In this document: positions 1-64,000 of the stretch, in pieces
Position numbering within the stretch: the first letter of the stretch is position 1
Layout of the letters: each line of letters begins with the position of its first letter
From: Clostridia bacterium
Lineage (GTDB): Bacteria; Bacillota; Clostridia; Christensenellales; Aristaeellaceae
Direction of reading: 5' to 3'
Assembly: GCA_017512985.1 (NCBI GenBank)
Contig: JAFWEJ010000002.1
Coordinates: forward strand, 124,001 to 188,000
DNA length: 64,000 bases
Program-made: the position numbers and the translations under genes
The notes under the pieces: model-generated
What the model saw: only the letters and a program-made list of their open reading frames with translations
What the model was told of the DNA's origin: nothing
Database searches by the model: none

Positions 1-2
1 TC

Positions 3-986
3 GGCAAACAAAACAGACCTGAGGAATACCGGCAGGCATTGATGGAAGATTTGCCACGGCAGGATTGTGAAAGATGTATGGAGGCAATTGGAAACTGGGA
101 GAAACTGGATTATTACAGAACCAAAGTTGAACTGAATGGATTTTTGACCAATTATGTAAATAAAATAATAGTCCATAGCGATGAAGCAAAAAAGAAACTG
201 TTGGAGAAAAATATAGGACGCTCTGTCAGATGTATACGTCACTACGCGAAGATTGAACCGCTGACTGATTCAAAAAGTGCCAAGAAAAAAGTTGGCATTG
301 ATCCTGATAAGATCGTTTTGGCAGCTTTTGGAGGTGTTCATCAGACAAAAAGAGTTATTCCCATTCTTCATGCATTTGCGAAAATATGTGAGGAGAACGA
401 TCATATTCAGCTGGTATTTGGAGGGAAACTCGACGGTTCCATTGAAACCGAATTCATGAATACTCTCAACGATCTGCACTTACAGGACAAGGTTCAGGTG
501 ACCGGCTACCAAGATTTGGCTGTTTTTCTTGAATATATGGACGCTGCTGATATCTGCCTTAATTTGCGCTGGCCGTACAACGGCGAGACCAGTGGCAGTT
601 TGATGCGAATGCTGGCAAAAGGGAAGTGTATAATTGTCAATAATATTGGCAGTTTTGCTGAAATTCCGGATGATACGGTCATAAAACTGCCTTCTGCTGA
701 AATAATGAATAATAAGGAGGAAGTGCATCAGATATATAAAGCGCTTCATACTCTCTGTGAAAATGCTGATCTCAGGGGGAAAATTTCCTGTAATGCGAGG
801 AAATACGCAGAAGATAACCTTGATATCAAAACGATTGCAAGACAATATGAAGAATTTATATTGGCAGCTCCGAACAATCTGATCAACGAAGAATTGCTAG
901 CGGCACTGCATAAAAAAGTATCAGAGTTGCACATGGACGAACAGGATGTCGTTCGGCTGGCACGCACATTGGCGTACATCATGTGA
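3..986 (+). CDS. Glycosyltransferase family 4-like protein, 5' end outside window
   Basis: The frame is open to the left edge, so the gene starts outside the window; the visible 327 codons are the second half of a GT-B glycosyltransferase. The C-terminal Rossmann domain is clear: a strand-loop segment IVLAAFGGVHQTKR, then VTGYQDLAVFLEYMDAADICLNLRWP and the nucleotide-sugar segment GETSGSLMRMLAKGKCIIV ending in the EIPDD loop. Such enzymes move a sugar from a nucleotide donor to a glycan or lipid acceptor on the cytoplasmic face. Its neighbours are glycan genes, which fits capsule or exopolysaccharide assembly. The DNA is noticeably AT-rich compared with the rest of the window, suggesting acquisition. 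Donor and acceptor cannot be predicted. Confidence 0.8.
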   Translation, partial: GKQNRPEEYRQALMEDLPRQDCERCMEAIGNWEKLDYYRTKVELNGFLTNYVNKIIVHSDEAKKKLLEKNIGRSVRCIRHYAKIEPLTDSKSAKKKVGIDPDKIVLAAFGGVHQTKRVIPILHAFAKICEENDHIQLVFGGKLDGSIETEFMNTLNDLHLQDKVQVTGYQDLAVFLEYMDAADICLNLRWPYNGETSGSLMRMLAKGKCIIVNNIGSFAEIPDDTVIKLPSAEIMNNKEEVHQIYKALHTLCENADLRGKISCNARKYAEDNLDIKTIARQYEEFILAAPNNLINEELLAALHKKVSELHMDEQDVVRLARTLAYIM

Positions 987-1315
987 TTATTACTGGGCAG
1001 ACAAATTGTGGATACAGGGGATAAGAACAGGAGATTATTCATTTCTCAGGGTGAGAATAAGGCAATGAGAAGTAATTCATTCGGAATTGCTCTGTTTGTG
1101 TGCGTTCAATACAAATAAGGACACAGCAGAACTGTCTTAGCCGAAATGGATATAATTAAAGGTGATGCTGTCTTTCTGGAATGTTAATGTCATCATAAAC
1201 AACCATATCCGCAAACAAGGAAGAAGTCTGTGCGAAAAACAGATGATGTTTTATGCCGGCAAACAATTCATAACAGAAGCTGTGTATTCAGATTAATGTT
1301 ATAAGGATCAGCAGA
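987..1315. other. Gene-free AT-rich stretch
   Basis: About 330 bases without a credible gene in any frame. It is AT-rich like the gene before it. A TATAAT hexamer at 1151-1156 could be a -10 element for the glf gene, but I see no matching -35. AAGG at 1303-1306 is the ribosome binding site of glf. It may be the remnant of an insertion point in the glycan island. Confidence 0.5.
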
Positions 1316-2431
1316 ATGAAACCATATGATTATCTGATCGTCGGGGCAGGGCTATATGGTGCGGTATGTGCCCGGGAACTGACGGACGCAGGGAAAACCT
1401 GCCTGGTGATCGACAAACGGGAACATATCGCGGGAAACGCGTATACGGAGCGGGTGGAAGGAATCCATGTGCACCGGTACGGCGCGCACATCTTCCATAC
1501 CAATAACAGCGAAGTATGGGACTATGTACAGCGTTTTGCGGTTTTTAACCGGTTCATAAACACCCCGGTGGCAAACTGGAAGGGGGAGATCTATTCCCTG
1601 CCTTTCAATATGTATACTTTCCGCCAGATGTGGGGCGTGGAGACGCCGGAGGAGGCGTCCGCGAAGATTGAGGAACAGCGGAAGGCTGCCGGGATCACGG
1701 AGCCGAAGAACCTGGAGGAGCAGGCGCTCTCCCTGGTGGGTCGGGACATCTATGAAAAACTGATCAAAGGCTATACCGAAAAGCAGTGGGGACGGCCCTG
1801 CGATCAGCTGCCGGCGTTCATCATCAGAAGGCTGCCCGTGCGGTACACCTTTGACAACAACTATTTTGACGCGCTGTACCAGGGAATCCCTGTTGGCGGA
1901 TATACCAAAATGGTTGCCGGCATGCTGGATGGTATCGAAGTGCGGCTGGGCGAGGATTATCTCGCCGGTAAGGCGAAATGGGATGGGATGGCGGAGCGGG
2001 TGATCTATACCGGGCCGATCGACGCGTATTTCGGTTACTGCCTGGGCAGCCTGGAATACCGCTCGGTTCGCTTTGAGACAGAGGCGCTGGATAGCCCGGA
2101 TTTCCAGGGGAATGCCGTTGTGAACTATACCGATGCGGAGACGCCCTGGACGCGGATCATTGAGCACAAGTGGTTTGAGTTCGGGAAGGACGAGAACGGA
2201 AACGACCTGCCGAAGACGGTAATCTCCAGGGAATACAGTTCCGAATGGAAACCGGGGGACGAACCGTATTACCCGGTGAATGACGAAAAGAACGGAAGGC
2301 TGTATGCGGAATACCGGAAGCTTGCGGACAGGGAGCAGAAGGTGGTCTTCGGCGGTCGGCTGGGCGAGTACCGGTATTATGATATGGACCAGGTGATCGC
2401 GGCTGCGCTGAATATGATTAAGGGATTGTAA
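1316..2431 (+). CDS. glf: UDP-galactopyranose mutase (copy 1)
   Basis: Flavoenzyme that converts UDP-galactopyranose to UDP-galactofuranose, the donor for Galf in surface glycans. The 371-residue length is usual. The N-terminus has the FAD-binding motif VGAGLYGAVCARE followed by the family block GNAYTE...VHRYGAHIFHTN. Further family blocks are SLPFNMYTF, GYTEKQWGR, DNNYFDALYQGIPVGGYT, YTGPIDAYF and the C-terminal GGRLGEYRYYDMDQVI. The ATG is preceded by a weak AAGG. A second copy lies at 8704-9822, very similar throughout; the two bracket the acyl-transfer cassette. It should supply UDP-Galf to neighbouring glycosyltransferases. Confidence 0.95.
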   Translation: MKPYDYLIVGAGLYGAVCARELTDAGKTCLVIDKREHIAGNAYTERVEGIHVHRYGAHIFHTNNSEVWDYVQRFAVFNRFINTPVANWKGEIYSLPFNMYTFRQMWGVETPEEASAKIEEQRKAAGITEPKNLEEQALSLVGRDIYEKLIKGYTEKQWGRPCDQLPAFIIRRLPVRYTFDNNYFDALYQGIPVGGYTKMVAGMLDGIEVRLGEDYLAGKAKWDGMAERVIYTGPIDAYFGYCLGSLEYRSVRFETEALDSPDFQGNAVVNYTDAETPWTRIIEHKWFEFGKDENGNDLPKTVISREYSSEWKPGDEPYYPVNDEKNGRLYAEYRKLADREQKVVFGGRLGEYRYYDMDQVIAAALNMIKGL

Positions 2432-2496
2432 TCAGCCGGACAGCTCGGAATACCTGAAGAAAGAATTAAACACGAATGTATCAGGAAGAGGATAAA

Positions 2497-4596
2497 ATGA
2501 AGATCAGAAAACTGTTGCGCGTCCCGGTATTTGTCATTCTTCTTGTTCTATTCCTGATTCTTTCTGGACGGCTGCTTCGTCCGGTCTGGTATGACTGGAA
2601 CAATTATCATACGACCCATGATTTTTATCTGGAACCGGACAACAGGATCGAAGCGGTTTTCCTGGGATCGAGTGTTGTGGTAAACGGAATTTCCCCTATG
2701 CAGCTGTATGAAGAATATGGACTCTGTGCTTATAATCTTGCCACAGAGCAGCAACCCGTGAGTGCATCGTGGGTCTGGCTGCAGGAAGTATACAGACTGC
2801 ACCAGGATACGCTGAAAACTGTTGTGATTGACGCATCCATGCTTACACATGAACCGGAAAGCAGTGCCTTTTTTCTGAAAGCAATTGACCGGATGCGGAA
2901 TTCCACGGCCAAGCAGGAAGCGCTTCATGAATATGCCAAAGATGAAAATGACTGGATCTCGCTTCTTTTTCCATTGTTTCATTATCATGACAGGTGGAAA
3001 GAGCTGGAGCCGACGGACTGGAAGCAGGATGAAAGCATTAACAGCACCCGCGGTTATAATCTGGTAACAGAAAGATGGATAGACTGTGAGACGGCGGAGG
3101 ATCCGGCGCTGCCGCAATACGGTTATGATCCGGATTGCGACGCAACGGAGTTGGCCGTTTCTTCCCTGGAATACTTTGACAGAATTGTGTCGTTCTGCCA
3201 TGAACATCAACTTCAGCTTGTTTTGTCTAAAGCACCTACAGCAAATTGGAGTTCGTCGGCGCATAAAGCAATTCAGGAATTGGCAGGTAAGCATCAGATT
3301 CAATTTTTTGATTTCAATTTCACACCATATATTGATCAGCTGGATTTCCGGTTTCTGCTGGATCTGACAGACGGGCACCATATGAACTGTTATGGCGCGA
3401 AAAAATATACGCACTGGTGGGGGGAATGGCTGTCCGGGAACTCGGAATGCGAAAACAAAAAGGGCAAAAGCGGATATGAATATCTGGAGACACAGCTCAC
3501 GGCGTACCGGAAGCAGAGTATGGCGGCGGTTGAGCTGGCAGACTGCCGGGACGTGACGGAATATATCCGGTACGCGAAATCAATCGAGAACAGCGCGGTG
3601 CTGATGGCGGTCTGTGATGAAGGCACAGACGCCCTTACGGAAGAACAGAAAAAAAAGATGGAAGAAGACGGCCTGGGCAAGCTCGCCCGGCTGAACTACC
3701 GCGATTCATACGTCGCGTACATCCAGGACGGGGAAGTTGTTTTTGAAATGGATCAGCGGGACGCGGATAGCGCGGAGAACGCGGACGCCTCTTTAAGCGT
3801 CGACTTCCTGCTTCCGCGAAAGCAGCGGGTGAATATGCAAAGCTGTGGAACGGGGCATGGCGACGCTTTTTCATCGATAACCGTTGACGGGGTTGAGTAC
3901 TGCCTGAACCAGCGGGGGATCAATATTGTTGTTTATGATTATCTGAACGGTGCCGTTGTCAATTCCACCTGTTTTGATACATGCGTATCTCCGTACAGGG
4001 AGGCAGACTATGAAACCCGGTATGCTCATGCCCTGAAGAACGGAACGCCAGCGGATGCCATGGATGAAAAGCTTCGGGAGCTGTATCTTTATAACCGGCG
4101 TTATGATAACTGGAAACAGGTTTATCAATGGAGAACTGAAAGCTCTTCCATGTCATTCTTTTCATGGCTGGAACCCTGGATAAGCAGTAAGGGATACACC
4201 GTATTCATTTCTGTTATGGATGAAGCGTCCGACAGCCTGACAGAGGACAACCGGGACGGAATGCTGGGGCTGGGTCTTGCAGCGCTTTCCGGGATTGAAT
4301 ACAGGGACTCCTACATAGGGATTATCAATGACGGATCCGTGTCATACGAAGAGCTGGATCACGGATATGAACCCATTGAGTGGTCGGGAGTTGACTGCCT
4401 GGTAAAAAGCGGCGGAATGGATTCGGGTAATGTAAGCTCGGTGATGATCTGTGGGAATGAATATTCAATATCAATGCGGGGCCTTAACTGTGTAGTTTAT
4501 GACAAAGAACTGAAAGAAGTGGTTGACACAGTTGCCTTCGATACATTTGCAGCCCCGATTGATATGGAATACAAGATGAGGGACGATTTTATATGA
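2497..4596 (+). CDS. Membrane-anchored SGNH-like protein with duplicated ILEI/PANDER-like motifs
   Basis: I take ATG 2497, served by AGGAAGAGG at 2483-2491; an in-frame ATG at 2476 has no ribosome binding site. Residues 8-27 are one membrane segment, so the body is extracytoplasmic. Residues about 50-310 resemble the SGNH domain of DltD/AlgX-type proteins: FLGSS with Ser58 as candidate nucleophile, and DGHHMN as candidate Asp/His block. Such proteins work with MBOAT acyltransferases, and one follows at once with an ATGA overlap. The C-terminal half carries two motifs twice: DE-x-x-D-x-LTE followed by YRDSY (near 3616-3700 and 4219-4310), and G[IL]N-x-VVYD followed by FDT (near 3914-3980 and 4478-4550). 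These resemble ILEI/PANDER domains of eukaryotic FAM3 and POMGNT1, where the fold can bind sugar. Here it may hold the glycan acceptor; the domain assignment is inference. Confidence 0.7.
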   Translation: MKIRKLLRVPVFVILLVLFLILSGRLLRPVWYDWNNYHTTHDFYLEPDNRIEAVFLGSSVVVNGISPMQLYEEYGLCAYNLATEQQPVSASWVWLQEVYRLHQDTLKTVVIDASMLTHEPESSAFFLKAIDRMRNSTAKQEALHEYAKDENDWISLLFPLFHYHDRWKELEPTDWKQDESINSTRGYNLVTERWIDCETAEDPALPQYGYDPDCDATELAVSSLEYFDRIVSFCHEHQLQLVLSKAPTANWSSSAHKAIQELAGKHQIQFFDFNFTPYIDQLDFRFLLDLTDGHHMNCYGAKKYTHWWGEWLSGNSECENKKGKSGYEYLETQLTAYRKQSMAAVELADCRDVTEYIRYAKSIENSAVLMAVCDEGTDALTEEQKKKMEEDGLGKLARLNYRDSYVAYIQDGEVVFEMDQRDADSAENADASLSVDFLLPRKQRVNMQSCGTGHGDAFSSITVDGVEYCLNQRGINIVVYDYLNGAVVNSTCFDTCVSPYREADYETRYAHALKNGTPADAMDEKLRELYLYNRRYDNWKQVYQWRTESSSMSFFSWLEPWISSKGYTVFISVMDEASDSLTEDNRDGMLGLGLAALSGIEYRDSYIGIINDGSVSYEELDHGYEPIEWSGVDCLVKSGGMDSGNVSSVMICGNEYSISMRGLNCVVYDKELKEVVDTVAFDTFAAPIDMEYKMRDDFI

Positions 4597-6332
4597 TTTT
4601 TACAGACTATCTTTTCTTTCCGTTTGTTTTGCTGGCGCTTCTGTTCTATTTTATCCTTCCCCTGCGAGCCAGATGGATCGGACTGCTGGTTTTCAGCTTG
4701 GTTTTCTTTTGTACATGGGGGTTGGATTATTGTCTGGTTGTCCTGTTGATTACATTTATTGCCTGGCTTGCCGGGATTGTTATTGATTCCCGAAATCATA
4801 CCCGGACAAAAAGGAAAAATGGGGAAGCATCAGAAACGAAAAGCAGTCTGGAGGCCGGAGAATCTGAAAGCCGGAGAAAAAAGCAGAATAGAATCATCCT
4901 GTTGGTTTCAGCGGTTGTAATCATACTGGTGTTGGTTTATGTCAGAACACAGCAGAATCTGATTGCCGCGGGATTTTTTGAACCGGTTGTAAGAACGGTG
5001 TCCGGCTGGAACGCTGCCATCCGCGGTTGGCTGGGCACCATTCCTTACCTGGGGGAGTTGGTGAGCGGCGGAAAGGGATGGAATACAGCACTGTTCCAGT
5101 GGATCTTCGGGTTTAAAAACGCGACGGATAAAACGGCTGTTGTCCAGTCGGTTGTATACACCTGGATTGTCCCCGTGGGGATTTCTTATTATGTTCTTTC
5201 CCTGATAGGATACCTGGCGGATATATACTGGAAAAAGCAATGCGCAGAACGGAACTATTTCAAACTGCTGCTTTTTGTCCTGTATTTTCCAAAGATTCTT
5301 GAAGGACCCATTTCAAAACATCGGATTGTCGGTCCGCGACTTGTGGAAGGACATAGATTTGATTACACCCGGGTTTGCTTCGGATTGCAGCGAGTGGTCT
5401 GGGGATTTTTCAAGAAACTGGTGATTGCGGATCATCTGTCGTTCCTGGTGAATGAGGTGTTTGGGAACTATCAGGCGCATGTTGGTTCTGAGTTTCTGCT
5501 GGCGGCTGTATTGGGAACGGTGCAGCTGTATTGTGATTTTTCCGGGTGCATGGACATTGCGCTGGGAGTATCCGAGTGCTTTGGCATTCAACTGGAGGAA
5601 AATTTCAGGCAACCGTTTGCCTCCTGTTCAGTAGCGGAATTCTGGAGGCGCTGGCATATTACCCTGGGGGTCTGGTTTAAGGATTATGTCTTTATGCCGC
5701 TTGTGATATCTCCAAGACTGATGAGGATTTCCGGCTTCCTGCGGGAAAGAATCGGGAAACGAGCCGGGAAGAACTTCATGACAGTCATTCCACTGGCTGT
5801 TGTCTGGCTGCTGACCGGATTGTGGCATGGAACCGGGAAGAATTATCTGCTTTGGGGCATATACTGGGGCGCGCTAATCAGTTTATCCACCGTATTTGAT
5901 CCGGAGATCAGGAAACTGACCAAATGGCTGAAGATTGATACAGACTCAGAAGGTTTTCGCTTTTTCCGGAAGAGCAGGACATTCTGTTTGTTTGTGATTG
6001 GCAGGTTCATAACGATTCCGGGTTCTCTGGCGGTGTCTTGGTATACAGCGCAATCCGTTTTCACGGATTTTACTCCGTTGAGGCTGGTGGACGGGAGTAT
6101 TTTCACACTGGGCATCGATTGGCCGCGGTTTATCGTGACGCTGCTTGCGGCTGCGCTGGTCGGTTTTGTTGGAAGCAAGCGAGAAAAAGGTGTACATATC
6201 CGAGAATGGATTGCAGCAAGGCCGTTACTGATCCGTTGGGCAATCTATTACGCCATTATTTTTGCTGTATTGATCTTTGGAGCATATGGACCGGGCTATG
6301 ATGCCAGTTCATTTGTTTATATGCGGTATTGA
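4593..6332 (+). CDS. MBOAT-family membrane O-acyltransferase (DltB/AlgI-like)
   Basis: A polytopic protein of 579 residues that should move an acyl group across or at the membrane onto a glycan or polymer. It begins in ATGA overlap with the SGNH gene. About ten membrane segments are visible. MBOAT signatures are CDFSGCMDIALGVSE, FRQPFASCSVAEFWRRWHITLG and, near the C-terminus, TGLWHGTGKNYLLWG, whose His is the usual catalytic residue. A long charged loop (residues about 65-105) separates the first helices from the core. AlgI and DltB are the nearest known roles; with a carrier protein and an AMP ligase directly downstream, a DltB-type mechanism taking its acyl group from a carrier protein is more likely than acetyl-CoA-driven acetylation. 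Confidence 0.9.
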   Translation: MIFTDYLFFPFVLLALLFYFILPLRARWIGLLVFSLVFFCTWGLDYCLVVLLITFIAWLAGIVIDSRNHTRTKRKNGEASETKSSLEAGESESRRKKQNRIILLVSAVVIILVLVYVRTQQNLIAAGFFEPVVRTVSGWNAAIRGWLGTIPYLGELVSGGKGWNTALFQWIFGFKNATDKTAVVQSVVYTWIVPVGISYYVLSLIGYLADIYWKKQCAERNYFKLLLFVLYFPKILEGPISKHRIVGPRLVEGHRFDYTRVCFGLQRVVWGFFKKLVIADHLSFLVNEVFGNYQAHVGSEFLLAAVLGTVQLYCDFSGCMDIALGVSECFGIQLEENFRQPFASCSVAEFWRRWHITLGVWFKDYVFMPLVISPRLMRISGFLRERIGKRAGKNFMTVIPLAVVWLLTGLWHGTGKNYLLWGIYWGALISLSTVFDPEIRKLTKWLKIDTDSEGFRFFRKSRTFCLFVIGRFITIPGSLAVSWYTAQSVFTDFTPLRLVDGSIFTLGIDWPRFIVTLLAAALVGFVGSKREKGVHIREWIAARPLLIRWAIYYAIIFAVLIFGAYGPGYDASSFVYMRY

Positions 6333-6353
6333 CAGGAAGAGGGGGACAATGTC

Positions 6354-6581
6354 ATGAAAGAGAAAGTATTGGCGCTTCTGAAGGACGAATTTCCTGAGAT
6401 CGATTTTGAATCGTCATGCGCGCTGGTGGACGACGGAATCCTAGATTCCCTGTCGATTACGGGGATCATCGCGGTCCTGTCGATGGAATTTGGGATCATT
6501 ATTCCCTATGAAGAGATCGTTGAGGACAATTTCAACTCGGTGGACGCGCTGGCGGACATGGTGGAGAGGCTTCGGGGATGA
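6354..6581 (+). CDS. Acyl/aminoacyl carrier protein (DltC-like)
   Basis: A 75-residue acidic carrier protein. The phosphopantetheine site is Ser in GILDSLSITG at about residue 32; family proteins are modified here by a 4'-phosphopantetheinyl transferase. A strong ribosome binding site, AGGAAGAGGGGG, lies upstream, 21 bases after the MBOAT stop. It is more like DltC and stand-alone peptidyl carrier proteins than the fatty-acid ACP at 26334, which has a different Ser motif. The next gene overlaps by ATGA, so ligase and carrier are coupled in translation. It should accept the activated acyl or aminoacyl group from that ligase and present it to the MBOAT enzyme. Confidence 0.88.
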   Translation: MKEKVLALLKDEFPEIDFESSCALVDDGILDSLSITGIIAVLSMEFGIIIPYEEIVEDNFNSVDALADMVERLRG

Positions 6582-8683
6582 ACAGTACGAACAGATTTGA
6601 CACACTGCTCCGCAGGGTTAGCGAACTGGCGGAGGCCTGTCCAGACAAGGCGGCGGTGATTTTTAAGGGAGAGACGCTGACTTATGCCGGGCTGTTCCGC
6701 TGTGTGCTGGATATGGCGGCTGTGCTGAAGAAACAGGGTGTGCTTCCCGGGGATCGTGTATGCTTCTCGGCGGTGTCCAGGCCGGAAACGGTGATCGCTT
6801 ATCTGGCCGTGCATGCCTGCGGCGGGGTCACGGTATGCCTGGACAAGGGAGCGACGCCGGAATATATGGCGGAGATCTTTGCCCTGTCAGGTGCCCGGCT
6901 CCTCCTGACGGACAAGCCAATGAAGGAGGCCGGGGAACGCTGCCGCGTGCTTTCGCTCCGCGAGACCTGCGGGGGCCCGGCGGAGGCCGGCCGGCAGGCG
7001 GCGGGCGCACGGCCGGAGAGCCTGCTTCCGGCGGACGGGGAAATGCCGGCAGATATCCTCTTTACCACCGGAACGACCGGAAAACCAAAGGGCGTGATCC
7101 TGTCCCACAGGGCGGTTTATCATATCCTGGACAATACGATCCGGGGATGCGGTTATTCGGAGCGCACGGTCATGCTGTTGCCGCTGCCCCTGAACCATTC
7201 CTTTGCGCTGCGTGTCCTGCGCGCCGTGCTTTACTGCGGCGGAACAGTGGTGCTGCAGAACGGCTTCACCTTCGCGAAGGAAGCTGAAAAAAACATCCTA
7301 GAATACGGATGCAATGCGGCGGCCTGTGTGCCAGCTTCCTGCGAAGTGCTGAAAAGCCAGATGCAGGACGCGTTTCAGGGCGTGATGTCACACCTGGAAA
7401 TCCTGGAGGTCAGCGCGGGCTCACTGTCCGCTGCCCGGCGGGAGGAACTGGTTCGGCTGCTGCCGGGCGTACGGATCATGAATGTCTGGGGCAGTTCCGA
7501 GAGCGGCGGAGCGATCTTCTGCAATGTGAACGAAGCGGTGAAGGACCGGCGGACGGCCGGATCGCTCGGGCGAGCGCTGGACGGCGTGGAAGTGATGTTC
7601 CTGTCCGCGACGGCTCCTTTTGACTGTCCGGAGCAGATGTGCGGCCGTCTCCGGGGCTGGCAGGCCGAAAGTGACGCGGCGCATCCGGGGAGAATGGCGA
7701 TCCGCGGGAATATGGTCATGTCCGGCTACTGGGAAGCGCCGGAGAAAACGGCGGAGACGCTGATCGACGGCTGGCTGGTTACCGGGGATATGGCTTACGC
7801 GGACCAGGAGGGGAATCTCTTTATGCTTGGGCGCGCGGACGACCTGATCAACATGGGCGGGGAGAAGATCTCGCCCTTTGAGATCGAAAACGACGCGGGC
7901 CGGTATGAACATATCCGGGATTGTGCCTGTATCGGTGTGGAAGACACGCTCCTCGGCCAGGTGCCCGTGCTGTTTGTTGTGACCGGAATGGGTTACGATG
8001 AGAAAGCGTTTCGGCAGTGGCTGAGCGGGAAGATCGAAAAAAACAGGCTGCCGCGGACGATCATCACGGTGGAGGAGATCCCGCGGAACCGGATGATGAA
8101 GACCGACCGTGCCGCCCTGCGGAAAATGTGGGAGAACAAGGAAACGCTGGCGCTGATGAATCCGGTGATTGACGCGATCCTTTCCCGCCGCAGCGTCCGG
8201 AGGTTTACGGATCGGGAGATCCCGAAGGAGACGCTGGATATGCTGCTCAGGTGCGGATATCACGCGCCCAGCGGGCATAATATGCAGAGCTGGCGATTCA
8301 CGGTGCTGACAAAGGAAGCGGATATCCGGCGCTTGAAGGAAGCGGCGGTTACGGCCGCGAAGGAGAACCGGATCCCGGTTTACGGTTTTGAGAACCCGAA
8401 GGCAATGATCCTGATCTCAAACGACAGCCGGAATCCGGACGGCTGCCAGGACGCCAGCTGCGCGGCGGAGAACATCATGCTGGCGGCACAGAGCCTCGGG
8501 CTGGGGAGCGTGTGGCTGAACGTGCTGATGAAACTGAGGCACGCGGAGCCGGTGAAAACGCTGCTGGACGGGTTCGGGATACCGGACACCCATACCGTAT
8601 GGGCCTCAATCGCGCTGGGATGGCCGGTGGCGGAAGCGGCCGGGCTTCAGAAGAATCCGGATGTTGTCAGGTTTGTGGAGTAA
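6578..8683 (+). CDS. AMP-forming acyl/amino acid ligase fused to a nitroreductase domain
   Basis: One 701-residue frame with two enzymes. Residues 1-520 are an ANL-superfamily adenylating enzyme: phosphate loop FTTGTTGKPKG (about 161), NVWGSSESGG, GWLVTGDMAY, the hinge GRADDLINMGGEKISPFEIEN and the catalytic Lys in RNRMMKTDRAAL. Residues 527-701 are a nitroreductase-fold flavin domain: AILSRRSVRRFTDREIP, HAPSGHNMQSWRF and AAQSLGLGSVWLN. No stop or credible internal start separates them; the Met at codon 527 has only a distant, weak Shine-Dalgarno. It overlaps the carrier gene by ATGA. The ligase should load the carrier; the flavin domain may oxidise or reduce the bound group. DltA itself has no such domain. 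The substrate is unknown. Confidence 0.88.
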   Translation: MNSTNRFDTLLRRVSELAEACPDKAAVIFKGETLTYAGLFRCVLDMAAVLKKQGVLPGDRVCFSAVSRPETVIAYLAVHACGGVTVCLDKGATPEYMAEIFALSGARLLLTDKPMKEAGERCRVLSLRETCGGPAEAGRQAAGARPESLLPADGEMPADILFTTGTTGKPKGVILSHRAVYHILDNTIRGCGYSERTVMLLPLPLNHSFALRVLRAVLYCGGTVVLQNGFTFAKEAEKNILEYGCNAAACVPASCEVLKSQMQDAFQGVMSHLEILEVSAGSLSAARREELVRLLPGVRIMNVWGSSESGGAIFCNVNEAVKDRRTAGSLGRALDGVEVMFLSATAPFDCPEQMCGRLRGWQAESDAAHPGRMAIRGNMVMSGYWEAPEKTAETLIDGWLVTGDMAYADQEGNLFMLGRADDLINMGGEKISPFEIENDAGRYEHIRDCACIGVEDTLLGQVPVLFVVTGMGYDEKAFRQWLSGKIEKNRLPRTIITVEEIPRNRMMKTDRAALRKMWENKETLALMNPVIDAILSRRSVRRFTDREIPKETLDMLLRCGYHAPSGHNMQSWRFTVLTKEADIRRLKEAAVTAAKENRIPVYGFENPKAMILISNDSRNPDGCQDASCAAENIMLAAQSLGLGSVWLNVLMKLRHAEPVKTLLDGFGIPDTHTVWASIALGWPVAEAAGLQKNPDVVRFVE

Positions 8684-8703
8684 GGGAAAGGAACAGCAGG
8701 CAG

Positions 8704-9822
8704 TTGGAGCGGTATGATTACCTGATCGTGGGCGCCGGACTCTACGGAGCGGTCTGCGCACGGGAACTGGCGGACGCGGAAAAGAAGGTCCTGGTTGTGG
8801 ACCGGCGGCCGCACGTCGCCGGGAACGCGTATACGGAGGATGTGGACGGGATCCATGTCCACCGCTACGGCGCGCATATCTTCCATACGAATGACGAAAC
8901 CGTATGGCGGTATGTGCAGCGCTTCGCTGCCTTCAACCGGTTCACGAACTCGCCCGTGGCGCGGTATGGCAATGAGGTCTACAGCCTTCCCTTCAATATG
9001 TACACGTTCAATCAGATGTGGGGCGTGACGACGCCGGAGGAGGCGGCCGCGAAGATCGCGGAGCAGCGGCGGGAGATCGCCGGGGAGCCCCGGAACCTGG
9101 AGGAGCAGGCCATCTCGCAGGTGGGCCGGGATATCTATGAAAAACTGATCAAAGGCTATACCGAGAAACAGTGGGGCCGGGACTGCCGGGACCTGCCGCC
9201 GTTCATCATCCGGCGGCTGCCGGTCAGGCTGACATATGACAACAACTATTTCAACGCCCTGTACCAGGGGATCCCGGTGGGCGGCTACACCCGGATGGCG
9301 GAAAGGATGCTGGAAGGCGTCGAAGTCCGGCTGGGTGTGGATTACCTGGAGCATCGGCAGGAGCTGGACGCGCTGGCCGAACGGGTGATCTATACCGGGC
9401 CGGTGGACGCGTATTTCGGATACTGCCTGGGGCCGCTGGAATACCGGTCCGTCCGGTTCGAGACGGAGACGCCGGACACGGACAACTTCCAGGGGAACGC
9501 GGTGGTGAACTATACCGACCGGGAGACGCCCTGGACGCGGATCATCGAGCACAAGTGGTTCCAGTTCGGAAAGGACGATGCCGGAAAAGACCTGCCCGGT
9601 ACGGTGATCTCCAGGGAATACAGCGCCGAGTGGAAACCCGGGGATGAACCGTATTATCCCGTGAACGATGAAAAGAACGGTGCGCGGTACGCCGGGTACC
9701 GGGCACTGGCCGAAAAGGAGGCAGGGACCGTCTTTGGCGGCCGGCTGGGCGAATACAGGTATTACGATATGGATCAGGTTATTGCATCTGCGCTGGAAAA
9801 AGTAAAGGAACTGAAAGCATAA
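8704..9822 (+). CDS. glf: UDP-galactopyranose mutase (copy 2)
   Basis: Same enzyme as the gene at 1316, here 372 residues. I choose TTG 8704 because the family sequence begins there (LERYDYLIVGAGLYGAVCARE); the frame runs open further upstream inside the nitroreductase domain, where it has no family resemblance. AAAGGAA at 8687-8693 is a candidate ribosome binding site about ten bases upstream. By eye about three quarters of residues match copy 1, with the FAD motif and Galf blocks intact, and the codons here are richer in G+C. It follows the ligase stop by 20 bases, so it probably belongs to the same transcript. Two active-looking copies suggest gene duplication or recruitment of two related glycan modules. 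Confidence 0.93.
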   Translation: MERYDYLIVGAGLYGAVCARELADAEKKVLVVDRRPHVAGNAYTEDVDGIHVHRYGAHIFHTNDETVWRYVQRFAAFNRFTNSPVARYGNEVYSLPFNMYTFNQMWGVTTPEEAAAKIAEQRREIAGEPRNLEEQAISQVGRDIYEKLIKGYTEKQWGRDCRDLPPFIIRRLPVRLTYDNNYFNALYQGIPVGGYTRMAERMLEGVEVRLGVDYLEHRQELDALAERVIYTGPVDAYFGYCLGPLEYRSVRFETETPDTDNFQGNAVVNYTDRETPWTRIIEHKWFQFGKDDAGKDLPGTVISREYSAEWKPGDEPYYPVNDEKNGARYAGYRALAEKEAGTVFGGRLGEYRYYDMDQVIASALEKVKELKA

Positions 9823-9862
9823 ATGAATCCGGAAACGGAACAAGGGGAGGTGAAGGATCAGG

Positions 9863-10912
9863 ATGGGACAGGCAGTGTTTTCTTTTCTGGGATACCTGGT
9901 CCTTCAGTTCTTTGTTCTGTTTGCTGGGATGAATATGGTGCGGGAGGAGCGGATTGGCTTTTCAGGGCTGCTGAAGTCCTGGGTCATGGGGCAGATGCTC
10001 CTGTTTGCCCTGCTCCAGGTCATGGCTGTTCCGATGATCCTGCTGAAATGGGAGTTCAGCGTGCTGTTCTGGAGCTATCTTGGGGCTTGCGCCGTTTTGT
10101 CCGGGTCCGGGCTCATGAGGCTGGCAAAGCGGAAAATGGTATCGCTGAAAATGGATCGGCAAGCGTTTTCCGTGCTGGCGGTGCTCCTTCTTGTGCTTGC
10201 GGCCGGGTTGATCCTGTGGCAGGCCGGGACCTATTTTTTCGGAATCCATCTGGATGAGGACGACGCCCGCTGGCTGGCGCAGGCGAACGACGCGCTGGAA
10301 TACGGCCACATGATGACATGCGATCATGACACGGGAGAATATCTCGGGGTGTTTCCGGTGGTCAAGGATGTGACGTCTCCCTGGCCGATGATGTTCGCAG
10401 TCTGCAGCAGGATCCTCCGGATCAGGGCTTCTGTCTTCGCGCACACTATCTATCCTCCTGCCGCCCTGCTGACGATGTATGCCGTTTACTGGCTGATGGC
10501 TTCCGAGCTGTTTGAGAAAACCGAGGCGAGACTGGCATTCCTTTTCTTCGCTGCGCTGATCAACCTGTTCCTGGGCATTACGGTGTTCACACAGCAGACT
10601 TTTTCGCTGGTGCGGATCTGGCAGGGGAAAGCGACGGTCGCGGCGATCGTTATTCCATTGCTGCTCTGGCTTTTTATCCGGATCAACAAACAGGATGAAA
10701 ACAGGGACTGGTTCAGCCTGCCGGTGGTCTGCTGCGCGGCATGCCTGATGTCCGGCATGGGGATCTCGATCACCGCGGTGATGACTGCGGTCTATGGAGG
10801 ATATCACATCATCGCTTACCGCCACTGGAAAAGAATTCTCCATGCGGTACTGGCGGTGCTTCCGTCAGTGGTTTCTTTGGCGGTTTACCTGATCTTCAGG
10901 CCGCTGTTCTGA
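9863..10912 (+). CDS. Polytopic membrane protein, GT-C/DUF6077-like first half
   Basis: A 349-residue protein with about nine hydrophobic segments. The start has GGGGAGGTGA upstream. After the fourth segment comes an outside loop with an acidic cluster HLDEDDARWLAQAND, of the kind seen in the first large loop of GT-C glycosyltransferases, which use polyprenyl-phosphate sugars. It ends abruptly after a membrane segment. The next gene, 29 bases on, starts with more membrane segments and ends in a soluble domain, so the two may together form what other species make as one chain. Family membership (possibly DUF6077) is a guess. Context suggests glycan assembly or export. Confidence 0.55.
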   Translation: MGQAVFSFLGYLVLQFFVLFAGMNMVREERIGFSGLLKSWVMGQMLLFALLQVMAVPMILLKWEFSVLFWSYLGACAVLSGSGLMRLAKRKMVSLKMDRQAFSVLAVLLLVLAAGLILWQAGTYFFGIHLDEDDARWLAQANDALEYGHMMTCDHDTGEYLGVFPVVKDVTSPWPMMFAVCSRILRIRASVFAHTIYPPAALLTMYAVYWLMASELFEKTEARLAFLFFAALINLFLGITVFTQQTFSLVRIWQGKATVAAIVIPLLLWLFIRINKQDENRDWFSLPVVCCAACLMSGMGISITAVMTAVYGGYHIIAYRHWKRILHAVLAVLPSVVSLAVYLIFRPLF

Positions 10913-10941
10913 AAGCGGCTCAGAAAGGCGGAAGGGAGTGA

Positions 10942-11712
10942 ATGCGGGTGAGAACGGTGATTGACGCGCTTCAGAGCGCGTACGGCGATTTTCGCTTTCT
11001 CCTGCTTTACGGATCCTGCCTTCTGGCCGGACTGATCCTGATGAAGGGAAAACGGAAACCATTTCTGGTTCCAGCGCTTGTGATCACGGCGGTGATCCTG
11101 AATCCGCTGTTTTACCAGACCTGGGAAAAGCTCAACGAATCCATGGTGTACTGGAGAACGCTGTGGATGCTTCCGGTACTGCCGGTCTGCGCGGCGGCCG
11201 CCGCTTCTGCGGTGCAGAAGGCGAAAAGGACCTGGATACGGTACGCGGCAGTAATTGCCGGGGTTGCTGCCGTGGTCCTCTGCGGCAGTTTTGTGTATAC
11301 GCAGGTGTACCTGCCGTCTGCCTTCAGGAAAGCGCACAATGCGGACAAACTGCCGGATTATGTGGTTTCGGTGGCCGAGGACCTGCTGGAGCTGGATGAC
11401 GAGCCGTATGTCGTTTCCGACGCCTCCCTGAGCCCGTATCTGCGGCAGTATTCCGGAAGGATCCATTCGCCGTACGGCAGGAACGCGGTATTCGGGGAAC
11501 CCAATGAGACGGGTAAAGAGATATACGGTTATCTGACCGCAGGAGAATATGAGGGCCTGGCGCGGGCAATGGATGGTTACGGTTACAGATACCTGGTCAC
11601 ATCGATCGGGTCGGAGGAAAAGGAAGCAGCGCTGTACGGTTCAGGCTTTGTGCTGCTGGAATATACGGACGGCTACGGGATTTTCCGGGTCGAAAAAGCC
11701 GATACCGAATAA
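10942..11712 (+). CDS. Membrane protein with C-terminal soluble domain, GT-C-like second half
   Basis: A 256-residue protein with three or four membrane segments in the first 120 residues followed by an extracytoplasmic domain. The end, GYRYLVTS...GSGFVLLEYTDGYGIFRVE, resembles the small C-terminal domain of polytopic GT-C proteins. It sits in a different frame from the previous gene and is preceded directly by TGA, so one frameshift would not join them. GGAAGGGAG just upstream is a plausible ribosome binding site, which argues for a true separate gene. A strong terminator follows at 11732, ending the transcript of the glf-bracketed cassette. Confidence 0.55.
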   Translation: MRVRTVIDALQSAYGDFRFLLLYGSCLLAGLILMKGKRKPFLVPALVITAVILNPLFYQTWEKLNESMVYWRTLWMLPVLPVCAAAAASAVQKAKRTWIRYAAVIAGVAAVVLCGSFVYTQVYLPSAFRKAHNADKLPDYVVSVAEDLLELDDEPYVVSDASLSPYLRQYSGRIHSPYGRNAVFGEPNETGKEIYGYLTAGEYEGLARAMDGYGYRYLVTSIGSEEKEAALYGSGFVLLEYTDGYGIFRVEKADTE

Positions 11713-11731
11713 GCCGGAGCAGACGGAAAAA

Positions 11732-11762
11732 GGCGGGGGTTTTCGGGCCCCCGCCCTTTTCT
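11732..11762 (+). terminator. Rho-independent terminator after the glycan cassette
   Basis: GGCGGGGG at 11732-11739 pairs with CCCCCGCC at 11748-11755, followed by CTTTTCTT. It lies 19 bases after the second membrane-protein gene and separates that transcript from rfbC. Confidence 0.85.
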
Positions 11763-11780
11763 TATGCCCGTTTTCCACGC

Positions 11781-11809
11781 TTGCCCCGGCTGGGGAAATA
11801 TGAGATAAT
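11781..11809 (+). promoter_or_regulatory. Promoter for rfbC
   Basis: TTGCCC at 11781-11786 and GATAAT at 11804-11809 with a 17-base spacer, placed between the upstream terminator and the rfbC start. Confidence 0.6.
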
Positions 11810-11839
11810 TATATATTGGGGAGGAAGGGAGATCTGTAT

Positions 11840-12406
11840 ATGGCCTTTGAATTTGAGCGTACCGGGCTTCCCGGCGTGGTGATTGTCCGTCCCGCTGTGT
11901 TCGGCGACAGCCGGGGATACTTTATGGAAACCTACAGGAAGGAACAGTTCGCGGAAGCCGGGATCACGGCTGAGTTCGTGCAGGACAATGAGAGCTCCAG
12001 CACGAAAGGCGTGCTGCGGGGACTGCATTTCCAGAAAGAGCATACGCAGGGAAAGCTGGTCCGGGTGACCCGGGGAACCGTGTTCGACGTCGCGGTGGAC
12101 GTCCGTCCGGGATCCGCGTTTTTCGGGAAATGGACAGGCGTTGTGCTTTCCGAAGAGAACAAGCGGATGTTCTACGTGCCGGAAGGATTCGCCCACGGTT
12201 TCCTCGTGCTGAGCGACACGGCAACCTTTGCGTATAAGTGCACCGATGTGTATGACCCTTCCTCCGAAGGCGGGATTCCGTGGAACGACCCGGATATCGG
12301 GGTGGAATGGCCGGAGCTGGACTGTGAATACAGGACGAGTCCAAAGGACGCCGCGCATCCGTCGTTCAGGGAACAGGACTTCGGATGGGCGGCAAAATGG
12401 GAATGA
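11840..12406 (+). CDS. rfbC: dTDP-4-dehydrorhamnose 3,5-epimerase
   Basis: Cupin-fold enzyme of dTDP-L-rhamnose synthesis that epimerises C3 and C5 of the 4-keto sugar. The 188 residues match the usual size. Family motifs are DSRGYFMETYR, FVQDNESSSTKGVLRGLHFQ with the catalytic His, GKLVRVTRGTVFDVAVDVR and FYVPEGFAHGFLVLSD. I choose ATG 11840, after GAGGAAGGGA at 11821; an in-frame TTG 24 bases upstream would place that site inside the gene. The reductase rfbD is at 37901 on the other strand; rfbA and rfbB are not in the window. It likely supplies rhamnose to the surface glycan. Confidence 0.95.
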   Translation: MAFEFERTGLPGVVIVRPAVFGDSRGYFMETYRKEQFAEAGITAEFVQDNESSSTKGVLRGLHFQKEHTQGKLVRVTRGTVFDVAVDVRPGSAFFGKWTGVVLSEENKRMFYVPEGFAHGFLVLSDTATFAYKCTDVYDPSSEGGIPWNDPDIGVEWPELDCEYRTSPKDAAHPSFREQDFGWAAKWE

Positions 12407-12469
12407 AGGGATCTGCGTCCGGAACAGCGGCCTTATCATTCAGAATGAATCGGAGAGGAGGGAAAGCCG

Positions 12470-12991
12470 GTGTATGTGTACTGCCTGTTCTGCCTGACGC
12501 AGCGGTGCAGGGTGATCGCGCAGCTCATGGAGATCCGCGGGGCATACCGGGCTTTTTCTCCGCGGATCATCCGGAAACAGAGGAAGCAGGGCGAAAACAT
12601 TCAGAAGCAGTTTGACCTGTTGCCGGGATATGTGTTCGTCTACAGCGAGGAGCGCATAACGGACTACCGGGAATTCTTCGGCATGGACGGGGTGATCCGG
12701 CGGGTCGGCCGGACGGAAACCGGGTATGAACTGGCCGGACCGGATTACGACTTTGCGATGAAGCTGCTGGAGAGGGACGGGGTCGTCGGCGGAATGAAGG
12801 CCTGCCGCCTGGGCGACGAAGTCACCCTGGAGGATCCGCTGTTCAGCGGCTGTGAGGGGAAGGTCGCCGCTATCGACTACCGGAAGGAACGGGCCAAAGT
12901 GGCCTTTGTGTTTGACAATACAAAACGGGAAATCTGGGTATCGCTGGACGGGGTGAAGCACCTGTCCGCGCCGGAAGGGGAGCTGGTATAA
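12470..12991 (+). CDS. NusG-family specialised elongation factor (LoaP/RfaH-like)
   Basis: A 173-residue NusG paralogue: NGN domain (residues about 1-95, with FDLLPGYVFVYSE and MDGVIRRVG) and a KOW domain (GDEVTLEDPLFSGCEGKVAAIDYRKERAKVAF). Start is GTG 12470 after GGAGAGGAGGG. Paralogues of this size placed in glycan or antibiotic clusters of Firmicutes are LoaP proteins, which ride on RNA polymerase and stop early termination in long operons. The position at the edge of the glycan island fits that. The general NusG would normally sit beside secE and rplK, which are absent here. Its target leader cannot be told from sequence alone. Confidence 0.8.
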   Translation: MYVYCLFCLTQRCRVIAQLMEIRGAYRAFSPRIIRKQRKQGENIQKQFDLLPGYVFVYSEERITDYREFFGMDGVIRRVGRTETGYELAGPDYDFAMKLLERDGVVGGMKACRLGDEVTLEDPLFSGCEGKVAAIDYRKERAKVAFVFDNTKREIWVSLDGVKHLSAPEGELV

Positions 12992-12993
12992 GC

Positions 12994-13713
12994 ATGCCGT
13001 CGCTGAACAGTTATAAGAACGACCTGGATTACAGCTATGCCCCGGGAATATTTCCCAGCATGGAATGCCTGTCCTGCCGGCCGCAGGACGTCCGGCGGCT
13101 TCTGGTACATTCCTCCGCCGCGGGGCGGGAAGGCGTGGACAAGCTCTGCGCGCTGGCGGAAAAACACCATATCCGGATCGAGGAAGCGGACCGCGCCCTG
13201 GCCCGGATCAGCGGCAAGGAAAACTGCTATGCCGCGGCGGTGTTCGGGAAGTTTGAGGACGAACTGCAGGCGGAAAAGCCGCATGTCGTGCTTCATAACC
13301 CCGGGGACAGCGGGAACATCGGAACGATCCTGCGGACGGCGCTGGGCCTGGGCATTGAGGATGTGGCGCTGATCCGCCCGTGCGCGGACCTGTTTGACCC
13401 GAAGACAGTCCGGGCAAGCATGGGCGCGTTGTTCCGGCTGCGGGTGAGGGTATATGACCGGTTCGAAGATTACCGCACGGCATATCCGGACAGGAAGCTG
13501 TATCCGTTTATGCTGGACGCGAGCGTGCCGCTGCGGGAAGCGGTAAAAGAAAAGCCGGACACCTGGACGCTGGTGTTCGGCAATGAAGGCAGGGGGCTGC
13601 CAAAGGAATTCGCGCAGCTTGGACAGGCTGTGCGGATCGAGAGCAACGACAGGGTGGATTCGCTGAATCTCGGGATTGCTGCCGCAATAGCGATCTATGA
13701 GTTCATGATTTAA
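12994..13713 (+). CDS. SpoU/TrmH-family RNA methyltransferase
   Basis: A 239-residue SPOUT methyltransferase using S-adenosylmethionine, with the three SpoU motifs: VLHNPGDSGNIGTILRTA, TLVFGNEGRGLP and DSLNLGIAAAIAIYE. The N-terminal part is a short substrate-binding extension. It should 2'-O-methylate a ribose in tRNA or rRNA; the exact site cannot be told. It starts two bases after the NusG-like gene, so they are co-transcribed. Its last 11 bases overlap the end of the convergent flippase gene, with no terminator between them. Confidence 0.85.
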   Translation: MPSLNSYKNDLDYSYAPGIFPSMECLSCRPQDVRRLLVHSSAAGREGVDKLCALAEKHHIRIEEADRALARISGKENCYAAAVFGKFEDELQAEKPHVVLHNPGDSGNIGTILRTALGLGIEDVALIRPCADLFDPKTVRASMGALFRLRVRVYDRFEDYRTAYPDRKLYPFMLDASVPLREAVKEKPDTWTLVFGNEGRGLPKEFAQLGQAVRIESNDRVDSLNLGIAAAIAIYEFMI

Positions 13714-15952
13714 GCCTGCAGGCGCGGATTGTTTCCGCCAGCGCCGCGGGATTTCCCAAGGGGACAAAGACTGTCATACTGCCTTCTGTAAACAGCTCAT
13801 GGTTCGCGGGGGTGTCCCCCAGGATCATGGGCTTTTCCATTGCCCGGAAGATGTACGCTTTACCGGGAATGGTGCGCTTTGCCTTGTCAATGTCCGCTGA
13901 AAAATGCCCCGCCAGGCACAGGTCCGCCCGGGCGATATGCGCTGCCAGTTCCTCCTGGCTCAGCCAGGGAATACACGTCAGGTTGTCCTGTGCCGGGATC
14001 TGTTTTTCCGGTACAGGCCCGATGACTTCAAAGGCAAAATCCGGATCATCCCTGAACAGCCGTACCGCGTCCAGTACCACGTCCACGCCCTGCAGGGGCA
14101 GGATGCTTCCAAAGTAAAGCACGCGGAACGGCGCGCCGCTTTCCCGGACTGCCTTCATCGGATGATAGATCTCCGAATCCGCCTCCAGATAGAGCACTTC
14201 CGTTTTTTCCGGACTGCATCCGAGTTCCCGGATAAAATAATCCGCGTGCGCGCGGGTATCCGTGATGACCCTGTCCCCGAGGGACAGGGTTTTTTCATCC
14301 AGCTTTTTCAGCAGTTTTGCCGGCAGGGAGCCGGGGCGGAACTTTTTCCGGTCCTGTACAAATGTGTCGTACAGGGAAATGAAGAAGTCCTCAATTACCG
14401 GTTTTTCCCGGAGCCGGCGGAAGAAAGGCAGTACCAGCTGCGGCGCGAAACCGATGAAAGACAGGTCATAATCCTTTCTTCCGGTCGTCAGCAGGGCGCC
14501 GCAGACTTTGGCCAGCCGCTTCGCGTAGCTCTTGTCCGGATACGCGATGACGGTGACTTCCCGCGCGTGCTCCCGCAGCAGGCGGATCTCCTGGACATTC
14601 CGCAGGTAATCCAGGTTCTTTGTGGAGACAAACAGCACCTTTTTCCCGGAGACCAGTTCCTTCACCGGCAGTCCGCATTCGGGCGCGTATTCCCGGAGCG
14701 CTTCACCGCGGACCGTACGGAAGGCCTGCCATGCCAGGAGCAGCGTATGAACAGCCAACACACTTATAAAGAAGAGCGCCAGGGCGGCAGTCCCGCCGGG
14801 GATGAGCACCCTGCCGCCGAAGAGGAACAGCGCCAGGGCGGAAAGGAGATATATACCGGTCAGCGTGCCCTGCCGCCGGAACGTGACCAGGATCATGCCG
14901 TACAGGTTGGCCAGGGCGATCAGGCCGCCGCAGATGATAAACAGCACCAGTTCCGTACGCAGCTCGGCCAGCGGTTTGGCGTAAATGAACTCCAGGACCG
15001 GGACGCCGAGCAGGAAACCCGCCGCCGCGGCCAGGACAGCCAGTCCCAGCGTCAGCGCCGTAAGCCGCAGGACTTTTTTCCTGAGCGCGTCAAACTGTTT
15101 TTCACGGCGCATTTCGCCCAGGGATTTCAGTTCCGGCTGATAGATGAATGATCCCAGCAGCGCCAGGACAAACACCGGCATAAAGACAATATTGAACCGG
15201 GTCTGCACGGCGTCCGTGACCCGGCCGTCAATGATGTATTTCGGCGCGTTGGCCACATACATGCTTAACAGCATGCTCAGGCAGAGCGGCGCGCAGGTTC
15301 GAAGGAGCTGCCCGGTTTTGAGGGCCGGCCTGTCCTCCCTGAAACTGCCCCATACGGAGCGGTTCAGCACGATCGCAAGAACGGCTGCCAGCGCGGTCGC
15401 GGCGGCGGCGGCCAGCAGGATATCCCGCGTCAGGACAAACAGAGCGGCAAAACAGGCAACAAAGGAAAAGATCCGGATGAACAGGATTCTTCCGGCCACG
15501 TCCAGCCGGCCCTGCTGCTGCATCCGGCCGTGGAAAACGTCTTCCGCAGCCTCAATGCCCTTGTACAGGCAGATCAGGAGCACGACGGCTGCTTTTGCTG
15601 CCGGGTATCCCCGGAAAAACAGGCCGGTCAGTACATAAACCACAACCGCGGCAGCCATTCCGGCGAGCGAAAAGCGCCTCGCTGCGGCATAGTCCCGGAA
15701 CGCGTACTGTTCTGTGCTGTCTGTTACCTGGAACGAGCGGACGCCGTATTTTCCGATGTTAAAGAGCAGGTTGCCCGCCGCGTAGGCCATGACAAAGGCC
15801 GCAGAATCCGCGTCTGTTCCGAACCGTGTAATGAAGACCAGCAGGAGCATTGTCTGGAAAGAGTTCATTGCGGAGGAAAGCAGATTCCACACAAAGGAAG
15901 ACCGCCGGATGTTTCCGGAGGCCGGCAGCGGGTTCCGTTTCCCTGTGCTCAT
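13703..15952 (-). CDS. Flippase-glycosyltransferase fusion protein
   Basis: A single 749-residue frame. Residues 1 to about 430 have some twelve membrane segments and the look of a Wzx/MATE-type polysaccharide flippase (NLLSSAMNSFQTMLLLVFITRF near the N-terminus, paired helices with short loops). Residues about 445-749 are a cytoplasmic GT-B glycosyltransferase: RVLYFGSILPLQGVDVVLDAV, DFAFEVIGPVP, LTCIPWLSQEELAAHIARADLCLAGHF and the donor segment IPGKAYIFRAMEKPMILGD. ATG 15952 has AAAGGAA upstream on the minus strand. A fused chain could couple the last sugar transfer to lipid-linked oligosaccharide flipping. It is transcribed alone, convergent with the methyltransferase gene and divergent from araR. 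Confidence 0.85.
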   Translation of the reverse strand: MSTGKRNPLPASGNIRRSSFVWNLLSSAMNSFQTMLLLVFITRFGTDADSAAFVMAYAAGNLLFNIGKYGVRSFQVTDSTEQYAFRDYAAARRFSLAGMAAAVVVYVLTGLFFRGYPAAKAAVVLLICLYKGIEAAEDVFHGRMQQQGRLDVAGRILFIRIFSFVACFAALFVLTRDILLAAAAATALAAVLAIVLNRSVWGSFREDRPALKTGQLLRTCAPLCLSMLLSMYVANAPKYIIDGRVTDAVQTRFNIVFMPVFVLALLGSFIYQPELKSLGEMRREKQFDALRKKVLRLTALTLGLAVLAAAAGFLLGVPVLEFIYAKPLAELRTELVLFIICGGLIALANLYGMILVTFRRQGTLTGIYLLSALALFLFGGRVLIPGGTAALALFFISVLAVHTLLLAWQAFRTVRGEALREYAPECGLPVKELVSGKKVLFVSTKNLDYLRNVQEIRLLREHAREVTVIAYPDKSYAKRLAKVCGALLTTGRKDYDLSFIGFAPQLVLPFFRRLREKPVIEDFFISLYDTFVQDRKKFRPGSLPAKLLKKLDEKTLSLGDRVITDTRAHADYFIRELGCSPEKTEVLYLEADSEIYHPMKAVRESGAPFRVLYFGSILPLQGVDVVLDAVRLFRDDPDFAFEVIGPVPEKQIPAQDNLTCIPWLSQEELAAHIARADLCLAGHFSADIDKAKRTIPGKAYIFRAMEKPMILGDTPANHELFTEGSMTVFVPLGNPAALAETIRACRLKS

Positions 15953-16008
15953 GATGGCGGTTCCTTTTCTGCAACGCGCATGGCGGATGATCTGAAGGAT
16001 CTGGTTAA

Positions 16009-16036
16009 ATTATACTGTTGTTTATCAATTATTCAA
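16009..16036 (-). promoter_or_regulatory. Promoter of the flippase-glycosyltransferase gene
   Basis: On the minus strand TTGAAT (16036-16031) and TATAAT (16014-16009) with a 16-base spacer, 57 bases before the start codon. It faces away from the araR promoter, with the AraR-like operator between them. Confidence 0.65.
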
Positions 16037-16047
16037 GCAGTTGTTCA

Positions 16048-16063
16048 ATTTGTGCGTACATAT
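16048..16063 (+). promoter_or_regulatory. AraR-like operator
   Basis: ATTTGTGCGTACATAT is a near-palindrome that matches the known Bacillus AraR box ATTTGTACGTACAAAT at 14 of 16 positions. It ends just before the -35 of the regulator gene, so autoregulation is likely; it also lies 12 bases upstream of the -35 of the divergent gene. Confidence 0.7.
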
Positions 16064-16064
16064 G

Positions 16065-16093
16065 TTGTAATCATCATATTTGTATGGTAATAT
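16065..16093 (+). promoter_or_regulatory. Promoter of araR-like gene
   Basis: TTGTAA at 16065-16070 and TAATAT at 16088-16093, spacer 17 bases, directly downstream of the AraR-like operator. Confidence 0.6.
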
Positions 16094-16125
16094 AGGAACA
16101 ACCTACACGAGAGGATGTGTTTGCT

Positions 16126-17220
16126 GTGGCTGAACAGCCCAAGTACCTGCAGGTTGCAGATGTCCTGCGCAAAGAAATCGCGGAGGGAAAATTCCGTGAC
16201 GGCCAGACCCTGATGACGGAGGAGGAACTCCGCCTGCGCTTCAATGTCTCCCGGCAGACCGTGCGGCAGGCGATCGCGCTGCTGGAGGACGACGGCCTGG
16301 TGGACCGGCGCCGGGGCAGCGGCACCTATGTGCGCCACGGGCCGCGGAAACGGCTGCAGGGCACGCTCCATGTAGGCGTTGTGACGACATATATCACGGA
16401 CTATATCTTCCCGAACATCGTGAGCGGGATCGAATCCGTGCTCAGCGAGAACGGCGTCGTGATGAACCTGAGCGCCACCTACAACAATGTGAAGACGGAG
16501 CGGAACATCCTGGAGCGGATGCTGGACGGGCAGGTGGACGGCCTGATCGTGGAAGGCGCGCGGACCGCGCAGGAGAACGAGAACGGGGACCTGTACCGAC
16601 GCCTGGCGGAGCGGAACATTCCGGTGCTGTTCATGAACAGCTATTATCCCGGCATGCCGAATGTGCCCCACGTGGTCATGGACGACTACGGCGGCGGACG
16701 CATCGCGGCGCGGGAAGTGCTGAGCCGGGGATACAGGCATCCGGGCGGGATGTTCAAGGTGGACGACCTGCAGGGCAAGGAACGGCTGAAGGGCTACCTG
16801 GACGAGATGCGGAGCGAAGGCGTTTCGATCCCGGACGAGCGGCTGCTGCTGTTCAGCACGGATGAGCGCATGAACTGGCAGAACACCCGGGAAGGCCGGG
16901 CATTCGTGGAGCGGCTGAAAAAGCGCGAGGCGGACTGCGTGACCTGCTATAACGACGTGTTCGCCACTTCCCTGATGGACATCCTGAAGAAGGAAGGCAT
17001 GAAGCTGCCGGACGAGATGGGCTTTATCGGCTTTGACAACGCGGTTTACGCGGAGTTGTCCAATCCGAAGCTGACGACGCTGGGCCATCCCAAGGAGCAG
17101 TTCGGCGCGCTGGTGGCGGAGAAGCTGCTGCGGATGATCAGCGGCGAGCGGGAGCGCAGCGTGAACATGGCCTGGACCCTGATCGAGCGGGACAGCCTGC
17201 CGCGGGTGGAACGGCTGTGA
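16126..17220 (+). CDS. araR: GntR/LacI-type transcriptional repressor, AraR-like
   Basis: A 364-residue regulator with a GntR winged helix at the N-terminus (PKYLQVADVLRKEIAEGKFRDG, then NVSRQTVRQAIALLEDDGLVDRRRGSGTYV) and a LacI-type sugar-binding domain (HVGVVTTYITDYIFPNIVSGIE, VDGLIVEGAR, FIGFDNAVYAELSNPKLTTLGHP). This combination defines AraR of Firmicutes, which releases DNA when L-arabinose binds. GTG 16126 has GAGAGGA eleven bases upstream; a GTG at 16117 would be too close. No arabinose-use genes are in the window, so the regulon is elsewhere, apart from a possible effect on the divergent flippase gene. The effector is inferred from the family and operator. Confidence 0.82.
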   Translation: MAEQPKYLQVADVLRKEIAEGKFRDGQTLMTEEELRLRFNVSRQTVRQAIALLEDDGLVDRRRGSGTYVRHGPRKRLQGTLHVGVVTTYITDYIFPNIVSGIESVLSENGVVMNLSATYNNVKTERNILERMLDGQVDGLIVEGARTAQENENGDLYRRLAERNIPVLFMNSYYPGMPNVPHVVMDDYGGGRIAAREVLSRGYRHPGGMFKVDDLQGKERLKGYLDEMRSEGVSIPDERLLLFSTDERMNWQNTREGRAFVERLKKREADCVTCYNDVFATSLMDILKKEGMKLPDEMGFIGFDNAVYAELSNPKLTTLGHPKEQFGALVAEKLLRMISGERERSVNMAWTLIERDSLPRVERL

Positions 17221-17699
17221 GCACCCTGATCCTCTGCGTGGGGAAGATGAAAGAGAAAGCCTACCGGCAGATGGCGGATGAATACCTGAAGCGGCTGAGC
17301 CGGTACGGGAAATATGAGGAAACGGAGATTCCGGACCTGCCGGAGCCTGCTTCCGGATCGTCGGAAGCGCTGGAAGAGCAGCTGAAGGCGAAAGAGGGAG
17401 AGGCAATCCTGGCGAAGATCAGGCCGGGGGACCGGGTGATCGCGATGACGATCGGCGGAAAACGGCGGTCGTCGGAGGAACTGGCGAAGCATCTGGAAGA
17501 GATGAAGGTCGCGGGCGTCAGCCGGTGCGTGTTTGTGATCGGCGGGAGCCTGGGACTGGGGAAGAATGTCCTCGAAAGAGCGGACGAGGAGCTTTCGATG
17601 AGTCCCATGACCTTTCCGCACCAGCTCGCCCGGGTAATGCTCCTGGAGCAGCTTTACAGGGCGGAAAAAATAAACGCCGGAGAAAGGTACCATAAATAA
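17217..17699 (+). CDS. rlmH: 23S rRNA (pseudouridine-1915 N3) methyltransferase
   Basis: A SPOUT methyltransferase that N3-methylates pseudouridine 1915 in helix 69 of 23S rRNA. The 160 residues match the family, with GDRVIAMTIGGKRRSSEELA, CVFVIGGSLGLGKNVLERADEELSMSPMTFPHQLARVMLLEQLYRA and the C-terminal GERYHK. The GTG start overlaps the TGA of the regulator gene, so translation is coupled; the pairing is probably accidental in function. Confidence 0.95.
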   Translation: MSTLILCVGKMKEKAYRQMADEYLKRLSRYGKYEETEIPDLPEPASGSSEALEEQLKAKEGEAILAKIRPGDRVIAMTIGGKRRSSEELAKHLEEMKVAGVSRCVFVIGGSLGLGKNVLERADEELSMSPMTFPHQLARVMLLEQLYRAEKINAGERYHK

Positions 17700-17733
17700 A
17701 TCCATCATTATGAGCAGCTGAAGAGGGCTAAGC

Positions 17734-18219
17734 ATGAGAAGAAACAGACTGGCTACGGTTTTCGTCTTATTATTGGCGGCAGTTATGCTGCTGACGGGCT
17801 GCGCCGCAAGCGCTTCCGGAAACAGGAACCAGAACGCCGCGAAGCCGGAAACAGCGGCAACGCCCGGGCCGATGGACGACGCGCAGCGGATTGCTGACTA
17901 TATCTTCGAATACGGGAAGCTGCCGGACAATTTCATCCGGAAACAGGAAGCGGAGCGGCTCGGCTGGGACCCGCGGATGGGCATCAACCTCAGCGACGTG
18001 GCGCCGGGAAAGAGCATCGGCGGGGACCATTTCGGGAACTATGAGAAACGGCTGCCGGTGGTCCAGGGCAGGAAGTATTACGAGGCGGACTGCTGGTACC
18101 GGGGCGGAGACCGCGACAAGTACCGGATCATCTATTCCAACGACGGCCATGTATGGTATACGGGAGACCACTACAAGACATTTGTTGAGCTGTTTCCGTC
18201 CGGAGAGAAGAACGAATAG
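17734..18219 (+). CDS. Barnase-like ribonuclease lipoprotein
   Basis: A 161-residue protein with signal peptide and lipobox LLTGC (Cys23), so it should be anchored outside the membrane. Residues 48-155 follow barnase closely: DYIFEYGKLPDNFI, EAERLGW, NLSDVAPGKSIGGDHFGN, YYEADC, YRIIYSNDG and TGDHYKTF. The catalytic triad of barnase (Glu73, Arg87, His102) corresponds to Glu117, Arg131 and His146, all present. It should cut single-stranded RNA, often after G. No barstar-like inhibitor gene is seen next to it. ATG 17734 has GAAGAGGG upstream. Role could be nutrient RNA degradation or attack on neighbours; lipid anchoring is unusual for this family. Confidence 0.85.
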   Translation: MRRNRLATVFVLLLAAVMLLTGCAASASGNRNQNAAKPETAATPGPMDDAQRIADYIFEYGKLPDNFIRKQEAERLGWDPRMGINLSDVAPGKSIGGDHFGNYEKRLPVVQGRKYYEADCWYRGGDRDKYRIIYSNDGHVWYTGDHYKTFVELFPSGEKNE

Positions 18220-18224
18220 TATCA

Positions 18225-18255
18225 TGGAATTCCCGACTCTGCCCGGGATGACACC
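18225..18255. repeat. Intergenic REP-like element, copy A
   Basis: Contains TGCCCGGGATGACA (18240-18253), which recurs at 27252-27265 beside rnc, and in its wider form resembles the element at 32841-32872. It sits between the barnase-like and PG-binding genes. Confidence 0.4.
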
Positions 18256-18287
18256 CTGACCGGGCCCGACACCGTGGAGGTGGGAGA

Positions 18288-20270
18288 ATGAAGAAAGCAC
18301 TGAAAATCATTGCCCTGGCGGGAGCGCTGGTTCTGTGCCTGCTGCTGACAGGCTGCTACCAGCCGCCGGACGAAGTGAAAAACGGCGGTCCGACAGGCGG
18401 CGTGACCGCGGCGCTGTTTGATACGATGGCGCCGACGGCAACCGTAACGGTTTCGCCGGATACGGTTGTGATCGAAACGCAGAATGTTTTCGGACCGAAT
18501 TACGGCCAGCAGACGCCGACCCCGACGCCGCCCCAGAGCGGAGGCAACGGCTGGGACAACTGGGGTTCGGCAAACACGCCGACGCCTTCTCCCGGACCGG
18601 GCGAGGTGATCGTTTTCAGTACGCCGGTTCCCGGCGACGGAACCACGACCGGCGCGCCCGGCACCATTGAGGTTGTGACGGAGCAGCCGGCAACCCCGAC
18701 GCCCACCCAGGCGCCGGTGACGCCCACGCCCACGCCCAAGAGCCTGCAGCGCGGGTTTACCGGCAGCGAAGCCGTGCGCGCGGTGCAGAAGCGCCTGAAG
18801 GAACTGGGCTATTACAAAGGCTCGGCGGACGGCGATTTCGGCCCGGCGACGGAGCAGGCCGTGAAGGATTTCCAGAAAGCGAACGGCCTGACCGCGGACG
18901 GCAAGGTCGGGGAAAAGACCCTGGCGAAGATGAACGCGAAGAACGCGGTTTCCTATAAGGAGGCGCACGCCACCGCGACGCCGAAGACCACCGCGAAGAC
19001 AACGGCCAAACCCACTTCGGGCAAGGTGACCGCGACTCCGAACCTGGAGAAGGAATACTACCTGAACATCGGTTCCAAGGGATCAAAGGTGGAGACGCTG
19101 CAGCGCCGCCTGATTGAGCTGGGCTGGCTGGACGGGAAAGTGACCGGCACCTATGACGAGCAGACCGCTGCGGCGGTCAGCGCTTTCCAGAAAAAGACCA
19201 AAGGGCTGTGGGAGGACGGCGTTGCCGGACCGGACACGCTGAAGGCGCTGTATTCCTCGAACGCGGCGCGGTCCTCCAAACCGGCGGCGTCCACATCCAC
19301 CACCAAGCCGGAAACGCTGGAACTGGGCAGCGAAGGCGCGGAGGTGAAGAAGCTCCAGCAGAAGCTGAAGGATCTTGGATACCTGAGCGGCAGCGTGGAC
19401 GGCAAGTTCGGCGCGGCGACGGAAGCCGCGGTGATCGCCTTCCAGAAGAACAACAACCTGACTGCGGACGGCAAGGCGGGCAGTGCGACCCAGAACAAGC
19501 TTTACAGCGGAACGGCGAAGAAATCCACCGGCACCCAGGTAAAGATCGACAGCAGTGACGACAACAACAGGTCCGGGCGGGACACGTCCGATATCTCCTC
19601 CACGGGTTATATCACCCTGGAGCGGGACAGCAAGGGCGACCAGGTGAGGGCCCTGCAGAAGCGCCTGAAGGAACTGGGTTTCTATAACGGCAGCGTGGAC
19701 GGTTCCTACGGCGAAAGCACCGAGGTTGCCGTGATGGCTTTCCAGCTGCTGAACAACCTGACGGTGGACGGTAAGGCCGGCCCTGCCACGCAGCGCGCGC
19801 TCTACGGCAGCAAGTCGGAGATCACCTATTCCTCCCTTCGGCAGGGCGATGAGAGCAGCGCGGTCAAGAACCTGCAGTATACGCTGTATGAACTGGGATA
19901 CTACGACGGCGCGATCGACGGAAAGTACGGCCAGACGACCGCGGACGCGGTGCGTGCCTTCCAGATCCAGAACAAAATCACGCCGGTGGACGGCGTGGCG
20001 GGCAGCAAGACGCTGTCGAAGATGTATTCCTCCGACGCGATGGCAGCGACCGCCGCGAAGGTGAACTATGAGACCGTGAGCAAAGGCATGACCGGTGAGA
20101 TTGTGGTTGAGATCCAGGACTGCCTGGTGCAGTACGGATTCCTGAACGAAGTGACCGGCGTGTACGACGACGCGACGGTGGACGCGGTCAAGGCCTTCCA
20201 GAGCGCGAACGGACTGACTCCCGACGGCAAGTGCGGTGAACGCACACTATTAATTCTGTTTGGATATTGA
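18288..20270 (+). CDS. Lipoprotein with six peptidoglycan-binding repeats
   Basis: A 660-residue exported protein. Signal peptide and lipobox LLTGC at residues 18-22 predict a lipid anchor. Residues 25-150 are a Thr/Pro/Gly-rich spacer of the TPTPTP type. Six PG_binding_1 repeats follow, each with the form G-x-V-x-x-LQ-x-x-L-x-x-LG[YFW]-[2-3]-G-x-x-[TD]G-x-[YF]-[8]-AV-x-x-FQ, ending in DG-x-x-G-x-[KT]-T-x-x-L. Repeats are separated by linkers rich in Ala, Lys and Thr. There is no catalytic domain, so it is probably a wall-binding tether or scaffold. GGAGGTGGGAG precedes the ATG. The caspase-like gene begins six bases after its stop. Confidence 0.85.
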   Translation: MKKALKIIALAGALVLCLLLTGCYQPPDEVKNGGPTGGVTAALFDTMAPTATVTVSPDTVVIETQNVFGPNYGQQTPTPTPPQSGGNGWDNWGSANTPTPSPGPGEVIVFSTPVPGDGTTTGAPGTIEVVTEQPATPTPTQAPVTPTPTPKSLQRGFTGSEAVRAVQKRLKELGYYKGSADGDFGPATEQAVKDFQKANGLTADGKVGEKTLAKMNAKNAVSYKEAHATATPKTTAKTTAKPTSGKVTATPNLEKEYYLNIGSKGSKVETLQRRLIELGWLDGKVTGTYDEQTAAAVSAFQKKTKGLWEDGVAGPDTLKALYSSNAARSSKPAASTSTTKPETLELGSEGAEVKKLQQKLKDLGYLSGSVDGKFGAATEAAVIAFQKNNNLTADGKAGSATQNKLYSGTAKKSTGTQVKIDSSDDNNRSGRDTSDISSTGYITLERDSKGDQVRALQKRLKELGFYNGSVDGSYGESTEVAVMAFQLLNNLTVDGKAGPATQRALYGSKSEITYSSLRQGDESSAVKNLQYTLYELGYYDGAIDGKYGQTTADAVRAFQIQNKITPVDGVAGSKTLSKMYSSDAMAATAAKVNYETVSKGMTGEIVVEIQDCLVQYGFLNEVTGVYDDATVDAVKAFQSANGLTPDGKCGERTLLILFGY

Positions 20271-20276
20271 TGTGAC

Positions 20277-21419
20277 GTGAAGAAGAAGTTATGGGCCCTG
20301 GTTCTCTGCGCGGTATTTGTCTGCGTGCTCGGCGTGCTGGGCGTGCTGCGGCACCGGACAGAGGCCGGGGTGACCCGGTGCCTGCTCATCGGGTGCGACC
20401 GTTTTGTGTCGATGCCCGGTACGGAGCCGGCAAGCGCCAACAACGTGGAAACAATGGAGGCGCTCCTGACGGATTTCCTGCCGGAGGAGACATCGGTCAT
20501 CCGGCAGGTAAACGGGCCGGGAACCGTCGCAGGATTTGAACAGCTGGTCGCGGACGCTTTCCGCAGGGCGAAGGACGCAGACACCTCCCTGATCTACCTG
20601 AGCACCCACGGGCTCCTGCAGGACGGGCGGATGACGCTTCTCCTGTCTGACGGAACGGACGAGGAACGGCTGGCCCCGGAAGACCTGCGGCAGACACTGG
20701 ACAGGGTTCCGGGCAGGAAAGTCCTGATCCTGGACGCGTGCCACTCCGGCGCGGTGATCGGCTGCGGCTGGGACGGCGAAAACTTCTTCAAAGACAGCAA
20801 CTGCCGGGTGCTGGTTTCCAGCGGCGCGCTGGAGGACAGCTGGTTCTGGAATACGGAAATGGACGAATATACCGGCACGGGATACTTTACCGCCGCTATG
20901 GACCGGGCGCTGCGGGCAAGCGATCCGGAGCAGATTGATCCGGACGCGCACGGGGAGGTCAGCCTGAAGGAACTGACCGCACGGCTGCGCGCAATCCACG
21001 GGGCAAGCACGGTGTACTGCTGGCCGGAAGGAAGCGGGGAAAAACTGTTCGGGATCCCCAAAGACCGGAAGACAGGCAGCCGGCTGCAGGGTGTGGACTT
21101 TGGACAGCCGGCGATGGACGGAGACTCGGTGGTCCTGCCGATCCGCTTCCGCGCCGGGGAGAGTGTACGGGTCATGTACCAGCTCGTGCCCGGGCGAAAC
21201 GGCAGGTGGGACTTTGAGCACGCGGTGCGGCTGCCGGACAGGGAAAAGACCGGATTGATCCGGGGACTTGTCAGCCCGGGGGAAAAGGAAAGGAAGATCA
21301 GGCTGACGGTTCCCAACCTCGGCGAAGACGGCAGGGCGCTGATGCAGATCATCACGTTCACCGGCGACAGCCTGACGCCGTCGGTGGAAGCGGGGACTGT
21401 GATAAAAGCGCCGGACTGA
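20277..21419 (+). CDS. Membrane-anchored caspase-like (C14 family) peptidase
   Basis: A 380-residue protein with an N-terminal membrane segment (residues 5-24), so the body is outside the cell. Residues 32-260 look like a caspase-fold domain: strand TRCLLIGCDRF, IYLSTHGLL with His111, and KVLILDACHSGAV with Cys155, the usual His-Cys dyad. The C-terminal 110 residues form a beta-rich domain I do not recognise. Start GTG 20277 lies six bases after the PG-binding gene and has no clear ribosome binding site, so it is likely translated by coupling. Bacterial caspase homologues act in programmed death, defence or protein processing; extracellular anchoring beside wall-binding genes points to surface processing. 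The target is unknown. Confidence 0.75.
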   Translation: MKKKLWALVLCAVFVCVLGVLGVLRHRTEAGVTRCLLIGCDRFVSMPGTEPASANNVETMEALLTDFLPEETSVIRQVNGPGTVAGFEQLVADAFRRAKDADTSLIYLSTHGLLQDGRMTLLLSDGTDEERLAPEDLRQTLDRVPGRKVLILDACHSGAVIGCGWDGENFFKDSNCRVLVSSGALEDSWFWNTEMDEYTGTGYFTAAMDRALRASDPEQIDPDAHGEVSLKELTARLRAIHGASTVYCWPEGSGEKLFGIPKDRKTGSRLQGVDFGQPAMDGDSVVLPIRFRAGESVRVMYQLVPGRNGRWDFEHAVRLPDREKTGLIRGLVSPGEKERKIRLTVPNLGEDGRALMQIITFTGDSLTPSVEAGTVIKAPD

Positions 21420-21432
21420 GAACAGTTATATA

Positions 21433-21461
21433 TTGAAAATCAAGGGCTATTGATGCATAAT
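21433..21461 (+). promoter_or_regulatory. Promoter for mrp
   Basis: TTGAAA at 21433-21438 and CATAAT at 21456-21461, spacer 17 bases, with TG at 21454-21455 next to the -10. Confidence 0.55.
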
Positions 21462-21498
21462 AACAAGGTTAAGATTTTGAGAGACCGAGGTGACGGAA

Positions 21499-22344
21499 GT
21501 GTCTGAATGTACGCATGACTGCTCCAGCTGCGGCGCGGACTGCGCAAGCCGCAACAAACCGGAGAGCCTGCTGGAGGCGCAGAACGCGTTCAGCAATGTG
21601 AAGAAAGTAATCGCCGTGGTCAGCGGCAAGGGCGGCGTGGGCAAGAGCCTGGTGACGAGCCTGCTGGCGGTGCTGACAAAGCGCAACAGCCACAGCGCCG
21701 CGATCCTGGACGCGGACATTACCGGGCCGTCGATCCCGAAGATGTTCGGGATCCACGACAAGGCGATGGGTACGGAAGACGGGATCCTGCCGGTGGAAAG
21801 CCGCACGGGCGTGAAGATGATGAGCGTCAACCTGCTGCTGGAGAACGATACAGACCCGGTGATCTGGCGCGGCGCGCTGATCGCAGGCACGGTGAAGCAG
21901 TTCTGGACGGACGTGATGTGGGGCGACGTGGACTATATGTTCGTGGATATGCCTCCGGGAACCGGCGACGTGCCGCTGACGGTGTTCCAGAGCCTGCCGG
22001 TGGACGGGATCATCATTGTGACAAGCCCGCAGGAGCTGGTCGGCATGATTGTCGAGAAGGCCGCGAAGATGGCGAAGATGATGAACATCCCGGTGCTGGG
22101 CCTGGTGGAGAACATGAGCTGGATCGCCTGCCCGGACTGCGGGAAGAAGCTCTTTCCCTTCGGGGAAAGCCAGACCGCGAAGGTCGCCCTGGAAGAGGGA
22201 ATCCCGCTGCTGGCGCAGCTGCCGATTGATCCGACAATCGCGAAGGAATGCGATACGGGCGTGATCGAGCTGTTTAACGAAGACTGGATGGATCCGGTCA
22301 TTGACGCGGTGGAGAACTGTCCGAAGAAAATGCACAATGTATAA
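21499..22344 (+). CDS. mrp: Mrp/ApbC-type P-loop ATPase, Fe-S carrier
   Basis: A 281-residue member of the Mrp/NBP35 family, which binds and transfers Fe-S clusters in the cytoplasm. It has the deviant Walker A VVSGKGGVGKS, DADITGPSIPKMFG, VDMPPGTGDVPLT and the CPDC motif that carries the bridging cluster. The N-terminus has an extra Cys group, C-x3-C-x2-C-x3-C, as in NBP35-like clostridial proteins. GTG 21499 has GAGG eight bases upstream; GTG 21490 overlaps that site. The last codons (KMHNV) and the stop lie inside the first copy of a heptamer repeat, so the repeat has shaped the C-terminus. Confidence 0.9.
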   Translation: MSECTHDCSSCGADCASRNKPESLLEAQNAFSNVKKVIAVVSGKGGVGKSLVTSLLAVLTKRNSHSAAILDADITGPSIPKMFGIHDKAMGTEDGILPVESRTGVKMMSVNLLLENDTDPVIWRGALIAGTVKQFWTDVMWGDVDYMFVDMPPGTGDVPLTVFQSLPVDGIIIVTSPQELVGMIVEKAAKMAKMMNIPVLGLVENMSWIACPDCGKKLFPFGESQTAKVALEEGIPLLAQLPIDPTIAKECDTGVIELFNEDWMDPVIDAVENCPKKMHNV

Positions 22345-22364
22345 TGCATAATGCACAATGAACA
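22330..22364 (+). repeat. Heptamer tandem repeat, five units
   Basis: Units ATGCACA, ATGTATA, ATGCATA, ATGCACA and ATGAACA run on from inside the end of mrp. An opposite-facing copy lies at 22445-22472. Confidence 0.8.
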
Positions 22365-22444
22365 GTAACAGGTCAGGAAAAAACGTCCAGAAGATCAGAT
22401 ACAGAAAGTTTACAGGTGTTCGATTCGGTACTAAGTAAAAAATG

Positions 22445-22472
22445 TATGCATTGTGCATTGTGCATTGTGCAT
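22445..22472 (-). repeat. Heptamer tandem repeat, inverted, four units
   Basis: Read on the minus strand: three ATGCACA units and one ATGCATA. With the array at 22330 it forms an inverted pair about 80 bases apart, which could fold into a hairpin between mrp and the next gene. Confidence 0.8.
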
Positions 22473-22489
22473 TCTCCGAAGGAGAAGTC

Positions 22490-23680
22490 ATGGCAAGGGG
22501 AAACCAGGGCATTAACGACCAGTTGTTCCGGACGCGCGGACGAAACGCCGCGGAGACCCGGGAGACGCCGGAGGAGATCCGCCGGCGCCAGATCCGCAGC
22601 TGGATCATTCTGGTCTGCGTGGTGCTGGCGGTCGTGCTGGGAATCCATTTCCTGGGCCGGTACGGCAAAGGAAAAGAAATCGGTATATCCAGACTGCCGT
22701 GCTATTCAAACCAGAACGTGACGCCGTTCCGGGACGGCCTGCTCTATTACGACGGGGCGTCCATCCATCACCTGTCCTCCTCCGGTATGATCCGCTGGAG
22801 CTTTCCGGCGGGAACCGACGTGAAGTTCACTGTGGGACCGACGCATATGGCAATCTGGTCCGGTACCCAGCTCTTCCTGGTGGACCAGAACGGGAACGCT
22901 ACCTATAACGAGAGCATGGAAGCCAATGTGCAGTTTGTCCGTGTGGGCGAGCGGTATGTGGCGGCGGTCGTGGGTGAAGATACGGATCCCAAGCTGATCG
23001 TGAAGGACCTGAAAGGCACGCAGGTGGATGCGGAGCTGGAAGCCTACAGCGGCCTGATGATCCTGGACGCCGGATTCTACGGGGAACAGGGCGAATACCT
23101 GTGGACGCTGTCGCTGGACGTGTTCGGCACCGCGCCGAATACCATCCTGAACACCTTCCAGGTGGGCAAGATGAACTATAACGAGGTATCCCTGGGCGAG
23201 GCGCTGACCTATAAGGTGATTTATGAGAACGCCAAGCTGAGGGTGTTCACGACCCGGCAGGTCTATACCTACGACTACCGGGCAGTGCAGGACACGAACA
23301 GCACGATGCTGGTATACGGCTGGAAGCTGATTGACGCGGACGTGCCGGAACGGGGTCGGGCAAAGATGCTCCTGGCCCCGACAAGCCAGACCTCCAGCGC
23401 GCAGCTGATTTCTGAGCTGAGGGTACTGGAAGGCATGAGCGACAAGCGGTATACGCTGCCGACCACCTGCGTGGGCGCCAGCATCTACCGGGGAAACATC
23501 TACGCGATCTCGGCGGACTACATTTACCGGGCGGATATGTCGAGCCAGAAGTTCTTCGGATACCAGATCCCGGTCCCGGAGGGCATGGAGGTCACGGCGT
23601 TCTACGGCATCACGGACGACGGCAGGATGCTGCTGGCGTCAGGCGAGACCATGTATTCGATGACATTACCGGAACGGTAA
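22490..23680 (+). CDS. Membrane-anchored beta-propeller-like protein (DUF5711-like)
   Basis: A 396-residue protein. ATG 22490 follows GAAGGAGAAG; the frame is open further upstream through the inverted heptamer array, which is not protein-like. Residues 1-38 are a charged cytoplasmic tail, residues 41-61 one membrane segment, and the rest is outside. The outer part repeats short beta blades (GLLYYDGASIHHLSSSGMIRW, MAIWSGTQLFLVDQNGN, LWTLSLDVFG, ASIYRGNIYAISADYIYRAD), typical of PQQ or DUF5711-like propellers. No catalytic motif is seen. It may sense or scaffold at the surface; its neighbours do not tell its job. Confidence 0.6.
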   Translation: MARGNQGINDQLFRTRGRNAAETRETPEEIRRRQIRSWIILVCVVLAVVLGIHFLGRYGKGKEIGISRLPCYSNQNVTPFRDGLLYYDGASIHHLSSSGMIRWSFPAGTDVKFTVGPTHMAIWSGTQLFLVDQNGNATYNESMEANVQFVRVGERYVAAVVGEDTDPKLIVKDLKGTQVDAELEAYSGLMILDAGFYGEQGEYLWTLSLDVFGTAPNTILNTFQVGKMNYNEVSLGEALTYKVIYENAKLRVFTTRQVYTYDYRAVQDTNSTMLVYGWKLIDADVPERGRAKMLLAPTSQTSSAQLISELRVLEGMSDKRYTLPTTCVGASIYRGNIYAISADYIYRADMSSQKFFGYQIPVPEGMEVTAFYGITDDGRMLLASGETMYSMTLPER

Positions 23681-23683
23681 TGA

Positions 23684-23704
23684 ATTCATAATTCATAATT
23701 ATGA
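23684..23704 (+). repeat. Heptamer tandem repeat, three units
   Basis: ATTCATA twice and ATTATGA, between the propeller-like gene and proS. Confidence 0.75.
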
Positions 23705-23729
23705 GTGAGAAGATAAGAGGAGAAAAACC

Positions 23730-25178
23730 ATGGCGAAGGAACAGAAACAGGAATTTGTAAACTTTATCACTCCCAGGAACGAAGACTTTTCCCAGTGGTA
23801 TACGGACGTCATCAAGCAGACGGAGCTGTGCGATTACGCGCCGGTTCGCGGCTGCATGATTATCCGGCCCTACGGCTACGCCATCTGGGAGCGGATCCAG
23901 GCGGAAATGGACGCGCGGTTCAAGGAAACCGGCGCGGAGAACGTCTATTTCCCGATGCTGATCCCGGAAAGCCTGCTGCTGAAGGAAGCGGAGCATGTGG
24001 AAGGTTTCGCGCCGGAAGTCGCCTGGGTGACGAAGGGCGGTACGGAAGAGCTGCAGGAGCGGCTGGCCGTGCGGCCGACGAGCGAAACCATTTTCTGCTC
24101 TATGTACTCCAAGTGGGTGCAAACCTGGCGCGATCTCCCGATGATGTATAACCAGTGGTGTTCTGTCATGCGCTGGGAAAAGGCGACGCGCCCCTTCCTG
24201 CGCACGAGCGAGTTCCTGTGGCAGGAAGGCCACACGATCCACGCCACCGCGGAGGAAGCGGAGGAAGAGACCCTGAAGATGCTGGAGGTCTACCGCGAGG
24301 TCGCGGAAGACGTGCTGGCGCTGCCGGTGTATGTCGGCCGCAAGAGCGACAAGGAAAAGTTCGCCGGCGCCCGGGCCACCTATTCCATGGAAGCCATGAT
24401 GCAGGACGGCAAGGCCCTGCAGGCGGGCACGAGCCACAACTTCGGCACGAACTTCGCCGAGGCCTTTGACATCCGCTACCAGAGCAAGGAAGGCAAGCTG
24501 GAGTATGTCAACGAGACCAGCTGGGGCGTGAGCACCCGGCTGATCGGCGCGATTATCATGACCCACGGCGACGAGCGCGGACTGCGCCTGCCCCCGAAGG
24601 TCGCTCCGATCCAGGCAGTTATCCTGCCCATCGCGGCGCACAAGGGCGGCGTGATGGAAGCCTGTGAAAAGCTGTTCGGCGAACTGAAGCAGGCCGGGTT
24701 CCGCGTGAAGCTGGACGACCGGGATACCGTGAGCCCCGGGTTCAAGTTCAACGACTGGGAACTGAAGGGTGTGCCGGTACGGCTGGAAGTCGGGCCGAGG
24801 GATCTCGAGAACGGCGTGGTCACAGTGTTCCGCCGCGATACGTTTGAAAAGTTCACCCTGCCGCTGGCGGAAGTCGCGGAGAAGCTCAGCGGGCTGCTGG
24901 AGGATATCCAGAAGACGCTGTACGAGCAGGCGAAGGCCTTCCGGGATGAGCGGACGGTTGAGGTCCATAACATGGAAGAGCTGGGCAAGGTGGTTGAGAA
25001 CGGTTTTGCCCGGGCCATGTGGTGCGGTGACAGGGCGTGCGAGGACGAGATCAAGGACAAGTTCAACGCGTCTTCCCGGAATATGCCCTTTGACCAGGAC
25101 AAGTTCCGCTTCGGCGACAAGTGCGTCTGCTGCGGCAAGCCTGCCGATAAAGTGATGTACTTTGCGAAAGCGTACTGA
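23730..25178 (+). CDS. proS: Prolyl-tRNA synthetase, short archaeal/eukaryal type
   Basis: Class II synthetase that charges tRNA-Pro. At 482 residues it lacks the large editing insertion of the bacterial long form. Class II motifs are visible: GCMIIRPYGYAIWERIQ (motif 1 region), MRWEKATRPFLRTSEFLWQEGHTIH (motif 2) and the C-terminal GDERGLRLPPKVAP (motif 3 region). The extra C-terminal domain ends CVCCGKPADKVMYFAKAY, the Zn-binding end of this subtype. GAGGAGAAA gives a strong ribosome binding site. No T-box leader was found; heptamer repeats lie on both sides. Confidence 0.96.
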   Translation: MAKEQKQEFVNFITPRNEDFSQWYTDVIKQTELCDYAPVRGCMIIRPYGYAIWERIQAEMDARFKETGAENVYFPMLIPESLLLKEAEHVEGFAPEVAWVTKGGTEELQERLAVRPTSETIFCSMYSKWVQTWRDLPMMYNQWCSVMRWEKATRPFLRTSEFLWQEGHTIHATAEEAEEETLKMLEVYREVAEDVLALPVYVGRKSDKEKFAGARATYSMEAMMQDGKALQAGTSHNFGTNFAEAFDIRYQSKEGKLEYVNETSWGVSTRLIGAIIMTHGDERGLRLPPKVAPIQAVILPIAAHKGGVMEACEKLFGELKQAGFRVKLDDRDTVSPGFKFNDWELKGVPVRLEVGPRDLENGVVTVFRRDTFEKFTLPLAEVAEKLSGLLEDIQKTLYEQAKAFRDERTVEVHNMEELGKVVENGFARAMWCGDRACEDEIKDKFNASSRNMPFDQDKFRFGDKCVCCGKPADKVMYFAKAY

Positions 25179-25181
25179 TTA

Positions 25182-25216
25182 ATTCACTATTCATAATTCA
25201 TAATTCACAATTATGG
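25182..25216 (+). repeat. Heptamer tandem repeat, five units
   Basis: ATTCACT, ATTCATA, ATTCATA, ATTCACA and ATTATGG between proS and plsX. The same arrangement, ending ATTATGG, is at 61651-61685. Confidence 0.8.
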
Positions 25217-25232
25217 GTTACGGAGGGACACC

Positions 25233-26249
25233 ATGAAGATTTATGTCGACGCGATGGGCGGAGACCTGGCGCCGGAGGCGCCGGTAAAGGGCGCGCTGCG
25301 GGCGCTGAGGCAGTTTCCGCACCTGACGATCATCCTGGCGGGAAAGCTGGATGAAGTGAAGCCTTTCCTGGGGGACTATGAGGACGTGAAGGACCGGCTG
25401 ATCCTGGAGGAGGAGCCGGAGGTCATCACGAACCATGAGAGTCCCGTGATGGGCGTGCGCAAAAAGATCAACAGCGCAACCGTACAGGGTATGCTGAAGG
25501 TGCGCAGCGGCGAGGCGGACGGCTTTGTTTCCGCCGGATCCACAGGCGCGACGCTGGCCGGCGGCATGTTCCGCCTTGGCCGGATCCCCGGTATCGAACG
25601 GCCTGCGCTGGCCCCGCTGATGCCCAACGGCAAGGGCCATTTCCTGCTGATTGACTGCGGCGCGAACGTGGACTGCAAACCGGAATACCTGGTACAGTTC
25701 GGCATCATGGGCGACGCTTATATGCGCGGCGTGATGGGTATGGAGAATCCCCGGATCGGCCTGGTGAACATCGGCGCGGAGGCCGAAAAGGGCAACACGC
25801 TGGTAAAGGAAACCTATCCGCTGATGGAAAAGGCGCCGTACAACTTCATTGGCAACGTGGAAGCGCGGGACGTGCCGCTGAACCAGGCGGACGTGTGTGT
25901 GACGGACGGTTTCGGCGGAAACCTGATCCTGAAATATACCGAGGGCCTGGCTACCGCGCTGCTGGGCCTGATCAAGCAGGAACTGATGGCGGACACCCGC
26001 GGGAAGATCGCCGGGCTGATCGCAAAGCCGGCGTTCAAACGGGTCAAGCTGGCGATGAGTTCCGACGAAATCGGCGGAGCGCCGCTGCTGGGCGTACAGG
26101 GCGCGGTTATCAAGGCCCACGGCTCCAGCAACGACTATGCGTTCTGCAGCGCGATCAAACAGTGCATCAAGATGATCGACGGAAACGTCGTGAAGACGAT
26201 CGAAGAGAACGTGGCGAAGCTGCTGAAGGAACAGGAAGCCGGAGAGTGA
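25233..26249 (+). CDS. plsX: Phosphate acyltransferase PlsX
   Basis: Makes acyl-phosphate from acyl-ACP, the first step of the PlsX/PlsY route to phosphatidic acid. The 338 residues match the family: MKIYVDAMGGDLAPEAPVKGA at the N-terminus, GFVSAGSTGATLAGGMFRLGRI, LIDCGANVDCKPEYLVQFG, NIGAEAEKGNTLVKETYPLM and VTDGFGGNLILKYTEG. CGGAGGG precedes the ATG. It opens the common Firmicute order plsX-acpP-rnc, here without the fab genes that often sit between. Confidence 0.97.
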   Translation: MKIYVDAMGGDLAPEAPVKGALRALRQFPHLTIILAGKLDEVKPFLGDYEDVKDRLILEEEPEVITNHESPVMGVRKKINSATVQGMLKVRSGEADGFVSAGSTGATLAGGMFRLGRIPGIERPALAPLMPNGKGHFLLIDCGANVDCKPEYLVQFGIMGDAYMRGVMGMENPRIGLVNIGAEAEKGNTLVKETYPLMEKAPYNFIGNVEARDVPLNQADVCVTDGFGGNLILKYTEGLATALLGLIKQELMADTRGKIAGLIAKPAFKRVKLAMSSDEIGGAPLLGVQGAVIKAHGSSNDYAFCSAIKQCIKMIDGNVVKTIEENVAKLLKEQEAGE

Positions 26250-26333
26250 GCCAGATTGGCCATTCATTTTCCCTGCAGCCTGTGATATCATAAACAAGTG
26301 GTCAGTTTATCGAAAAACGAGGAGGAAAATACA

Positions 26334-26564
26334 ATGGATTTTGAAACCGTCAAGGAAATGATCGCGGAACAGCTGAAGGTGGACCCAGCGGAAATCAAGC
26401 CTGAAAGCCGGCTGATGGAAGACCTGAAGGCGGACAGCGCGAACATCATGGTCATGATCATGGACATGGAAGACCGCTTCGGCATCACGGTGGAAGACGA
26501 CCAGATCATGAAGCTGAAGACCGTGGGCGACGTGGCTGCCTATATTGCCAGCGTAAAGGGATAA
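26334..26564 (+). CDS. acpP: Acyl carrier protein
   Basis: A 76-residue acidic carrier for fatty acid synthesis, with a strong GGAGGAAA ribosome binding site. The phosphopantetheine Ser is in LKADSANIMVMIMDMEDRFGI. The residues after Ser (Ala-Asn-Ile) differ from the usual DSLDxVEL, so this is a divergent member. It lies between plsX and rnc, the standard site for acpP. The carrier at 6354 is a different, DltC-like protein. Confidence 0.9.
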   Translation: MDFETVKEMIAEQLKVDPAEIKPESRLMEDLKADSANIMVMIMDMEDRFGITVEDDQIMKLKTVGDVAAYIASVKG

Positions 26565-26577
26565 GCAACCGGCCGTT

Positions 26578-27246
26578 ATGCTTGATCAGGTAATGAAAGC
26601 CCTGGGGTACACATTCCGCGACGAAGCACTGCTTCGCCGCGCTTTAACACACCCGTCTGTCGGGAAGGATGATAACCAGCGGCTGGAATTCCTTGGGGAC
26701 GCGGTTCTCCAGTACCTGATGAGCGACGCCCTGTACCGGGCGCATCCCGCCGAAAGGGAAGGCGCGCTGACCCACCGGCGGCAGCTGATGGTCTGCGAGG
26801 CTGCGCTGAGCCCCATTGCCAAGAAACTGGGACTGGGTGAAGCGCTGGCCATGGACAGGGGCGAAGAGCTGACCGGCGGCCGGGACAAGCCGAGCGTACT
26901 GTGCGACACCATGGAGGCGGTGCTTGCCGCGGTGTACCTGGACGGCGGAATGGAAGCCGCCCGGGGCGTGGTGGAGCGGTGCTGGCCGGCGGAAGACGAG
27001 GTCGAGCGGCCTCTGCAGGACGCCAAAGGCGCGCTGCAGGAAGCGCTGCAGAAGGACGGGGGAGAGTCCCCGACGTATGAGATCACCGGGCAGAGCGGCC
27101 CCCCGCACGCGCCGGTGTTCACAGCCGCGGTGTTCTGGCAGGGTAAGATGCTTGCCGAAGGAGAAGGCAAAACAAAAAAGGCCGCGGAACAGGCTGCGGC
27201 GCTGAACGCAATTCAGAATTCAGGATTCAGGCTTCAGAATGAATAA
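26578..27246 (+). CDS. rnc: Ribonuclease III
   Basis: Endonuclease for double-stranded RNA, needed for rRNA processing. The 222 residues give an RNase III domain (signature QRLEFLGDAVLQYLMSD with catalytic acidic residues, and DTMEAVLAAVYLDGG) and a dsRNA-binding domain from about residue 153 (DAKGALQEALQKDGGESPTYEI ... GEGKTKKAAEQAAALNA). The last ten codons (QNSGFRLQNE) are written by a heptamer repeat array, so the tail after the dsRNA-binding domain is probably repeat-derived. A clear terminator follows. Confidence 0.96.
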   Translation: MLDQVMKALGYTFRDEALLRRALTHPSVGKDDNQRLEFLGDAVLQYLMSDALYRAHPAEREGALTHRRQLMVCEAALSPIAKKLGLGEALAMDRGEELTGGRDKPSVLCDTMEAVLAAVYLDGGMEAARGVVERCWPAEDEVERPLQDAKGALQEALQKDGGESPTYEITGQSGPPHAPVFTAAVFWQGKMLAEGEGKTKKAAEQAAALNAIQNSGFRLQNE

Positions 27247-27252
27247 TGCTTT
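27211..27252 (+). repeat. Heptamer tandem repeat inside the rnc 3' end, six units
   Basis: ATTCAGA, ATTCAGG, ATTCAGG, CTTCAGA, ATGAATA and ATGCTTT. The first four encode the end of RNase III; the stop codon TAA is in the fifth. Confidence 0.7.
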
Positions 27253-27261
27253 GCCCGGGAT

Positions 27262-27302
27262 GACAGAGAGAGCGGAAAAACGCTTTCTCTGTCGCCATTT
27301 TT
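27262..27302 (+). terminator. Rho-independent terminator after rnc
   Basis: GACAGAGAGAGCG (27262-27274) pairs with CGCTTTCTCTGTC (27281-27293) with one mismatch, loop GAAAAA, then GCCATTTTT. Confidence 0.85.
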
Positions 27303-27372
27303 GGAGGGATACGGCGTTTCCTGACCGGGCAGCAAAACCTTAAGAAAATATTACAGAGAAATTAACGTCCCG

Positions 27373-27401
27373 TTGACATTTCGTAACGCATAGGATAGAA
27401 T
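27373..27401 (+). promoter_or_regulatory. Strong promoter for the SH3/PG-binding wall protein
   Basis: Consensus TTGACA at 27373-27378 and TAGAAT at 27396-27401 with a 17-base spacer, right after the rnc terminator. Confidence 0.8.
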
Positions 27402-27462
27402 TATGCTGTATACGAATGTCAGCGGGATTGCTGTGCCTTTTTCCCGCTCATGGAGGTTGACT

Positions 27463-29682
27463 ATGTCTCAGCTGAGGAACCACCTTCGTACGCTGACGGC
27501 GCTGGCCGCGGCGCTGGCGATTTTCGCCTGCGCTGTTCCTGCTGCGCCCGTTTTCGTTGCGTCCGCGGCAGCGGAAGAAACGGAAACCGTCAGCAGCTAT
27601 CCCTATACCACGACGACGAAGGACAAGGTAAACCTGCGGGCCAGCCGCTCCACCCGGAGCACGCTGGTGAAGAAAATCCCGAAAGGAGCGTCAATCACTG
27701 TGAAAGCGGTGAAAGGCTCCTGGGCTGAGGTGACTTACGGCAAGTATTCCGGCTATGTGATAACCGATTATATCGTCCTGAAGGAAGTCAAGAAGGTCAA
27801 GGAAACGCCTACTCCGACGCCGGTTCCGACGCTGAGCCCCGAAGAGGACGCAGGCGGATACCAGGCCCTGCAGAAGGGCGACAAGGGTGAAAGTGTGACC
27901 GCTCTGCAGGAGGCCCTGATCGAGCTCGGTTTCCTGACCGGCAAGGCAGACGGCAAGTTCGGCGGCGGCACGGAAAAGGCAGTCATCGCTTTCCAGCAGA
28001 AGAACAACTACCCCGCCACAGGCATCATGGACGCAAATATCCAGGCTTTCCTGTATACCGGTGAAGTAAAGAATGCCAAGGGGGAGAAGACGACCGTAAA
28101 AACCCTGAGCCCGGTGGACGGCGTATCCATGAAGCGGGGCAACACGGGAGAACTTGTCACGAAACTGCAGAAGCGGCTGATCGCGCTGGGATATCTCAGC
28201 GGGTCCGCCACCGGTACCTATGACGCGAATACGGCCAGCGCGGTCAAAGCTTTCCAGAAAAAGAACGGACTGACCGGAACCGGTACAGCGGACAGCGCCA
28301 CCCAGAAACTGCTTTATTCCGATTCGGCGCTGGACGCGAAGACCACGCCCACTCCCGTGCCGACCGCGACTCCGAAGCCGACCGCGACGCCCACGCCCAC
28401 CGTGGCGATCCCCTCCCAGTCCATTTCAAAGGGCGCCAAGGGGGACGACGTCAAGACGATCCAGCGGCGGCTGAAAGAACTGAAATACTATACGGGCAAC
28501 ATCAACGGTAAGATGGACGACGACACCGTGAAAGCCCTGAAGAAATTCCAGGAGAACAACGGCCTGAAGGCTGACGGCGTGGCAGGCAAGGCAACCTACG
28601 CGATCCTGTTCAGTGACAGCGCGATGAAGAAGGGTACGACCCCGACGCCGGAAGCCTCCGAAACGCCCACGCCTGCGCCGACGGAGAAAGCCACCGCTTC
28701 CTCCACCTGGCCAACGCTGCGCAAAAACGACACCGGAGACAATGTGGCCCAGCTGCAGGAATCCCTGATCAAGCTGGGGTACCTGACCGGCAAGGCGGAC
28801 GGGAATTACGGATCCGCCACAGTAGATGCAGTAAAGGCGTTCCAGAAGGCCAACGGCCTGACCGTGGACGGCACGGCCGGTACATCGACCCAGAAGCTCC
28901 TGTACGGCGGCAGCGCGAAGGCAAAGGCAACGCCCACGCCCACCCCGAAAGCCACAGCCGCGACCGCAGCCGAATCCGGCGGCGCACTGAAGGTCGGATC
29001 GAAAGGATCGGACGTAAAAAAGCTGCAGAGCAAACTGATCTCACTCGGGTATCTCTCCGGCAAGGCGGACGGTGTGTACGGTACAAAGACAGCCGCGGCG
29101 GTCAGGGCTTTCCAGAAGGCCAGCAAGCTGACAGCGGACGGCGTAGCGGGCGAGAAGACGCTCGGCAAACTGCAGAACACATCGTCGTCCGGCAGTTCCG
29201 CTACCGCAAAGACTACGACGAGCACGGCGAAGGTATCTACCTCAACCAGGCCGAGCGCTTCCAAAGTGCAGTATGCCTACTGGTATGCGACGGTCAAGTC
29301 TGTCGCGAAGAGTTATCCATACGCGACGGTATATGATTTCGCCACGGGCATCAGCTGGCAGGTTCATATCTTCTCCATCGGCGCGCACGCGGACTATGAG
29401 CCGGTGACGGCGAACGATACGGCGAAGATGGTGAAGGCATTCGGCGGGAATACCTGGAATCCCAAGGCGGTCTGGGTTGTTTTCTCGAACGGCAGCGTAT
29501 ATCTCGGATCGACGCACTCCATGCCGCACGACGTGCAGCATAACCGGGACAACAATTTTGCCGGACACTCCTGCCTGCACTTCCCGCGGACGCAGGAGCA
29601 GGTGGAATCGATCGGGCCGTACGCCACGAAGCACCAGGCGGTCATTGACGCCGGATGGGCCACAACGCAGAAACTGAAGTAA
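27463..29682 (+). CDS. Secreted SH3/PG-binding protein with a C-terminal Cys-His domain
   Basis: A 739-residue exported protein. ATG 27463 has TGGAGG upstream; an in-frame ATG at 27403 sits almost on the promoter and is rejected. A signal peptide ends about residue 38. Residues 45-105 are a bacterial SH3 domain (KVNLRASRSTRSTLVKKIPKG ... WAEVTYGKYSGYV). Five PG_binding_1 repeats follow, joined by TPTPTP linkers. The last 160 residues form a compact domain with THSMPHDVQH and GHSCLHFPRT (Cys704). The latter recalls the SHGCIR motif of YkuD transpeptidases but is not the same; a distant L,D-transpeptidase or another Cys enzyme is possible. The true YkuD gene lies 11 bases downstream, so both probably act on the wall. 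Confidence 0.75.
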   Translation: MSQLRNHLRTLTALAAALAIFACAVPAAPVFVASAAAEETETVSSYPYTTTTKDKVNLRASRSTRSTLVKKIPKGASITVKAVKGSWAEVTYGKYSGYVITDYIVLKEVKKVKETPTPTPVPTLSPEEDAGGYQALQKGDKGESVTALQEALIELGFLTGKADGKFGGGTEKAVIAFQQKNNYPATGIMDANIQAFLYTGEVKNAKGEKTTVKTLSPVDGVSMKRGNTGELVTKLQKRLIALGYLSGSATGTYDANTASAVKAFQKKNGLTGTGTADSATQKLLYSDSALDAKTTPTPVPTATPKPTATPTPTVAIPSQSISKGAKGDDVKTIQRRLKELKYYTGNINGKMDDDTVKALKKFQENNGLKADGVAGKATYAILFSDSAMKKGTTPTPEASETPTPAPTEKATASSTWPTLRKNDTGDNVAQLQESLIKLGYLTGKADGNYGSATVDAVKAFQKANGLTVDGTAGTSTQKLLYGGSAKAKATPTPTPKATAATAAESGGALKVGSKGSDVKKLQSKLISLGYLSGKADGVYGTKTAAAVRAFQKASKLTADGVAGEKTLGKLQNTSSSGSSATAKTTTSTAKVSTSTRPSASKVQYAYWYATVKSVAKSYPYATVYDFATGISWQVHIFSIGAHADYEPVTANDTAKMVKAFGGNTWNPKAVWVVFSNGSVYLGSTHSMPHDVQHNRDNNFAGHSCLHFPRTQEQVESIGPYATKHQAVIDAGWATTQKLK

Positions 29683-29693
29683 AAGGGACCGTC

Positions 29694-30905
29694 ATGCCTT
29701 ATATCAAACGAATCATAGCACTTCTTTTGATTGCCATTCTTCTTCCTCCGGCAGGCATTGCGGAGGAAGAAGATTTCATATGGGAAGATGAAGACCTGTC
29801 CGCGCCGGAAACGCTCCTGGCGACGGACCTGATTTATCATACGCCGAACGAAAACAGCCCCGTGAAGTGCAGCCACACCGACTGCTACTGGAATACGGAT
29901 ATGGGCCGGCTGGACGAGGAAACGGTCTGGAAGGTGCTGACCCGGCCTGTGACGGTGCTCGACGGCAACCAGCGCCATCAGCACAAGGTGCGTACGCGGC
30001 CGGAAGAGGACTGTACGGAATACGCGGGATGCGTGACCTATGCCAGCCAGGGAGTCCATGTACTGGAAAAAGGAGAGGAATGGACGCTGATTGAAGCGTA
30101 TTCCTCCAGTGTGGAAGGGTCTTCCGTGAAGGTATACGCGGAACTGTTCCAGGGATATGTACCGACGGAGCTGCTGAAAGAGGTGCCGGTCGACCAGACC
30201 TACGGCATTGTGATCGACAAGCAGCAGCAGCGCCTCTACCTTTTCAGAGAAGGAAAACTTTACACGACCATGCTCTGCTCCACCGGCTTTTACAATCCGA
30301 AGAAAAAGAACCCGTGGAACGAGACGCCCGCAGGCGAGTTCCTGATGATCAGCTGGACGGGAGATTTCTACCTGAAGGGCGAAGACGGGGACAACACGAT
30401 GCTCTGCAAGCGCGCCATCCGGATCAACGACGGGATTCTGATCCATGAGGTGCCGATGATTCCCCGGACGGACAGCAGCGGGAACAAGACATGGAGCTAT
30501 ACCCGGTGTGAGCGCTACCTGGGCGAAAAGGCCAGCCACGGATGTATCCGCGTGCAGCAGAAAAAGACGCCGGAAGGGATCAACGAGGAGTGGCTGTGGA
30601 AAAACCTGAGCGACGGCACTAAAAAGGGGAAGAATTATACAAAGGTCATCATCTGGGACGATGCCGGGCGGGAGATCGGTTATCCGGACGACAGGCTGGA
30701 GCTGTATTATAACCAGAAACGGGATTCAAAACATTACCATTCCAGCCGGAACTGCGTGATGATCAGGACATCTTCCAAAACCAAGCCATTCACCTACGGC
30801 GAGCTTGAGGACAAGGCATACAAAAAGCTGGAAGCGTGCCCGTACTGCGCGCCCCAGCTGAGACAAAGCGAAATTGATCTGTTAAACAAGAAGAATAACC
30901 GGTAA
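29694..30905 (+). CDS. L,D-transpeptidase (YkuD family) with Cys-rich tail
   Basis: A 403-residue exported enzyme that should make 3-3 cross-links or attach proteins to peptidoglycan. ATG 29694 begins a clear signal peptide (MPYIKRIIALLLIAILLPPAG). The YkuD domain starts at YGIVIDKQQQRLYLFREGKL and ends with the catalytic ASHGCIRV (His282, Cys284). After it comes a 70-residue tail with YYNQKRDSKHYHSSRNC and ACPYCAPQ: His and three Cys residues spaced like a small metal site, resembling the Ada-type zinc tail. It follows the SH3/PG-binding gene closely and should share its promoter. It ends eight bases before the convergent asnA, with no terminator. Confidence 0.88.
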   Translation: MPYIKRIIALLLIAILLPPAGIAEEEDFIWEDEDLSAPETLLATDLIYHTPNENSPVKCSHTDCYWNTDMGRLDEETVWKVLTRPVTVLDGNQRHQHKVRTRPEEDCTEYAGCVTYASQGVHVLEKGEEWTLIEAYSSSVEGSSVKVYAELFQGYVPTELLKEVPVDQTYGIVIDKQQQRLYLFREGKLYTTMLCSTGFYNPKKKNPWNETPAGEFLMISWTGDFYLKGEDGDNTMLCKRAIRINDGILIHEVPMIPRTDSSGNKTWSYTRCERYLGEKASHGCIRVQQKKTPEGINEEWLWKNLSDGTKKGKNYTKVIIWDDAGREIGYPDDRLELYYNQKRDSKHYHSSRNCVMIRTSSKTKPFTYGELEDKAYKKLEACPYCAPQLRQSEIDLLNKKNNR

Positions 30906-30913
30906 AAACCCCG

Positions 30914-31918
30914 TCACAGCAGCGGGATGTTCCCGTTCCGGCAGGCTTTGACGACTTCGTCCGGCCAGATACTGGCCTGGACTTCGCCGACGTGCGCCTT
31001 GCGGAGGAAATAGACGCACATGCGGCTCTGGCCGATGCCGCCGCCGATGGTCTGGGGCAGCTCACCCGCGAGCAGCGCCTTCTGGAAGGGCAGCTCAGCC
31101 CGCTCCTCGCAGCCGCGGATCTTCAGCTGTTTGCGGAGGGTTTCCGGATCCACGCGGATGCCCATGGAAGAGACCTCCAGGGAGATGTCCAGCAGAGGAT
31201 CATACAGGAGAATATCGCCGTTCAGGCTCCAGTCGTCATAGTCCGGAGCGCGGCCGTCGTGGATCTTGCCGCTCTTCAGGACGCCGCCGACCTGCATGAG
31301 GAACACGGCGCCGTATTTTTTCGCGGCAAGGTATTCCCGCTCTTTGGAGGTTTTGTCCGGATATTCATCCTCCAGCTGCTGGGTGGTGACGAAGGTGATG
31401 CTGTCCGGCAGTTCCGGCTTGATGTGCGGATAATGGGCACAGACAAAGCCTTCGGTCTTGCGCAGGGTCATATAGATCCGGCCGACGATGTCCCGAAGGA
31501 ACTGTTCGTTCCGCTCGGACGGCGCCATGATGCGTTCCCAGTCCCACTGGTCCACGAAGATGGAGTGGATGTTGTCGGTTTCCTCGTCCCGGCGGATGGC
31601 GTTCATATCGGTGTAAAGGCCTTCGCCCACGGAGAAACCGTAGGTCTTCAGGGCCTGGCGCTTCCATTTTGCCAGGGAGTGAACAATTTCCACGGTAGCG
31701 CCGGTTTCCAGCACGTCGAAGGAAACGGGGCGTTCCACGCCGTTCAGGTTATCGTTCAGGCCGCTTTCCGGATGCACCATGATCGGCGCGGAAACGCGGG
31801 TCAGGTTCAGGGCTTTGGCCAGCTCGGTCTCGAAGAAGTCCTTGACGAGCTTGATGGCGATCTCCGTGTCCCGCAGGTCCAGGACCGGGTTGTAGTCTTT
31901 CGGGATGATCAGGTTCAT
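30914..31918 (-). CDS. asnA: Aspartate-ammonia ligase
   Basis: Makes asparagine from aspartate, ammonia and ATP, using a class II synthetase-like fold. The 334-residue length is normal. Motifs include APIMVHPESGLNDNLNGVERPVSF, FSVGEGLYTDMNAIRRDEE, IFVDQWDWE and the C-terminal TIGGGIGQSRMCVYFLRKAHVGEVQ. ATG 31918 has AGGAAG nine bases upstream; the in-frame GTG at 31927 is too near that site. No T-box or terminator-antiterminator pair was found in its leader. Confidence 0.96.
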   Translation of the reverse strand: MNLIIPKDYNPVLDLRDTEIAIKLVKDFFETELAKALNLTRVSAPIMVHPESGLNDNLNGVERPVSFDVLETGATVEIVHSLAKWKRQALKTYGFSVGEGLYTDMNAIRRDEETDNIHSIFVDQWDWERIMAPSERNEQFLRDIVGRIYMTLRKTEGFVCAHYPHIKPELPDSITFVTTQQLEDEYPDKTSKEREYLAAKKYGAVFLMQVGGVLKSGKIHDGRAPDYDDWSLNGDILLYDPLLDISLEVSSMGIRVDPETLRKQLKIRGCEERAELPFQKALLAGELPQTIGGGIGQSRMCVYFLRKAHVGEVQASIWPDEVVKACRNGNIPLL

Positions 31919-32146
31919 GAGGAACACTTCCTATGCTTAAAAGATAGGAGAAGAATACCACCATTTGAAAAGAAAATAAAGTATTGGAGTTGTTCTTGGG
32001 ATTTCGTGCCTGCGGGAACGGCCGGGGCTTTCCGGGCACCCGGGGCTGCCGCCCGTTTTCCGCTGAGAATGAGCCGCCGTCTCTTTCTCCGGGAGCTCCA
32101 CCCCCCCCGGATCATCGGTCAAATGGTTGCTGTATTCACTGTGTTC

Positions 32147-32175
32147 TTGACACAGGCCATGAAAAATGCAATGAT
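32147..32175 (+). promoter_or_regulatory. Promoter for pth
   Basis: TTGACA at 32147-32152, spacer 17 bases, AATGAT at 32170-32175 (TGATAT overlaps two bases further on). Confidence 0.6.
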
Positions 32176-32183
32176 ATGAAGCA

Positions 32184-32212
32184 GCGAAGGGGGCAGGAAG
32201 GCCCCGCTTCGC
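32184..32212 (+). promoter_or_regulatory. 5' leader hairpin of the pth transcript
   Basis: GCGAAG-GGGGC at 32184-32194 pairs with GCCCC-(G)-CTTCGC at 32201-32212: eleven pairs, one bulged G, six-base loop. It begins at about the predicted transcription start, so it may protect the 5' end. There is no U tract directly after it. Confidence 0.4.
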
Positions 32213-32238
32213 CACACCATGTTTTTGGAGAAGCAGGA

Positions 32239-32817
32239 ATGAATAAAAAAATACTGTTAATCGTCGGCCTGGGAAACCCGGGGGAAAAGTATGCCCATAC
32301 CCGGCACAACGCGGGGTTTGAGGTCATGAGCCGGCTGGAGGAGCACTACGGGGTGAAAATGCGCCGGAGGTTCCTGCTGCAGGGACAGACGGCGGAATAT
32401 ACGGACGGGGAAACAAAGATCGTGCTGTGCGAGCCGCTGACTTTCATGAACCGGAGCGGAAACTGCGTCCGGCGGCTGCTGGCGCAGTACAGGGTGCCCC
32501 AGGAGCAGATGCTGGTGATCTTTGACGATATTGACCTGCCGCCGGGAAAGGTACGGGTGCGGAAAAACGGCGGCGCCGGCACGCACAACGGCATGCGGAG
32601 CATCGCCGGCGCACTCGGGAAGACGGACTTCCCGCGGATCCGTGTGGGCACGGGCGACCGGCCGGCGGGGGAAGACCTGGCAGCCTGGGTCCTGGGCAGG
32701 CCGGCGGCGGAGGAGAAGGAAAAGATGGACGCCGCGTTTGACAGGGCGGCGGAAGCGGCGCTGGTCTGGGCCAAAGACGGGATTGAGGCCGCAATGCAGC
32801 AAGGGAACAAAGGATAA
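32239..32817 (+). CDS. pth: Peptidyl-tRNA hydrolase
   Basis: Recycles peptidyl-tRNA released during translation. The 192 residues show the whole family pattern: IVGLGNPGEKYAHTRHNAGFEV with catalytic His, PLTFMNRSG, DDIDLPPGKVRVRKNGGAGTHNGMRS and FPRIRVGTG. ATG 32239 follows GGAGAAGCAGGA; the frame is open further left through the leader but without family sequence. It lies upstream of mfd, the usual Firmicute neighbourhood. Confidence 0.97.
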   Translation: MNKKILLIVGLGNPGEKYAHTRHNAGFEVMSRLEEHYGVKMRRRFLLQGQTAEYTDGETKIVLCEPLTFMNRSGNCVRRLLAQYRVPQEQMLVIFDDIDLPPGKVRVRKNGGAGTHNGMRSIAGALGKTDFPRIRVGTGDRPAGEDLAAWVLGRPAAEEKEKMDAAFDRAAEAALVWAKDGIEAAMQQGNKG

Positions 32818-32840
32818 TTGAAGAGCGATGTTCCCGGAAG

Positions 32841-32872
32841 GAGATTTTTCTGCTTCGCTCAGAATGTCAAAC
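32841..32872. repeat. Intergenic REP-like element, diverged copy
   Basis: GAGATTTTTCTGC followed by TTCGCTCAGAATGTCA has the layout of short dispersed elements ending in (G/A)ATG(A/T)CA; compare 18225-18255 and 27251-27265. It precedes mfd. Confidence 0.35.
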
Positions 32873-32912
32873 AAACGTGACGGACTGCTCAATACTTGAA
32901 GGTTTCAGATAT

Positions 32913-35900
32913 ATGGATTCAAAGATTTTAGGTTCGATCAGGATTCCGGGGCTGGAGGCACTGTGGGAAACGGCGCCGGGGAAGGCGACGGCAGTGGCGG
33001 GGGTGAACCAGACCCTGGCCGCGGTTATCGCATGCCTTGCCGCGGAAAAAGGCATGAAGACCCTGCTGGTGATGGACAACGACCTGAAGGCGGCCCGGGC
33101 GGCGGACGACGTGCGCCAGCTGACCGGTGAAGGCTGCTGCCTGCCCGGGGGCGAGATTGACCTGACCCGCGCGGCGGGAAGCCTGGAAAGCAGCTGGCGG
33201 CGGCTGGAAGCGCTGGCCGCGGTGACGGAAGGAAACGTGCATGTGCTGTGCGCCGGGGCGGAAGCCATGGCTCAGCGAATGGGGCGGCCGGAACCGTTCC
33301 GGAAGCTCTGCATTACCCTGGAGCCGGGGGACGTGATCCAGCCGGCGGATCTGGCGCGCCGGCTGAGCCGGATGGGCTATGACCGGGTGGGCATGGTGGA
33401 AGGCAAGGGCCAGTTTGCCCAGCGCGGCGCGATCCTGGACGTGTATCCGCCGGCATTGAGCCAAGGGCTGCGGATTGAGTTTTTTGACGACGAGATCGAC
33501 GGCATCCGGGAGTTTGACTGCATCAGCCAGCGGAGCCTCAGCGAGGTCGCGCGGGCGGTGCTGACCCCGGCGTGCGAAGCGCTGCTGGACGAGGACGAGT
33601 ATCCGGAGGCAGCCCGCAGGATGCGGGAAGCCATCGGGGAGATGCCAGAGGAAGCGGCCGGGGACGGCAACCTGTTCGACGACCTGCCGCCGCTGCCAGA
33701 CGACGATGACGATATCGTCTTTGACACGAAGATTGCCCCGAAGGTGCGGGAAAAACAGTACCAGGAACAGAAACAGCTCGAGGAAGACCGGCGGATGGAG
33801 CGCCTGAGGGCGGATGCTGAAACCCTGGAGCAGGGAATGCCCATCCGGCGGATGCGCGCCTGGCTGCCGGTGCTGACGGACCGGACCGCGGCGGTATGCG
33901 ACTGGTTCCGGCCGGACCTGGTGCTGCTGTGCGAGCCGGACCGGCTGCGGAATCGGACGGAGGAACGGCTGCAGGGCTTCGCGGAGGACCTGCAGAGCGC
34001 GATGACCCGGCACGAGGCGGTGATCGGCCAGGAAAACCTGCTGAAGAGCTGGGACGAGGTCCGGAAAGAACTGAACGGATACCCGCAGGGCCTGTTCACG
34101 GAGATCCTGCTGGGCCTGGGCGGCATCCGCCCGGAGAAGACCGTGACCGTGGAAGCCACCGGCCTGCAGGGATACGGCGGGCAGATGAAGGCGCTGAAGA
34201 ACGATATGGCGCTGTGGCGGGAGCACGGATACCGGATCTGGCTGCTCTCAGGCGGCAGCAGCCGCGGAAAACGCCTCGAGGAGAGCCTGCGGGAACTGGA
34301 CGAACAGGCGGCCTTCAGCGAGAACGACAGGACTGCCAAACCCGGAGAAGCTGTTATATTGCCCATCACGCTGTCCGGCGGTTTTGTGATTGCCGGGAAG
34401 GACGGCGTACCGGGCACGGCGGTGGTCTCCGACGCTGACATCTGGGGAGAGGGTTACCGGCGGAGCAAGAGCCGGAAGCACTCCGGCGAGCGGATCTCTA
34501 CCTTCACGGACCTGAAGGTCGGCGACTATGTGGTGCATGAGGACCACGGCGTCGGCATCTACCAGGGCATCACGCGGATCCAGAGCGAGGGCTGCTGGCA
34601 CGACTACCTCCTGATCCACTACGGCGGGAACGACAAGCTCTATGTGCCGGTGGAACAGCTGGAGCGGGTGCAGCGCTATATCGGCAACCCGAACCAGGCG
34701 CCGAAGCTGAACCGCCTGGGCGGCGGCGAGTGGGCGCGGCAGAAGGGAAAAGTCAAGGAAAGCCTGAAAACCCTGGCCTTCGACCTGAAGGCGCTGTACG
34801 CGGAGCGGTCGCAGAACACGGGCTACGCGTTCAGCCCGGACACGGCGTGGCAGCGGGAGTTTGAGGACGAGTTCCCCTGGGAACTGACCCCGGACCAGGC
34901 GCAGAGCGTGCAGGAGATCCGGGAGGACATGGAAAGCGACCGGAACATGGACCGGCTGCTGTGCGGCGACGTGGGCTACGGGAAGACAGAGGTGAGCCTG
35001 CGGGCCGCTTTCAAGGCAATTACAGACAACAAGCAGGTGGCCCTGCTTGCCCCGACGACGATCCTGGTGCAGCAGCACTACAACACGATTGTAAAGCGCT
35101 TCCGGCATACCGGGGCGCGGGTGGACTTCCTGAGCCGGTTCCGCACGGCGGCGGAACAGCGGGAGGTCATCGCGAAGCTGGCGGCAGGGGACATCGACCT
35201 GATTGTCGGAACCCACCGGCTGCTGGGCAAGGACGTGAAGTTCAGGGACCTGGGGCTGCTCATTGTGGACGAGGAGCAGCGCTTCGGCGTGGCGCATAAA
35301 GAGATCATCAAGAACATGAAGCGGCAGGTGGACGTGCTGACGCTGAGCGCGACGCCGATCCCGCGGACGCTGCACATGAGCATGACGGGAATCCGGGACA
35401 TGAGCGTACTGGAGACCCCGCCGGAGGAGCGGATTCCTGTGCAGACTGTGGTGACGGAGTATTCCGACGCCCTGATCCGGGACGCCGTCCTGCGGGAGAT
35501 CAGCCGGGGCGGGCAGGTGTATTTCCTGTATAACCGGGTGCGGAGCATCGCCAGCTTCTATGAGCGGCTGCGGGCGCTTGTGCCGGAGGCGCGCATCGGC
35601 GTGGCCCACGGGCAGATGCGGGAGCATCAGCTCGAGGACGTGATGATGGACTTCTACAACGGGAATTACGACGTGCTGCTCTGCACAACGATTATTGAGA
35701 ACGGACTGGACGTGCCGAGCGCGAACACCCTGATCGTCTACGACGCGGAACGCTTCGGCCTGAGCCAGCTGTACCAGCTGCGGGGCCGGGTCGGCCGGAG
35801 CAACCGGCAGGCCTACGCCTATTTCACGGTGCGGGCGGACCATATGCTGACGGAGACAGCGCAGCAGCGGCTGACCGCGATCCGGGAGTTCACGGAGTTC

Positions 35901-36590
35901 GGCGCGGGCTTCCGCATCGCAATGCGGGACCTGGAGATCCGCGGGGCGGGGAACATCCTCGGGCCGGAACAGCACGGGCACCTGGCCACGGTCGGGTACG
36001 ATATGTACTGCAAGCTGATGGAAGAGACCCTGAACGAGGTGCAGGGCCGCCGGACAGACCGGGAGCTGGAAACCCGGGTGGACCTGCGGGTGGACGCGTT
36101 CCTGCCGGCGGACTACGTCGCGGAAGAGAAGCAGCGGATGGAGATGTACAAGCGCATCGCCTCGATCGTGACCGACGAGGACCGGGCGGACGTCACGGAC
36201 GAGCTGATCGACCGGTACGGCGCGCTGCCGCAGGCCGCGGAAACGCTGCTGGACGTCAGCCAGCTGCGGGCGCTGTGCAACCGGCTGGGCGTGAGCTCGG
36301 TTTCCCGCGGGAAGGAAGGGCTGATCATGAAGCTCGACGAGCGGTTCGTGCCTGATCCCGCGTGCCTGCTGCAGGCAATATCGGAAACCGACGGACGGCT
36401 GGCGCTGAGCGCCCGGGCGCCGGCGAGGATGATCCTGAAGGTGCCGGAAATACAGGAAAACGATATGATGCAGGAGGCGCTGAAGGTCGCCCGCAAGGTC
36501 GTAAAAAGAGTGAATGAACTGGAAGAGGCAAAGCGTGAAAAAGAACAGGCTGAAGTTCTGGCTGACTGTAATCCTGGTGCTGATCATTGA
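32913..36590 (+). CDS. mfd: Transcription-repair coupling factor
   Basis: A large ATP-driven translocase that removes stalled RNA polymerase and recruits UvrA. The 1225 residues cover the UvrB-like N-terminal domains, the RNA-polymerase interaction domain (near GDYVVHEDHGVGIYQGITRI), the RecG-like motor with Walker A GDVGYGKTEVSLRAAFKA, box DEEQRFG, SATPIPRTLHMSM, IIENGLDVPSANTLIV and QLRGRVGRSNRQAYAYF, and the C-terminal TRCF domain. I take ATG 32913, ten bases after TGAAGG; an in-frame GTG at 32877 has no ribosome binding site. Its last 56 bases overlap lspA. Confidence 0.97.
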   Translation: MDSKILGSIRIPGLEALWETAPGKATAVAGVNQTLAAVIACLAAEKGMKTLLVMDNDLKAARAADDVRQLTGEGCCLPGGEIDLTRAAGSLESSWRRLEALAAVTEGNVHVLCAGAEAMAQRMGRPEPFRKLCITLEPGDVIQPADLARRLSRMGYDRVGMVEGKGQFAQRGAILDVYPPALSQGLRIEFFDDEIDGIREFDCISQRSLSEVARAVLTPACEALLDEDEYPEAARRMREAIGEMPEEAAGDGNLFDDLPPLPDDDDDIVFDTKIAPKVREKQYQEQKQLEEDRRMERLRADAETLEQGMPIRRMRAWLPVLTDRTAAVCDWFRPDLVLLCEPDRLRNRTEERLQGFAEDLQSAMTRHEAVIGQENLLKSWDEVRKELNGYPQGLFTEILLGLGGIRPEKTVTVEATGLQGYGGQMKALKNDMALWREHGYRIWLLSGGSSRGKRLEESLRELDEQAAFSENDRTAKPGEAVILPITLSGGFVIAGKDGVPGTAVVSDADIWGEGYRRSKSRKHSGERISTFTDLKVGDYVVHEDHGVGIYQGITRIQSEGCWHDYLLIHYGGNDKLYVPVEQLERVQRYIGNPNQAPKLNRLGGGEWARQKGKVKESLKTLAFDLKALYAERSQNTGYAFSPDTAWQREFEDEFPWELTPDQAQSVQEIREDMESDRNMDRLLCGDVGYGKTEVSLRAAFKAITDNKQVALLAPTTILVQQHYNTIVKRFRHTGARVDFLSRFRTAAEQREVIAKLAAGDIDLIVGTHRLLGKDVKFRDLGLLIVDEEQRFGVAHKEIIKNMKRQVDVLTLSATPIPRTLHMSMTGIRDMSVLETPPEERIPVQTVVTEYSDALIRDAVLREISRGGQVYFLYNRVRSIASFYERLRALVPEARIGVAHGQMREHQLEDVMMDFYNGNYDVLLCTTIIENGLDVPSANTLIVYDAERFGLSQLYQLRGRVGRSNRQAYAYFTVRADHMLTETAQQRLTAIREFTEFGAGFRIAMRDLEIRGAGNILGPEQHGHLATVGYDMYCKLMEETLNEVQGRRTDRELETRVDLRVDAFLPADYVAEEKQRMEMYKRIASIVTDEDRADVTDELIDRYGALPQAAETLLDVSQLRALCNRLGVSSVSRGKEGLIMKLDERFVPDPACLLQAISETDGRLALSARAPARMILKVPEIQENDMMQEALKVARKVVKRVNELEEAKREKEQAEVLADCNPGADH

Positions 36591-37005
36591 CCGGATCACG
36601 AAGGAACTGGCGGGAGGGATCCCGGCGGAAGGGATCGCGCTGGTTCCGGGAGTGATCGGGCTGCGGTATGCGGAGAACGCGGGCGCCGCGTTTTCGATGC
36701 TGAGCGGACACCCGCGGCTGCTGGGCGTGCTGAGCCTGGCGTTGATCACCGGCGGGTATGTGTGGCTGAGGAAGAAGGAGATCGCGGCGTTTCCGCTCTT
36801 CGGGCTGGCGCTCATGGCCGGCGGGGCGGCAGGCAATATGCTGGACCGGCTGATCCGGGGTTTTGTACCGGACATGATCGAAACGCTGTTTATGAATTTT
36901 CCGGTGTTCAATATCGCGGACAGCTGCCTGACGGTCGGCTGCGCGCTGGTGATGATCAGCATACTGTTCAGGGGCAAGGACTGGGAGAAAAAAGAAAATG
37001 GCTGA
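36535..37005 (+). CDS. lspA: Prolipoprotein signal peptidase
   Basis: Membrane aspartyl protease that cuts lipoprotein signal peptides before the lipidated Cys. The 156 residues have four membrane segments, DRITKEL in the first conserved box, the block RYAENAGAAFSML, GNMLDRLIRG with one catalytic Asp and FNIADSCLTVG with the other. GTG 36535 has GGAAGAGG six bases upstream; an in-frame ATG at 36514 would put that site inside the gene. It overlaps mfd by 56 bases and rluD by 8. The lipoproteins at 17734 and 18288 are likely substrates. Confidence 0.93.
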   Translation: MKKNRLKFWLTVILVLIIDRITKELAGGIPAEGIALVPGVIGLRYAENAGAAFSMLSGHPRLLGVLSLALITGGYVWLRKKEIAAFPLFGLALMAGGAAGNMLDRLIRGFVPDMIETLFMNFPVFNIADSCLTVGCALVMISILFRGKDWEKKENG

Positions 37006-37906
37006 AGAAATGGTATACAAGGTTGTATCCGACGGGCGGCGGCTGGACGTGCTGCTGAGCGAAGCGACAGGCCTGAGCCGGAGCCGGGTGGCTGCGCTGA
37101 TGGAGGAAGGCCTGTGTGTTTCGGGCGGGAAGGAGATCCGGAAGGCCGGGACGAAGCCGGCGGAAGGATCGGAGATCCTGCTGACCGTGCCCGCTCCCCG
37201 GGAAGCGGTCCCGCAGGCGGAGGATATCCCGCTGGAGATCCTGTATGAGGACGCGGACCTGGCCGTGGTGGTGAAACCCCGGGGCATGGTGGTGCATCCC
37301 GCGGCAGGGCATCCGGACGGAACGCTGGTGAACGCCCTGCTGGCGAGGCTGGACTCGCTGGGCGGCATCGGCGGGGAACTGCGGCCGGGGATCGTGCACC
37401 GGCTGGACAAGGAGACCAGCGGCCTGATGCTGGTGGCCAAGAATGATGAAACCCAGGAAGCCCTGAGCCGGATGCTGAAGGACCGGGAGATCGAGAAGCA
37501 TTACCGGGCACTGGCGGAAGGAAAGTTCAAAGAGCCGGAGGGGGAGATCGACGCGGCGATCGACCGGAGCAAAAAGGACCGCAAGAAGATGGCGGTGGAT
37601 CCGGAAGGCCGTCCGGCGGTGACCCGGTGGAAGGTGATCGCGGAAGGGAACGGGTGTACGCTGCTGGATGTGCATATCCTGACAGGCAGGACGCACCAGA
37701 TCCGGGTGCACCTGAAGAGTATCGGGCATCCCGTGTGCGGGGACGAACTGTACGGAAACGGGAAGGGCATAAAGGTGCCCTGCCTGATGCTGCACGCGTA
37801 CAGCCTGGACTTTGAGCATCCGCGGACGCATGAAAAAATGGCCTTCCGGGCGCCTCTTCCCGAGGACTTCCTGAAAGGCCTTAAGGGCAACGGGATTGTG
37901 TTATGA
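36998..37906 (+). CDS. rluD: 23S rRNA pseudouridine synthase, RluD family
   Basis: A 302-residue RluA/RluD-type enzyme: S4 RNA-binding domain (residues about 12-75, RLDVLLSEATGLSRSRVAALMEEGLV-like) then the synthase domain with YEDADLAVVVKPRGMVVHPA, the catalytic block GIVHRLDKETSGLMLVAKN and LLDVHILTGRTHQIRVHL. Related proteins modify uridines 1911/1915/1917; RlmH at 17217 acts on the pseudouridine at 1915. It overlaps lspA by 8 bases, and its last six bases overlap the end of the convergent rfbD. Confidence 0.92.
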   Translation: MAEEMVYKVVSDGRRLDVLLSEATGLSRSRVAALMEEGLCVSGGKEIRKAGTKPAEGSEILLTVPAPREAVPQAEDIPLEILYEDADLAVVVKPRGMVVHPAAGHPDGTLVNALLARLDSLGGIGGELRPGIVHRLDKETSGLMLVAKNDETQEALSRMLKDREIEKHYRALAEGKFKEPEGEIDAAIDRSKKDRKKMAVDPEGRPAVTRWKVIAEGNGCTLLDVHILTGRTHQIRVHLKSIGHPVCGDELYGNGKGIKVPCLMLHAYSLDFEHPRTHEKMAFRAPLPEDFLKGLKGNGIVL

Positions 37907-38758
37907 AATCACTTCGTCCCTGATCTCTTCGAGATAGCGGTCGAGAGCGTCTTCGACGGGGGGCATGGGTTCAAAACCGGCTTCAGCGAGTTTGGAGCCG
38001 TCGAGGCGGGAATTGAGGGGACGCTTCGCGGGAGTCGGATATTCGGAAGAGGGGACCGGCAGGACCCGGCAGGGAAGGCCGGTCTTTTCCATGATCATTT
38101 TCGCGAAGTCGTACCAGGACATGAAGCCCTCGTTGCGGACATGGTAGATGCCGTATTTCTCGGTCATGAGCATATCGCAGATGACGCGGGCAAGGTCTTT
38201 GGTATAGGTGGGGGATCCGATCTGGTCGTTGACCACGCGGATCTCCCTTTTTTCTTTGCCCAGGCGGATCATTGTGCGGACGAAGTTGCTGCCGTTCTTT
38301 CCAAAGACCCAGCTGGTGCGCAGGATGAAGTAACGGGTTATGAGGGAGCGGACGGCGTCCTCGCCCTGGACCTTGCTCATGCCGTAGACGTTGCGGGGGC
38401 CGTAGGGGTCGTTAATCTTCCAGGGCTGGTCTCCGGTGCCCGGGAAAACGTAGTCCGTGGAGATGAAGACGACCTTGGCGCCGACAGCCAGGGCGGCGCG
38501 GACGATGTTCACCGTGCCCATGCCGTTGACGGCGGCGCAGATCTCCGGCTGGGATTCAGCTTTGTCGACACTGGTGTAGCCGGCGCAGTGGACGATCGCG
38601 GTGGGGTGGTAGGTCTGGACGTAGTCTTTGACGGCCTGGCCGTCGGTCAGGTCGAAGTCGGCCATGTCGACGCCGCGGCAGTCGATGCCGCGGGCTTCGA
38701 GCAGGCGAACTGTGTCATAACCTAATTGGCCTGCATAGCCGGTGACTAATACCTTCAT
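37901..38758 (-). CDS. rfbD: dTDP-4-dehydrorhamnose reductase
   Basis: Last enzyme of dTDP-L-rhamnose synthesis, an extended short-chain reductase. The 285 residues show the N-terminal Rossmann VLVTGYAGQLGYDTVRLLEARG, VHCAGYTSVDKAE, VFISTDYVFPG, the YGMSKVQGE catalytic Tyr-x3-Lys, RTSWVFGKNGSNFV and the C-terminal RPLNSRLDGSKL. AAAGGAGC precedes the ATG. It acts after RfbC (11840), although the two genes are 26 kb apart and on opposite strands. Confidence 0.95.
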   Translation of the reverse strand: MKVLVTGYAGQLGYDTVRLLEARGIDCRGVDMADFDLTDGQAVKDYVQTYHPTAIVHCAGYTSVDKAESQPEICAAVNGMGTVNIVRAALAVGAKVVFISTDYVFPGTGDQPWKINDPYGPRNVYGMSKVQGEDAVRSLITRYFILRTSWVFGKNGSNFVRTMIRLGKEKREIRVVNDQIGSPTYTKDLARVICDMLMTEKYGIYHVRNEGFMSWYDFAKMIMEKTGLPCRVLPVPSSEYPTPAKRPLNSRLDGSKLAEAGFEPMPPVEDALDRYLEEIRDEVIS

Positions 38759-38778
38759 ACAAAAGCTCCTTTCGCTTT

Positions 38779-38819
38779 GGAACCTTTCCCCCTGCCGAAG
38801 CCGGAAGGGAAGAAGTTCC
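38779..38819 (-). promoter_or_regulatory. Leader hairpin upstream of rfbD
   Basis: An imperfect inverted repeat: GGAAC at 38779-38783 with GTTCC at 38815-38819, extended inwards by CTTTCCC against GGGAAG, plus a small inner CCG/CGG stem. It lies between the aspartate kinase terminator and the rfbD start, so it is in the rfbD leader. Confidence 0.35.
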
Positions 38820-38851
38820 GATGAGTCAAAGGTAAGTGCTTCCGAAAAGAG

Positions 38852-38876
38852 AAAAAGGGCATGATTGCCCTTTTTG
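38852..38876. terminator. Bidirectional terminator after aspartate kinase
   Basis: AAAAAGGGCA (38853-38862) pairs with TGCCCTTTTT (38867-38876) around a TGAT loop. The symmetrical A/T tails let it work on both strands; it ends the minus-strand aspartate kinase transcript. Confidence 0.8.
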
Positions 38877-38882
38877 TCTGTG

Positions 38883-40205
38883 TTAACCTACGAACTCGTG
38901 GTAGATCGCGTGGATGGTGGATTCGAAGTCGGAGTCGTTGACGCCGACGATGATGCTCATTTCGCTGGAGCCCTGGTCGATCATGCGGACGTTGATGCGG
39001 GCCCGGCTCATGGCGCTGAACAGGCGGGCTGCGGTGCCGCAGTTGTGAACCATGCCGCGGCCGACGGTCGCGATGATGGACATGTTGTCGCTGACGGACA
39101 CGGTGCCGTTGTCCTCCACCAGCGCCTCGATCTCGCGGAGGATCTCCGTACGGTGGGGTTCCAGGACGGTGCTTTCCACGACAACGCACAGGCTGTCGAT
39201 GCCGGTGGGCATATGCTCGAAGGAGACGCCGTGGTCTTCCAGGACCTGCAGCACCTTGCGGCCGAAGCCGACTTCGCTGTTCATCATGTTCTTCTCAACG
39301 GAGATAACGCTGTATCCCTTGCGGCCGGCGATGCCGGTGATGGTGGGAACGGAGATCTCGTTGGGGGCGTTCCGGCTGATCATGGTGCCCGGATGATAGG
39401 GCTTGTTGGTGTTGCGGATGTTGGTGGGGATGCCCGCCTTGCGGACGGGGAACATCGCGTCCTCGTGCAGGACGGAGGCGCCCATGTGGCTCAGTTCCCG
39501 CAGTTCCTTGTAGGTGATGGAGGAGATTTCCGCCGGGCCGTCGATAATCCGGGGATCCGCCATGAGGAAACCGGATACGTCGGTCCAGTTTTCATATACG
39601 TCGGCGTTCACCGCGCGGGCCACGAGGGCGCCGGTGATGTCGCTGCCGCCACGGGAAAAGGTGCAGACTTCGCCGTTCTCGTACGCGCCGTAGAAACCGG
39701 GCACGACAGCGGACTGGCCGTCCTTCAGGATGGCGGAAAGCTTTTCCTGGGTCTTCTCATCGTTGAGGGTGCCGTCTTCATGGAAGACGATGCCGTCGGC
39801 GGCGTCCACAAACTTCCAGCCCAGGTAATCGGCCATGAGGATAGCGCAGAGGTACTCGCCCCGGCTGGCGCACCAGTCCCGGTTTTTCCCGTCGGCGATG
39901 CCCTTTTCCACTTCGTCCAGCTTCGTGGAGATATCCACTTTCAGGTGGAGGCCCTGGGCGATGGACAGATAGCGGTCCCGGATGCGGGCGAACTCCCCGG
40001 CGAAAGGTTTGCCTTCGGACGCGAGCGCATAGCAGGCGTAGAGCAGGTCGGTCACTTTTTCGTCTTCCCTGAAGCGCTTTCCGGGCGCACTGGGGACGAG
40101 GTAACGGCGGGTGGGTTCCAGTTCCAGGATGCTGCGCACCTTGCGGAACTGTTCATCATTGGCCAGCGAGCTGCCGCCAAACTTGGTCACGATACATTCG
40201 AGCAC
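38883..40205 (-). CDS. lysC: Aspartate kinase
   Basis: Phosphorylates aspartate, the entry to lysine, threonine and methionine synthesis. The 440-residue, single-function form has the kinase domain (IVTKFGGSSLAN, PGKRFREDEKVTDLL, TFSRGGSDITGALVA, DPRIIDGPAEISSITYKE) and two C-terminal ACT domains for allosteric control (ISVEKNMMNSEVGFGRKVLQVLEDHGVSFEHMPTG; NMSIIATVGRGMVHNCGTAARLF). GTG 40205 has GGAGG seven bases upstream; longer in-frame starts lack a site. It has its own promoter at 40260 and the terminator at 38852. Confidence 0.94.
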   Translation of the reverse strand: MLECIVTKFGGSSLANDEQFRKVRSILELEPTRRYLVPSAPGKRFREDEKVTDLLYACYALASEGKPFAGEFARIRDRYLSIAQGLHLKVDISTKLDEVEKGIADGKNRDWCASRGEYLCAILMADYLGWKFVDAADGIVFHEDGTLNDEKTQEKLSAILKDGQSAVVPGFYGAYENGEVCTFSRGGSDITGALVARAVNADVYENWTDVSGFLMADPRIIDGPAEISSITYKELRELSHMGASVLHEDAMFPVRKAGIPTNIRNTNKPYHPGTMISRNAPNEISVPTITGIAGRKGYSVISVEKNMMNSEVGFGRKVLQVLEDHGVSFEHMPTGIDSLCVVVESTVLEPHRTEILREIEALVEDNGTVSVSDNMSIIATVGRGMVHNCGTAARLFSAMSRARINVRMIDQGSSEMSIIVGVNDSDFESTIHAIYHEFVG

Positions 40206-40259
40206 GGGGAGACCTCCGGTCTTCTGAATTATGGGTCTGATCGCAGCAGACCAACGTAT

Positions 40260-40289
40260 AATATACTGCTGAAAGGGCTTGTATGTCAA
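40260..40289 (-). promoter_or_regulatory. Promoter for aspartate kinase
   Basis: On the minus strand TTGACA (40289-40284) and TATATT (40265-40260), spacer 18 bases. The -35 abuts the comF stop codon. Confidence 0.7.
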
Positions 40290-40991
40290 TCATTTTCGGG
40301 CGGTGACGGTGAGGGCGAGGATCTGTTCCGCGCCGCCCGCGCGGAGGGCGTCCGCCGCGCGGCAGAGGGTGGTGCCGGTGGTGCGCACATCGTCAATGAT
40401 GAGCACCGGGAAATCAATCTTTCCCAAGGGCCTGAAGGCGCCGGAAAGGTTGGCGGCGCGCTGTTCCGCGCTGAGGGTGGCCTGACGCTTTTCCCGCCTG
40501 TCCCGGCGGGCAAGCAGCTGCCGGCAGGGCAGGCCCAGTTTTTCCGCGAAGGTTTCCGCCAGCAGGCGGCCGTGGTCGATGGCCCGCTCCCAGCGGCGGG
40601 ACTCCGGCATGGTAACCCAGGTGACGACGGTGTCCGGCGGGAAGGAAACGTCAACGGGCAGGGGCAGGAGCAGCTCAGAGAGCAGTTTTGCCGCACGGGC
40701 CTCCGCCCCGTATTTGAGCCGGATGACCAGTTCCCGCGGGACGCCGTCATGCGGACGGAGCGACCAGGCCGGGAGGTCCGGCGCGGGATCCGACCGGCTC
40801 CAGGCAAAAAAAGCGCCGTCATGCAGGAGCGACTCGCGGCAGGCGGCACACAGGCCGCTTCCGTCCGTAACCCTGCCGCAGGCGCAGCAGAAAGCGCCCT
40901 CGGGCCAGAGGACGTCTTTTGTCCAGTTGGCAAGCGATTTTTCCAGCGGCCCCCACTTGCCGAAGAGCCAGGAACCGAACTTCAGGCTCAT
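40290..40991 (-). CDS. comF: ComF-family phosphoribosyltransferase-like protein
   Basis: A 233-residue ComF protein, a family tied to DNA uptake. The N-terminus has a four-Cys zinc finger (CCACGRVTDGSGLCAAC) and the C-terminus the PRPP-type loop VLIIDDVRTTGTTLCRAADAL. Conserved LKYGAEARAAKLL and LLARRDRREKRQATLSAEQRAANL lie between. It overlaps recD2 upstream by ATGA, so the two are co-translated. No other competence genes are in the window. Confidence 0.9.
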   Translation of the reverse strand: MSLKFGSWLFGKWGPLEKSLANWTKDVLWPEGAFCCACGRVTDGSGLCAACRESLLHDGAFFAWSRSDPAPDLPAWSLRPHDGVPRELVIRLKYGAEARAAKLLSELLLPLPVDVSFPPDTVVTWVTMPESRRWERAIDHGRLLAETFAEKLGLPCRQLLARRDRREKRQATLSAEQRAANLSGAFRPLGKIDFPVLIIDDVRTTGTTLCRAADALRAGGAEQILALTVTARK

Positions 40992-43219
40992 TGCACCAGC
41001 TCCCGGGATTCGATGAGGCGCATGGCCAGGGTGGTGTAGCGGCGGACGACGTGGTCATTCTCCACCATGCGGCGGATGACCTGTTCCGTGCCGACCAGGA
41101 CCACCAGGCTGCGCGCCCGGGTGAGGGCGGTATAGAGCAGGTTGCGGGTGAGGAGCATCGGCGGGCCGGGGGTGACCGGCATGACAATGACCGGGAACTC
41201 GCTGCCCTGGGCTTTGTGTACGCTCAGGCAGTAAGCCTGCTCCAGGTCGTCCAGGTCGCCGGATTCATAGGTGACCTCGCGGTCTTCGTCAAAGCGGACG
41301 GTGAGCATATGGTCTTCCGGATCCACGTCGATGATGAATCCCACGTCCCCGTTGAAGACGCCGGCGCCTTCCTCGTACCCGGCGGCCGTTTCCCGGCGCC
41401 AGGGCAGGCGATAGTCGTTCCGGGTCTGGATGACCTTGTCCCCGAGCCGGAAAACCGTTTCGCCCCAGGAGAACTGGGGCTTGTCCGCGGCAGGGGGATT
41501 CAGGACTTCCTGCAGGCGGAGGTTGAGGTTGTTGACCCCGCATTCTCCCTTACGGGAGGGGGCCAGGACCTGGATGTTCCGGACGGATTGATACAGGCGT
41601 TCCTTTTCCGGATATTTCAGGTATCCCGGGAGGCGGGTGGTGACCAGCGCGGTAATGCTCTGCGCCGCCTCAGCCAGGGAGGTTCTGCGCTCGAAAAAGA
41701 AGTCTGTATCCTTCGCGTTGAGGACAGGCATCTTCCCGGAGTTGATCAGGTGGGCGTTCAGGACGATATGGCTCTCACCGCTCTGGCGGTAAATTTCCGT
41801 GAGGCGGGCACAGGGGACTTCCCCGCTGTCGAGGATATCGCCCAGGACGTTGCCGGCGCCGACGCTGGGCAGCTGGTCCGCGTCGCCGACGAGGATCAGG
41901 CGGGTGCCGGGACGGATGGCCTTGAGCAGGGCCCGCATAAGGAGAAGGTCGATCATGGAGGTTTCGTCCGCGATGACGCAGTCCGCGTCCAGCGGGTTAT
42001 CCTCCATGCGCATGAAGTTTCCCTGCTCGCCGCTGTATTCCAGCAGGCGGTGGATGGTCTTCGCCTCGGCGCCGGTGGCTTCGCTCATGCGCTTGGCGGC
42101 GCGGCCGGTGGGGGCGCACAGGACGGTCTCGTGCTCCCGGGACAGGAGCTCCAGGATGCAGTTGATGATCGTCGTCTTGCCGGTGCCGGGTCCGCCGGTG
42201 ATGACGAACACGCCGTTTTCCAGCGCGCCGGCGATGGCCTGGCGCTGGGTCGGTGAGAATTCGATGCCGCGGCTTTTTTCAAAGGCGGTGATCGCCCGGG
42301 AAACGCCGGCATACTTGCCCGGATCGATGGCCGTCATGAGGCGGCGGATCATGAGGGCAACCTCCTGCTCCGCGTAGCGGTAGTAGGGCAGGTAGACGCG
42401 GCGGGGTTCGTTTTCGGAGGACTCCGACTGCAGGGCGCCGGAGATCAGCATGCCGCGGAGCGCCTGGCGGCAGAGGTCCAGGGGGACGCTCAGCAGGGAG
42501 GCCGAAACGGAACAGAGTTCTTCCTCCGGCAGGTAAACGTGGCCGGAGGACGCGGCGGCGTCCCGCAGGATGTATTTCATGGCGGCACGGACGCGGTTCT
42601 CGCTGTCGGCCGGGATTCCCAGGGACAGGCCGATGCGGTCCGCAGTTTTGAATCCGACGCCTTCCAGGTCGTCGCAGAGGCGGTAGGGGTTCTCCCGGAC
42701 GATTTCGGGTGTGCGTTCGCCGTAGTACCGGCTGATGCGGACCGCAAGGGCGGGGGAGATGCCATAGGACTGGAGGAAGATCATGGCGCGGCGGGCGCCC
42801 TGCTGCTCCCGGAAGCTGTCGCCGATCATGGCGGCGCGCTTTTTGCCGATGCCGCGGACTTCACACAGGCGCTCCGGGTGCTCGGAGAGGATCGACAGGG
42901 TGTCTTCGCCGAAGGCCGCCACGATGAGGGTGGCGGTGGAAGGGCCGACGCCGTGGATCAGGCCGCTGCCGAGAAAGCGCTCGATGCCCAGGAGGGTCGT
43001 CGGGGTTTTCAGTTCGCAGAAGGAGCAGTTGAACTGGCGGCCGTAGGTGCGGTGCTCGGTCCATGTGCCGGTAAAGACGGCCTGCTCACCGGGGCTGAGC
43101 TCGGGAAGCGTTCCGATGACAGTAACTTCGGAGCGGCCGGCGCGCACGGTCAGCACGGAATAGCCGTTTTCCTGGTTCCGGAAAACGGTACCCTCGATGG
43201 TTCCTTCCAGCTGCTCCAT
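40988..43219 (-). CDS. recD2: RecD2-type ATP-dependent DNA helicase
   Basis: A 5'-3' superfamily 1B helicase of 743 residues, the form found without RecBC. It has the OB-like N-terminus (GTVFRNQENGYSVLTVRAG), a helix-hairpin-helix region (VRGIGKKRAAMIGDSF), Walker A ITGGPGTGKTTIINCILELL, DETSMIDLLLMRALL, LVGDADQLPSVGAGNVLGDIL and the C-terminal AYCLSVHKAQGSEFPVIVMPV. It starts the minus-strand transcript that continues into comF. Confidence 0.95.
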   Translation of the reverse strand: MEQLEGTIEGTVFRNQENGYSVLTVRAGRSEVTVIGTLPELSPGEQAVFTGTWTEHRTYGRQFNCSFCELKTPTTLLGIERFLGSGLIHGVGPSTATLIVAAFGEDTLSILSEHPERLCEVRGIGKKRAAMIGDSFREQQGARRAMIFLQSYGISPALAVRISRYYGERTPEIVRENPYRLCDDLEGVGFKTADRIGLSLGIPADSENRVRAAMKYILRDAAASSGHVYLPEEELCSVSASLLSVPLDLCRQALRGMLISGALQSESSENEPRRVYLPYYRYAEQEVALMIRRLMTAIDPGKYAGVSRAITAFEKSRGIEFSPTQRQAIAGALENGVFVITGGPGTGKTTIINCILELLSREHETVLCAPTGRAAKRMSEATGAEAKTIHRLLEYSGEQGNFMRMEDNPLDADCVIADETSMIDLLLMRALLKAIRPGTRLILVGDADQLPSVGAGNVLGDILDSGEVPCARLTEIYRQSGESHIVLNAHLINSGKMPVLNAKDTDFFFERRTSLAEAAQSITALVTTRLPGYLKYPEKERLYQSVRNIQVLAPSRKGECGVNNLNLRLQEVLNPPAADKPQFSWGETVFRLGDKVIQTRNDYRLPWRRETAAGYEEGAGVFNGDVGFIIDVDPEDHMLTVRFDEDREVTYESGDLDDLEQAYCLSVHKAQGSEFPVIVMPVTPGPPMLLTRNLLYTALTRARSLVVLVGTEQVIRRMVENDHVVRRYTTLAMRLIESRELVQ

Positions 43220-43254
43220 AACGCTGCTCCCATATCAGAGTGATTACATCAAGT

Positions 43255-43283
43255 TTATCATATAAAAGAAGTGTTGTCATCAA
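43255..43283 (-). promoter_or_regulatory. Possible promoter for recD2
   Basis: On the minus strand TTGATG (43283-43278) and TGATAA (43260-43255), spacer 17 bases. It overlaps the -35 of the forward promoter, so the two could compete. Confidence 0.4.
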
Positions 43284-43302
43284 CGTCGCGGTTTGATATA
43301 AT
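43274..43302 (+). promoter_or_regulatory. Promoter for the PG-binding/TP-rich wall protein
   Basis: TTGTCA at 43274-43279 and TATAAT at 43297-43302, spacer 17 bases, with TG at 43294-43295 giving an extended -10. Confidence 0.75.
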
Positions 43303-43338
43303 GATTTGAAAGCTTACAAGCACAGAGGAGTGGCGTGT

Positions 43339-44541
43339 ATGGATATAATGAAAACCCTGCTGATCTACATGACAGCGACATTGACGCTGGCGGTGCAGAA
43401 TACAGCCGCTCCGAAGGTAACACCCACGCCCAGCCCCGTGCCCCAGGCGATTGTGGAGACCGTCGGGACGCCCGCACCCGGGGAAGAGGCGACCGCTGCC
43501 CCGACGGCAAAACCGACACAGGCGGGGAACAAGTATACGCCCGCGCCGGTGCCTGAGATTACGCCGAACCAGAAGGCATACCACAACATCACAATGGGCA
43601 CCAAAGGCAAGGAAGTCAAGCGGATCCAGGAAAAGCTGATCGAACTGGGATACCTGCCGAAGGATTCTGCGGACGGCGCATACGGACGGCAGACCTACAA
43701 CGCGATCAAAAAGTTCCAGTATTACAACGGCCTGACGGCGGACGGCATCGCCGGACGGAAGACGCAGACCTACCTGTTTGAAAACCCGGACATCTTCCCG
43801 AATCCGGAAGCAAATGAGGAACCTGAACCGACTCCGGCCCCGACGTCCGAGGTGCCGACGCCTGCCGTAACGGAAGCGCCGACTGCCGAACCGACAGCGG
43901 CCCCTACAGAAGCCCCTACGGAAGCGCCGACGGAAACTCCTACGGAAGCGCCGACAGAAGCGCCAACCGAGGAGCCTACGGAGGAACCGGCTGAGGAACC
44001 GACCGCGGAACCGGAAGCAACGGAAGCGCCTGAGGAAACGGAAACGCCGGAACCCACGGAGGAACCGGAAGAGATCATTGAGAACGTCGACCTGGACGCG
44101 GACGTCTATGAGCTGATTACTGCGGATATCGCCCTGAACGAAGGAGACGGCCCGCTGGAATTCATTCAGATGCAGGACGGCGTTCCGGTAAAGGCGCAGC
44201 CGCGGCTGAGCCAGAACGGCGCAAAGATCCGCGTGAGCCTGGATGATATGTGCAAGTGCGTCGAAACCTGGCAGCTGACTGACGACGGCGTCGGATCGGT
44301 GGTGCTGGAAGCGGCGGGATATACGCTGGTTCTGTATAACGAAGACGCCGGCTGCTCCGCGACGCTGGACGGCCTGGAAATCCCGATGAAGGAAGAAGAC
44401 TTCGACTTTGAATCGGAAGGCCACTTCATCAACGCTGAATTCCTGGCTGCCGCCCTGAAGGGCGAGGCGATCTGGGACCAGGAAGAGGATACGCTCATCC
44501 TGCGGATCCGGGACAAGGAAGCCGCCGAAACGGACGACTGA
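43339..44541 (+). CDS. Exported PG-binding protein with Thr-Pro-Glu repeats and copper-amine-oxidase-N-like domain
   Basis: A 400-residue protein; ATG 43339 has AGAGGAG eight bases upstream. The N-terminus is a short hydrophobic signal or anchor. One PG_binding_1 repeat (GTKGKEVKRIQEKLIELGYLP ... DGIAGRKTQTYLF) is followed by about 80 residues of low-complexity TEAP/TEEP/TETP repeats, an extended wall-spanning spacer. The last 125 residues (GVPVKAQPRLSQNGAKIRVSL ... FINAEFLAAALKGEAIWDQEEDTLILRIRD) resemble the copper amine oxidase N-terminal domain often found on clostridial surface proteins. No enzyme motif is seen. It is a structural or adhesive wall protein by inference. Confidence 0.75.
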   Translation: MDIMKTLLIYMTATLTLAVQNTAAPKVTPTPSPVPQAIVETVGTPAPGEEATAAPTAKPTQAGNKYTPAPVPEITPNQKAYHNITMGTKGKEVKRIQEKLIELGYLPKDSADGAYGRQTYNAIKKFQYYNGLTADGIAGRKTQTYLFENPDIFPNPEANEEPEPTPAPTSEVPTPAVTEAPTAEPTAAPTEAPTEAPTETPTEAPTEAPTEEPTEEPAEEPTAEPEATEAPEETETPEPTEEPEEIIENVDLDADVYELITADIALNEGDGPLEFIQMQDGVPVKAQPRLSQNGAKIRVSLDDMCKCVETWQLTDDGVGSVVLEAAGYTLVLYNEDAGCSATLDGLEIPMKEEDFDFESEGHFINAEFLAAALKGEAIWDQEEDTLILRIRDKEAAETDD

Positions 44542-44578
44542 GATGGAGAATCCGGTCCGGAAATCGCCGGACGGGCAA

Positions 44579-44607
44579 TTGAAACCGGTTTCGAATCGTT
44601 GTATCAT
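44579..44607 (+). promoter_or_regulatory. Promoter for the HPr-like gene
   Basis: TTGAAA at 44579-44584 and TATCAT at 44602-44607 with a 17-base spacer. Confidence 0.6.
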
Positions 44608-44668
44608 GTGGACCCACATCAGTAACTGAACCGGTGTGGAACGACGATCACAGAGGAGGTGCTTTGCC

Positions 44669-44902
44669 GTGAAGTCCGTTATGATCCGACTGAGTCTGGT
44701 TGAAAATGTGAATAACTTCGTCAACATCGTTACGCGCTATCCCTTTGAGATGGATCTGCGTGCAGGGCGCCATGTGGTGGACGCCAAGTCGATCCTGGGG
44801 ATCTTTTCCCTGGATCTGTCGAAGCCGATTGCCCTGGAAATCTACAGCGATGACTGCGAGGAACTGCTGAAAGACATCAAGCCGTTCATGGCTGAAGAAT
44901 AA
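44669..44902 (+). CDS. HPr-like protein lacking the active-site His
   Basis: A 77-residue HPr-fold protein. GTG 44669 has AGAGGAGG nine bases upstream. The second half follows HPr well: GRHVVDAKSILGIFSLDLSKPIAL matches the region around the regulatory Ser46, here Ser41. The first half has NNFVNIVTRYPFEMDL where HPr has the GLHARPA loop, so the phosphorylatable His15 is missing. Like Crh of Bacillus, it cannot carry phosphate for sugar uptake but could be phosphorylated on Ser and act in carbon control. It stands alone between its own promoter and terminator. Confidence 0.75.
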   Translation: MKSVMIRLSLVENVNNFVNIVTRYPFEMDLRAGRHVVDAKSILGIFSLDLSKPIALEIYSDDCEELLKDIKPFMAEE

Positions 44903-44928
44903 TTCACATTATACGGACGAACAAACTA

Positions 44929-44959
44929 CCGGCCATTGCGGCCGGCAGTTTTCATTTTT
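44929..44959 (+). terminator. Rho-independent terminator after the HPr-like gene
   Basis: CCGGCC (44929-44934), loop ATTGC, GGCCGG (44940-44945), then CAGTTTTCATTTTT. It is short but perfect; its T tract runs into the first PurBox. Confidence 0.7.
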
Positions 44960-44968
44960 CCGAACAAT
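44956..44968 (+). promoter_or_regulatory. PurBox 1 upstream of purR
   Basis: TTTTCCGAACAAT agrees with the known PurBox AWWWCCGAACWWT at 12 of 13 positions. It faces PurBox 2 as an inverted pair 19 bases apart. Confidence 0.75.
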
Positions 44969-44987
44969 TCAAGAAAAAATCTTTTTT

Positions 44988-45000
44988 ATTGTTCGGATAT
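44988..45000 (-). promoter_or_regulatory. PurBox 2 upstream of purR
   Basis: On the minus strand ATATCCGAACAAT, a full match to AWWWCCGAACWWT. It overlaps the region just upstream of the -10 of purR, so binding would block transcription. Confidence 0.8.
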
Positions 45001-45001
45001 A

Positions 45002-45010
45002 TGGTATAAT
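45002..45010 (+). promoter_or_regulatory. Extended -10 promoter of purR
   Basis: TGG followed by TATAAT (45005-45010) forms an extended -10; the -35 position is an A/T-rich run without a good match. Confidence 0.65.
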
Positions 45011-45046
45011 CCATGGTTGGGAAAACAATTTCAGGAGATGTGAAGT

Positions 45047-45862
45047 ATGGACAGAATCCGCCGGAATGAGCGCATGACAGCGATGATGAAACTGCTGTCG
45101 GGAAAGCCGAACAGGATTTTTACGCTGAGCAGCTTCTGCGAGCTGTTCGGCTCGGCCAAGTCCACGATGAGCGAGGACGTCGACCTGCTGCAGCAGGTGA
45201 CGAAGACGTTTGACCTGGGCGAGATCGAGACGGTGACCGGTGCGGCCGGCGGCGTGAGATACCGCCCCGCGGTGAGCAGGAAAAAGGCCCGGGAAACCAT
45301 TGAGGAGCTGTGCGGGAAGCTGAGCGGAACGGAGCGCGTGCTGCCGGGCGGATTCCTGTATTACAGCGATATCCTGTCCACGCCGGAAACCGTGAACAGG
45401 ATGGGCGAGATCATTGCGACAGAATATTACGGCGAAGAACCGGACTTCGTGCTGACGATGGAAACGAAGGGCATCCCGGTCGCCTTTGCGACGGCGAACG
45501 CGCTGGGCGTGCCGCTGGTGATCGCCCGCCACTCCAGCCGGGTGTATGAAGGCTCCGCGGTGAACATCAACTACGTCTCCGGCAGCGGAAGCATTGAAAC
45601 GATGAGCCTGAGCCGCCGGGCGGTGAAGGAAAACCAGAGGGCGCTGATTGTGGACGACTTCCTCAAAGGCGGCGGCACGGCCGGCGGCATGGTGGAGCTG
45701 ATGCGCGAATTCAACGTGAAGGTGGTCGGCATGGCGTTCGTCATGAGCACAGCCGCTCCTGAAAAGAAACGCATCAGCGGCGAGAAGGCGCTGATGACCC
45801 TGGAGGTAACGGACGGGGAGCCGCCCGCGGCTGTGGTCCGGCCTGCTGCATGGCTGCTGTAA
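45047..45862 (+). CDS. purR: Purine operon repressor PurR
   Basis: A 271-residue Firmicute PurR: N-terminal winged helix (NERMTAMMKLLSGKPNRIFTLSSF, GSAKSTMSEDVDLL) and a phosphoribosyltransferase-type domain with the PRPP loop RALIVDDFLKGGGTAGGMVEL. It binds PurBox pairs and is released by PRPP when purines are needed. The inverted PurBox pair directly upstream shows it very likely represses itself. ATG 45047 follows GGAGATG. Confidence 0.95.
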   Translation: MDRIRRNERMTAMMKLLSGKPNRIFTLSSFCELFGSAKSTMSEDVDLLQQVTKTFDLGEIETVTGAAGGVRYRPAVSRKKARETIEELCGKLSGTERVLPGGFLYYSDILSTPETVNRMGEIIATEYYGEEPDFVLTMETKGIPVAFATANALGVPLVIARHSSRVYEGSAVNINYVSGSGSIETMSLSRRAVKENQRALIVDDFLKGGGTAGGMVELMREFNVKVVGMAFVMSTAAPEKKRISGEKALMTLEVTDGEPPAAVVRPAAWLL

Positions 45863-45922
45863 TTTGCCAAAGGACAGAATGACATGATATAATTATCTGT
45901 TGTCGGAAAGGGGTGAGAGCAG

Positions 45923-47158
45923 GTGTACGATATGCAGCCTCCGCAGCCGGTGCAGATTCCGCAGCGGCCGGAGAACAAGCGCATGAGCGTACCGCAGATC
46001 ATGCTGATCGTGCTGGTGCTGGCGTTTGCTGTGTGGTATCTGATCACCACGCTGACCCCTGAAACCTCTCCCTATGCCACGATTACGGCGGGCGTGATCG
46101 GTTCCCGCTACACCGGGGACTGCCTGATCGTGCGGGACGAAAGCCCGTTTGACGCGGAAGGCGTTTCGACCGTGGACTATATCGCGGAAGAGGGAAGCCT
46201 GGTCTCCCGCGGCACAGTGGTATGCAACGTATACACCTCCGGATTCAGCACGCGCGAAATGACCACGCTGCAGGATTACCGGGACCAGATCAAGGCATAC
46301 CAGATGAAACTGCTCAAAGAGCAGGTGACGACCGACGCCCGAATGGAAAAGCTGGAAGCGGAGGTCATGACCCGTGCCAGGGAGGTCCGGGAGCTGATCG
46401 GCGGCGCCCGGGGAAACATGAACAACCAGGAAACGCTTCTTGCCACCGCGATTGAGGCCCGGCAGGAGCGGCTGAAGGAACTGTACAGCGAAGACCAGCG
46501 GATGACCCGCCTGTATGACGACGAGCAGAGCCAGCTGCAGCGTATCAGCAGCTGGACGAAACAGTACGGCGCCCAGGGCGAGGGAATCGTCAGCTTCTAT
46601 TCCGACGGATACGAGTACGGGCTTAAGGTAACGAATTACGACCAGTTTACGCCTTCCCAGGTCCGCTCGATGGTCAACGGCCAGAAGCCCGCGACGGAGG
46701 ATATCGCCGCCAAGGGCAAGACCACCATCTACCGCCTGGTACGGGACGGCCACTGGGTCGTGCTGATGCTGATCCGGGACACCAACTGGAACCCGGTGGA
46801 AGGCGCGGAATATGAGCTGAAGCTCGAGAACTTCAAGGATACGATGGTCAGGGCGCGGGTGCTCAGCTTCACCCGGACAGGCGGCGAACTGCTGGTGCGG
46901 CTGGACGTGGTCAGCAGCGTGATGCCGATTCTCTATATCCGGACGTGTACAGGCGTGCTGGGCGACAGCGTGAGCAGCCTGACGGTACCTGCCAAGGCCC
47001 TCTACACGCAGGACGGTATGCCCGGTGTGGTTGTGGTAAACGGGGATTATCAGTTCTTTATCCCCGTGAATGTAATCGACAAGCGGGACGGGATGGTGTA
47101 TATCTCCCCGATCCAGCAGGGCGTACTCTATGAGGGACAGACCGTGAGGCTGTTCTGA
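45923..47158 (+). CDS. HlyD-like membrane protein of the division cluster
   Basis: A 411-residue protein with a short cytoplasmic tail, one membrane segment (VPQIMLIVLVLAFAVWYLITTL, about 25-46) and an extracytoplasmic part. The latter starts with a barrel/lipoyl-like piece (SRYTGDCLIVRDESPFDAEGVSTVDYIAEEGSLVSRGTVV), has a coiled-coil middle (about 115-205) and returns to beta strands, the plan of periplasmic adaptors of the HlyD family. No transporter partner is nearby. It is followed by yggS and sepF, a common clostridial order, so a role near the septum is possible. GTG 45923 has AAAGGGGTGA seven bases upstream. Confidence 0.7.
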   Translation: MYDMQPPQPVQIPQRPENKRMSVPQIMLIVLVLAFAVWYLITTLTPETSPYATITAGVIGSRYTGDCLIVRDESPFDAEGVSTVDYIAEEGSLVSRGTVVCNVYTSGFSTREMTTLQDYRDQIKAYQMKLLKEQVTTDARMEKLEAEVMTRAREVRELIGGARGNMNNQETLLATAIEARQERLKELYSEDQRMTRLYDDEQSQLQRISSWTKQYGAQGEGIVSFYSDGYEYGLKVTNYDQFTPSQVRSMVNGQKPATEDIAAKGKTTIYRLVRDGHWVVLMLIRDTNWNPVEGAEYELKLENFKDTMVRARVLSFTRTGGELLVRLDVVSSVMPILYIRTCTGVLGDSVSSLTVPAKALYTQDGMPGVVVVNGDYQFFIPVNVIDKRDGMVYISPIQQGVLYEGQTVRLF

Positions 47159-47174
47159 TAACAGGAGGAAATCC

Positions 47175-47861
47175 ATGACCCCCGAAGAACTGGCGCGCAG
47201 GGTAGCGCGGATCCGGCAGGAGCTGGCGGAAGCGTCGGACGGACGGTATCCGGCGCCGCGGCTGATCGCTGTAACGAAAACCCACAGCGCGGAAGAAATC
47301 CTGCCGCTGGCGGAAGCGGGCGTGACAGAGATCGGCGAGAACCGGGTGCAGGAACTGCTGGGCAAGCTGCCCGGGCTGCAGGACCGGTTCAAAGTCCACC
47401 TGATCGGCCGGCTGCAGCGGAACAAAGTGAAGCAGATCATCGGGGACGTATGCATGATCCAGTCGGTGGATTCGGAGCCGCTGGCGGCGGAGATCCACAG
47501 CCGGGCGGTCGCCGCCGGGCGGCGGATGCCGGTGCTGGTGGAAGTGAGCCCCGCCGGGGAGGAACAGAAGGGCGGCGTTCCGTTTGAAGAGACGGGAGCG
47601 TTCCTGAAGCGGATTGCCCCGCTGGAGGGCATCGAAGTCCGGGGACTGATGGCGGTAATGCCGCTGACGGACGACGAGGAATACCTGGACGGATTGTTCG
47701 CGCGGATGCGCGGGCTGTTTGACCGGCTCAGGGAAAAGGACCTGGACGGCGCCGTGATGGAAGAGCTGAGCATGGGCATGTCCGGAGATTACCGGCTTGC
47801 CGCAAAGCACGGCGCAACAATGGTCCGGGTGGGAAGCGCGATTTTCGGGCCCCGCGGATAA
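47175..47861 (+). CDS. yggS: PLP homeostasis protein YggS/YlmE
   Basis: A 228-residue PLP-binding barrel protein (PROSC/YBL036C family). Motifs are LIAVTKTHSAEEI with the PLP Lys, EIGENRVQELLGK, VHLIGRLQRNKVKQI, QSVDSEPLA and the C-terminal ELSMGMSGDYRLAAKHGATMVRVGSAIFG. It buffers the free cofactor rather than catalysing a reaction. It starts 17 bases after the HlyD-like gene, after a good GGAGGAAA site, and is followed by sepF. Confidence 0.95.
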   Translation: MTPEELARRVARIRQELAEASDGRYPAPRLIAVTKTHSAEEILPLAEAGVTEIGENRVQELLGKLPGLQDRFKVHLIGRLQRNKVKQIIGDVCMIQSVDSEPLAAEIHSRAVAAGRRMPVLVEVSPAGEEQKGGVPFEETGAFLKRIAPLEGIEVRGLMAVMPLTDDEEYLDGLFARMRGLFDRLREKDLDGAVMEELSMGMSGDYRLAAKHGATMVRVGSAIFGPRG

Positions 47862-47885
47862 CGGGGCAGAGGAGAGGATATCAGG

Positions 47886-48851
47886 ATGGCACTGAAGGTT
47901 AAGGATCTGATGAAGAGTATCGGCGGGGCGTTTTCCCGCGTGTCGGCGGACATCACACGCCGGCCGGACGGGGGCACCAGCCATTACCGGCCGCTGCGCA
48001 AGAAGACCGCGGAGCCCCAGGCCGGCGATATGACGATGAACCAGCCGCAGGACCAGGATCTCCGCTATGTGCATACCGGCTTCACGGGTATGAATCCGCC
48101 GACATTCTTCGGCGGATATGATCAGCAGCCCGCGTACGACCAGACCGCTTACGGCCAGACGAATTACAGCCAGACCGCTTACGGCCAGACGGCGTACGGC
48201 AATACGTCCTGGCAGCCGGCGTACGGCCAGCAGCAGAACCAGACGAACTATTTCCGGCCGCAGGAACAGGCGCCCCAGGGGAACTATGTCGGCAAGGGAA
48301 GTTTCGGCGGCCAGACCGGTTTCACCATGGCACGGCGGAACAGCAGCAATATCTCCTATATGCCCGGCGTGGAACCCGGCGCAGGCCGCGGACAGGTGCA
48401 TGTGGAGCACATTATTACGCTGACGGGACTTAAGAGCTGCTATGAAGCGATTGAATGCATGAAGGACGGGGAGACCCTGATTGTGATGCTGGACGCGATC
48501 GCCAATGAGAGCGAGAGCATGCGCTGCCAGGATATGCTGGCCGGCGCGGCGTTCACGCTGGGCTGCTCGGTAAGGCTGCTGCAGGGCGCACGGATTGTCG
48601 TGATTGCGCCGGAAGGCGTGAAGATCCTGCCGGAACAGGCAGCGGCGGACATGCGGATGCCGGAAATGCCGCCGGTGCGTGCAGCCGCCCCGGTACAGGC
48701 AGCACCGCCCAGGCGGGAACGGCGCCAGGGCGCGAACGCGGCGGAATGGAACGCTGCGCGCAGCGGGCAGCTGGAAGGATATAACCCCTATACCGGAACG
48801 ATGCCGGTTGCGGCAGGTTCCTACGCCAGCTTTGGCGGTTACGGAATGTGA
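47886..48851 (+). CDS. sepF: Cell division protein SepF with extended Gln/Tyr-rich linker
   Basis: SepF tethers FtsZ to the membrane at the septum. Residues 1-20 (MALKVKDLMKSIGGAFSRV) are the amphipathic membrane-binding helix. Residues about 150-255 are the SepF core (HIITLTGLKSCYEAIECMKDGETLIVMLDAI ... RCQDMLAGAAFTLGCSVRLL ... IVVIAPEGVKI). At 321 residues it is about twice the usual size, because of a long disordered linker with repeats of QTAYG/QTNYS type (about 78-118) and a Pro/Ala/Arg tail. Gene order yggS-sepF is typical. The linker may promote self-association. Confidence 0.93.
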   Translation: MALKVKDLMKSIGGAFSRVSADITRRPDGGTSHYRPLRKKTAEPQAGDMTMNQPQDQDLRYVHTGFTGMNPPTFFGGYDQQPAYDQTAYGQTNYSQTAYGQTAYGNTSWQPAYGQQQNQTNYFRPQEQAPQGNYVGKGSFGGQTGFTMARRNSSNISYMPGVEPGAGRGQVHVEHIITLTGLKSCYEAIECMKDGETLIVMLDAIANESESMRCQDMLAGAAFTLGCSVRLLQGARIVVIAPEGVKILPEQAAADMRMPEMPPVRAAAPVQAAPPRRERRQGANAAEWNAARSGQLEGYNPYTGTMPVAAGSYASFGGYGM

Positions 48852-49079
48852 TGCGGAACTGTCCAAATCTTTGACCTGTGCCTTTATGGGTATTTGGGAA
48901 ACAGTTCCCATGCTACAGCCGTCCCTGTCGTGCGCGGTGCGCGAGGCGGGAATTCCGCCCGCGGTGCGCGCGTGAATCCTTGCGTTGCAAGCGAAGCAAG
49001 AATGGGTAACGGCGATCGCAGGACATAAGGTATATTTCATTCTGAAATTCATAAAAATATATGACTGGAGGGCTGAAAG
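48852..49079. other. Intergenic region sepF/divIVA with hairpins
   Basis: No gene. It holds a GC-rich inverted repeat GGCGG-GAATT-CCGCC near 48947-48961 within alternating GCGC sequence, and a small CTTGC/GCAAG stem near 48978-49001. Neither has a clean T tract, so I do not call a terminator. GGAGGG just before divIVA is its ribosome binding site. Confidence 0.5.
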
Positions 49080-49550
49080 ATGGAACGGATCACGGCGGAC
49101 ATGATCACGGAAAAGGAGTTTTCCATTGAGAGCAGGGGATACAACAAGGACGAGGTGGACACCTTCCTGGACCTGATCTGCGAAGAGATGGACCGGCTGA
49201 ACAATGAGATCCAGGACCTTCGCCAGAAGACGACCATTGTACGGCCGTCCGCGCCTGCGCAGGATACGGCTGTGAGCCGGGAGGACGAGGGCAGGTTCCG
49301 TGAAATCCTGGAGATGGCGGCGACCGTGAAGGAAGAAACCATCCGCAAAGCCAAGGAGGACGCGGAAGCGATCCGGCTGAAGGCTGAAACCGAAGCCAAT
49401 GAGCGCCTGAACGGGCTGGCGGAGGAACGGGAAGGCCTGGAGAAGGAAGTGGCCGCGCTGAAAGAGACAGCCCTGGAATACCGCAGGAAGTTTGAGGAAT
49501 TGCTCAACGCGCAGCAGGAAGCCCTGGAAAAGGCGACGGGGCTGTTCTGA
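49080..49550 (+). CDS. divIVA: DivIVA-family cell division protein
   Basis: A 156-residue coiled-coil protein that marks curved membrane at septa and poles. The N-terminus has the DivIVA motif (MITEKEFSIESRGYNKDEVDTFLDLICEEMDRL), followed by an acidic linker and a long coiled coil from about residue 80 to 150. It forms part of the sepF-divIVA division group usual in Firmicutes. Confidence 0.9.
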   Translation: MERITADMITEKEFSIESRGYNKDEVDTFLDLICEEMDRLNNEIQDLRQKTTIVRPSAPAQDTAVSREDEGRFREILEMAATVKEETIRKAKEDAEAIRLKAETEANERLNGLAEEREGLEKEVAALKETALEYRRKFEELLNAQQEALEKATGLF

Positions 49551-49563
49551 GGAGGGCCGGAGC

Positions 49564-50463
49564 ATGTTTGGATTCAGACCTGACGGCAGGCGGTTGAAGG
49601 ACGTGGATCCGCTGGTACAGATCACGCCCTACCTGATGCCCATGCGCTGCGACGCGCAGGTGTTCCTGCAGCACAAAATGGACTATGAAAAGGCCGCCCG
49701 CTACATCGCGGAAAAGAACCGGGAAGGCCAGAAGATCACCTTCATGCAGATCATCGCCGCGGCCTATATCCGCTCGGTGAGCCAGCTGCCGGAGCTGAAC
49801 CGCTATATCTATAACAAACAATATTACGCGCGGGACAACTGCTCCATCTCCTACGTGGTCCTGAAGGATCCGCAGGACAATGCGAGCAACGAAGTCACCG
49901 CGCGGATCGAGTTTGACCTGACAGATACAATCTTCGACGTGCGCGACCGGATGATCGCGGCGCAGGAGAGAATCCGGACCGCTGAGGACGATGCGTTTGT
50001 GACGAAACTGGCGTCGATCCTGCTGAAGATCCCGGGCCTGGCCACGGTCTTCACGAAGATTGGCATTCTGCTGGACCGCTACGGGCTCGTTCCGGCGTCC
50101 CTGATCAAGGAACTGCCGTTCTTCAGCGGGCTGTTCATTACGAACAACGCGAGCATCGGGCTGAACCATGTATGGCACCACATCTACAATTTCGGGAATG
50201 TGGGCATGTTTATCGGCATGGGGAACGTCCTGAAGGAAGCCACCGTCGAAAGCGACGGGAAGGTCCGGATGAAGCGGTGGCTGCCGCTGGGCATGACCGC
50301 GGATGAGCGGATGTGTTCCGGCGCGCACTACGCGGCATTCTTTGCTTCCATGGTGAAGTACATGGACCATCCGGAACTGCTGGAGACGCCTCCGGAAAGC
50401 GTGAAGTTTGATTTCGGCGGAAAATACGAATACCATGTGCCGAAAGTCAAAAAAACTGAATAA
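49564..50463 (+). CDS. 2-oxoacid dehydrogenase E2/CAT-fold protein lacking the catalytic motif
   Basis: A 299-residue protein with the chloramphenicol-acetyltransferase/E2 catalytic fold (VDPLVQITPYLMPMRCDAQVFL, ITFMQIIAAAYIRSVSQLPELNRYI, NASIGLNHVWHHIYNFGNVGMFIGMG). The usual C-terminal active-site motif DHR-x-x-DG is DERMCSG here: His is replaced by Glu and Asp by Ser. There is no lipoyl domain and no E1/E3 gene nearby. It is probably not an E2 component, and perhaps not an acyltransferase at all. It follows divIVA by 13 bases after GAGGAGGGCC, so it may share that transcript. Confidence 0.75.
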   Translation: MFGFRPDGRRLKDVDPLVQITPYLMPMRCDAQVFLQHKMDYEKAARYIAEKNREGQKITFMQIIAAAYIRSVSQLPELNRYIYNKQYYARDNCSISYVVLKDPQDNASNEVTARIEFDLTDTIFDVRDRMIAAQERIRTAEDDAFVTKLASILLKIPGLATVFTKIGILLDRYGLVPASLIKELPFFSGLFITNNASIGLNHVWHHIYNFGNVGMFIGMGNVLKEATVESDGKVRMKRWLPLGMTADERMCSGAHYAAFFASMVKYMDHPELLETPPESVKFDFGGKYEYHVPKVKKTE

Positions 50464-50473
50464 AACAAAAAGA

Positions 50474-50498
50474 GGGCCGGAGCGATCCGGCCCTTTTC
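50474..50498. terminator. Bidirectional terminator between convergent genes
   Basis: GGGCCGGA (50474-50481), loop GCGA, TCCGGCCC (50486-50493), then TTTTC; on the other strand it is followed by TCTTTTTG. It separates the E2-like gene from the convergent radical SAM gene. Confidence 0.85.
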
Positions 50499-50514
50499 AG
50501 TTCATGGTCTGCGG

Positions 50515-51402
50515 TCAGACGAAGCTCTCGTCTTTGTTGAACACCGGAATAAATTCCCTGTCCGCCGAGTCCGGCTCCTGGAGGAAGCCGGGGAGACCGA
50601 TGGCGAGCATATGATCGCGCACGCGGCTGTATTCGCGTTCTGTGATGCGTCGGTCGAGGCCGGGAATGGAAACGCCGTTGCAGGGAATGTACTGGCGCAT
50701 GAGGCTGACGGGCGTTCCGGCGGGAAGTTCGTCACGGATCCAGGTGAGGAGACGGAGGCTTTCCGAGGTGAAGCCGGGGAGGATCAGGTGCCGGACAAGG
50801 GTACCGCGGAGCATGATGCCGTCCTCGTCATAGACGGGTGTGCCTGTCTGGCGGCACATCTCCCTGATTGCTTCGGAGGCGAAGGCGAAGTAATCCGGAG
50901 CGCCGGCACAGAGCCTGCCTGCGCGCCGGGAGAAATGCTTGAGATCCGGGAGCCAGACGTCAATGGCACCCCCGAGCATCCGGAGGGTTTCAACGGTTTC
51001 GTAGCCGGAGGTGTTCCAGACGACGGGCAGCGGCGGGCGCCACAGGTCCAGGGCGTCCAGGATGAGCGGCACGAAGGGCGTGCCGGTGATGAAGGACAGG
51101 GTATGGACGCCGAGATCGCACAGGCGCTTCAGCGTATCAGACAGTTCGCGCGGGGTGAAGGGGCGGCCTTCGTTCCGGTGGGAGATATCGCCGTTCTGGC
51201 AGTAGGCGCAGCGGAGTGTGCAGCCGGAAAAAAAGACCGCGCCGGTGCCGCGGGAGCCGGAAACCGGCGGTTCTTCCCACAGGTGCGGGGCGGCGCGGGC
51301 AATAAGCATCTTATCGCCGAGGCCGCAGAATCCGGTCCGGGCGGAACGGTTCGCGCCGCACCGGCGCGGACAGAGCGTACAGGAAGAAAAATCGTAATTC
51401 AT
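50515..51402 (-). CDS. Radical SAM protein, PflX-like
   Basis: A 295-residue member of the pyruvate-formate-lyase-activase-like group. The N-terminus has an extra Cys cluster (CTLCPRRCGANRSARTGFCGLG) and the radical SAM motif C-x3-C-x2-C is FFSGCTLRCAYCQNG. The rest is a partial TIM barrel (LSFITGTPFVPLILDALD, DVWLPDLKHF, LVRHLILPGF). Targets of PflX proteins are not known. The ATG has no ribosome binding site and lies where its promoter would start transcription, so the mRNA is probably leaderless. Confidence 0.85.
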   Translation of the reverse strand: MNYDFSSCTLCPRRCGANRSARTGFCGLGDKMLIARAAPHLWEEPPVSGSRGTGAVFFSGCTLRCAYCQNGDISHRNEGRPFTPRELSDTLKRLCDLGVHTLSFITGTPFVPLILDALDLWRPPLPVVWNTSGYETVETLRMLGGAIDVWLPDLKHFSRRAGRLCAGAPDYFAFASEAIREMCRQTGTPVYDEDGIMLRGTLVRHLILPGFTSESLRLLTWIRDELPAGTPVSLMRQYIPCNGVSIPGLDRRITEREYSRVRDHMLAIGLPGFLQEPDSADREFIPVFNKDESFV

Positions 51403-51408
51403 GACGTT

Positions 51409-51437
51409 ATTATAGGGAGTACGGCAGGAAAAGGCAA
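51409..51437 (-). promoter_or_regulatory. Promoter of the PflX-like gene, predicted leaderless start
   Basis: On the minus strand TTGCCT (51437-51432) and TATAAT (51414-51409), spacer 17 bases. Only six bases separate the -10 from the ATG, so position +1 should be the A of the start codon. Confidence 0.65.
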
Positions 51438-51449
51438 CCGGCGCGGGAC

Positions 51450-51478
51450 TTGAGAAGAAAAACGCTTTCGGGTATAAT
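51450..51478 (+). promoter_or_regulatory. Promoter for the PQQ-like protein and glpK
   Basis: TTGAGA at 51450-51455 and TATAAT at 51473-51478 with a 17-base spacer. Confidence 0.8.
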
Positions 51479-51520
51479 ATATGATGTCGGAATCTTTGTA
51501 TGCAAAGGAGAAGACGAAGG

Positions 51521-54500
51521 TTGGACGATTGGAATAAAGACAGTCAGGATGAATATACGGGCATAACCGCCCAGCGCAGAATTCGGCGGAGAGCGGACGC
51601 GTCCGGAAAGGCTGAAGATCCTGGTCGGCCTGATGTGTTCGGTGCGCCGGCTGAACTGGCTGAACCGGAGATTCCCGCCGGAAAGCCGGAGGAACTTCCT
51701 GAATCCGGAGAACCGGAAACTGCGGAAGAATCCGAAAAGCAGAATGAGCCCGAAACGCCGGAAAAGCCGGCGGAGAAAGAACCGGCTGAACCCGTTGTGC
51801 AGGCTGCGGACAGCCGGGTACCGCCGGAGGCGCGACGCATGGCGGCCGCGCCGTACGGTGTGCCGCGGGAAGGCGCGAAGCGGCCGGGAACACGGCCGCA
51901 GGTCGCACCGGGGCGCCCCCCGGTGCCGGAGGAGCGCAGGCCCGCACCCGGAAGACGGTATGAGGCGCCTTCAGCCGAACAGATGCGCAGCGGTTCCGCC
52001 CAGCGGGAACGTTCCGCCCAGGTGAACGTCGGATATGCCCCCGGAAGGATGAGCGACGGCGCGACCCGATCGATGCCTGCCGCGGACCCGAAGCGGGAAG
52101 CCATGTACGGCCAGCGCGAAGCAAACCTCTACGGCCGGGATCCGAAACAGGAGACCCTGTACGGACGCGACGCCCGGGCCTATCTGGAAAAACGGAAACA
52201 GCCCTTCCGCATGGAAGAGGAAAAAAACCCGGTGCAGGAAAAACCGGGCCATAAAACACTGCGGGCCGTGGTGGCACTGCTGGTGGTGGCCGGCCTGGCC
52301 CTGACCGGATGGATGCTGTGGAAGGAATTCCTCAGCAAGGACAGGAAGGCGAACCCGGACGTCCCGCAGATCCTCAGCTTTGAGGCGCCGGAAACGGCAG
52401 GCAAGATCGCCCCGGTGGAACTGAGTTTCTCCGTGGAGACGGGCAAGGACGTGGGCGGGGTTCGGCTGCGCGGGGAAGGCGATATCGACCTGGGCACGGA
52501 AACCAGCCTGGCCGACAACGCGGACAAAAAGATCTGGACGATCAAGATGTCCGTTGCGACCGGTTTTGCCGGAAAGGTAATCCTGCAGGTGCGCCGGACC
52601 GGCGAGGAAAACTGGATCGATACCGACAGGACGGCTGAGATCAACGTGAGCTCGCCTGTCGGCGTGGATCCGCAGCAGGTACCTGTTGTCACTGCGGATC
52701 CTGAGGACGACGACTATTACGATCCGGACGCGGAACCGACGGATACGCCCGAACCGGGACAGGCAACGCCCGCGCCGACGGAGCCTCAGCCGACGGAAGC
52801 ACCGAAGGACGAGCAGGCCACGGACGCGCCGGCTGTGCTCCTGACGCCTGAACCGACGCCGACGCCGACGCCGGTACCTGAGGAAGTGACGCCGACGCCG
52901 CCCCTGACCGCGGAAGCGGCGCCGGAGGCGGACCCGGGCCTGATCACCCAGACGACGGTCTGGACCAGCAATACCAAGAAGGAAAAAGAATACAGCCGGC
53001 CGGCCAAGGAACTGATCCATATGCCGGCTGCCGATGAATACTATTCCGAGCCGAAGCTCGGCGTGCTGACTTTCCGCGGAGACAATTTCCGCCGGAACGC
53101 GGCTGCCGGCACGATGAGCGCGGCTCCGCTGAAGCTGTCCGTGCTCTGGCAGACAGAGGGCGGCAGCGCGCGCGGAGAGAAACAGACCTATTACGGATAC
53201 CAGTGGACCGGACAGCCCGTGATTACCCGGTGGAGCATGGAAGTGCGCACGAAGAGCAACATCACGGAGGCAAAGATTGAGAAATACGCGCTGAAGGAAG
53301 TCATCATCGCAGGCATGGACGGCGCGATCCGCTTCCTGGACCTGGAGGACGGCAAGATCACCCGCAACAGCATCAAGCTGGGCTACGCGATGAGGGGTAC
53401 GCCGAGCCTGCATCCCCGCGGACGGCCGTTCATGGCGGTCGGCCAGTACGCCCGGAAAATGAAAAACAAGCGGGGCCAGATCGGCCTGCGGCAGTATAAC
53501 CTCTATTCCCAGAAGGAAGTGAAGTTCATTGACGGCCTGGACGGCAAATACCACCGGCCGCTGAACGACGTCGGCAGTTTTGAGACGAGCGCCCTGATCG
53601 ACCGGGAGAGCGACACCCTGATCGCCATCGGGACGAACGGTATGCTGTACCTGGAATCGCTGGGGACGACGTTTGACTATAACCTGGGTGTGATGACGCT
53701 TTCCCCGTCCATTGTGACGATGAATTCCCTGGCAAAGGGGCAGTCCCGGGGAAAACAGAAGGCCAGCCCCCTGGTGGCGGTGGAATCCTCCCCCGCCGCG
53801 TACGACCGGTACGTCTGGTATGCGGATATGGGCGGCGTGCTGCGGTGCGTGGACACGAACAACCTGAAACCTGTGTGGGCAGTGGACACCGGAGACTCGG
53901 TCATGGCCGCGATTGCGATGGACCTGACGGAAAACCGGGAGCTGAACCTCTACACCGCCAACATGCTGAACAACCGGAAGAAAGGGAACAGCAATATCCA
54001 GATCCGCCGGTACGATGCGCTGAGCGGCAGCGAAGCCTGGTGCACGGAAGTCGGCGTATACAAAGGCAAGAAGGACAACACGAAGGACAATGTCGGCGCG
54101 AAGGCCTCTCCTGTGATCGGCCAGAACAAACTGAACGATTACGTATACTTTACGGTGACCGGCCTGAGCGAGGAAGGCGCCGGGCAGCTCGGGCTGAAGT
54201 CGGATACTCCCGCCGCGCTGATCGCCCTGGAAAAGAAGAACGGCCGGGTCGCGTGGACGTACGGGCTGGGCAGCCGGAGCGAGTCCTCCCCGATCGCCCT
54301 GTACGACAAGCAGGGAAACGGCTGGATCCTGCAGTGTGAGCAGAACGGAAAGATCCACCTGCTGGACGGCCTGACGGGCAGCGAGATCAGCAGCCTGCAG
54401 GTCGAAGGCGAGATTGAGGCGTCACCCGCGGCGTACAACAACGTGGTGGTCATCGGAACCACGGGCAAGGGAAAAGCTTTCATCTACGGCATCGAGGTCA

Positions 54501-54676
54501 AGCTGGACAAGCCGCAGGAAGAAGGAACGGGAACGCCCACCCCCGCGCCCGCGACAGAAGCACCCCCGGAGGAAGACGATGAGTCGGAGGGCGACGGCAG
54601 GGAAGACTACGCGGAATACGACGAATATGACGAATACGAAGACTACGACATAGACGGTGAAGAGGGGGACGCATGA
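51521..54676 (+). CDS. Large membrane-anchored PQQ/beta-propeller-like protein
   Basis: A 1051-residue protein. I prefer TTG 51521, ten bases after AAGGAG; an in-frame ATG at 51500 overlaps that site. Residues 1-245 are a disordered cytoplasmic tail rich in Pro, Glu and Arg. One membrane segment follows (VVALLVVAGLALTGWMLW). Outside are an Ig-like beta domain, a TP-rich spacer (about 400-480) and a PQQ-type propeller (GVLTFRGDNFRRNAAAG, VIIAGMDGAIRFLDLEDGKI, VWYADMGGVLRCVDTNNLKPVW, WILQCEQNGKIHLLDGLTGSEI, EASPAAYNNVVVIGTTGKGK). The C-terminus is a Tyr/Asp/Glu-rich tail. It overlaps glpK by ATGA. It may monitor or organise the envelope; the real ligand is unknown. Confidence 0.7.
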   Translation: MDDWNKDSQDEYTGITAQRRIRRRADASGKAEDPGRPDVFGAPAELAEPEIPAGKPEELPESGEPETAEESEKQNEPETPEKPAEKEPAEPVVQAADSRVPPEARRMAAAPYGVPREGAKRPGTRPQVAPGRPPVPEERRPAPGRRYEAPSAEQMRSGSAQRERSAQVNVGYAPGRMSDGATRSMPAADPKREAMYGQREANLYGRDPKQETLYGRDARAYLEKRKQPFRMEEEKNPVQEKPGHKTLRAVVALLVVAGLALTGWMLWKEFLSKDRKANPDVPQILSFEAPETAGKIAPVELSFSVETGKDVGGVRLRGEGDIDLGTETSLADNADKKIWTIKMSVATGFAGKVILQVRRTGEENWIDTDRTAEINVSSPVGVDPQQVPVVTADPEDDDYYDPDAEPTDTPEPGQATPAPTEPQPTEAPKDEQATDAPAVLLTPEPTPTPTPVPEEVTPTPPLTAEAAPEADPGLITQTTVWTSNTKKEKEYSRPAKELIHMPAADEYYSEPKLGVLTFRGDNFRRNAAAGTMSAAPLKLSVLWQTEGGSARGEKQTYYGYQWTGQPVITRWSMEVRTKSNITEAKIEKYALKEVIIAGMDGAIRFLDLEDGKITRNSIKLGYAMRGTPSLHPRGRPFMAVGQYARKMKNKRGQIGLRQYNLYSQKEVKFIDGLDGKYHRPLNDVGSFETSALIDRESDTLIAIGTNGMLYLESLGTTFDYNLGVMTLSPSIVTMNSLAKGQSRGKQKASPLVAVESSPAAYDRYVWYADMGGVLRCVDTNNLKPVWAVDTGDSVMAAIAMDLTENRELNLYTANMLNNRKKGNSNIQIRRYDALSGSEAWCTEVGVYKGKKDNTKDNVGAKASPVIGQNKLNDYVYFTVTGLSEEGAGQLGLKSDTPAALIALEKKNGRVAWTYGLGSRSESSPIALYDKQGNGWILQCEQNGKIHLLDGLTGSEISSLQVEGEIEASPAAYNNVVVIGTTGKGKAFIYGIEVKLDKPQEEGTGTPTPAPATEAPPEEDDESEGDGREDYAEYDEYDEYEDYDIDGEEGDA

Positions 54677-56163
54677 AGAAGATCCTGGCGGCGCTTGACC
54701 AGGGGACGACCAGTTCCCGCGCGGTGATCTTTACCGAAGACGGAGAGATGATCGCGGCGTACAACAAGGAATTTCCGCAGCATTATCCGAAGCCCGGCTG
54801 GGTGGAGCATGACCCGAAGGACATCCTGGACAGCCAGGTAACCGCCCTGCGCGAGGCGGTGCGCCTGAGCGGCGTGAACGCGGCGGATATCGCGGCAATC
54901 GGCATCACAAACCAGCGGGAAACGACCTTCCTCTGGGACCGGAAGACGGGCGAGTGCGCGGGCAACGCCATCGTGTGGCAATGCCGGCGCACCAGCCAGA
55001 TTGTGGACCGGCTGGTGGCGGACGGCTTTGCGGATATGATCCGGGAGAAGACCGGACTGGTTCCGGACGCGTATTTCTCCGGCACGAAGCTGAAATGGCT
55101 TCTGGATTACTATAACCTGACGGAGCGCGCGGAAAAGGGCGAGCTGTGCTTCGGCACGGTGGACAGCTACCTGTGCTGGAACCTGCTGGAGGGCCGGCCG
55201 CACGTGACAGACGCGACCAACGCCGGGCGGACAATGCTGTTTAACCTGCATACGCAGGACTGGGACGACGACCTGCTGAAGCTCCTCGGCATCCCGAAGG
55301 CGTGCCTGCCGAAGGTTGTTGATACGGCCGGACCGATCGGTATGCTGGATCCGGCGATCCTGGGCCGGGCCATCCCGGTGACCGCGATGGCGGGCGACCA
55401 GCACGCGAGCCTTTTCGGCCAGGCGTGCCTGAAAGCCGGGGATATCAAAAACACCTACGGCACCGGCTGCTTTATGCTGATGAACACCGGAGACAGGCCG
55501 GTGATGAGCCGGCACGGCCTGCTGACCACGATGGCGTGGCGGATCGGCGGGAAGCCGACCTATGCGCTGGAGGGCAGCGTGTTCATGGGCGGCGCGACAA
55601 TCCAGTGGCTGCGGGACGAGCTGAAGATTATCGGCAGCGCGGCGGAGAGCGAGGGCATTGCCCAATCCGTGCAGAGCACAGGCGGTGTTTACCTGGTACC
55701 GGCGTTTACCGGCCTGGGGGCGCCGTGGTGGGATATGTACAGCCGGGGCACGCTTGTCGGCATGACCCGGGGCACCGGGCGGCCGCACATCGTGCGCGCG
55801 GCGCTGGAGGCGATTGCCTACCAGAGCGCGGACCTGATGGACGCGATGATCGCGGACTGCGGTAGCCGGCCGGAAAGCCTGCAGGTGGACGGCGGCGCCA
55901 GCGCGAACAGTTTCCTGATGCAGTTCCAGGCGGATATCACCGGGATCCCGGTCGTAAGGCCAAGGGTGCTGGAAACGACCGCGCTGGGGGCTGCCCTGCT
56001 GGCCGGGCTGGGAGCCGGGATCTACGGCAGCCCGGAGGAGGCCACCAAGGGCTGGCAGAAGGACCTGGAGTTCACGCCCCGTATGGACGAGGCCACCCGC
56101 CTGCTGAACCTCAAGGGCTGGCATAAGGCGGTTGAGCGGAGTAAGGATTGGGCGAGAGATTAA
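54673..56163 (+). CDS. glpK: Glycerol kinase
   Basis: Phosphorylates glycerol to sn-glycerol 3-phosphate. The 496 residues are standard: ALDQGTTSSRAVIF at the N-terminus, ITNQRETTFLWDRKTGE, VDSYLCWNLLEG, TDATNAGRTMLFNLHT, GDQHASLFGQ and the signature YALEGSVFMGGATIQWLRDEL. It is translationally coupled to the propeller-like gene by ATGA. No glycerol facilitator or glpD is nearby; pgsA, which uses glycerol 3-phosphate, follows at 56253. Confidence 0.97.
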   Translation: MKKILAALDQGTTSSRAVIFTEDGEMIAAYNKEFPQHYPKPGWVEHDPKDILDSQVTALREAVRLSGVNAADIAAIGITNQRETTFLWDRKTGECAGNAIVWQCRRTSQIVDRLVADGFADMIREKTGLVPDAYFSGTKLKWLLDYYNLTERAEKGELCFGTVDSYLCWNLLEGRPHVTDATNAGRTMLFNLHTQDWDDDLLKLLGIPKACLPKVVDTAGPIGMLDPAILGRAIPVTAMAGDQHASLFGQACLKAGDIKNTYGTGCFMLMNTGDRPVMSRHGLLTTMAWRIGGKPTYALEGSVFMGGATIQWLRDELKIIGSAAESEGIAQSVQSTGGVYLVPAFTGLGAPWWDMYSRGTLVGMTRGTGRPHIVRAALEAIAYQSADLMDAMIADCGSRPESLQVDGGASANSFLMQFQADITGIPVVRPRVLETTALGAALLAGLGAGIYGSPEEATKGWQKDLEFTPRMDEATRLLNLKGWHKAVERSKDWARD

Positions 56164-56211
56164 TTAAGAATTAAGAATGCACAATGCATAATGCATAATG
56201 CACAATGATAA
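56163..56211 (+). repeat. Heptamer tandem repeat, seven units
   Basis: ATTAAGA twice, ATGCACA, ATGCATA twice, ATGCACA, ATGATAA. It begins at the last base of the glpK stop codon and is the longest array in the window. Confidence 0.85.
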
Positions 56212-56252
56212 CTGAAGAATTGATTTAAGCTTTCAGAGAGAAGGATATTGGT

Positions 56253-56846
56253 TTGAAAGAGAAGATCCGGAAACTGTTTTCCAATGTGTGGACCATTCCG
56301 AATGTGCTGACGATCATCCGGATGCTGCTGATTCCGGTGTTCGTGGTGCTGTTTTTTCATGAGGAGGAGATCCGGGTCGCGTCGCTTTGCGTGTTCTGCG
56401 CAGCGAGCCTGACGGATATGCTGGACGGGTACCTGGCGCGGAAGCTGAACCAGATTACGGACTTCGGTAAGCTGTTTGATCCGCTGGCAGACAAACTGAT
56501 GGTCCTCACGGCGATGGTGCTGCAGACATTCTGGGGACCGCTGCCGCTGGTGGCGGTGATCATCGTCGCGGCCAAGGAACTGGTGATGGTCCTGGGCGGC
56601 GTGTTTATGCTGAGCAGGGACGTGGTGGTTTACAGCAACTATTTCGGCAAGGCAGCGCAGGTGGGATTCATCGCCTCGCTGGTGCTGTCCTTCTTCCACA
56701 AGGCGTTTGCGGAAGGGAACATCATGGTGTTCGGCCTGACGCCGGACATCCTGCTGCTGTGGATCACGGTGGCGCTGGCGATCATCGCGATGGCCGTTTA
56801 TGCCGTGGAAGCGATTAAGATGATCAATAACAAGGGGAAGGAATAA
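56253..56846 (+). CDS. pgsA: CDP-diacylglycerol-glycerol-3-phosphate phosphatidyltransferase
   Basis: Makes phosphatidylglycerol phosphate in the membrane. The 197 residues have several membrane segments and the CDP-alcohol transferase motif D-x2-DG-x2-AR-x8-G-x3-D-x3-D (TDMLDGYLARKLNQITDFGKLFDPLADK). Start is TTG 56253 with GAGAGAAGGA eight bases upstream. It follows glpK, whose product is one of its substrates. Confidence 0.92.
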   Translation: MKEKIRKLFSNVWTIPNVLTIIRMLLIPVFVVLFFHEEEIRVASLCVFCAASLTDMLDGYLARKLNQITDFGKLFDPLADKLMVLTAMVLQTFWGPLPLVAVIIVAAKELVMVLGGVFMLSRDVVVYSNYFGKAAQVGFIASLVLSFFHKAFAEGNIMVFGLTPDILLLWITVALAIIAMAVYAVEAIKMINNKGKE

Positions 56847-56853
56847 TCAATCA

Positions 56854-56874
56854 ACTCATAATTCATAATTATTT
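56854..56874 (+). repeat. Heptamer tandem repeat, three units
   Basis: ACTCATA, ATTCATA and ATTATTT between pgsA and the rph-rdgB fusion. Confidence 0.65.
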
Positions 56875-56888
56875 CTGGAGGAAGACCT

Positions 56889-58205
56889 GTGAGAGCAGAC
56901 GGAAGAAAACCGGACGAGAAACGTCCGGTGAGCATTGAAACGGATTTTGTGCGCACGGCGTACGGCAGCTGCCTGATCGCCACGGGGAACACCCGGGTGA
57001 TCTGCACAGCGAGCGTGGAAGAGGTTGTTCCGCCCTTCCTGAAGGGCAAGGGACAGGGCTGGGTGACGGCGGAGTACGCGATGCTGCCCGCCAGCTGCCA
57101 GGAACGGAAAAAACGCGACGGCATCAAGAAGGACGGCCGGAGCGTGGAGATCCAGCGGCTGATCGGCCGGGCGCTGCGGCAGGCGGTGGACCTGAAGGCC
57201 CTGGGCGAGCGGACGATTACCCTGGACTGCGACGTGCTGGAGGCGGACGGAGGCACCCGCACGGCTTCCATCACCGGAGCGATGGTGGCGCTGACCTGCG
57301 CGGCGGAACGACTGGTGCGGGAGAAGAAGCTGCCCGTCAGCCCGATTGTGCACCAGGTGGCGGCGATCAGCGCGGGCGTGATTGACGACGAGCCTTGCCT
57401 GGATCTGTGCTACCGGGAGGACAGCCACGCCCAGGTGGACATGAACTTCGTGATGAATGAAAAGGGCGAGTTTATTGAACTGCAGGGTACCGGCGAAGGC
57501 AGGGCGTTCACGAAGCAGGAGCTCGACACGATCATGGAATACGGCGCGAAGGGCATCCGCGAGCTGATGGACGCCCAGCGGGAAGCGCTCGGCGAACGGG
57601 TGGCGCACATCGCGCCCAAGCCCCTGCTGCTGGTTGCGACGGGCAACGAGCATAAGCTGCGCGAGCTGCAGGAGATGTTCAAAGACTTCTATACGCTGGC
57701 CCCGATGACCGCGGCAGGCTTCTTCGGACCGATCGAGGAGGACGCGGACACCTTTGCCGGGAACGCGGCGATCAAAGCGGAAGCAGTAAGCGAAGCCACG
57801 GGATATCCCGCGATCGGGGATGACAGCGGGCTGGAGGTGGACGCGCTGGACGGAGAGCCCGGGGTGATGTCCGCCCGGTATGCCGGGGAGCACGGGAACG
57901 ACGAGGCGAACAACGACCTGCTGCTGAGCCGGATGGAAGGGAAAGAGAACCGGGCCTGCGCGTTCAAGTGCGCGCTGGCGCTGAAGATCCCCGGAAAAGA
58001 AACCCTGATCGCGGAGGGAAGCTGCCCGGGAACCCTGCTGACGGAACGGCGGGGGACCGGCGGGTTCGGGTATGATCCGCTGTTCCTGTATGAGCCGATG
58101 AACAAGACCTACGCGGAGATGAACCAGGAGGAGAAGAACCAGGTGAGCCACCGGTTCCGCGCGGCCCAGGCTATGCGGAAAATCATGGAAGAAATTCAGA
58201 ATTAA
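56889..58205 (+). CDS. rph-rdgB: Ribonuclease PH fused to XTP/dITP pyrophosphatase
   Basis: One 438-residue protein. Residues 1-240 are RNase PH, which trims tRNA 3' ends by phosphorolysis (MRADGRKPDEKRPVSIETDFV, GWVTAEYAMLPASCQERKKRDG, RSVEIQRLIGRALRQAVD, TLDCDVLEADGGTRTASITGA). Residues about 247-438 are the Ham1/RdgB house-cleaning pyrophosphatase (LLLVATGNEHKLRELQEMF, AIGDDSGLEVDAL, GVMSARYAG, GFGYDPLFLY). Such fusions are known in some Clostridia. GTG 56889 has GGAGGAAG upstream. The end (EEIQN) is written by two heptamer-like units. Confidence 0.95.
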   Translation: MRADGRKPDEKRPVSIETDFVRTAYGSCLIATGNTRVICTASVEEVVPPFLKGKGQGWVTAEYAMLPASCQERKKRDGIKKDGRSVEIQRLIGRALRQAVDLKALGERTITLDCDVLEADGGTRTASITGAMVALTCAAERLVREKKLPVSPIVHQVAAISAGVIDDEPCLDLCYREDSHAQVDMNFVMNEKGEFIELQGTGEGRAFTKQELDTIMEYGAKGIRELMDAQREALGERVAHIAPKPLLLVATGNEHKLRELQEMFKDFYTLAPMTAAGFFGPIEEDADTFAGNAAIKAEAVSEATGYPAIGDDSGLEVDALDGEPGVMSARYAGEHGNDEANNDLLLSRMEGKENRACAFKCALALKIPGKETLIAEGSCPGTLLTERRGTGGFGYDPLFLYEPMNKTYAEMNQEEKNQVSHRFRAAQAMRKIMEEIQN

Positions 58206-58217
58206 ACGTACTTTACC

Positions 58218-58243
58218 AGCGGCCCGTCCGGGCCGCTTTTTTG
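58218..58243 (+). terminator. Rho-independent terminator after rph-rdgB
   Basis: AGCGGCCC (58218-58225), loop GTCC, GGGCCGCT (58230-58237), then a run of T. Confidence 0.9.
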
Positions 58244-58278
58244 TGTGTGAAAAAAACATTCCAAAACGGCTCAAAACC

Positions 58279-58308
58279 TTGACGATTCAAAGGAAATTAG
58301 TGTAAAAT
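58279..58308 (+). promoter_or_regulatory. Promoter for the HerA-like/MscL operon
   Basis: TTGACG at 58279-58284 and TAAAAT at 58303-58308, spacer 18 bases, with TG directly before the -10. Confidence 0.65.
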
Positions 58309-58345
58309 AATCGGAAAGATGAAGAATTGAAACGGAGGGATACAG

Positions 58346-59731
58346 ATGCTCCATGACGGCAAGATCTGGATCGGGTCGTGCGCTGATGGAACCCCCGTAT
58401 TTCTGCTTCCTTCCATGGCGAACCGCCACGGCCTGATTGCCGGCGCGACGGGCACCGGAAAGACGGTATCCCTGAAGGTGCTGGCGGAAGGCTTTTCCGA
58501 CATGGGCGTGCCTGTTTTCCTGAGCGATATCAAGAGCGACCTGAGCGGTATGGTATCGCCCGGCGAAGCGTCGGAAGCGATTGACCGCCGGCTGGAAAAG
58601 TGCGGCGTGCCGAAGGAAGAGTTCGACTACCATTCTTATCCGACGGAATACTGGGACGTATACGGAGAGCAGGGCATTCCGATCCGGGCGACGGTGCAGG
58701 ACATGGGCCCGCTGCTGATGAGCCGGATGCTGAGCCTGAACGAAACCCAGGCCGGCGTAATGAACATCGCTTTCCGGGTAGCCATTCGGGAGGAGCTCCC
58801 GCTGGAGCACCTGCAGGACCTGAAGCAGCTGCTGATCCACGTGGGCGAGAACGCGAAGGAATATACGCTGGAATACGGCAATGTGTCCGCGGCCAGCGTG
58901 GGTGCGATCCAGCGGGCCGTGGGCGTGCTGGAGGACCAGGGCGGGAACGTCTTCTTCCGCGAACCTGCAATCGATATCCAGGACTGGATCCAGACGGATC
59001 CGGCGGATGGCAGGGGCAAGATCAACATCCTGTGCGCGGACCGGCTGTTCAACAATCCCACGATGTATTCCACGTTCCTGCTGTGGATGCTGACGAAGCT
59101 TTACGACCTGCTGCCTGAGCAGGGCGACGCGGAGAAGCCGAAGATCGTCTTCTTCTTTGACGAAGCGCACCTGCTGTTCAATAACTGCAGCCGTCCCCTG
59201 ATGGAAAAGATCGAACAGGTGGTCCGGCTGGTCCGCTCCAAGGGCGTGGGCGTCTATTTCATCACCCAGAGCCCGGCGGACATCCCGATGACGATCCTCG
59301 GCCAGCTGGGCAACCGGATCCAGCACGCCCTGCGGGCGTATACCCCGCTGGACCAGAAGGCCGTGAAGGTCGCCGCACAGACGTTCCGGACGAATCCGTC
59401 CTTTGATACAGAGGAAGCCATTACCACCCTGAAGACAGGCGAGGCGCTGGTTTCCTTCCTTGACGAGCACGGAGCCCCGGGCGTGGTGGAGCGGGCCACC
59501 ATCCTTCCCCCGCAAAGTTATATGGGAGCAATCAGCCAGGAGATCCGCAGAATGGTCATCCAGGCGAGCCCGCTGAAGAGCAGGTACGCCGATCCGGAAG
59601 ACACCGAGGAAGCTCCGGCTACTCAGGAGCAGCCGACGCCGCCTGTACCACAGCAACCTCCGGCACCGCAGGTGCAGGAAATGGATCCACAGCGGTTTAA
59701 GCTGATTAACGGCCAGTGGTACTATTTCTGA
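58346..59731 (+). CDS. HerA-like ATPase, DUF853 family
   Basis: A 461-residue P-loop ATPase of the HerA/FtsK-like group (YjgR type). Walker A is GATGTGKTVSLKVLAEGF (about 33), Walker B IVFFFDEAHLLF, and the sensor region FITQSPADIPMTILGQLGNRIQHALRAYTP. DUF853 proteins of other bacteria usually end in a low-complexity helix with a Gly-rich LLGGLFGG-type tail; this one ends instead in a Pro/Gln linker and QRFKLINGQWYYF. The next gene carries such a tail. Function of the family is not settled; DNA or protein translocation is inferred from the fold. Confidence 0.85.
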   Translation: MLHDGKIWIGSCADGTPVFLLPSMANRHGLIAGATGTGKTVSLKVLAEGFSDMGVPVFLSDIKSDLSGMVSPGEASEAIDRRLEKCGVPKEEFDYHSYPTEYWDVYGEQGIPIRATVQDMGPLLMSRMLSLNETQAGVMNIAFRVAIREELPLEHLQDLKQLLIHVGENAKEYTLEYGNVSAASVGAIQRAVGVLEDQGGNVFFREPAIDIQDWIQTDPADGRGKINILCADRLFNNPTMYSTFLLWMLTKLYDLLPEQGDAEKPKIVFFFDEAHLLFNNCSRPLMEKIEQVVRLVRSKGVGVYFITQSPADIPMTILGQLGNRIQHALRAYTPLDQKAVKVAAQTFRTNPSFDTEEAITTLKTGEALVSFLDEHGAPGVVERATILPPQSYMGAISQEIRRMVIQASPLKSRYADPEDTEEAPATQEQPTPPVPQQPPAPQVQEMDPQRFKLINGQWYYF

Positions 59732-59813
59732 GGCGCGGCCGAGGCTGATTCCCACCGTCACTGTTTACCCAACGACCCCTGAACGGCGCAGGGAGAGCGC
59801 GCCGCAGAGAAAG

Positions 59814-60539
59814 ATGGCAACATTCAAGGTTTTCGATCCCACCACCGGTCAGTATGTTGAAAAAGAAGTTGAAGGCATGGAAGCCGTGAAGGAAGCGGCA
59901 GCTCCCGTGGTTGAAGCCGTGCAGGAAGCCGCGGCTCCCGTGGTCGAAGCGGTCCAGCAGGCGGCCCAGCCCGTCGTGCAGGCCGTGCAGCAGGGCGCTC
60001 AGCCCGTTGTGGAAGCCGTGAAGGAAGCGGCTGCCCCCGTTGTGCAGCAGGTCCAGCAGGCGGCCCAGCCCGTCGTGCAGGCCGTGCAGCAGGCTGCTCA
60101 GCCCGTTGTGCAGGCTGTGCAGCAGGCGGTTCCCACCATCCAGGTGCAGCCCCAGGTTCAGAAGATGCCCGTGATGGTTCTGGACCAGACCACCGGCCAG
60201 TATGTGCAGCAGATGGTGGACATGGTGCTGGATCCCGCCACCGGGAACTATGTACCCGCCCCCGTCGCCACAGACCCCAAGGCCCTGGAAGCCCAGCAGA
60301 AAGCTGCTGCCGCCGCCGCGAAGGAAGCCGAGCGCAAGGCCCGCGAACAGGAAGCCGCGGAACGCCGTGCCCGCAACGACCAGCTGCGTGAAGAAGCTGC
60401 CGAGCGTGCCCGTCGCAACGACTCTGTTGCCGGCCGCGTGAAGAATACCGCGATCAGTTCCGCGACCCGTACGATCGTGAACGGCCTGATCAAGAACATC
60501 GGAAAAGCCTTGGGCGGACTGTTCGGCGGGAAGAAATAA
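59814..60539 (+). CDS. Undecad-repeat helical protein with Gly-rich tail
   Basis: A 241-residue protein of unusual composition. Residues 27-103 are seven tandem 11-residue units of the form EAAAPVVEAVQ / QAAQPVVQAVQ, followed by a degenerate eighth. A small motif D-x-TTGQYV or DPATGNYV occurs three times (residues about 8, 129, 143). Residues 155-205 are a charged Ala/Arg/Glu helix, and the end, TRTIVNGLIKNIGKALGGLFGGKK, resembles the C-terminal tail of DUF853 ATPases. Undecad repeats in other proteins form amphipathic helices on lipid. It lies between the DUF853 gene and mscL. I infer a membrane-associated partner of the ATPase; no catalytic site is seen. Confidence 0.7.
   Translation: MATFKVFDPTTGQYVEKEVEGMEAVKEAAAPVVEAVQEAAAPVVEAVQQAAQPVVQAVQQGAQPVVEAVKEAAAPVVQQVQQAAQPVVQAVQQAAQPVVQAVQQAVPTIQVQPQVQKMPVMVLDQTTGQYVQQMVDMVLDPATGNYVPAPVATDPKALEAQQKAAAAAAKEAERKAREQEAAERRARNDQLREEAAERARRNDSVAGRVKNTAISSATRTIVNGLIKNIGKALGGLFGGKK
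59892..60122 (+). repeat. 33-bp tandem coding repeat (seven 11-residue units)
   Basis: Seven in-frame units encode E/Q-A-A-x-PVV-E/Q-AV-Q/K with few substitutions; near-identical DNA in several units indicates recent duplication. Confidence 0.85.
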
Positions 60540-60566
60540 CATATTTTTGAGGAAGGGGATACCACT

Positions 60567-60977
60567 ATGAAGAAGTTCTTTAAAGAGTTTAAAGAGTTTG
60601 CGATGCGCGGAAACGTCATCGACATGGCTGTCGGTATCATCATCGGCGCTGCCTTCAAGGCCATTGTTGATTCCCTGATTGCCAATTTCATTCAGCCCCT
60701 GCTGAATGCGATCCTGCCCGCACCCAAGGAACTGGAAGAAGGCGCTTGGGCTGCCGGCCCCGCAATTGCGGCATTTATCGGTACAATTATCAGCTTTATT
60801 ATTACGGCATTTGTGCTGTTCCTGATCATCAAGGCAATGAACGCTGCGAAGAATGCCAAGAAGAAGGAAGAAGAAGCGCCTGCCGAGCCCACCACCAAAG
60901 TTTGCCCCTTCTGCCAGAGCGAGATCGACATCAAGGCGACCCGCTGCCCGCACTGCACGAGCGAACTGAAAGAATAA
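60567..60977 (+). CDS. mscL: Large-conductance mechanosensitive channel with zinc ribbon
   Basis: A 136-residue MscL, the emergency valve that opens when membrane tension is very high. Residues 8-90 contain the family core (FKEFAMRGNVIDMAVGIIIGAAFKAIVDSLIANFIQPLL) and the second membrane helix (FIGTIISFIITAFVLFLIIKAMN); the outer loop is shorter than usual. The C-terminus carries a zinc ribbon, Cys113-x2-Cys116 and Cys127-x2-Cys130, in place of a plain cytoplasmic helix. It follows the undecad-repeat gene after GAGGAAGGGG and should be in the same operon. Confidence 0.93.
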   Translation: MKKFFKEFKEFAMRGNVIDMAVGIIIGAAFKAIVDSLIANFIQPLLNAILPAPKELEEGAWAAGPAIAAFIGTIISFIITAFVLFLIIKAMNAAKNAKKKEEEAPAEPTTKVCPFCQSEIDIKATRCPHCTSELKE

Positions 60978-61003
60978 ATCCGGTTGAAAGACTGAAAAAG
61001 ATT

Positions 61004-61038
61004 GGAGAATGGAGATGATTTCTCCATTCTCCAGCTTT
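61004..61038 (+). terminator. Rho-independent terminator after mscL
   Basis: GGAGAATGGAGA (61004-61015), loop TGATT, TCTCCATTCTCC (61021-61032), then AGCTTTTC. The stem is perfect; the T tract is short. Confidence 0.75.
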
Positions 61039-61074
61039 TCATCAAAAGCATTTTAGAAAGTGAGTATTGATGAA

Positions 61075-61647
61075 ATGAACAAGATTCTGGTTGAAACTTC
61101 CGCCCGCCATGTGCATGTGACCAAAGAAGACCTGGAGACGCTGTTCGGCGCCGGGCATGAGTTGACCGTGAAGAGCTGGCTGAGCCAGCCCGGGCAGTTC
61201 GCCAGTGAGGAGCAGGTGGACATCGTCGGCCCCAAGAACACGCTCAAGCGCGTCCGCATCCTCGGGCCCGTCCGCCCCGCCACCCAGGTGGAGCTTTCCC
61301 TGACTGACGCCCGTTCCATCGGCGTGACCGCTCCCGTACGGGAATCCGGCGACATCGCCGGCTCCGGCGCCTGCAAGCTGGTCGGCCCCGCGGGTGAGGT
61401 GGAAGTTGCTGAAGGCGTGATCGCCGCGAAGCGCCACATCCACATGACCCCCGCTGACGCCGCCGAGTACGGCGTAAAGGACAAGGATGTCGTTTCCGTG
61501 AAGGTGGAGACTGACGGCCGCGCCCTGACCTTCGGGGATGTGGTGGTCCGCGTGAGCGAGAAATTCTCCCTGGCGATGCATATCGACACGGACGAGAGCA
61601 ACGCCGCCTGCGCCGTGAACGGCACGATGGGCGAGCTCATTAAGTAA
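61075..61647 (+). CDS. pduL: Phosphate propanoyltransferase-like protein PduL
   Basis: A 190-residue PduL-type phosphotransacylase, exchanging acyl-CoA and acyl-phosphate. Two beta-barrel halves each have the metal-binding His pattern: ETSARHVHVTKED at the start and VIAAKRHIHMTPADAAEYGVKD in the second half, with the G-x-N-like end ESNAACAVNGTMGELI. ATG 61075 aligns with the family N-terminus; GTG 61060 lacks room for a ribosome binding site. No microcompartment shell genes are nearby, so it is probably the general acetate-forming enzyme rather than part of a Pdu organelle. Confidence 0.92.
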   Translation: MNKILVETSARHVHVTKEDLETLFGAGHELTVKSWLSQPGQFASEEQVDIVGPKNTLKRVRILGPVRPATQVELSLTDARSIGVTAPVRESGDIAGSGACKLVGPAGEVEVAEGVIAAKRHIHMTPADAAEYGVKDKDVVSVKVETDGRALTFGDVVVRVSEKFSLAMHIDTDESNAACAVNGTMGELIK

Positions 61648-61650
61648 TTA

Positions 61651-61685
61651 ATTCATAATTCACAATTCATAATGCATAATTATGG
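61651..61685 (+). repeat. Heptamer tandem repeat, five units
   Basis: ATTCATA, ATTCACA, ATTCATA, ATGCATA, ATTATGG between pduL and the metK promoter; it mixes the T-type and G-type units seen elsewhere. Confidence 0.85.
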
Positions 61686-61708
61686 TTTCTGTATAGTGGA
61701 TTATGGTA

Positions 61709-61737
61709 TTGACAAAGGGTCCCTGAACATGTAAGAT
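61709..61737 (+). promoter_or_regulatory. Promoter of metK
   Basis: TTGACA at 61709-61714 and TAAGAT at 61732-61737, spacer 17 bases, just before the riboswitch. Confidence 0.75.
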
Positions 61738-61754
61738 ACGTTTCGCAACTGAAT

Positions 61755-61869
61755 ACCTTATCACGAGTGACCGAGGGACGGGCCCGATGACGTCACGGCA
61801 ACCGGCGGAAGCAAGGTGCCAAATCCCGCAGCGTGCACACCCCGTATGGGAGGCGCTGACAGATAAGGA
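61755..61869 (+). ncRNA. SAM-I (S-box) riboswitch aptamer
   Basis: P1 is formed by CCTTATC (61757-61763) and GATAAGG (61862-61868). The S-box core is easily read: GAGGGACGGGCCCGATGA, then CGGCAACC at 61796, and GGTGCCAAATCC at 61816. Established S-boxes bind S-adenosylmethionine and switch off methionine-related genes. Here the aptamer precedes metK, which makes that ligand, so it gives feedback control. Confidence 0.93.
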
Positions 61870-61885
61870 CGGTCCCAAAGATCGA

Positions 61886-61922
61886 ATCCCGCCTGGTATG
61901 TGTGCGTACCGGGCGGTTTTTT
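61886..61922 (+). terminator. Riboswitch expression-platform terminator
   Basis: CCCGCCTGGTA (61888-61898) pairs with TACCGGGCGG (61907-61916) and is followed by TTTTTT. In the ligand-free state part of this should pair with the 3' side of P1 instead. Confidence 0.88.
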
Positions 61923-61951
61923 CAGCTTTGTGAAAAAAGGAGGGAAACACA

Positions 61952-63133
61952 GTGAGCCATTATTTCTTCACATCTGAGTCTGTAACGGAAGGACATCCCG
62001 ACAAGATCTGCGACCAGATCTCCGACGCGATCCTGGACGCGATCCTCAAAGAGGATCCCAATGGCCGCGTGGCGTGCGAAACCACTGCCTCCACGGGCCT
62101 GGTCCATATCATGGGCGAGATTTCCACCAGCTGCTATGTGGATATCGCAAAGATCGCGCGGGAAGTGATCCGGGAGATCGGGTACGACAGGGCCAAGTAC
62201 GGTTTTGACTGCGATACCTGCGGCATCATCACAAACATTGACGAACAGTCCGCCGATATCGCGATGGGCGTGGACAAATCCCTGGAAGCGAAGGACGCGG
62301 GAAGCGATGAGGACGACAACGGCGCGGGTGACCAGGGCATGATGTTCGGCTATGCCTGCGACGAGACCCCCGAACTGATGCCCCTGGCGATCTCCCTGGC
62401 GCACAAGCTGGCCAAACAGCTGGCGAAAGTCCGGAAAGAGGAACAGGTGGACTACCTGCGCCCGGACGGCAAGACCCAGGTTACCATTGAATATGACGAG
62501 GAACGCAGGCCGGTCCGCGTGGATACGATCGTCGTTTCCACACAGCACGCGCCGGAGGCTTCGCTGGAACAGATCCGCAGGGATATGATCGAACTGGTGA
62601 TCAAACCCATCGTTCCCGCCGAATTGCTGGACGACAGGACAAAGATCTACGTTAATCCCACCGGCCGGTTTGTGATTGGCGGACCGCAGGGCGATTCCGG
62701 ACTGACGGGCCGGAAGATCATCGTGGATACCTACGGCGGCAGCGCACCGCACGGCGGCGGCGCTTTCTCCGGCAAGGACCCGACGAAGGTGGACCGTTCC
62801 GCTGCCTACGCTGCCCGCTGGGCTGCCAAGAACGTGGTGGCTGCCGGACTGGCGAAGCGCTGCCAGATTCAGCTGGCCTACGCCATCGGCGTGGCCGAAC
62901 CGGTCAGCGTACTGGTTGAAACCTTCGGCACGGGGATTGTGGGCGACGACAAACTGAGTGAGGCGGTCAGCAAAGTGTTTGACTTCAGGCCTACCGCGAT
63001 TATCCGCGATCTCGACCTGCGCAGGCCGATCTACCGGAAACTCGCCGCTTACGGCCACATGGGCCGTGAAGACCTGGGCGTCAGCTGGGAAAAGACAAAC
63101 AAGGTGGATGAGCTGAAAGCGTTCCTGAAGTAA
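61952..63133 (+). CDS. metK: S-adenosylmethionine synthetase
   Basis: Makes S-adenosylmethionine from methionine and ATP. The 393 residues show [66 protein letters not shown] and [26 protein letters not shown] 61952 has AAGGAGGG upstream. It lies behind its own S-box riboswitch. It supplies the methyltransferases (rlmH, the SpoU gene) and the radical SAM protein in this window. Confidence 0.98.
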
Positions 63134-63245
63134 AGGACAGAGCGTTTCTGCCGGGCTGTTTAGTGGCAGAAAACCGGGATCACCACAGGATATTGTATAT
63201 GGGGGAAAAGCGCCCGGAAGGCTCGCAAACCTTATCAAAAAAGCC

Positions 63246-63275
63246 TTGACAAGGGTTTGATTGTTCTGATATATT
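63246..63275 (+). promoter_or_regulatory. Promoter of rpmH-rnpA
   Basis: TTGACA at 63246-63251 and TATATT at 63270-63275, spacer 18 bases, with TG at 63267-63268. Confidence 0.75.
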
Positions 63276-63364
63276 TATTAGGCTGTCCGCTAAACCGGGA
63301 CAGCCTGAGAGAGGATCCCCGCAGGATCCACCTGAAGAGAATCAATCTGTGAGGAGTGTTGACC

Positions 63365-63499
63365 ATGTTCCGTACATACCAGCCCAAGAAACGCCAGCGC
63401 AGCAAGGTGCATGGCTTCCGCGCCCGGATGGCGACCAAGAACGGCCGCCGGGTTCTGGCTGCGCGCCGCCGCCGCGGCCGCAAGGAGCTGACGGTGTAA
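63365..63499 (+). CDS. rpmH: 50S ribosomal protein L34
   Basis: The 44-residue L34: [50 protein letters not shown] lies eight bases before the ATG. It has a strong promoter and a partial terminator behind it, as usual for rpmH-rnpA. No DnaA boxes or dnaA gene are upstream; metK is. Confidence 0.98.
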
Positions 63500-63539
63500 T
63501 ATCCGCCGTAAAGCCGAAATCTGTACGACTGTGGATGAG

Positions 63540-63569
63540 GCCCGCCCGTTAAAGATGGGCGGGCTTTTC
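63540..63569 (+). terminator. Attenuating hairpin between rpmH and rnpA
   Basis: GCCCGCCC (63540-63547) pairs with GGGCGGGC (63557-63564), nine-base loop, then TTTTCCC. The short T tract suggests partial termination, which would lower rnpA expression relative to rpmH. Confidence 0.7.
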
Positions 63570-63610
63570 CCATAAAGGGATGATTCCGCGTGGAAGCGGA
63601 AGGAAAGTGA

Positions 63611-63970
63611 ATGGAAAGACGCTATCGGCTGAAGAAAAACAGGGCGTTCCAGTATGTCTACCGCAAGGGGCATTCTGTCGCCTGCCGTAATCTGGTCATG
63701 CTCTTTGCCCCGAGCAGGGAGCTGAAGGTCGGGTTTTCCGTCAGCAAAAAAACAGGTAACGCCGTGACCCGGAACAGGATCAAGCGCCGCCTGCGGGAAT
63801 GCTTCCGGCCCTGGTTAGGGGACGTGAAAACCGGCCTGTACGTCATCGTCGCCAGATCTTCAGCCGCGGAGGCCGCCTTCGACGACCTGAGGAAGGATAT
63901 GCGCTACCTGCTGAAAAAACAGGACGCGCTGCTGAAGCACCCCTCAGAGGAAGGGAACCGCGCCGAATGA
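63611..63970 (+). CDS. rnpA: Ribonuclease P protein component
   Basis: The 119-residue protein subunit of RNase P, which matures tRNA 5' ends. Family features are RLKKNRAFQYVYRKGHSVACRNLVMLF, VGFSVSKKTGNAVTRNRIKRRLRECFR with the RNR box, and a basic surface throughout. AGGAAAGTGA precedes the ATG. The next gene overlaps its stop by ATGA. Confidence 0.96.
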   Translation: MERRYRLKKNRAFQYVYRKGHSVACRNLVMLFAPSRELKVGFSVSKKTGNAVTRNRIKRRLRECFRPWLGDVKTGLYVIVARSSAAEAAFDDLRKDMRYLLKKQDALLKHPSEEGNRAE

Positions 63971-64000
63971 AACGCTTTCTCCTTTTCCTGATCCGTTTCT
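63967..64000 (+). CDS. yidD: Membrane protein insertion efficiency factor YidD, N-terminus only
   Basis: Eleven codons (MKRFLLFLIRF) before the window ends. The ATGA overlap with rnpA, the start pattern and the standard order rpmH-rnpA-yidD-yidC support YidD; the sequence alone is too short to prove it. Confidence 0.65.
   Translation, partial: MKRFLLFLIRF

Follow-up and report, generated by a model that had tools for sequence, protein, structure and literature searches.

A candidate carrier-fed glycan acylation cassette with a fused acyl ligase-nitroreductase in a clostridial polysaccharide locus

The cassette and its setting

The window, a 64,000-nucleotide stretch of contig JAFWEJ010000002.1 from a Clostridia bacterium, carries six genes that an earlier note had described, and open reading frames together with Pfam and TIGR00031 matches recovered all of them on the + strand and in the order claimed: glf, SGNH/ILEI, MBOAT, carrier, ligase::nitroreductase and glf. 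The two ATGA overlaps claimed for the SGNH/MBOAT (4593-4596) and carrier/ligase (6578-6581) junctions are likewise real. The cassette itself is real and conserved and comprises four genes, which encode an SGNH protein with two ILEI domains, an MBOAT, a carrier and a ligase-nitroreductase (as a whole, 6578-8683), and it is set in a Wzm/Wzt polysaccharide locus. Upstream in this locus are ManC, two GDP_Man_Dehyd-family genes, Wzm, Wzt with Wzt_C, and a sugar transferase; an alanine dehydrogenase gene is also present there. The features are as follows.

3-986 (5' part beyond the window), + strand: GT4-type glycosyltransferase, end of the upstream polysaccharide block (PF00534, 1.5e-11)
1316-2431, + strand: glf1, UDP-galactopyranose mutase, context and not core (TIGR00031, 410.8 bits, cut-off 303.75)
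2476-4596, + strand: membrane-anchored SGNH-like acyltransferase domain followed by two ILEI-like domains, 706 aa (PF15711 and fold)
4593-6332, + strand: MBOAT acyltransferase with the LWHG histidine and a C-terminal acyl-shuttle-type hexapeptide, FVYMRY (PF03062, 8e-13)
6354-6581, + strand: acyl carrier protein, Ser in DDGILDSL (PF00550, 20.1 bits, cut-off 20.8)
6578-8140, + strand: AMP-forming acyl ligase domain with A4 PLPLNHS, Arg212 and A10 Lys508 (PF00501, 4e-58; PF13193, 2.5e-10)
8141-8683, + strand: FMN nitroreductase-family domain, C-terminal, fused to the ligase (PF00881, 6.6e-28; PDB 3ek3, 1.4e-23)
8704-9822, + strand: glf2, UDP-galactopyranose mutase, context, probable TTG start (TIGR00031, 408.1 bits, cut-off 303.75)
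9863-10912, + strand: DUF6077 membrane protein, context (PF19554, 1.9e-78)
11816-12406, + strand: rfbC, dTDP-4-dehydrorhamnose 3,5-epimerase, context (PF00908, 1.5e-73)
12470-12991, + strand: LoaP/NusG-like antiterminator, context (NF033641, 62.7 bits, below the cut-off of 125)

Both glf products score above the TIGR00031 cut-off for UDP-galactopyranose mutase, and they share 76.3% amino acid identity. For glf2 a GTG start at 8512 had been listed, but this position falls within the ligase gene, and given the homology to glf1 the in-frame TTG at 8704 is probably the true start.

The SGNH domain was assigned by fold alone, with one match at E<=0.001; it was not detected by Pfam in the window protein, and a GDSL match was obtained in one of ten relatives. 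The modelled domain is closest to PatB (7tlv, 4e-4) and then to DltD (6pfx, 1e-3), and it appears to have the SGNH fold and the Ser/Asp/His residues expected of an MBOAT partner, namely Gly64-x-Ser66, Asp296/Asp299 and His302, of which G64, S66 and D296 are nearly invariant and H302 is invariant. The ILEI assignment comes from one stretch over threshold (PF15711, 5e-18), with the second copy recognized from a structure model and alignment; a sequence comparison of this second domain gave no solved structure at E<=0.1, and its fold match was weak. The modelled protein also weakly matches the FAM3B and POMGnT1 folds.

Recurrence of the ligase-nitroreductase fusion

At least 17 further fused ligase-nitroreductases, each from another genome and 40-58% identical to the window protein, were found by a scan of genome contigs, the sole source of this set, in which the best 80 loci comprised 17 fused and 63 non-fused. 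Thirteen of the 17 listed proteins are from records titled Lachnospiraceae. Searches by taxonomic rank with the whole ligase-nitroreductase, in overlapping genome sets whose larger runs scored only two to three candidates per genome, returned no second fused protein at the thresholds used in the genus (45 genomes), the family (308), the class (391) or the phylum (398), nor in the order at an over-strict 1e-68 (396); phages, plasmids and viral contigs likewise gave no match at the thresholds used.

Carrier homologs, all with LDS, occur in the available flanks of all 17 listed fused loci, within 500 bp in 16. An MBOAT (E<1e-20) is found in the available flank of 12 of these loci and an SGNH protein in 8, but many contigs are short and only 5 of the 17 loci have full 10-kb flanks on both sides, so that counts of absence carry little weight. 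The gene caller used for neighbouring loci was trained on the window locus and misses genes in AT-rich genomes (none were called in L113), and Pfam found nothing in the neighbours L114:127-843, L115:8524-9594 and L091:2550-3395 or in the 481-aa protein L184:3536-4978. The set of a ligase::nitroreductase and a nearby carrier, recurring in at least 17 other genomes, is beyond chance.

The earlier note had drawn attention to the extra flavin domain on the ligase, and since it is found in 18 proteins (the window protein and the listed 17) the fusion is a conserved feature and not an accident. Sequence divergence is correlated between the ligase and nitroreductase domains (Spearman 0.76 over 153 pairs), and 34 of 162 nitroreductase columns are invariant among the 18. 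That the fusion and the carrier are conserved is read directly from sequence or fold, as are the gene order, the domains and the motifs. Glycan genes were confirmed near L110, L112, L115 and L118, and near L156 by comparison with the window locus.

It could be proposed that the ligase and carrier serve a diffusible metabolite or the N-acylation of an intracellular sugar, with the MBOAT and SGNH proteins fed separately by acyl-CoA. Consistent with this, the fused ligase and the carrier of L115 lie in a sugar cluster that contains NeuB, and no MBOAT was detected in the 10 kb to either side; nor was one detected in 20 kb of the L118 contig. Given these two loci, the acyl group, once loaded, may serve other purposes. 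We nevertheless consider the proposal very unlikely in view of the tight gene overlaps and the linkage to an MBOAT in 12 of the 17 listed fused loci.

The acid and the flavin domain

The A4 motif PLPLNHS and Arg212 are invariant in all 18 fused proteins, and none of the 18 has an acidic residue in A4. Amino-acid-type adenylation domains such as those of NRPS and DltA are marked by an Asp for the alpha-amino group; the window ligase lacks it, Ser208 being the residue that aligns with the Asp of LgrA in a profile alignment. The A4 histidine presumably places the ligase in the acid-activating class, on a class rule that we take to hold. In a fold comparison ranks 1-12 were occupied by carboxylic-acid ligases (MatB, feruloyl-CoA, oxalate-CoA and MenE ligases), with an NRPS domain at rank 13. 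By sequence, LgrA, an amino-acid NRPS, tops the solved structures in summed score, but over the best single stretch it reaches 162 bits against 235 for MenE. Cassettes with a GNAT or a PLP decarboxylase have the amino-acid-type FDFDVS in the main ligase in three of four cases (L094, L096 and L098, not L099). The lack of the amino-acid-type Asp, the PLPLNHS motif and the invariant Arg, which a sequence alignment places in the pocket, suggest that the acid is a non-amino acid, perhaps a dicarboxylic one. The aminoacyl cargo entertained in the earlier note was therefore rejected, the A4 motif being PLPLNHS in all 18 fused proteins versus FDFDVS in sister cassettes.

The same evidence bears on whether the cassette is a Dlt-type system for D-alanylation, or another aminoacylation, of a teichoic-acid-like polymer, with the flavin domain a passenger. 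The same four roles (ligase, carrier, MBOAT and SGNH) are represented, LgrA ranks first by summed score, an alanine dehydrogenase gene lies upstream, and the best NCBIfam model of the MBOAT is DltB (TIGR04091), while DltC (NF003464) is second best for the carrier after AsbD. All of these models fall below their cut-offs, however, with 133.3 bits against 375 for DltB and 27.5 against 68 for DltC, and the shuttle peptide is fused to the MBOAT instead of being provided by DltX. Together with the absence of an acidic A4 residue in 18 of 18 proteins, where sister cassettes have FD, this makes a Dlt-type system highly improbable.

The C-terminal domain matches the nitroreductase family over residues 534-682, and its nearest solved relatives have no stated reaction. 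Enzymes of this family act on many small molecules, and we know of no biochemistry for any member of the fused family. Given the breadth of the family's substrates, and the existence of a sister cassette (L140) and of a closely related MBOAT and ligase (L119) that lack the nitroreductase, the latter also lacking a detected carrier, the domain might act on the free acid before loading, or be a co-regulated general flavin oxidoreductase, so that the delivered acyl group would be unchanged by it. We regard this as unlikely on the whole, though by no means negligible, since every listed fused locus has a carrier gene nearby and the nitroreductase domain is no less conserved than the ligase (mean identity 0.56 versus 0.51).

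Our preferred reading is that the cassette probably activates an acid, modifies it by means of its own fused flavin enzyme and transfers it to a sugar polymer at the cell surface; cast in full, as ATP-driven, carrier-fed glycan acylation with a redox-altered non-amino acid, it is one that we hold to be likely. We infer the acid class, the redox role and the acceptor glycan as follows. The AMP-ligase domain would adenylate a non-amino carboxylic acid and load it onto the phosphopantetheine of the carrier, and the nitroreductase domain would change its oxidation state, most likely as the carrier thioester, for example by reducing or introducing a double bond adjacent to the carbonyl. Next, the carrier would hand the acyl group to the MBOAT, which would pass it through the membrane to the tyrosine in its own FVYMRY peptide. 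The SGNH domain would then receive it as an acyl-serine and esterify a hydroxyl of a polysaccharide that the surrounding Wzm/Wzt locus produces and exports, with predicted deoxyhexose and Galf sugars, while the ILEI domains may hold the glycan. The mechanism is taken to be Dlt/Pat-like because of the shuttle hexapeptide on the MBOAT and the SGNH fold matching PatB and DltD.

Related cassettes have other enzymes or transporters in the nitroreductase's place. The carrier, the MBOAT with its built-in shuttle tyrosine and the SGNH protein, often with ILEI, might form a constant export module, and the acyl modules would include the flavin nitroreductase, a PLP decarboxylase, a GNAT, a citrate-type transporter, an ABC importer and a small fatty-acid synthase. 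It is possible, if rather less than likely, that this amounts to modular carrier-based acyl editing, in which exchangeable acyl modules give each strain its own acid and that of the window is redox-edited on the carrier before export. In the literature found, as far as its accessible text goes, no Dlt- or Pat-type pathway is said to include such a redox step on the carrier.

The acceptor glycan and the relation to known systems

The earlier note had proposed a dlt-like machine retargeted to a galactofuranose glycan. The dlt-like route from carrier to MBOAT to SGNH, in a glycan locus that also makes UDP-Galf, stands. That the cassette specifically decorates galactofuranose residues would fit the two glf genes that bracket it, and also L112, where one glf immediately precedes SGNH-MBOAT and the cluster contains another that is fused to an exporter gene (Wzt-like::Glf). 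Yet glf occurs in the available flanks of only 1 of the 17 listed fused loci and none of the 63 non-fused loci, so that linkage to the cassette is not constant. In a survey that covered the genomes of the 17 listed fused loci and of 19 among the 63 non-fused loci (36 of the 80), glf was present in 15 of 17 fused-cassette genomes and 11 of 19 controls, a difference (Fisher p = 0.065) confounded by taxonomy, and in all nine controls titled Lachnospiraceae or its genera. With glf rarely linked and common in genomes regardless of the cassette, we rejected dedication to Galf as a rule across the loci, and it is improbable as a reading of the cassette; glf looks like a locus neighbour; the ligase and carrier, which the note had allowed might prove to sit beside unrelated genes, are mostly found with MBOAT and SGNH genes. 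A Galf acceptor is possible for the window and L112, given the arrangement in L112 and a glf about 20 kb away on the L118 contig, beyond a NusG-type gene.

The window MBOAT has the conserved histidine (LWHG) and C-terminal FXYXXF-type motif of MBOAT-SGNH pairs, FVYMRY being a variant that ends in Tyr instead of Phe. Of 75 distinct MBOATs, 73 end in FXYXX[FY] at the extreme C-terminus, 64 of them with the published FXYXXF and nine with a final Tyr; the two that do not are L074 and the C7 MBOAT of the window's own genome (L090). All 13 complete termini from 12 listed fused loci fit FXYXX[FY]. The fused shuttle peptide was absent from the earlier note. The motif and its acyl-Tyr mechanism are described in the accessible part of PMC12148441, according to which Dlt is carrier-fed and other MBOAT-SGNH pathways are carrier-free. 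The wiring of the present cassette is a hybrid, carrier-fed like Dlt and with the shuttle fused to the MBOAT like Pat. In the loci retrieved, a sample biased towards relatives of the window cassette, 40 of 41 carrier-adjacent MBOATs have the peptide on their own C-terminus; there is therefore a recurrent class that is fed by a carrier and has its shuttle built in. Neither this arrangement nor the ligase-nitroreductase fusion was reported in the literature found, which was searched mostly at the level of abstracts.

If the acyl modules truly vary, gut and rumen bacteria may put unlooked-for acids on their surface glycans, which would bear on their interactions with phages, hosts and antimicrobials. 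The fused enzyme also allows redox editing of a carrier-bound acyl group to be tested directly.

Compared with Dlt (DltA-DltC-DltB-DltX-DltD), the cassette is alike in having an AMP ligase, carrier, MBOAT and SGNH partner in one operon, with an acyl-Tyr relay expected, but it differs in that the ligase is not of the amino-acid type and is fused to a nitroreductase, the shuttle tyrosine is on the MBOAT C-terminus instead of DltX, the SGNH protein has ILEI domains, and the setting is a Wzm/Wzt polysaccharide locus. With the stand-alone MatB-, MenE- and feruloyl-CoA-ligase-like AMP ligases it shares the fold and, by the class rule we assume, the A4 histidine class, whereas here the ligase is accompanied by a transmembrane set for glycan acylation and is fused to a nitroreductase. 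With PatA-PatB peptidoglycan O-acetylation and AlgI/AlgJ-type pairs it shares an MBOAT with a fused FXYXXF-like peptide, and the modelled SGNH fold appears closest to PatB; those systems, so far as the accessible part of PMC12148441 describes them, are carrier-free and fed by acyl-CoA, while the window cassette has its own ligase and a dedicated carrier gene between the MBOAT and the ligase.

Gene order and surroundings of the cassette

The six-gene order proposed in the earlier note, with a UDP-galactopyranose mutase gene (glf) at either end, was confirmed on the forward strand throughout, as were both ATGA overlaps, at 4593-4596 (SGNH/MBOAT) and 6578-6581 (carrier/ligase).

1316-2431, +, glf1, UDP-galactopyranose mutase
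2476-4596, +, SGNH protein with two ILEI domains
4593-6332, +, MBOAT
6354-6581, +, carrier protein
6578-8683, +, ligase fused to a nitroreductase domain
ending at 9822, +, glf2, UDP-galactopyranose mutase

These identities are backed by Pfam and NCBIfam, except for the SGNH domain, recognized by fold only, and the carrier, which scores slightly below the Pfam cut-off. The two mutases share 76.3% protein identity, and a genome-wide search found no other glf in the source genome (2.63 Mb, 17 contigs, completeness 89.7%; the window is G000:C15:124001-188000).

Within 20 kb upstream (stretch L012) Pfam confirmed CotH, alanine dehydrogenase, a sugar-phosphate transferase, ManC, two GDP_Man_Dehyd-family genes, an ABC-2 permease (Wzm), Wzt with a Wzt_C domain, an FkbM methyltransferase and a GT; translations further suggest a putative PglF-like dehydratase, one GT2-like gene and two GT4-like genes. 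DUF6077, rfbC and a LoaP/NusG-like gene follow downstream (Pfam, NCBIfam). Judged by its predicted gene content, the setting is an ABC-exported polysaccharide locus. The alanine dehydrogenase gene (L012:6737-7852) lies mid-locus, adjoining the sugar-phosphate transferase. The LoaP/NusG-like antiterminator (12470-12991), which scores under the curated LoaP cut-off, marks the downstream end, and a gene with a NusG domain is also found close to the fused locus L118 (L185:19281-19790). Base composition is mosaic, with GC3 of 0.54 (SGNH) and 0.53 (MBOAT), 0.76-0.79 in the ligase, nitroreductase and glf2, and 0.38-0.50 in the ManC-to-GT block.

Conservation of the fused ligase and its neighbors

A contig scan matched 587 stretches (579 relatives), and the best 80 were taken further. 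Among these 80 of 579, at least 17 encode a fused ligase-nitroreductase (L104-L118, L137, L156); the record titles, many naming rumen or gut, place 13 in Lachnospiraceae and 4 in Eubacterium or Clostridiales. The homologs are 40-58% identical to the window protein, and the 18 sequences align over nearly their full length (alignment A2, mean column identity 60%).

A carrier gene lies within the available flank of all 17 fused loci, at 500 bp or less from the ligase in 16; an MBOAT (E<1e-20) accompanies 12, a thirteenth (L108) being cut by the contig end. SGNH homologs occur in 8/17 and glf in 1/17 of the available flanks, absences that weigh little since both 10-kb flanks are present in only five. 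The 63 non-fused loci have, in available flank, 40 carriers, 23 MBOATs, 22 SGNH genes and no glf. One of the 63 has a separate nitroreductase-like gene (L123:4399-5451), ~2.8 kb from a ligase that belongs to the same A4 class group; the two functions may be present here in unfused form.

Nearby glycan genes were confirmed for L110, L112, L115 and L118, and for L156 by similarity to the window locus; in partial comparisons no clear glycan locus was seen at L106, L107, L108 or L111. At L115:8524-18481 the fused ligase and carrier sit inside a NeuB-containing sugar cluster with no MBOAT detected within 10 kb, a hint of intracellular use of the acyl-carrier. One in-frame stop interrupts the SGNH gene at L111:2943-5042. 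A carboxyl-transferase gene (PF01039, L107:10042-11592) adjoins another fused cassette, and one also lies near a cassette on contig C7 of the source genome.

At the thresholds applied, genome searches found no second fused ligase-nitroreductase in the same genus or family. The genomes of these groups do contain several ligase-carrier-MBOAT-SGNH sets, with no glf or nitroreductase match, whose Pfam-checked extra genes differ: a CitMHS-type transporter (L029, L100, and L031, where it adjoins a ligase with its carrier/MBOAT set at another place on the contig, L097), an NMT1-type ABC importer (L032), a PLP decarboxylase (L098, L099), GNAT (L094, L096) or a hexapeptide transferase (L101). Similar sets at L033, L035 and L102 were read from sequence, the Pfam check having covered other loci. 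On C7 (L090:7627-15999, L091:355-6711) a second SGNH-ILEI/MBOAT pair adjoins a small fatty-acid-synthase-like set comprising KASIII, SDR, acyltransferase, carboxyltransferase, carriers and two ligases.

Acyl group, redox domain and glycan

In the predicted structure of the fused protein (pLDDT 84.1, pTM 0.65), fold ranks 1-12 were malonyl-, feruloyl-, oxalyl- and o-succinylbenzoyl-CoA ligases, with an NRPS domain at rank 13. In the sequence search NRPS LgrA came first by summed score, its best single stretch (162 bits) falling below that of MenE (235 bits). All 18 fused proteins share the A4 motif PLPLNHS and Arg212 without variation; in a sequence alignment with LgrA, Ser208 faces the Asp responsible for holding the alpha-amino group, and Arg212 would fall at a pocket-residue site. 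By contrast, L094, L096 and L098 have main ligases with FDFDVS at the A4 position; that of L099 differs. Both the invariant arginine and the CitMHS transporters beside three related ligases would fit an acid carrying a second negative charge.

The nitroreductase domain, which would supply a redox step, has no close characterized relative among the matches seen. It is conserved to the same degree as the ligase (mean identity between pairs 0.56, against 0.51 for the ligase; Spearman 0.76 over 153 pairs; 34/162 columns invariant), which suggests that selection acts on it within the fused protein.

The earlier note had the acyl group delivered to a galactofuranose (Galf) glycan. At L112 glf lies immediately upstream of SGNH-MBOAT; on the L118 contig it lies ~20 kb from the ligase, past a NusG-type gene. 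Genomes with fused cassettes have glf in 15/17 cases vs 11/19 controls (Fisher p 0.065), and all 9 controls titled Lachnospiraceae or its genera have it. Galf is therefore a plausible component of the glycan in the window and L112, but, with glf in 1/17 fused and 0/63 non-fused flanks, not a defining part of the machine. In the L112 cluster (G1433:C1), one ORF (L184:8342-10264, - strand) joins an ABC ATPase (PF00005) to a UDP-galactopyranose mutase (NAD_binding_8 and PF03275, residues 270-613), a possible exporter-mutase coupling. The same cluster holds a second, non-fused carrier/ligase/MBOAT set (L184:343-6524, - strand), in which a 481-aa protein without a Pfam match occupies the SGNH position; one polysaccharide locus may thus apply two different acyl groups.

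Comparison with Dlt and Pat

According to PMC12148441, PatA acetylates itself on the Tyr of an FXYXXF hexapeptide at its C-terminus and passes the acetyl to an SGNH protein; in Dlt the hexapeptide belongs to DltX and a carrier serves as donor; and MBOAT/SGNH pathways other than Dlt are described there as carrier-free.

In the window MBOAT the C-terminal hexapeptide is FVYMRY, a variant whose last residue is Tyr. Among 75 distinct complete MBOAT C-termini, 64 have FXYXXF and 73 FXYXX[FY], the C7 MBOAT (FAYQFV) being one of the two without the motif. Twelve of the fused loci yield 13 of these termini, L107 contributing a second MBOAT, all with FXYXX[FY] and nine with the strict form; of 41 MBOATs with a same-strand carrier gene within 3.5 kb, 40 have FXYXX[FY] (31 strict).

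The model of the SGNH protein (pLDDT 79.5) resembles PatB (7tlv, E 4e-4) and DltD (6pfx, E 1e-3) most closely, and FAM3B and POMGnT1 more weakly. ILEI was detected in 7/10 aligned SGNH proteins, and given the sugar binding reported for the POMGnT1 stem and FAM3C (PMC9802357), one might guess by analogy that these domains hold the glycan.

The dlt-like machine first envisaged survives as motif-level acyl-transfer machinery, while identity as a Dlt system was rejected on four tested features. The cassette is a conserved variant of the MBOAT-SGNH acyl-transfer kind. It is carrier-fed like Dlt, but as in Pat the shuttle is part of the MBOAT itself rather than of a DltX; from Pat it differs in having a carrier.
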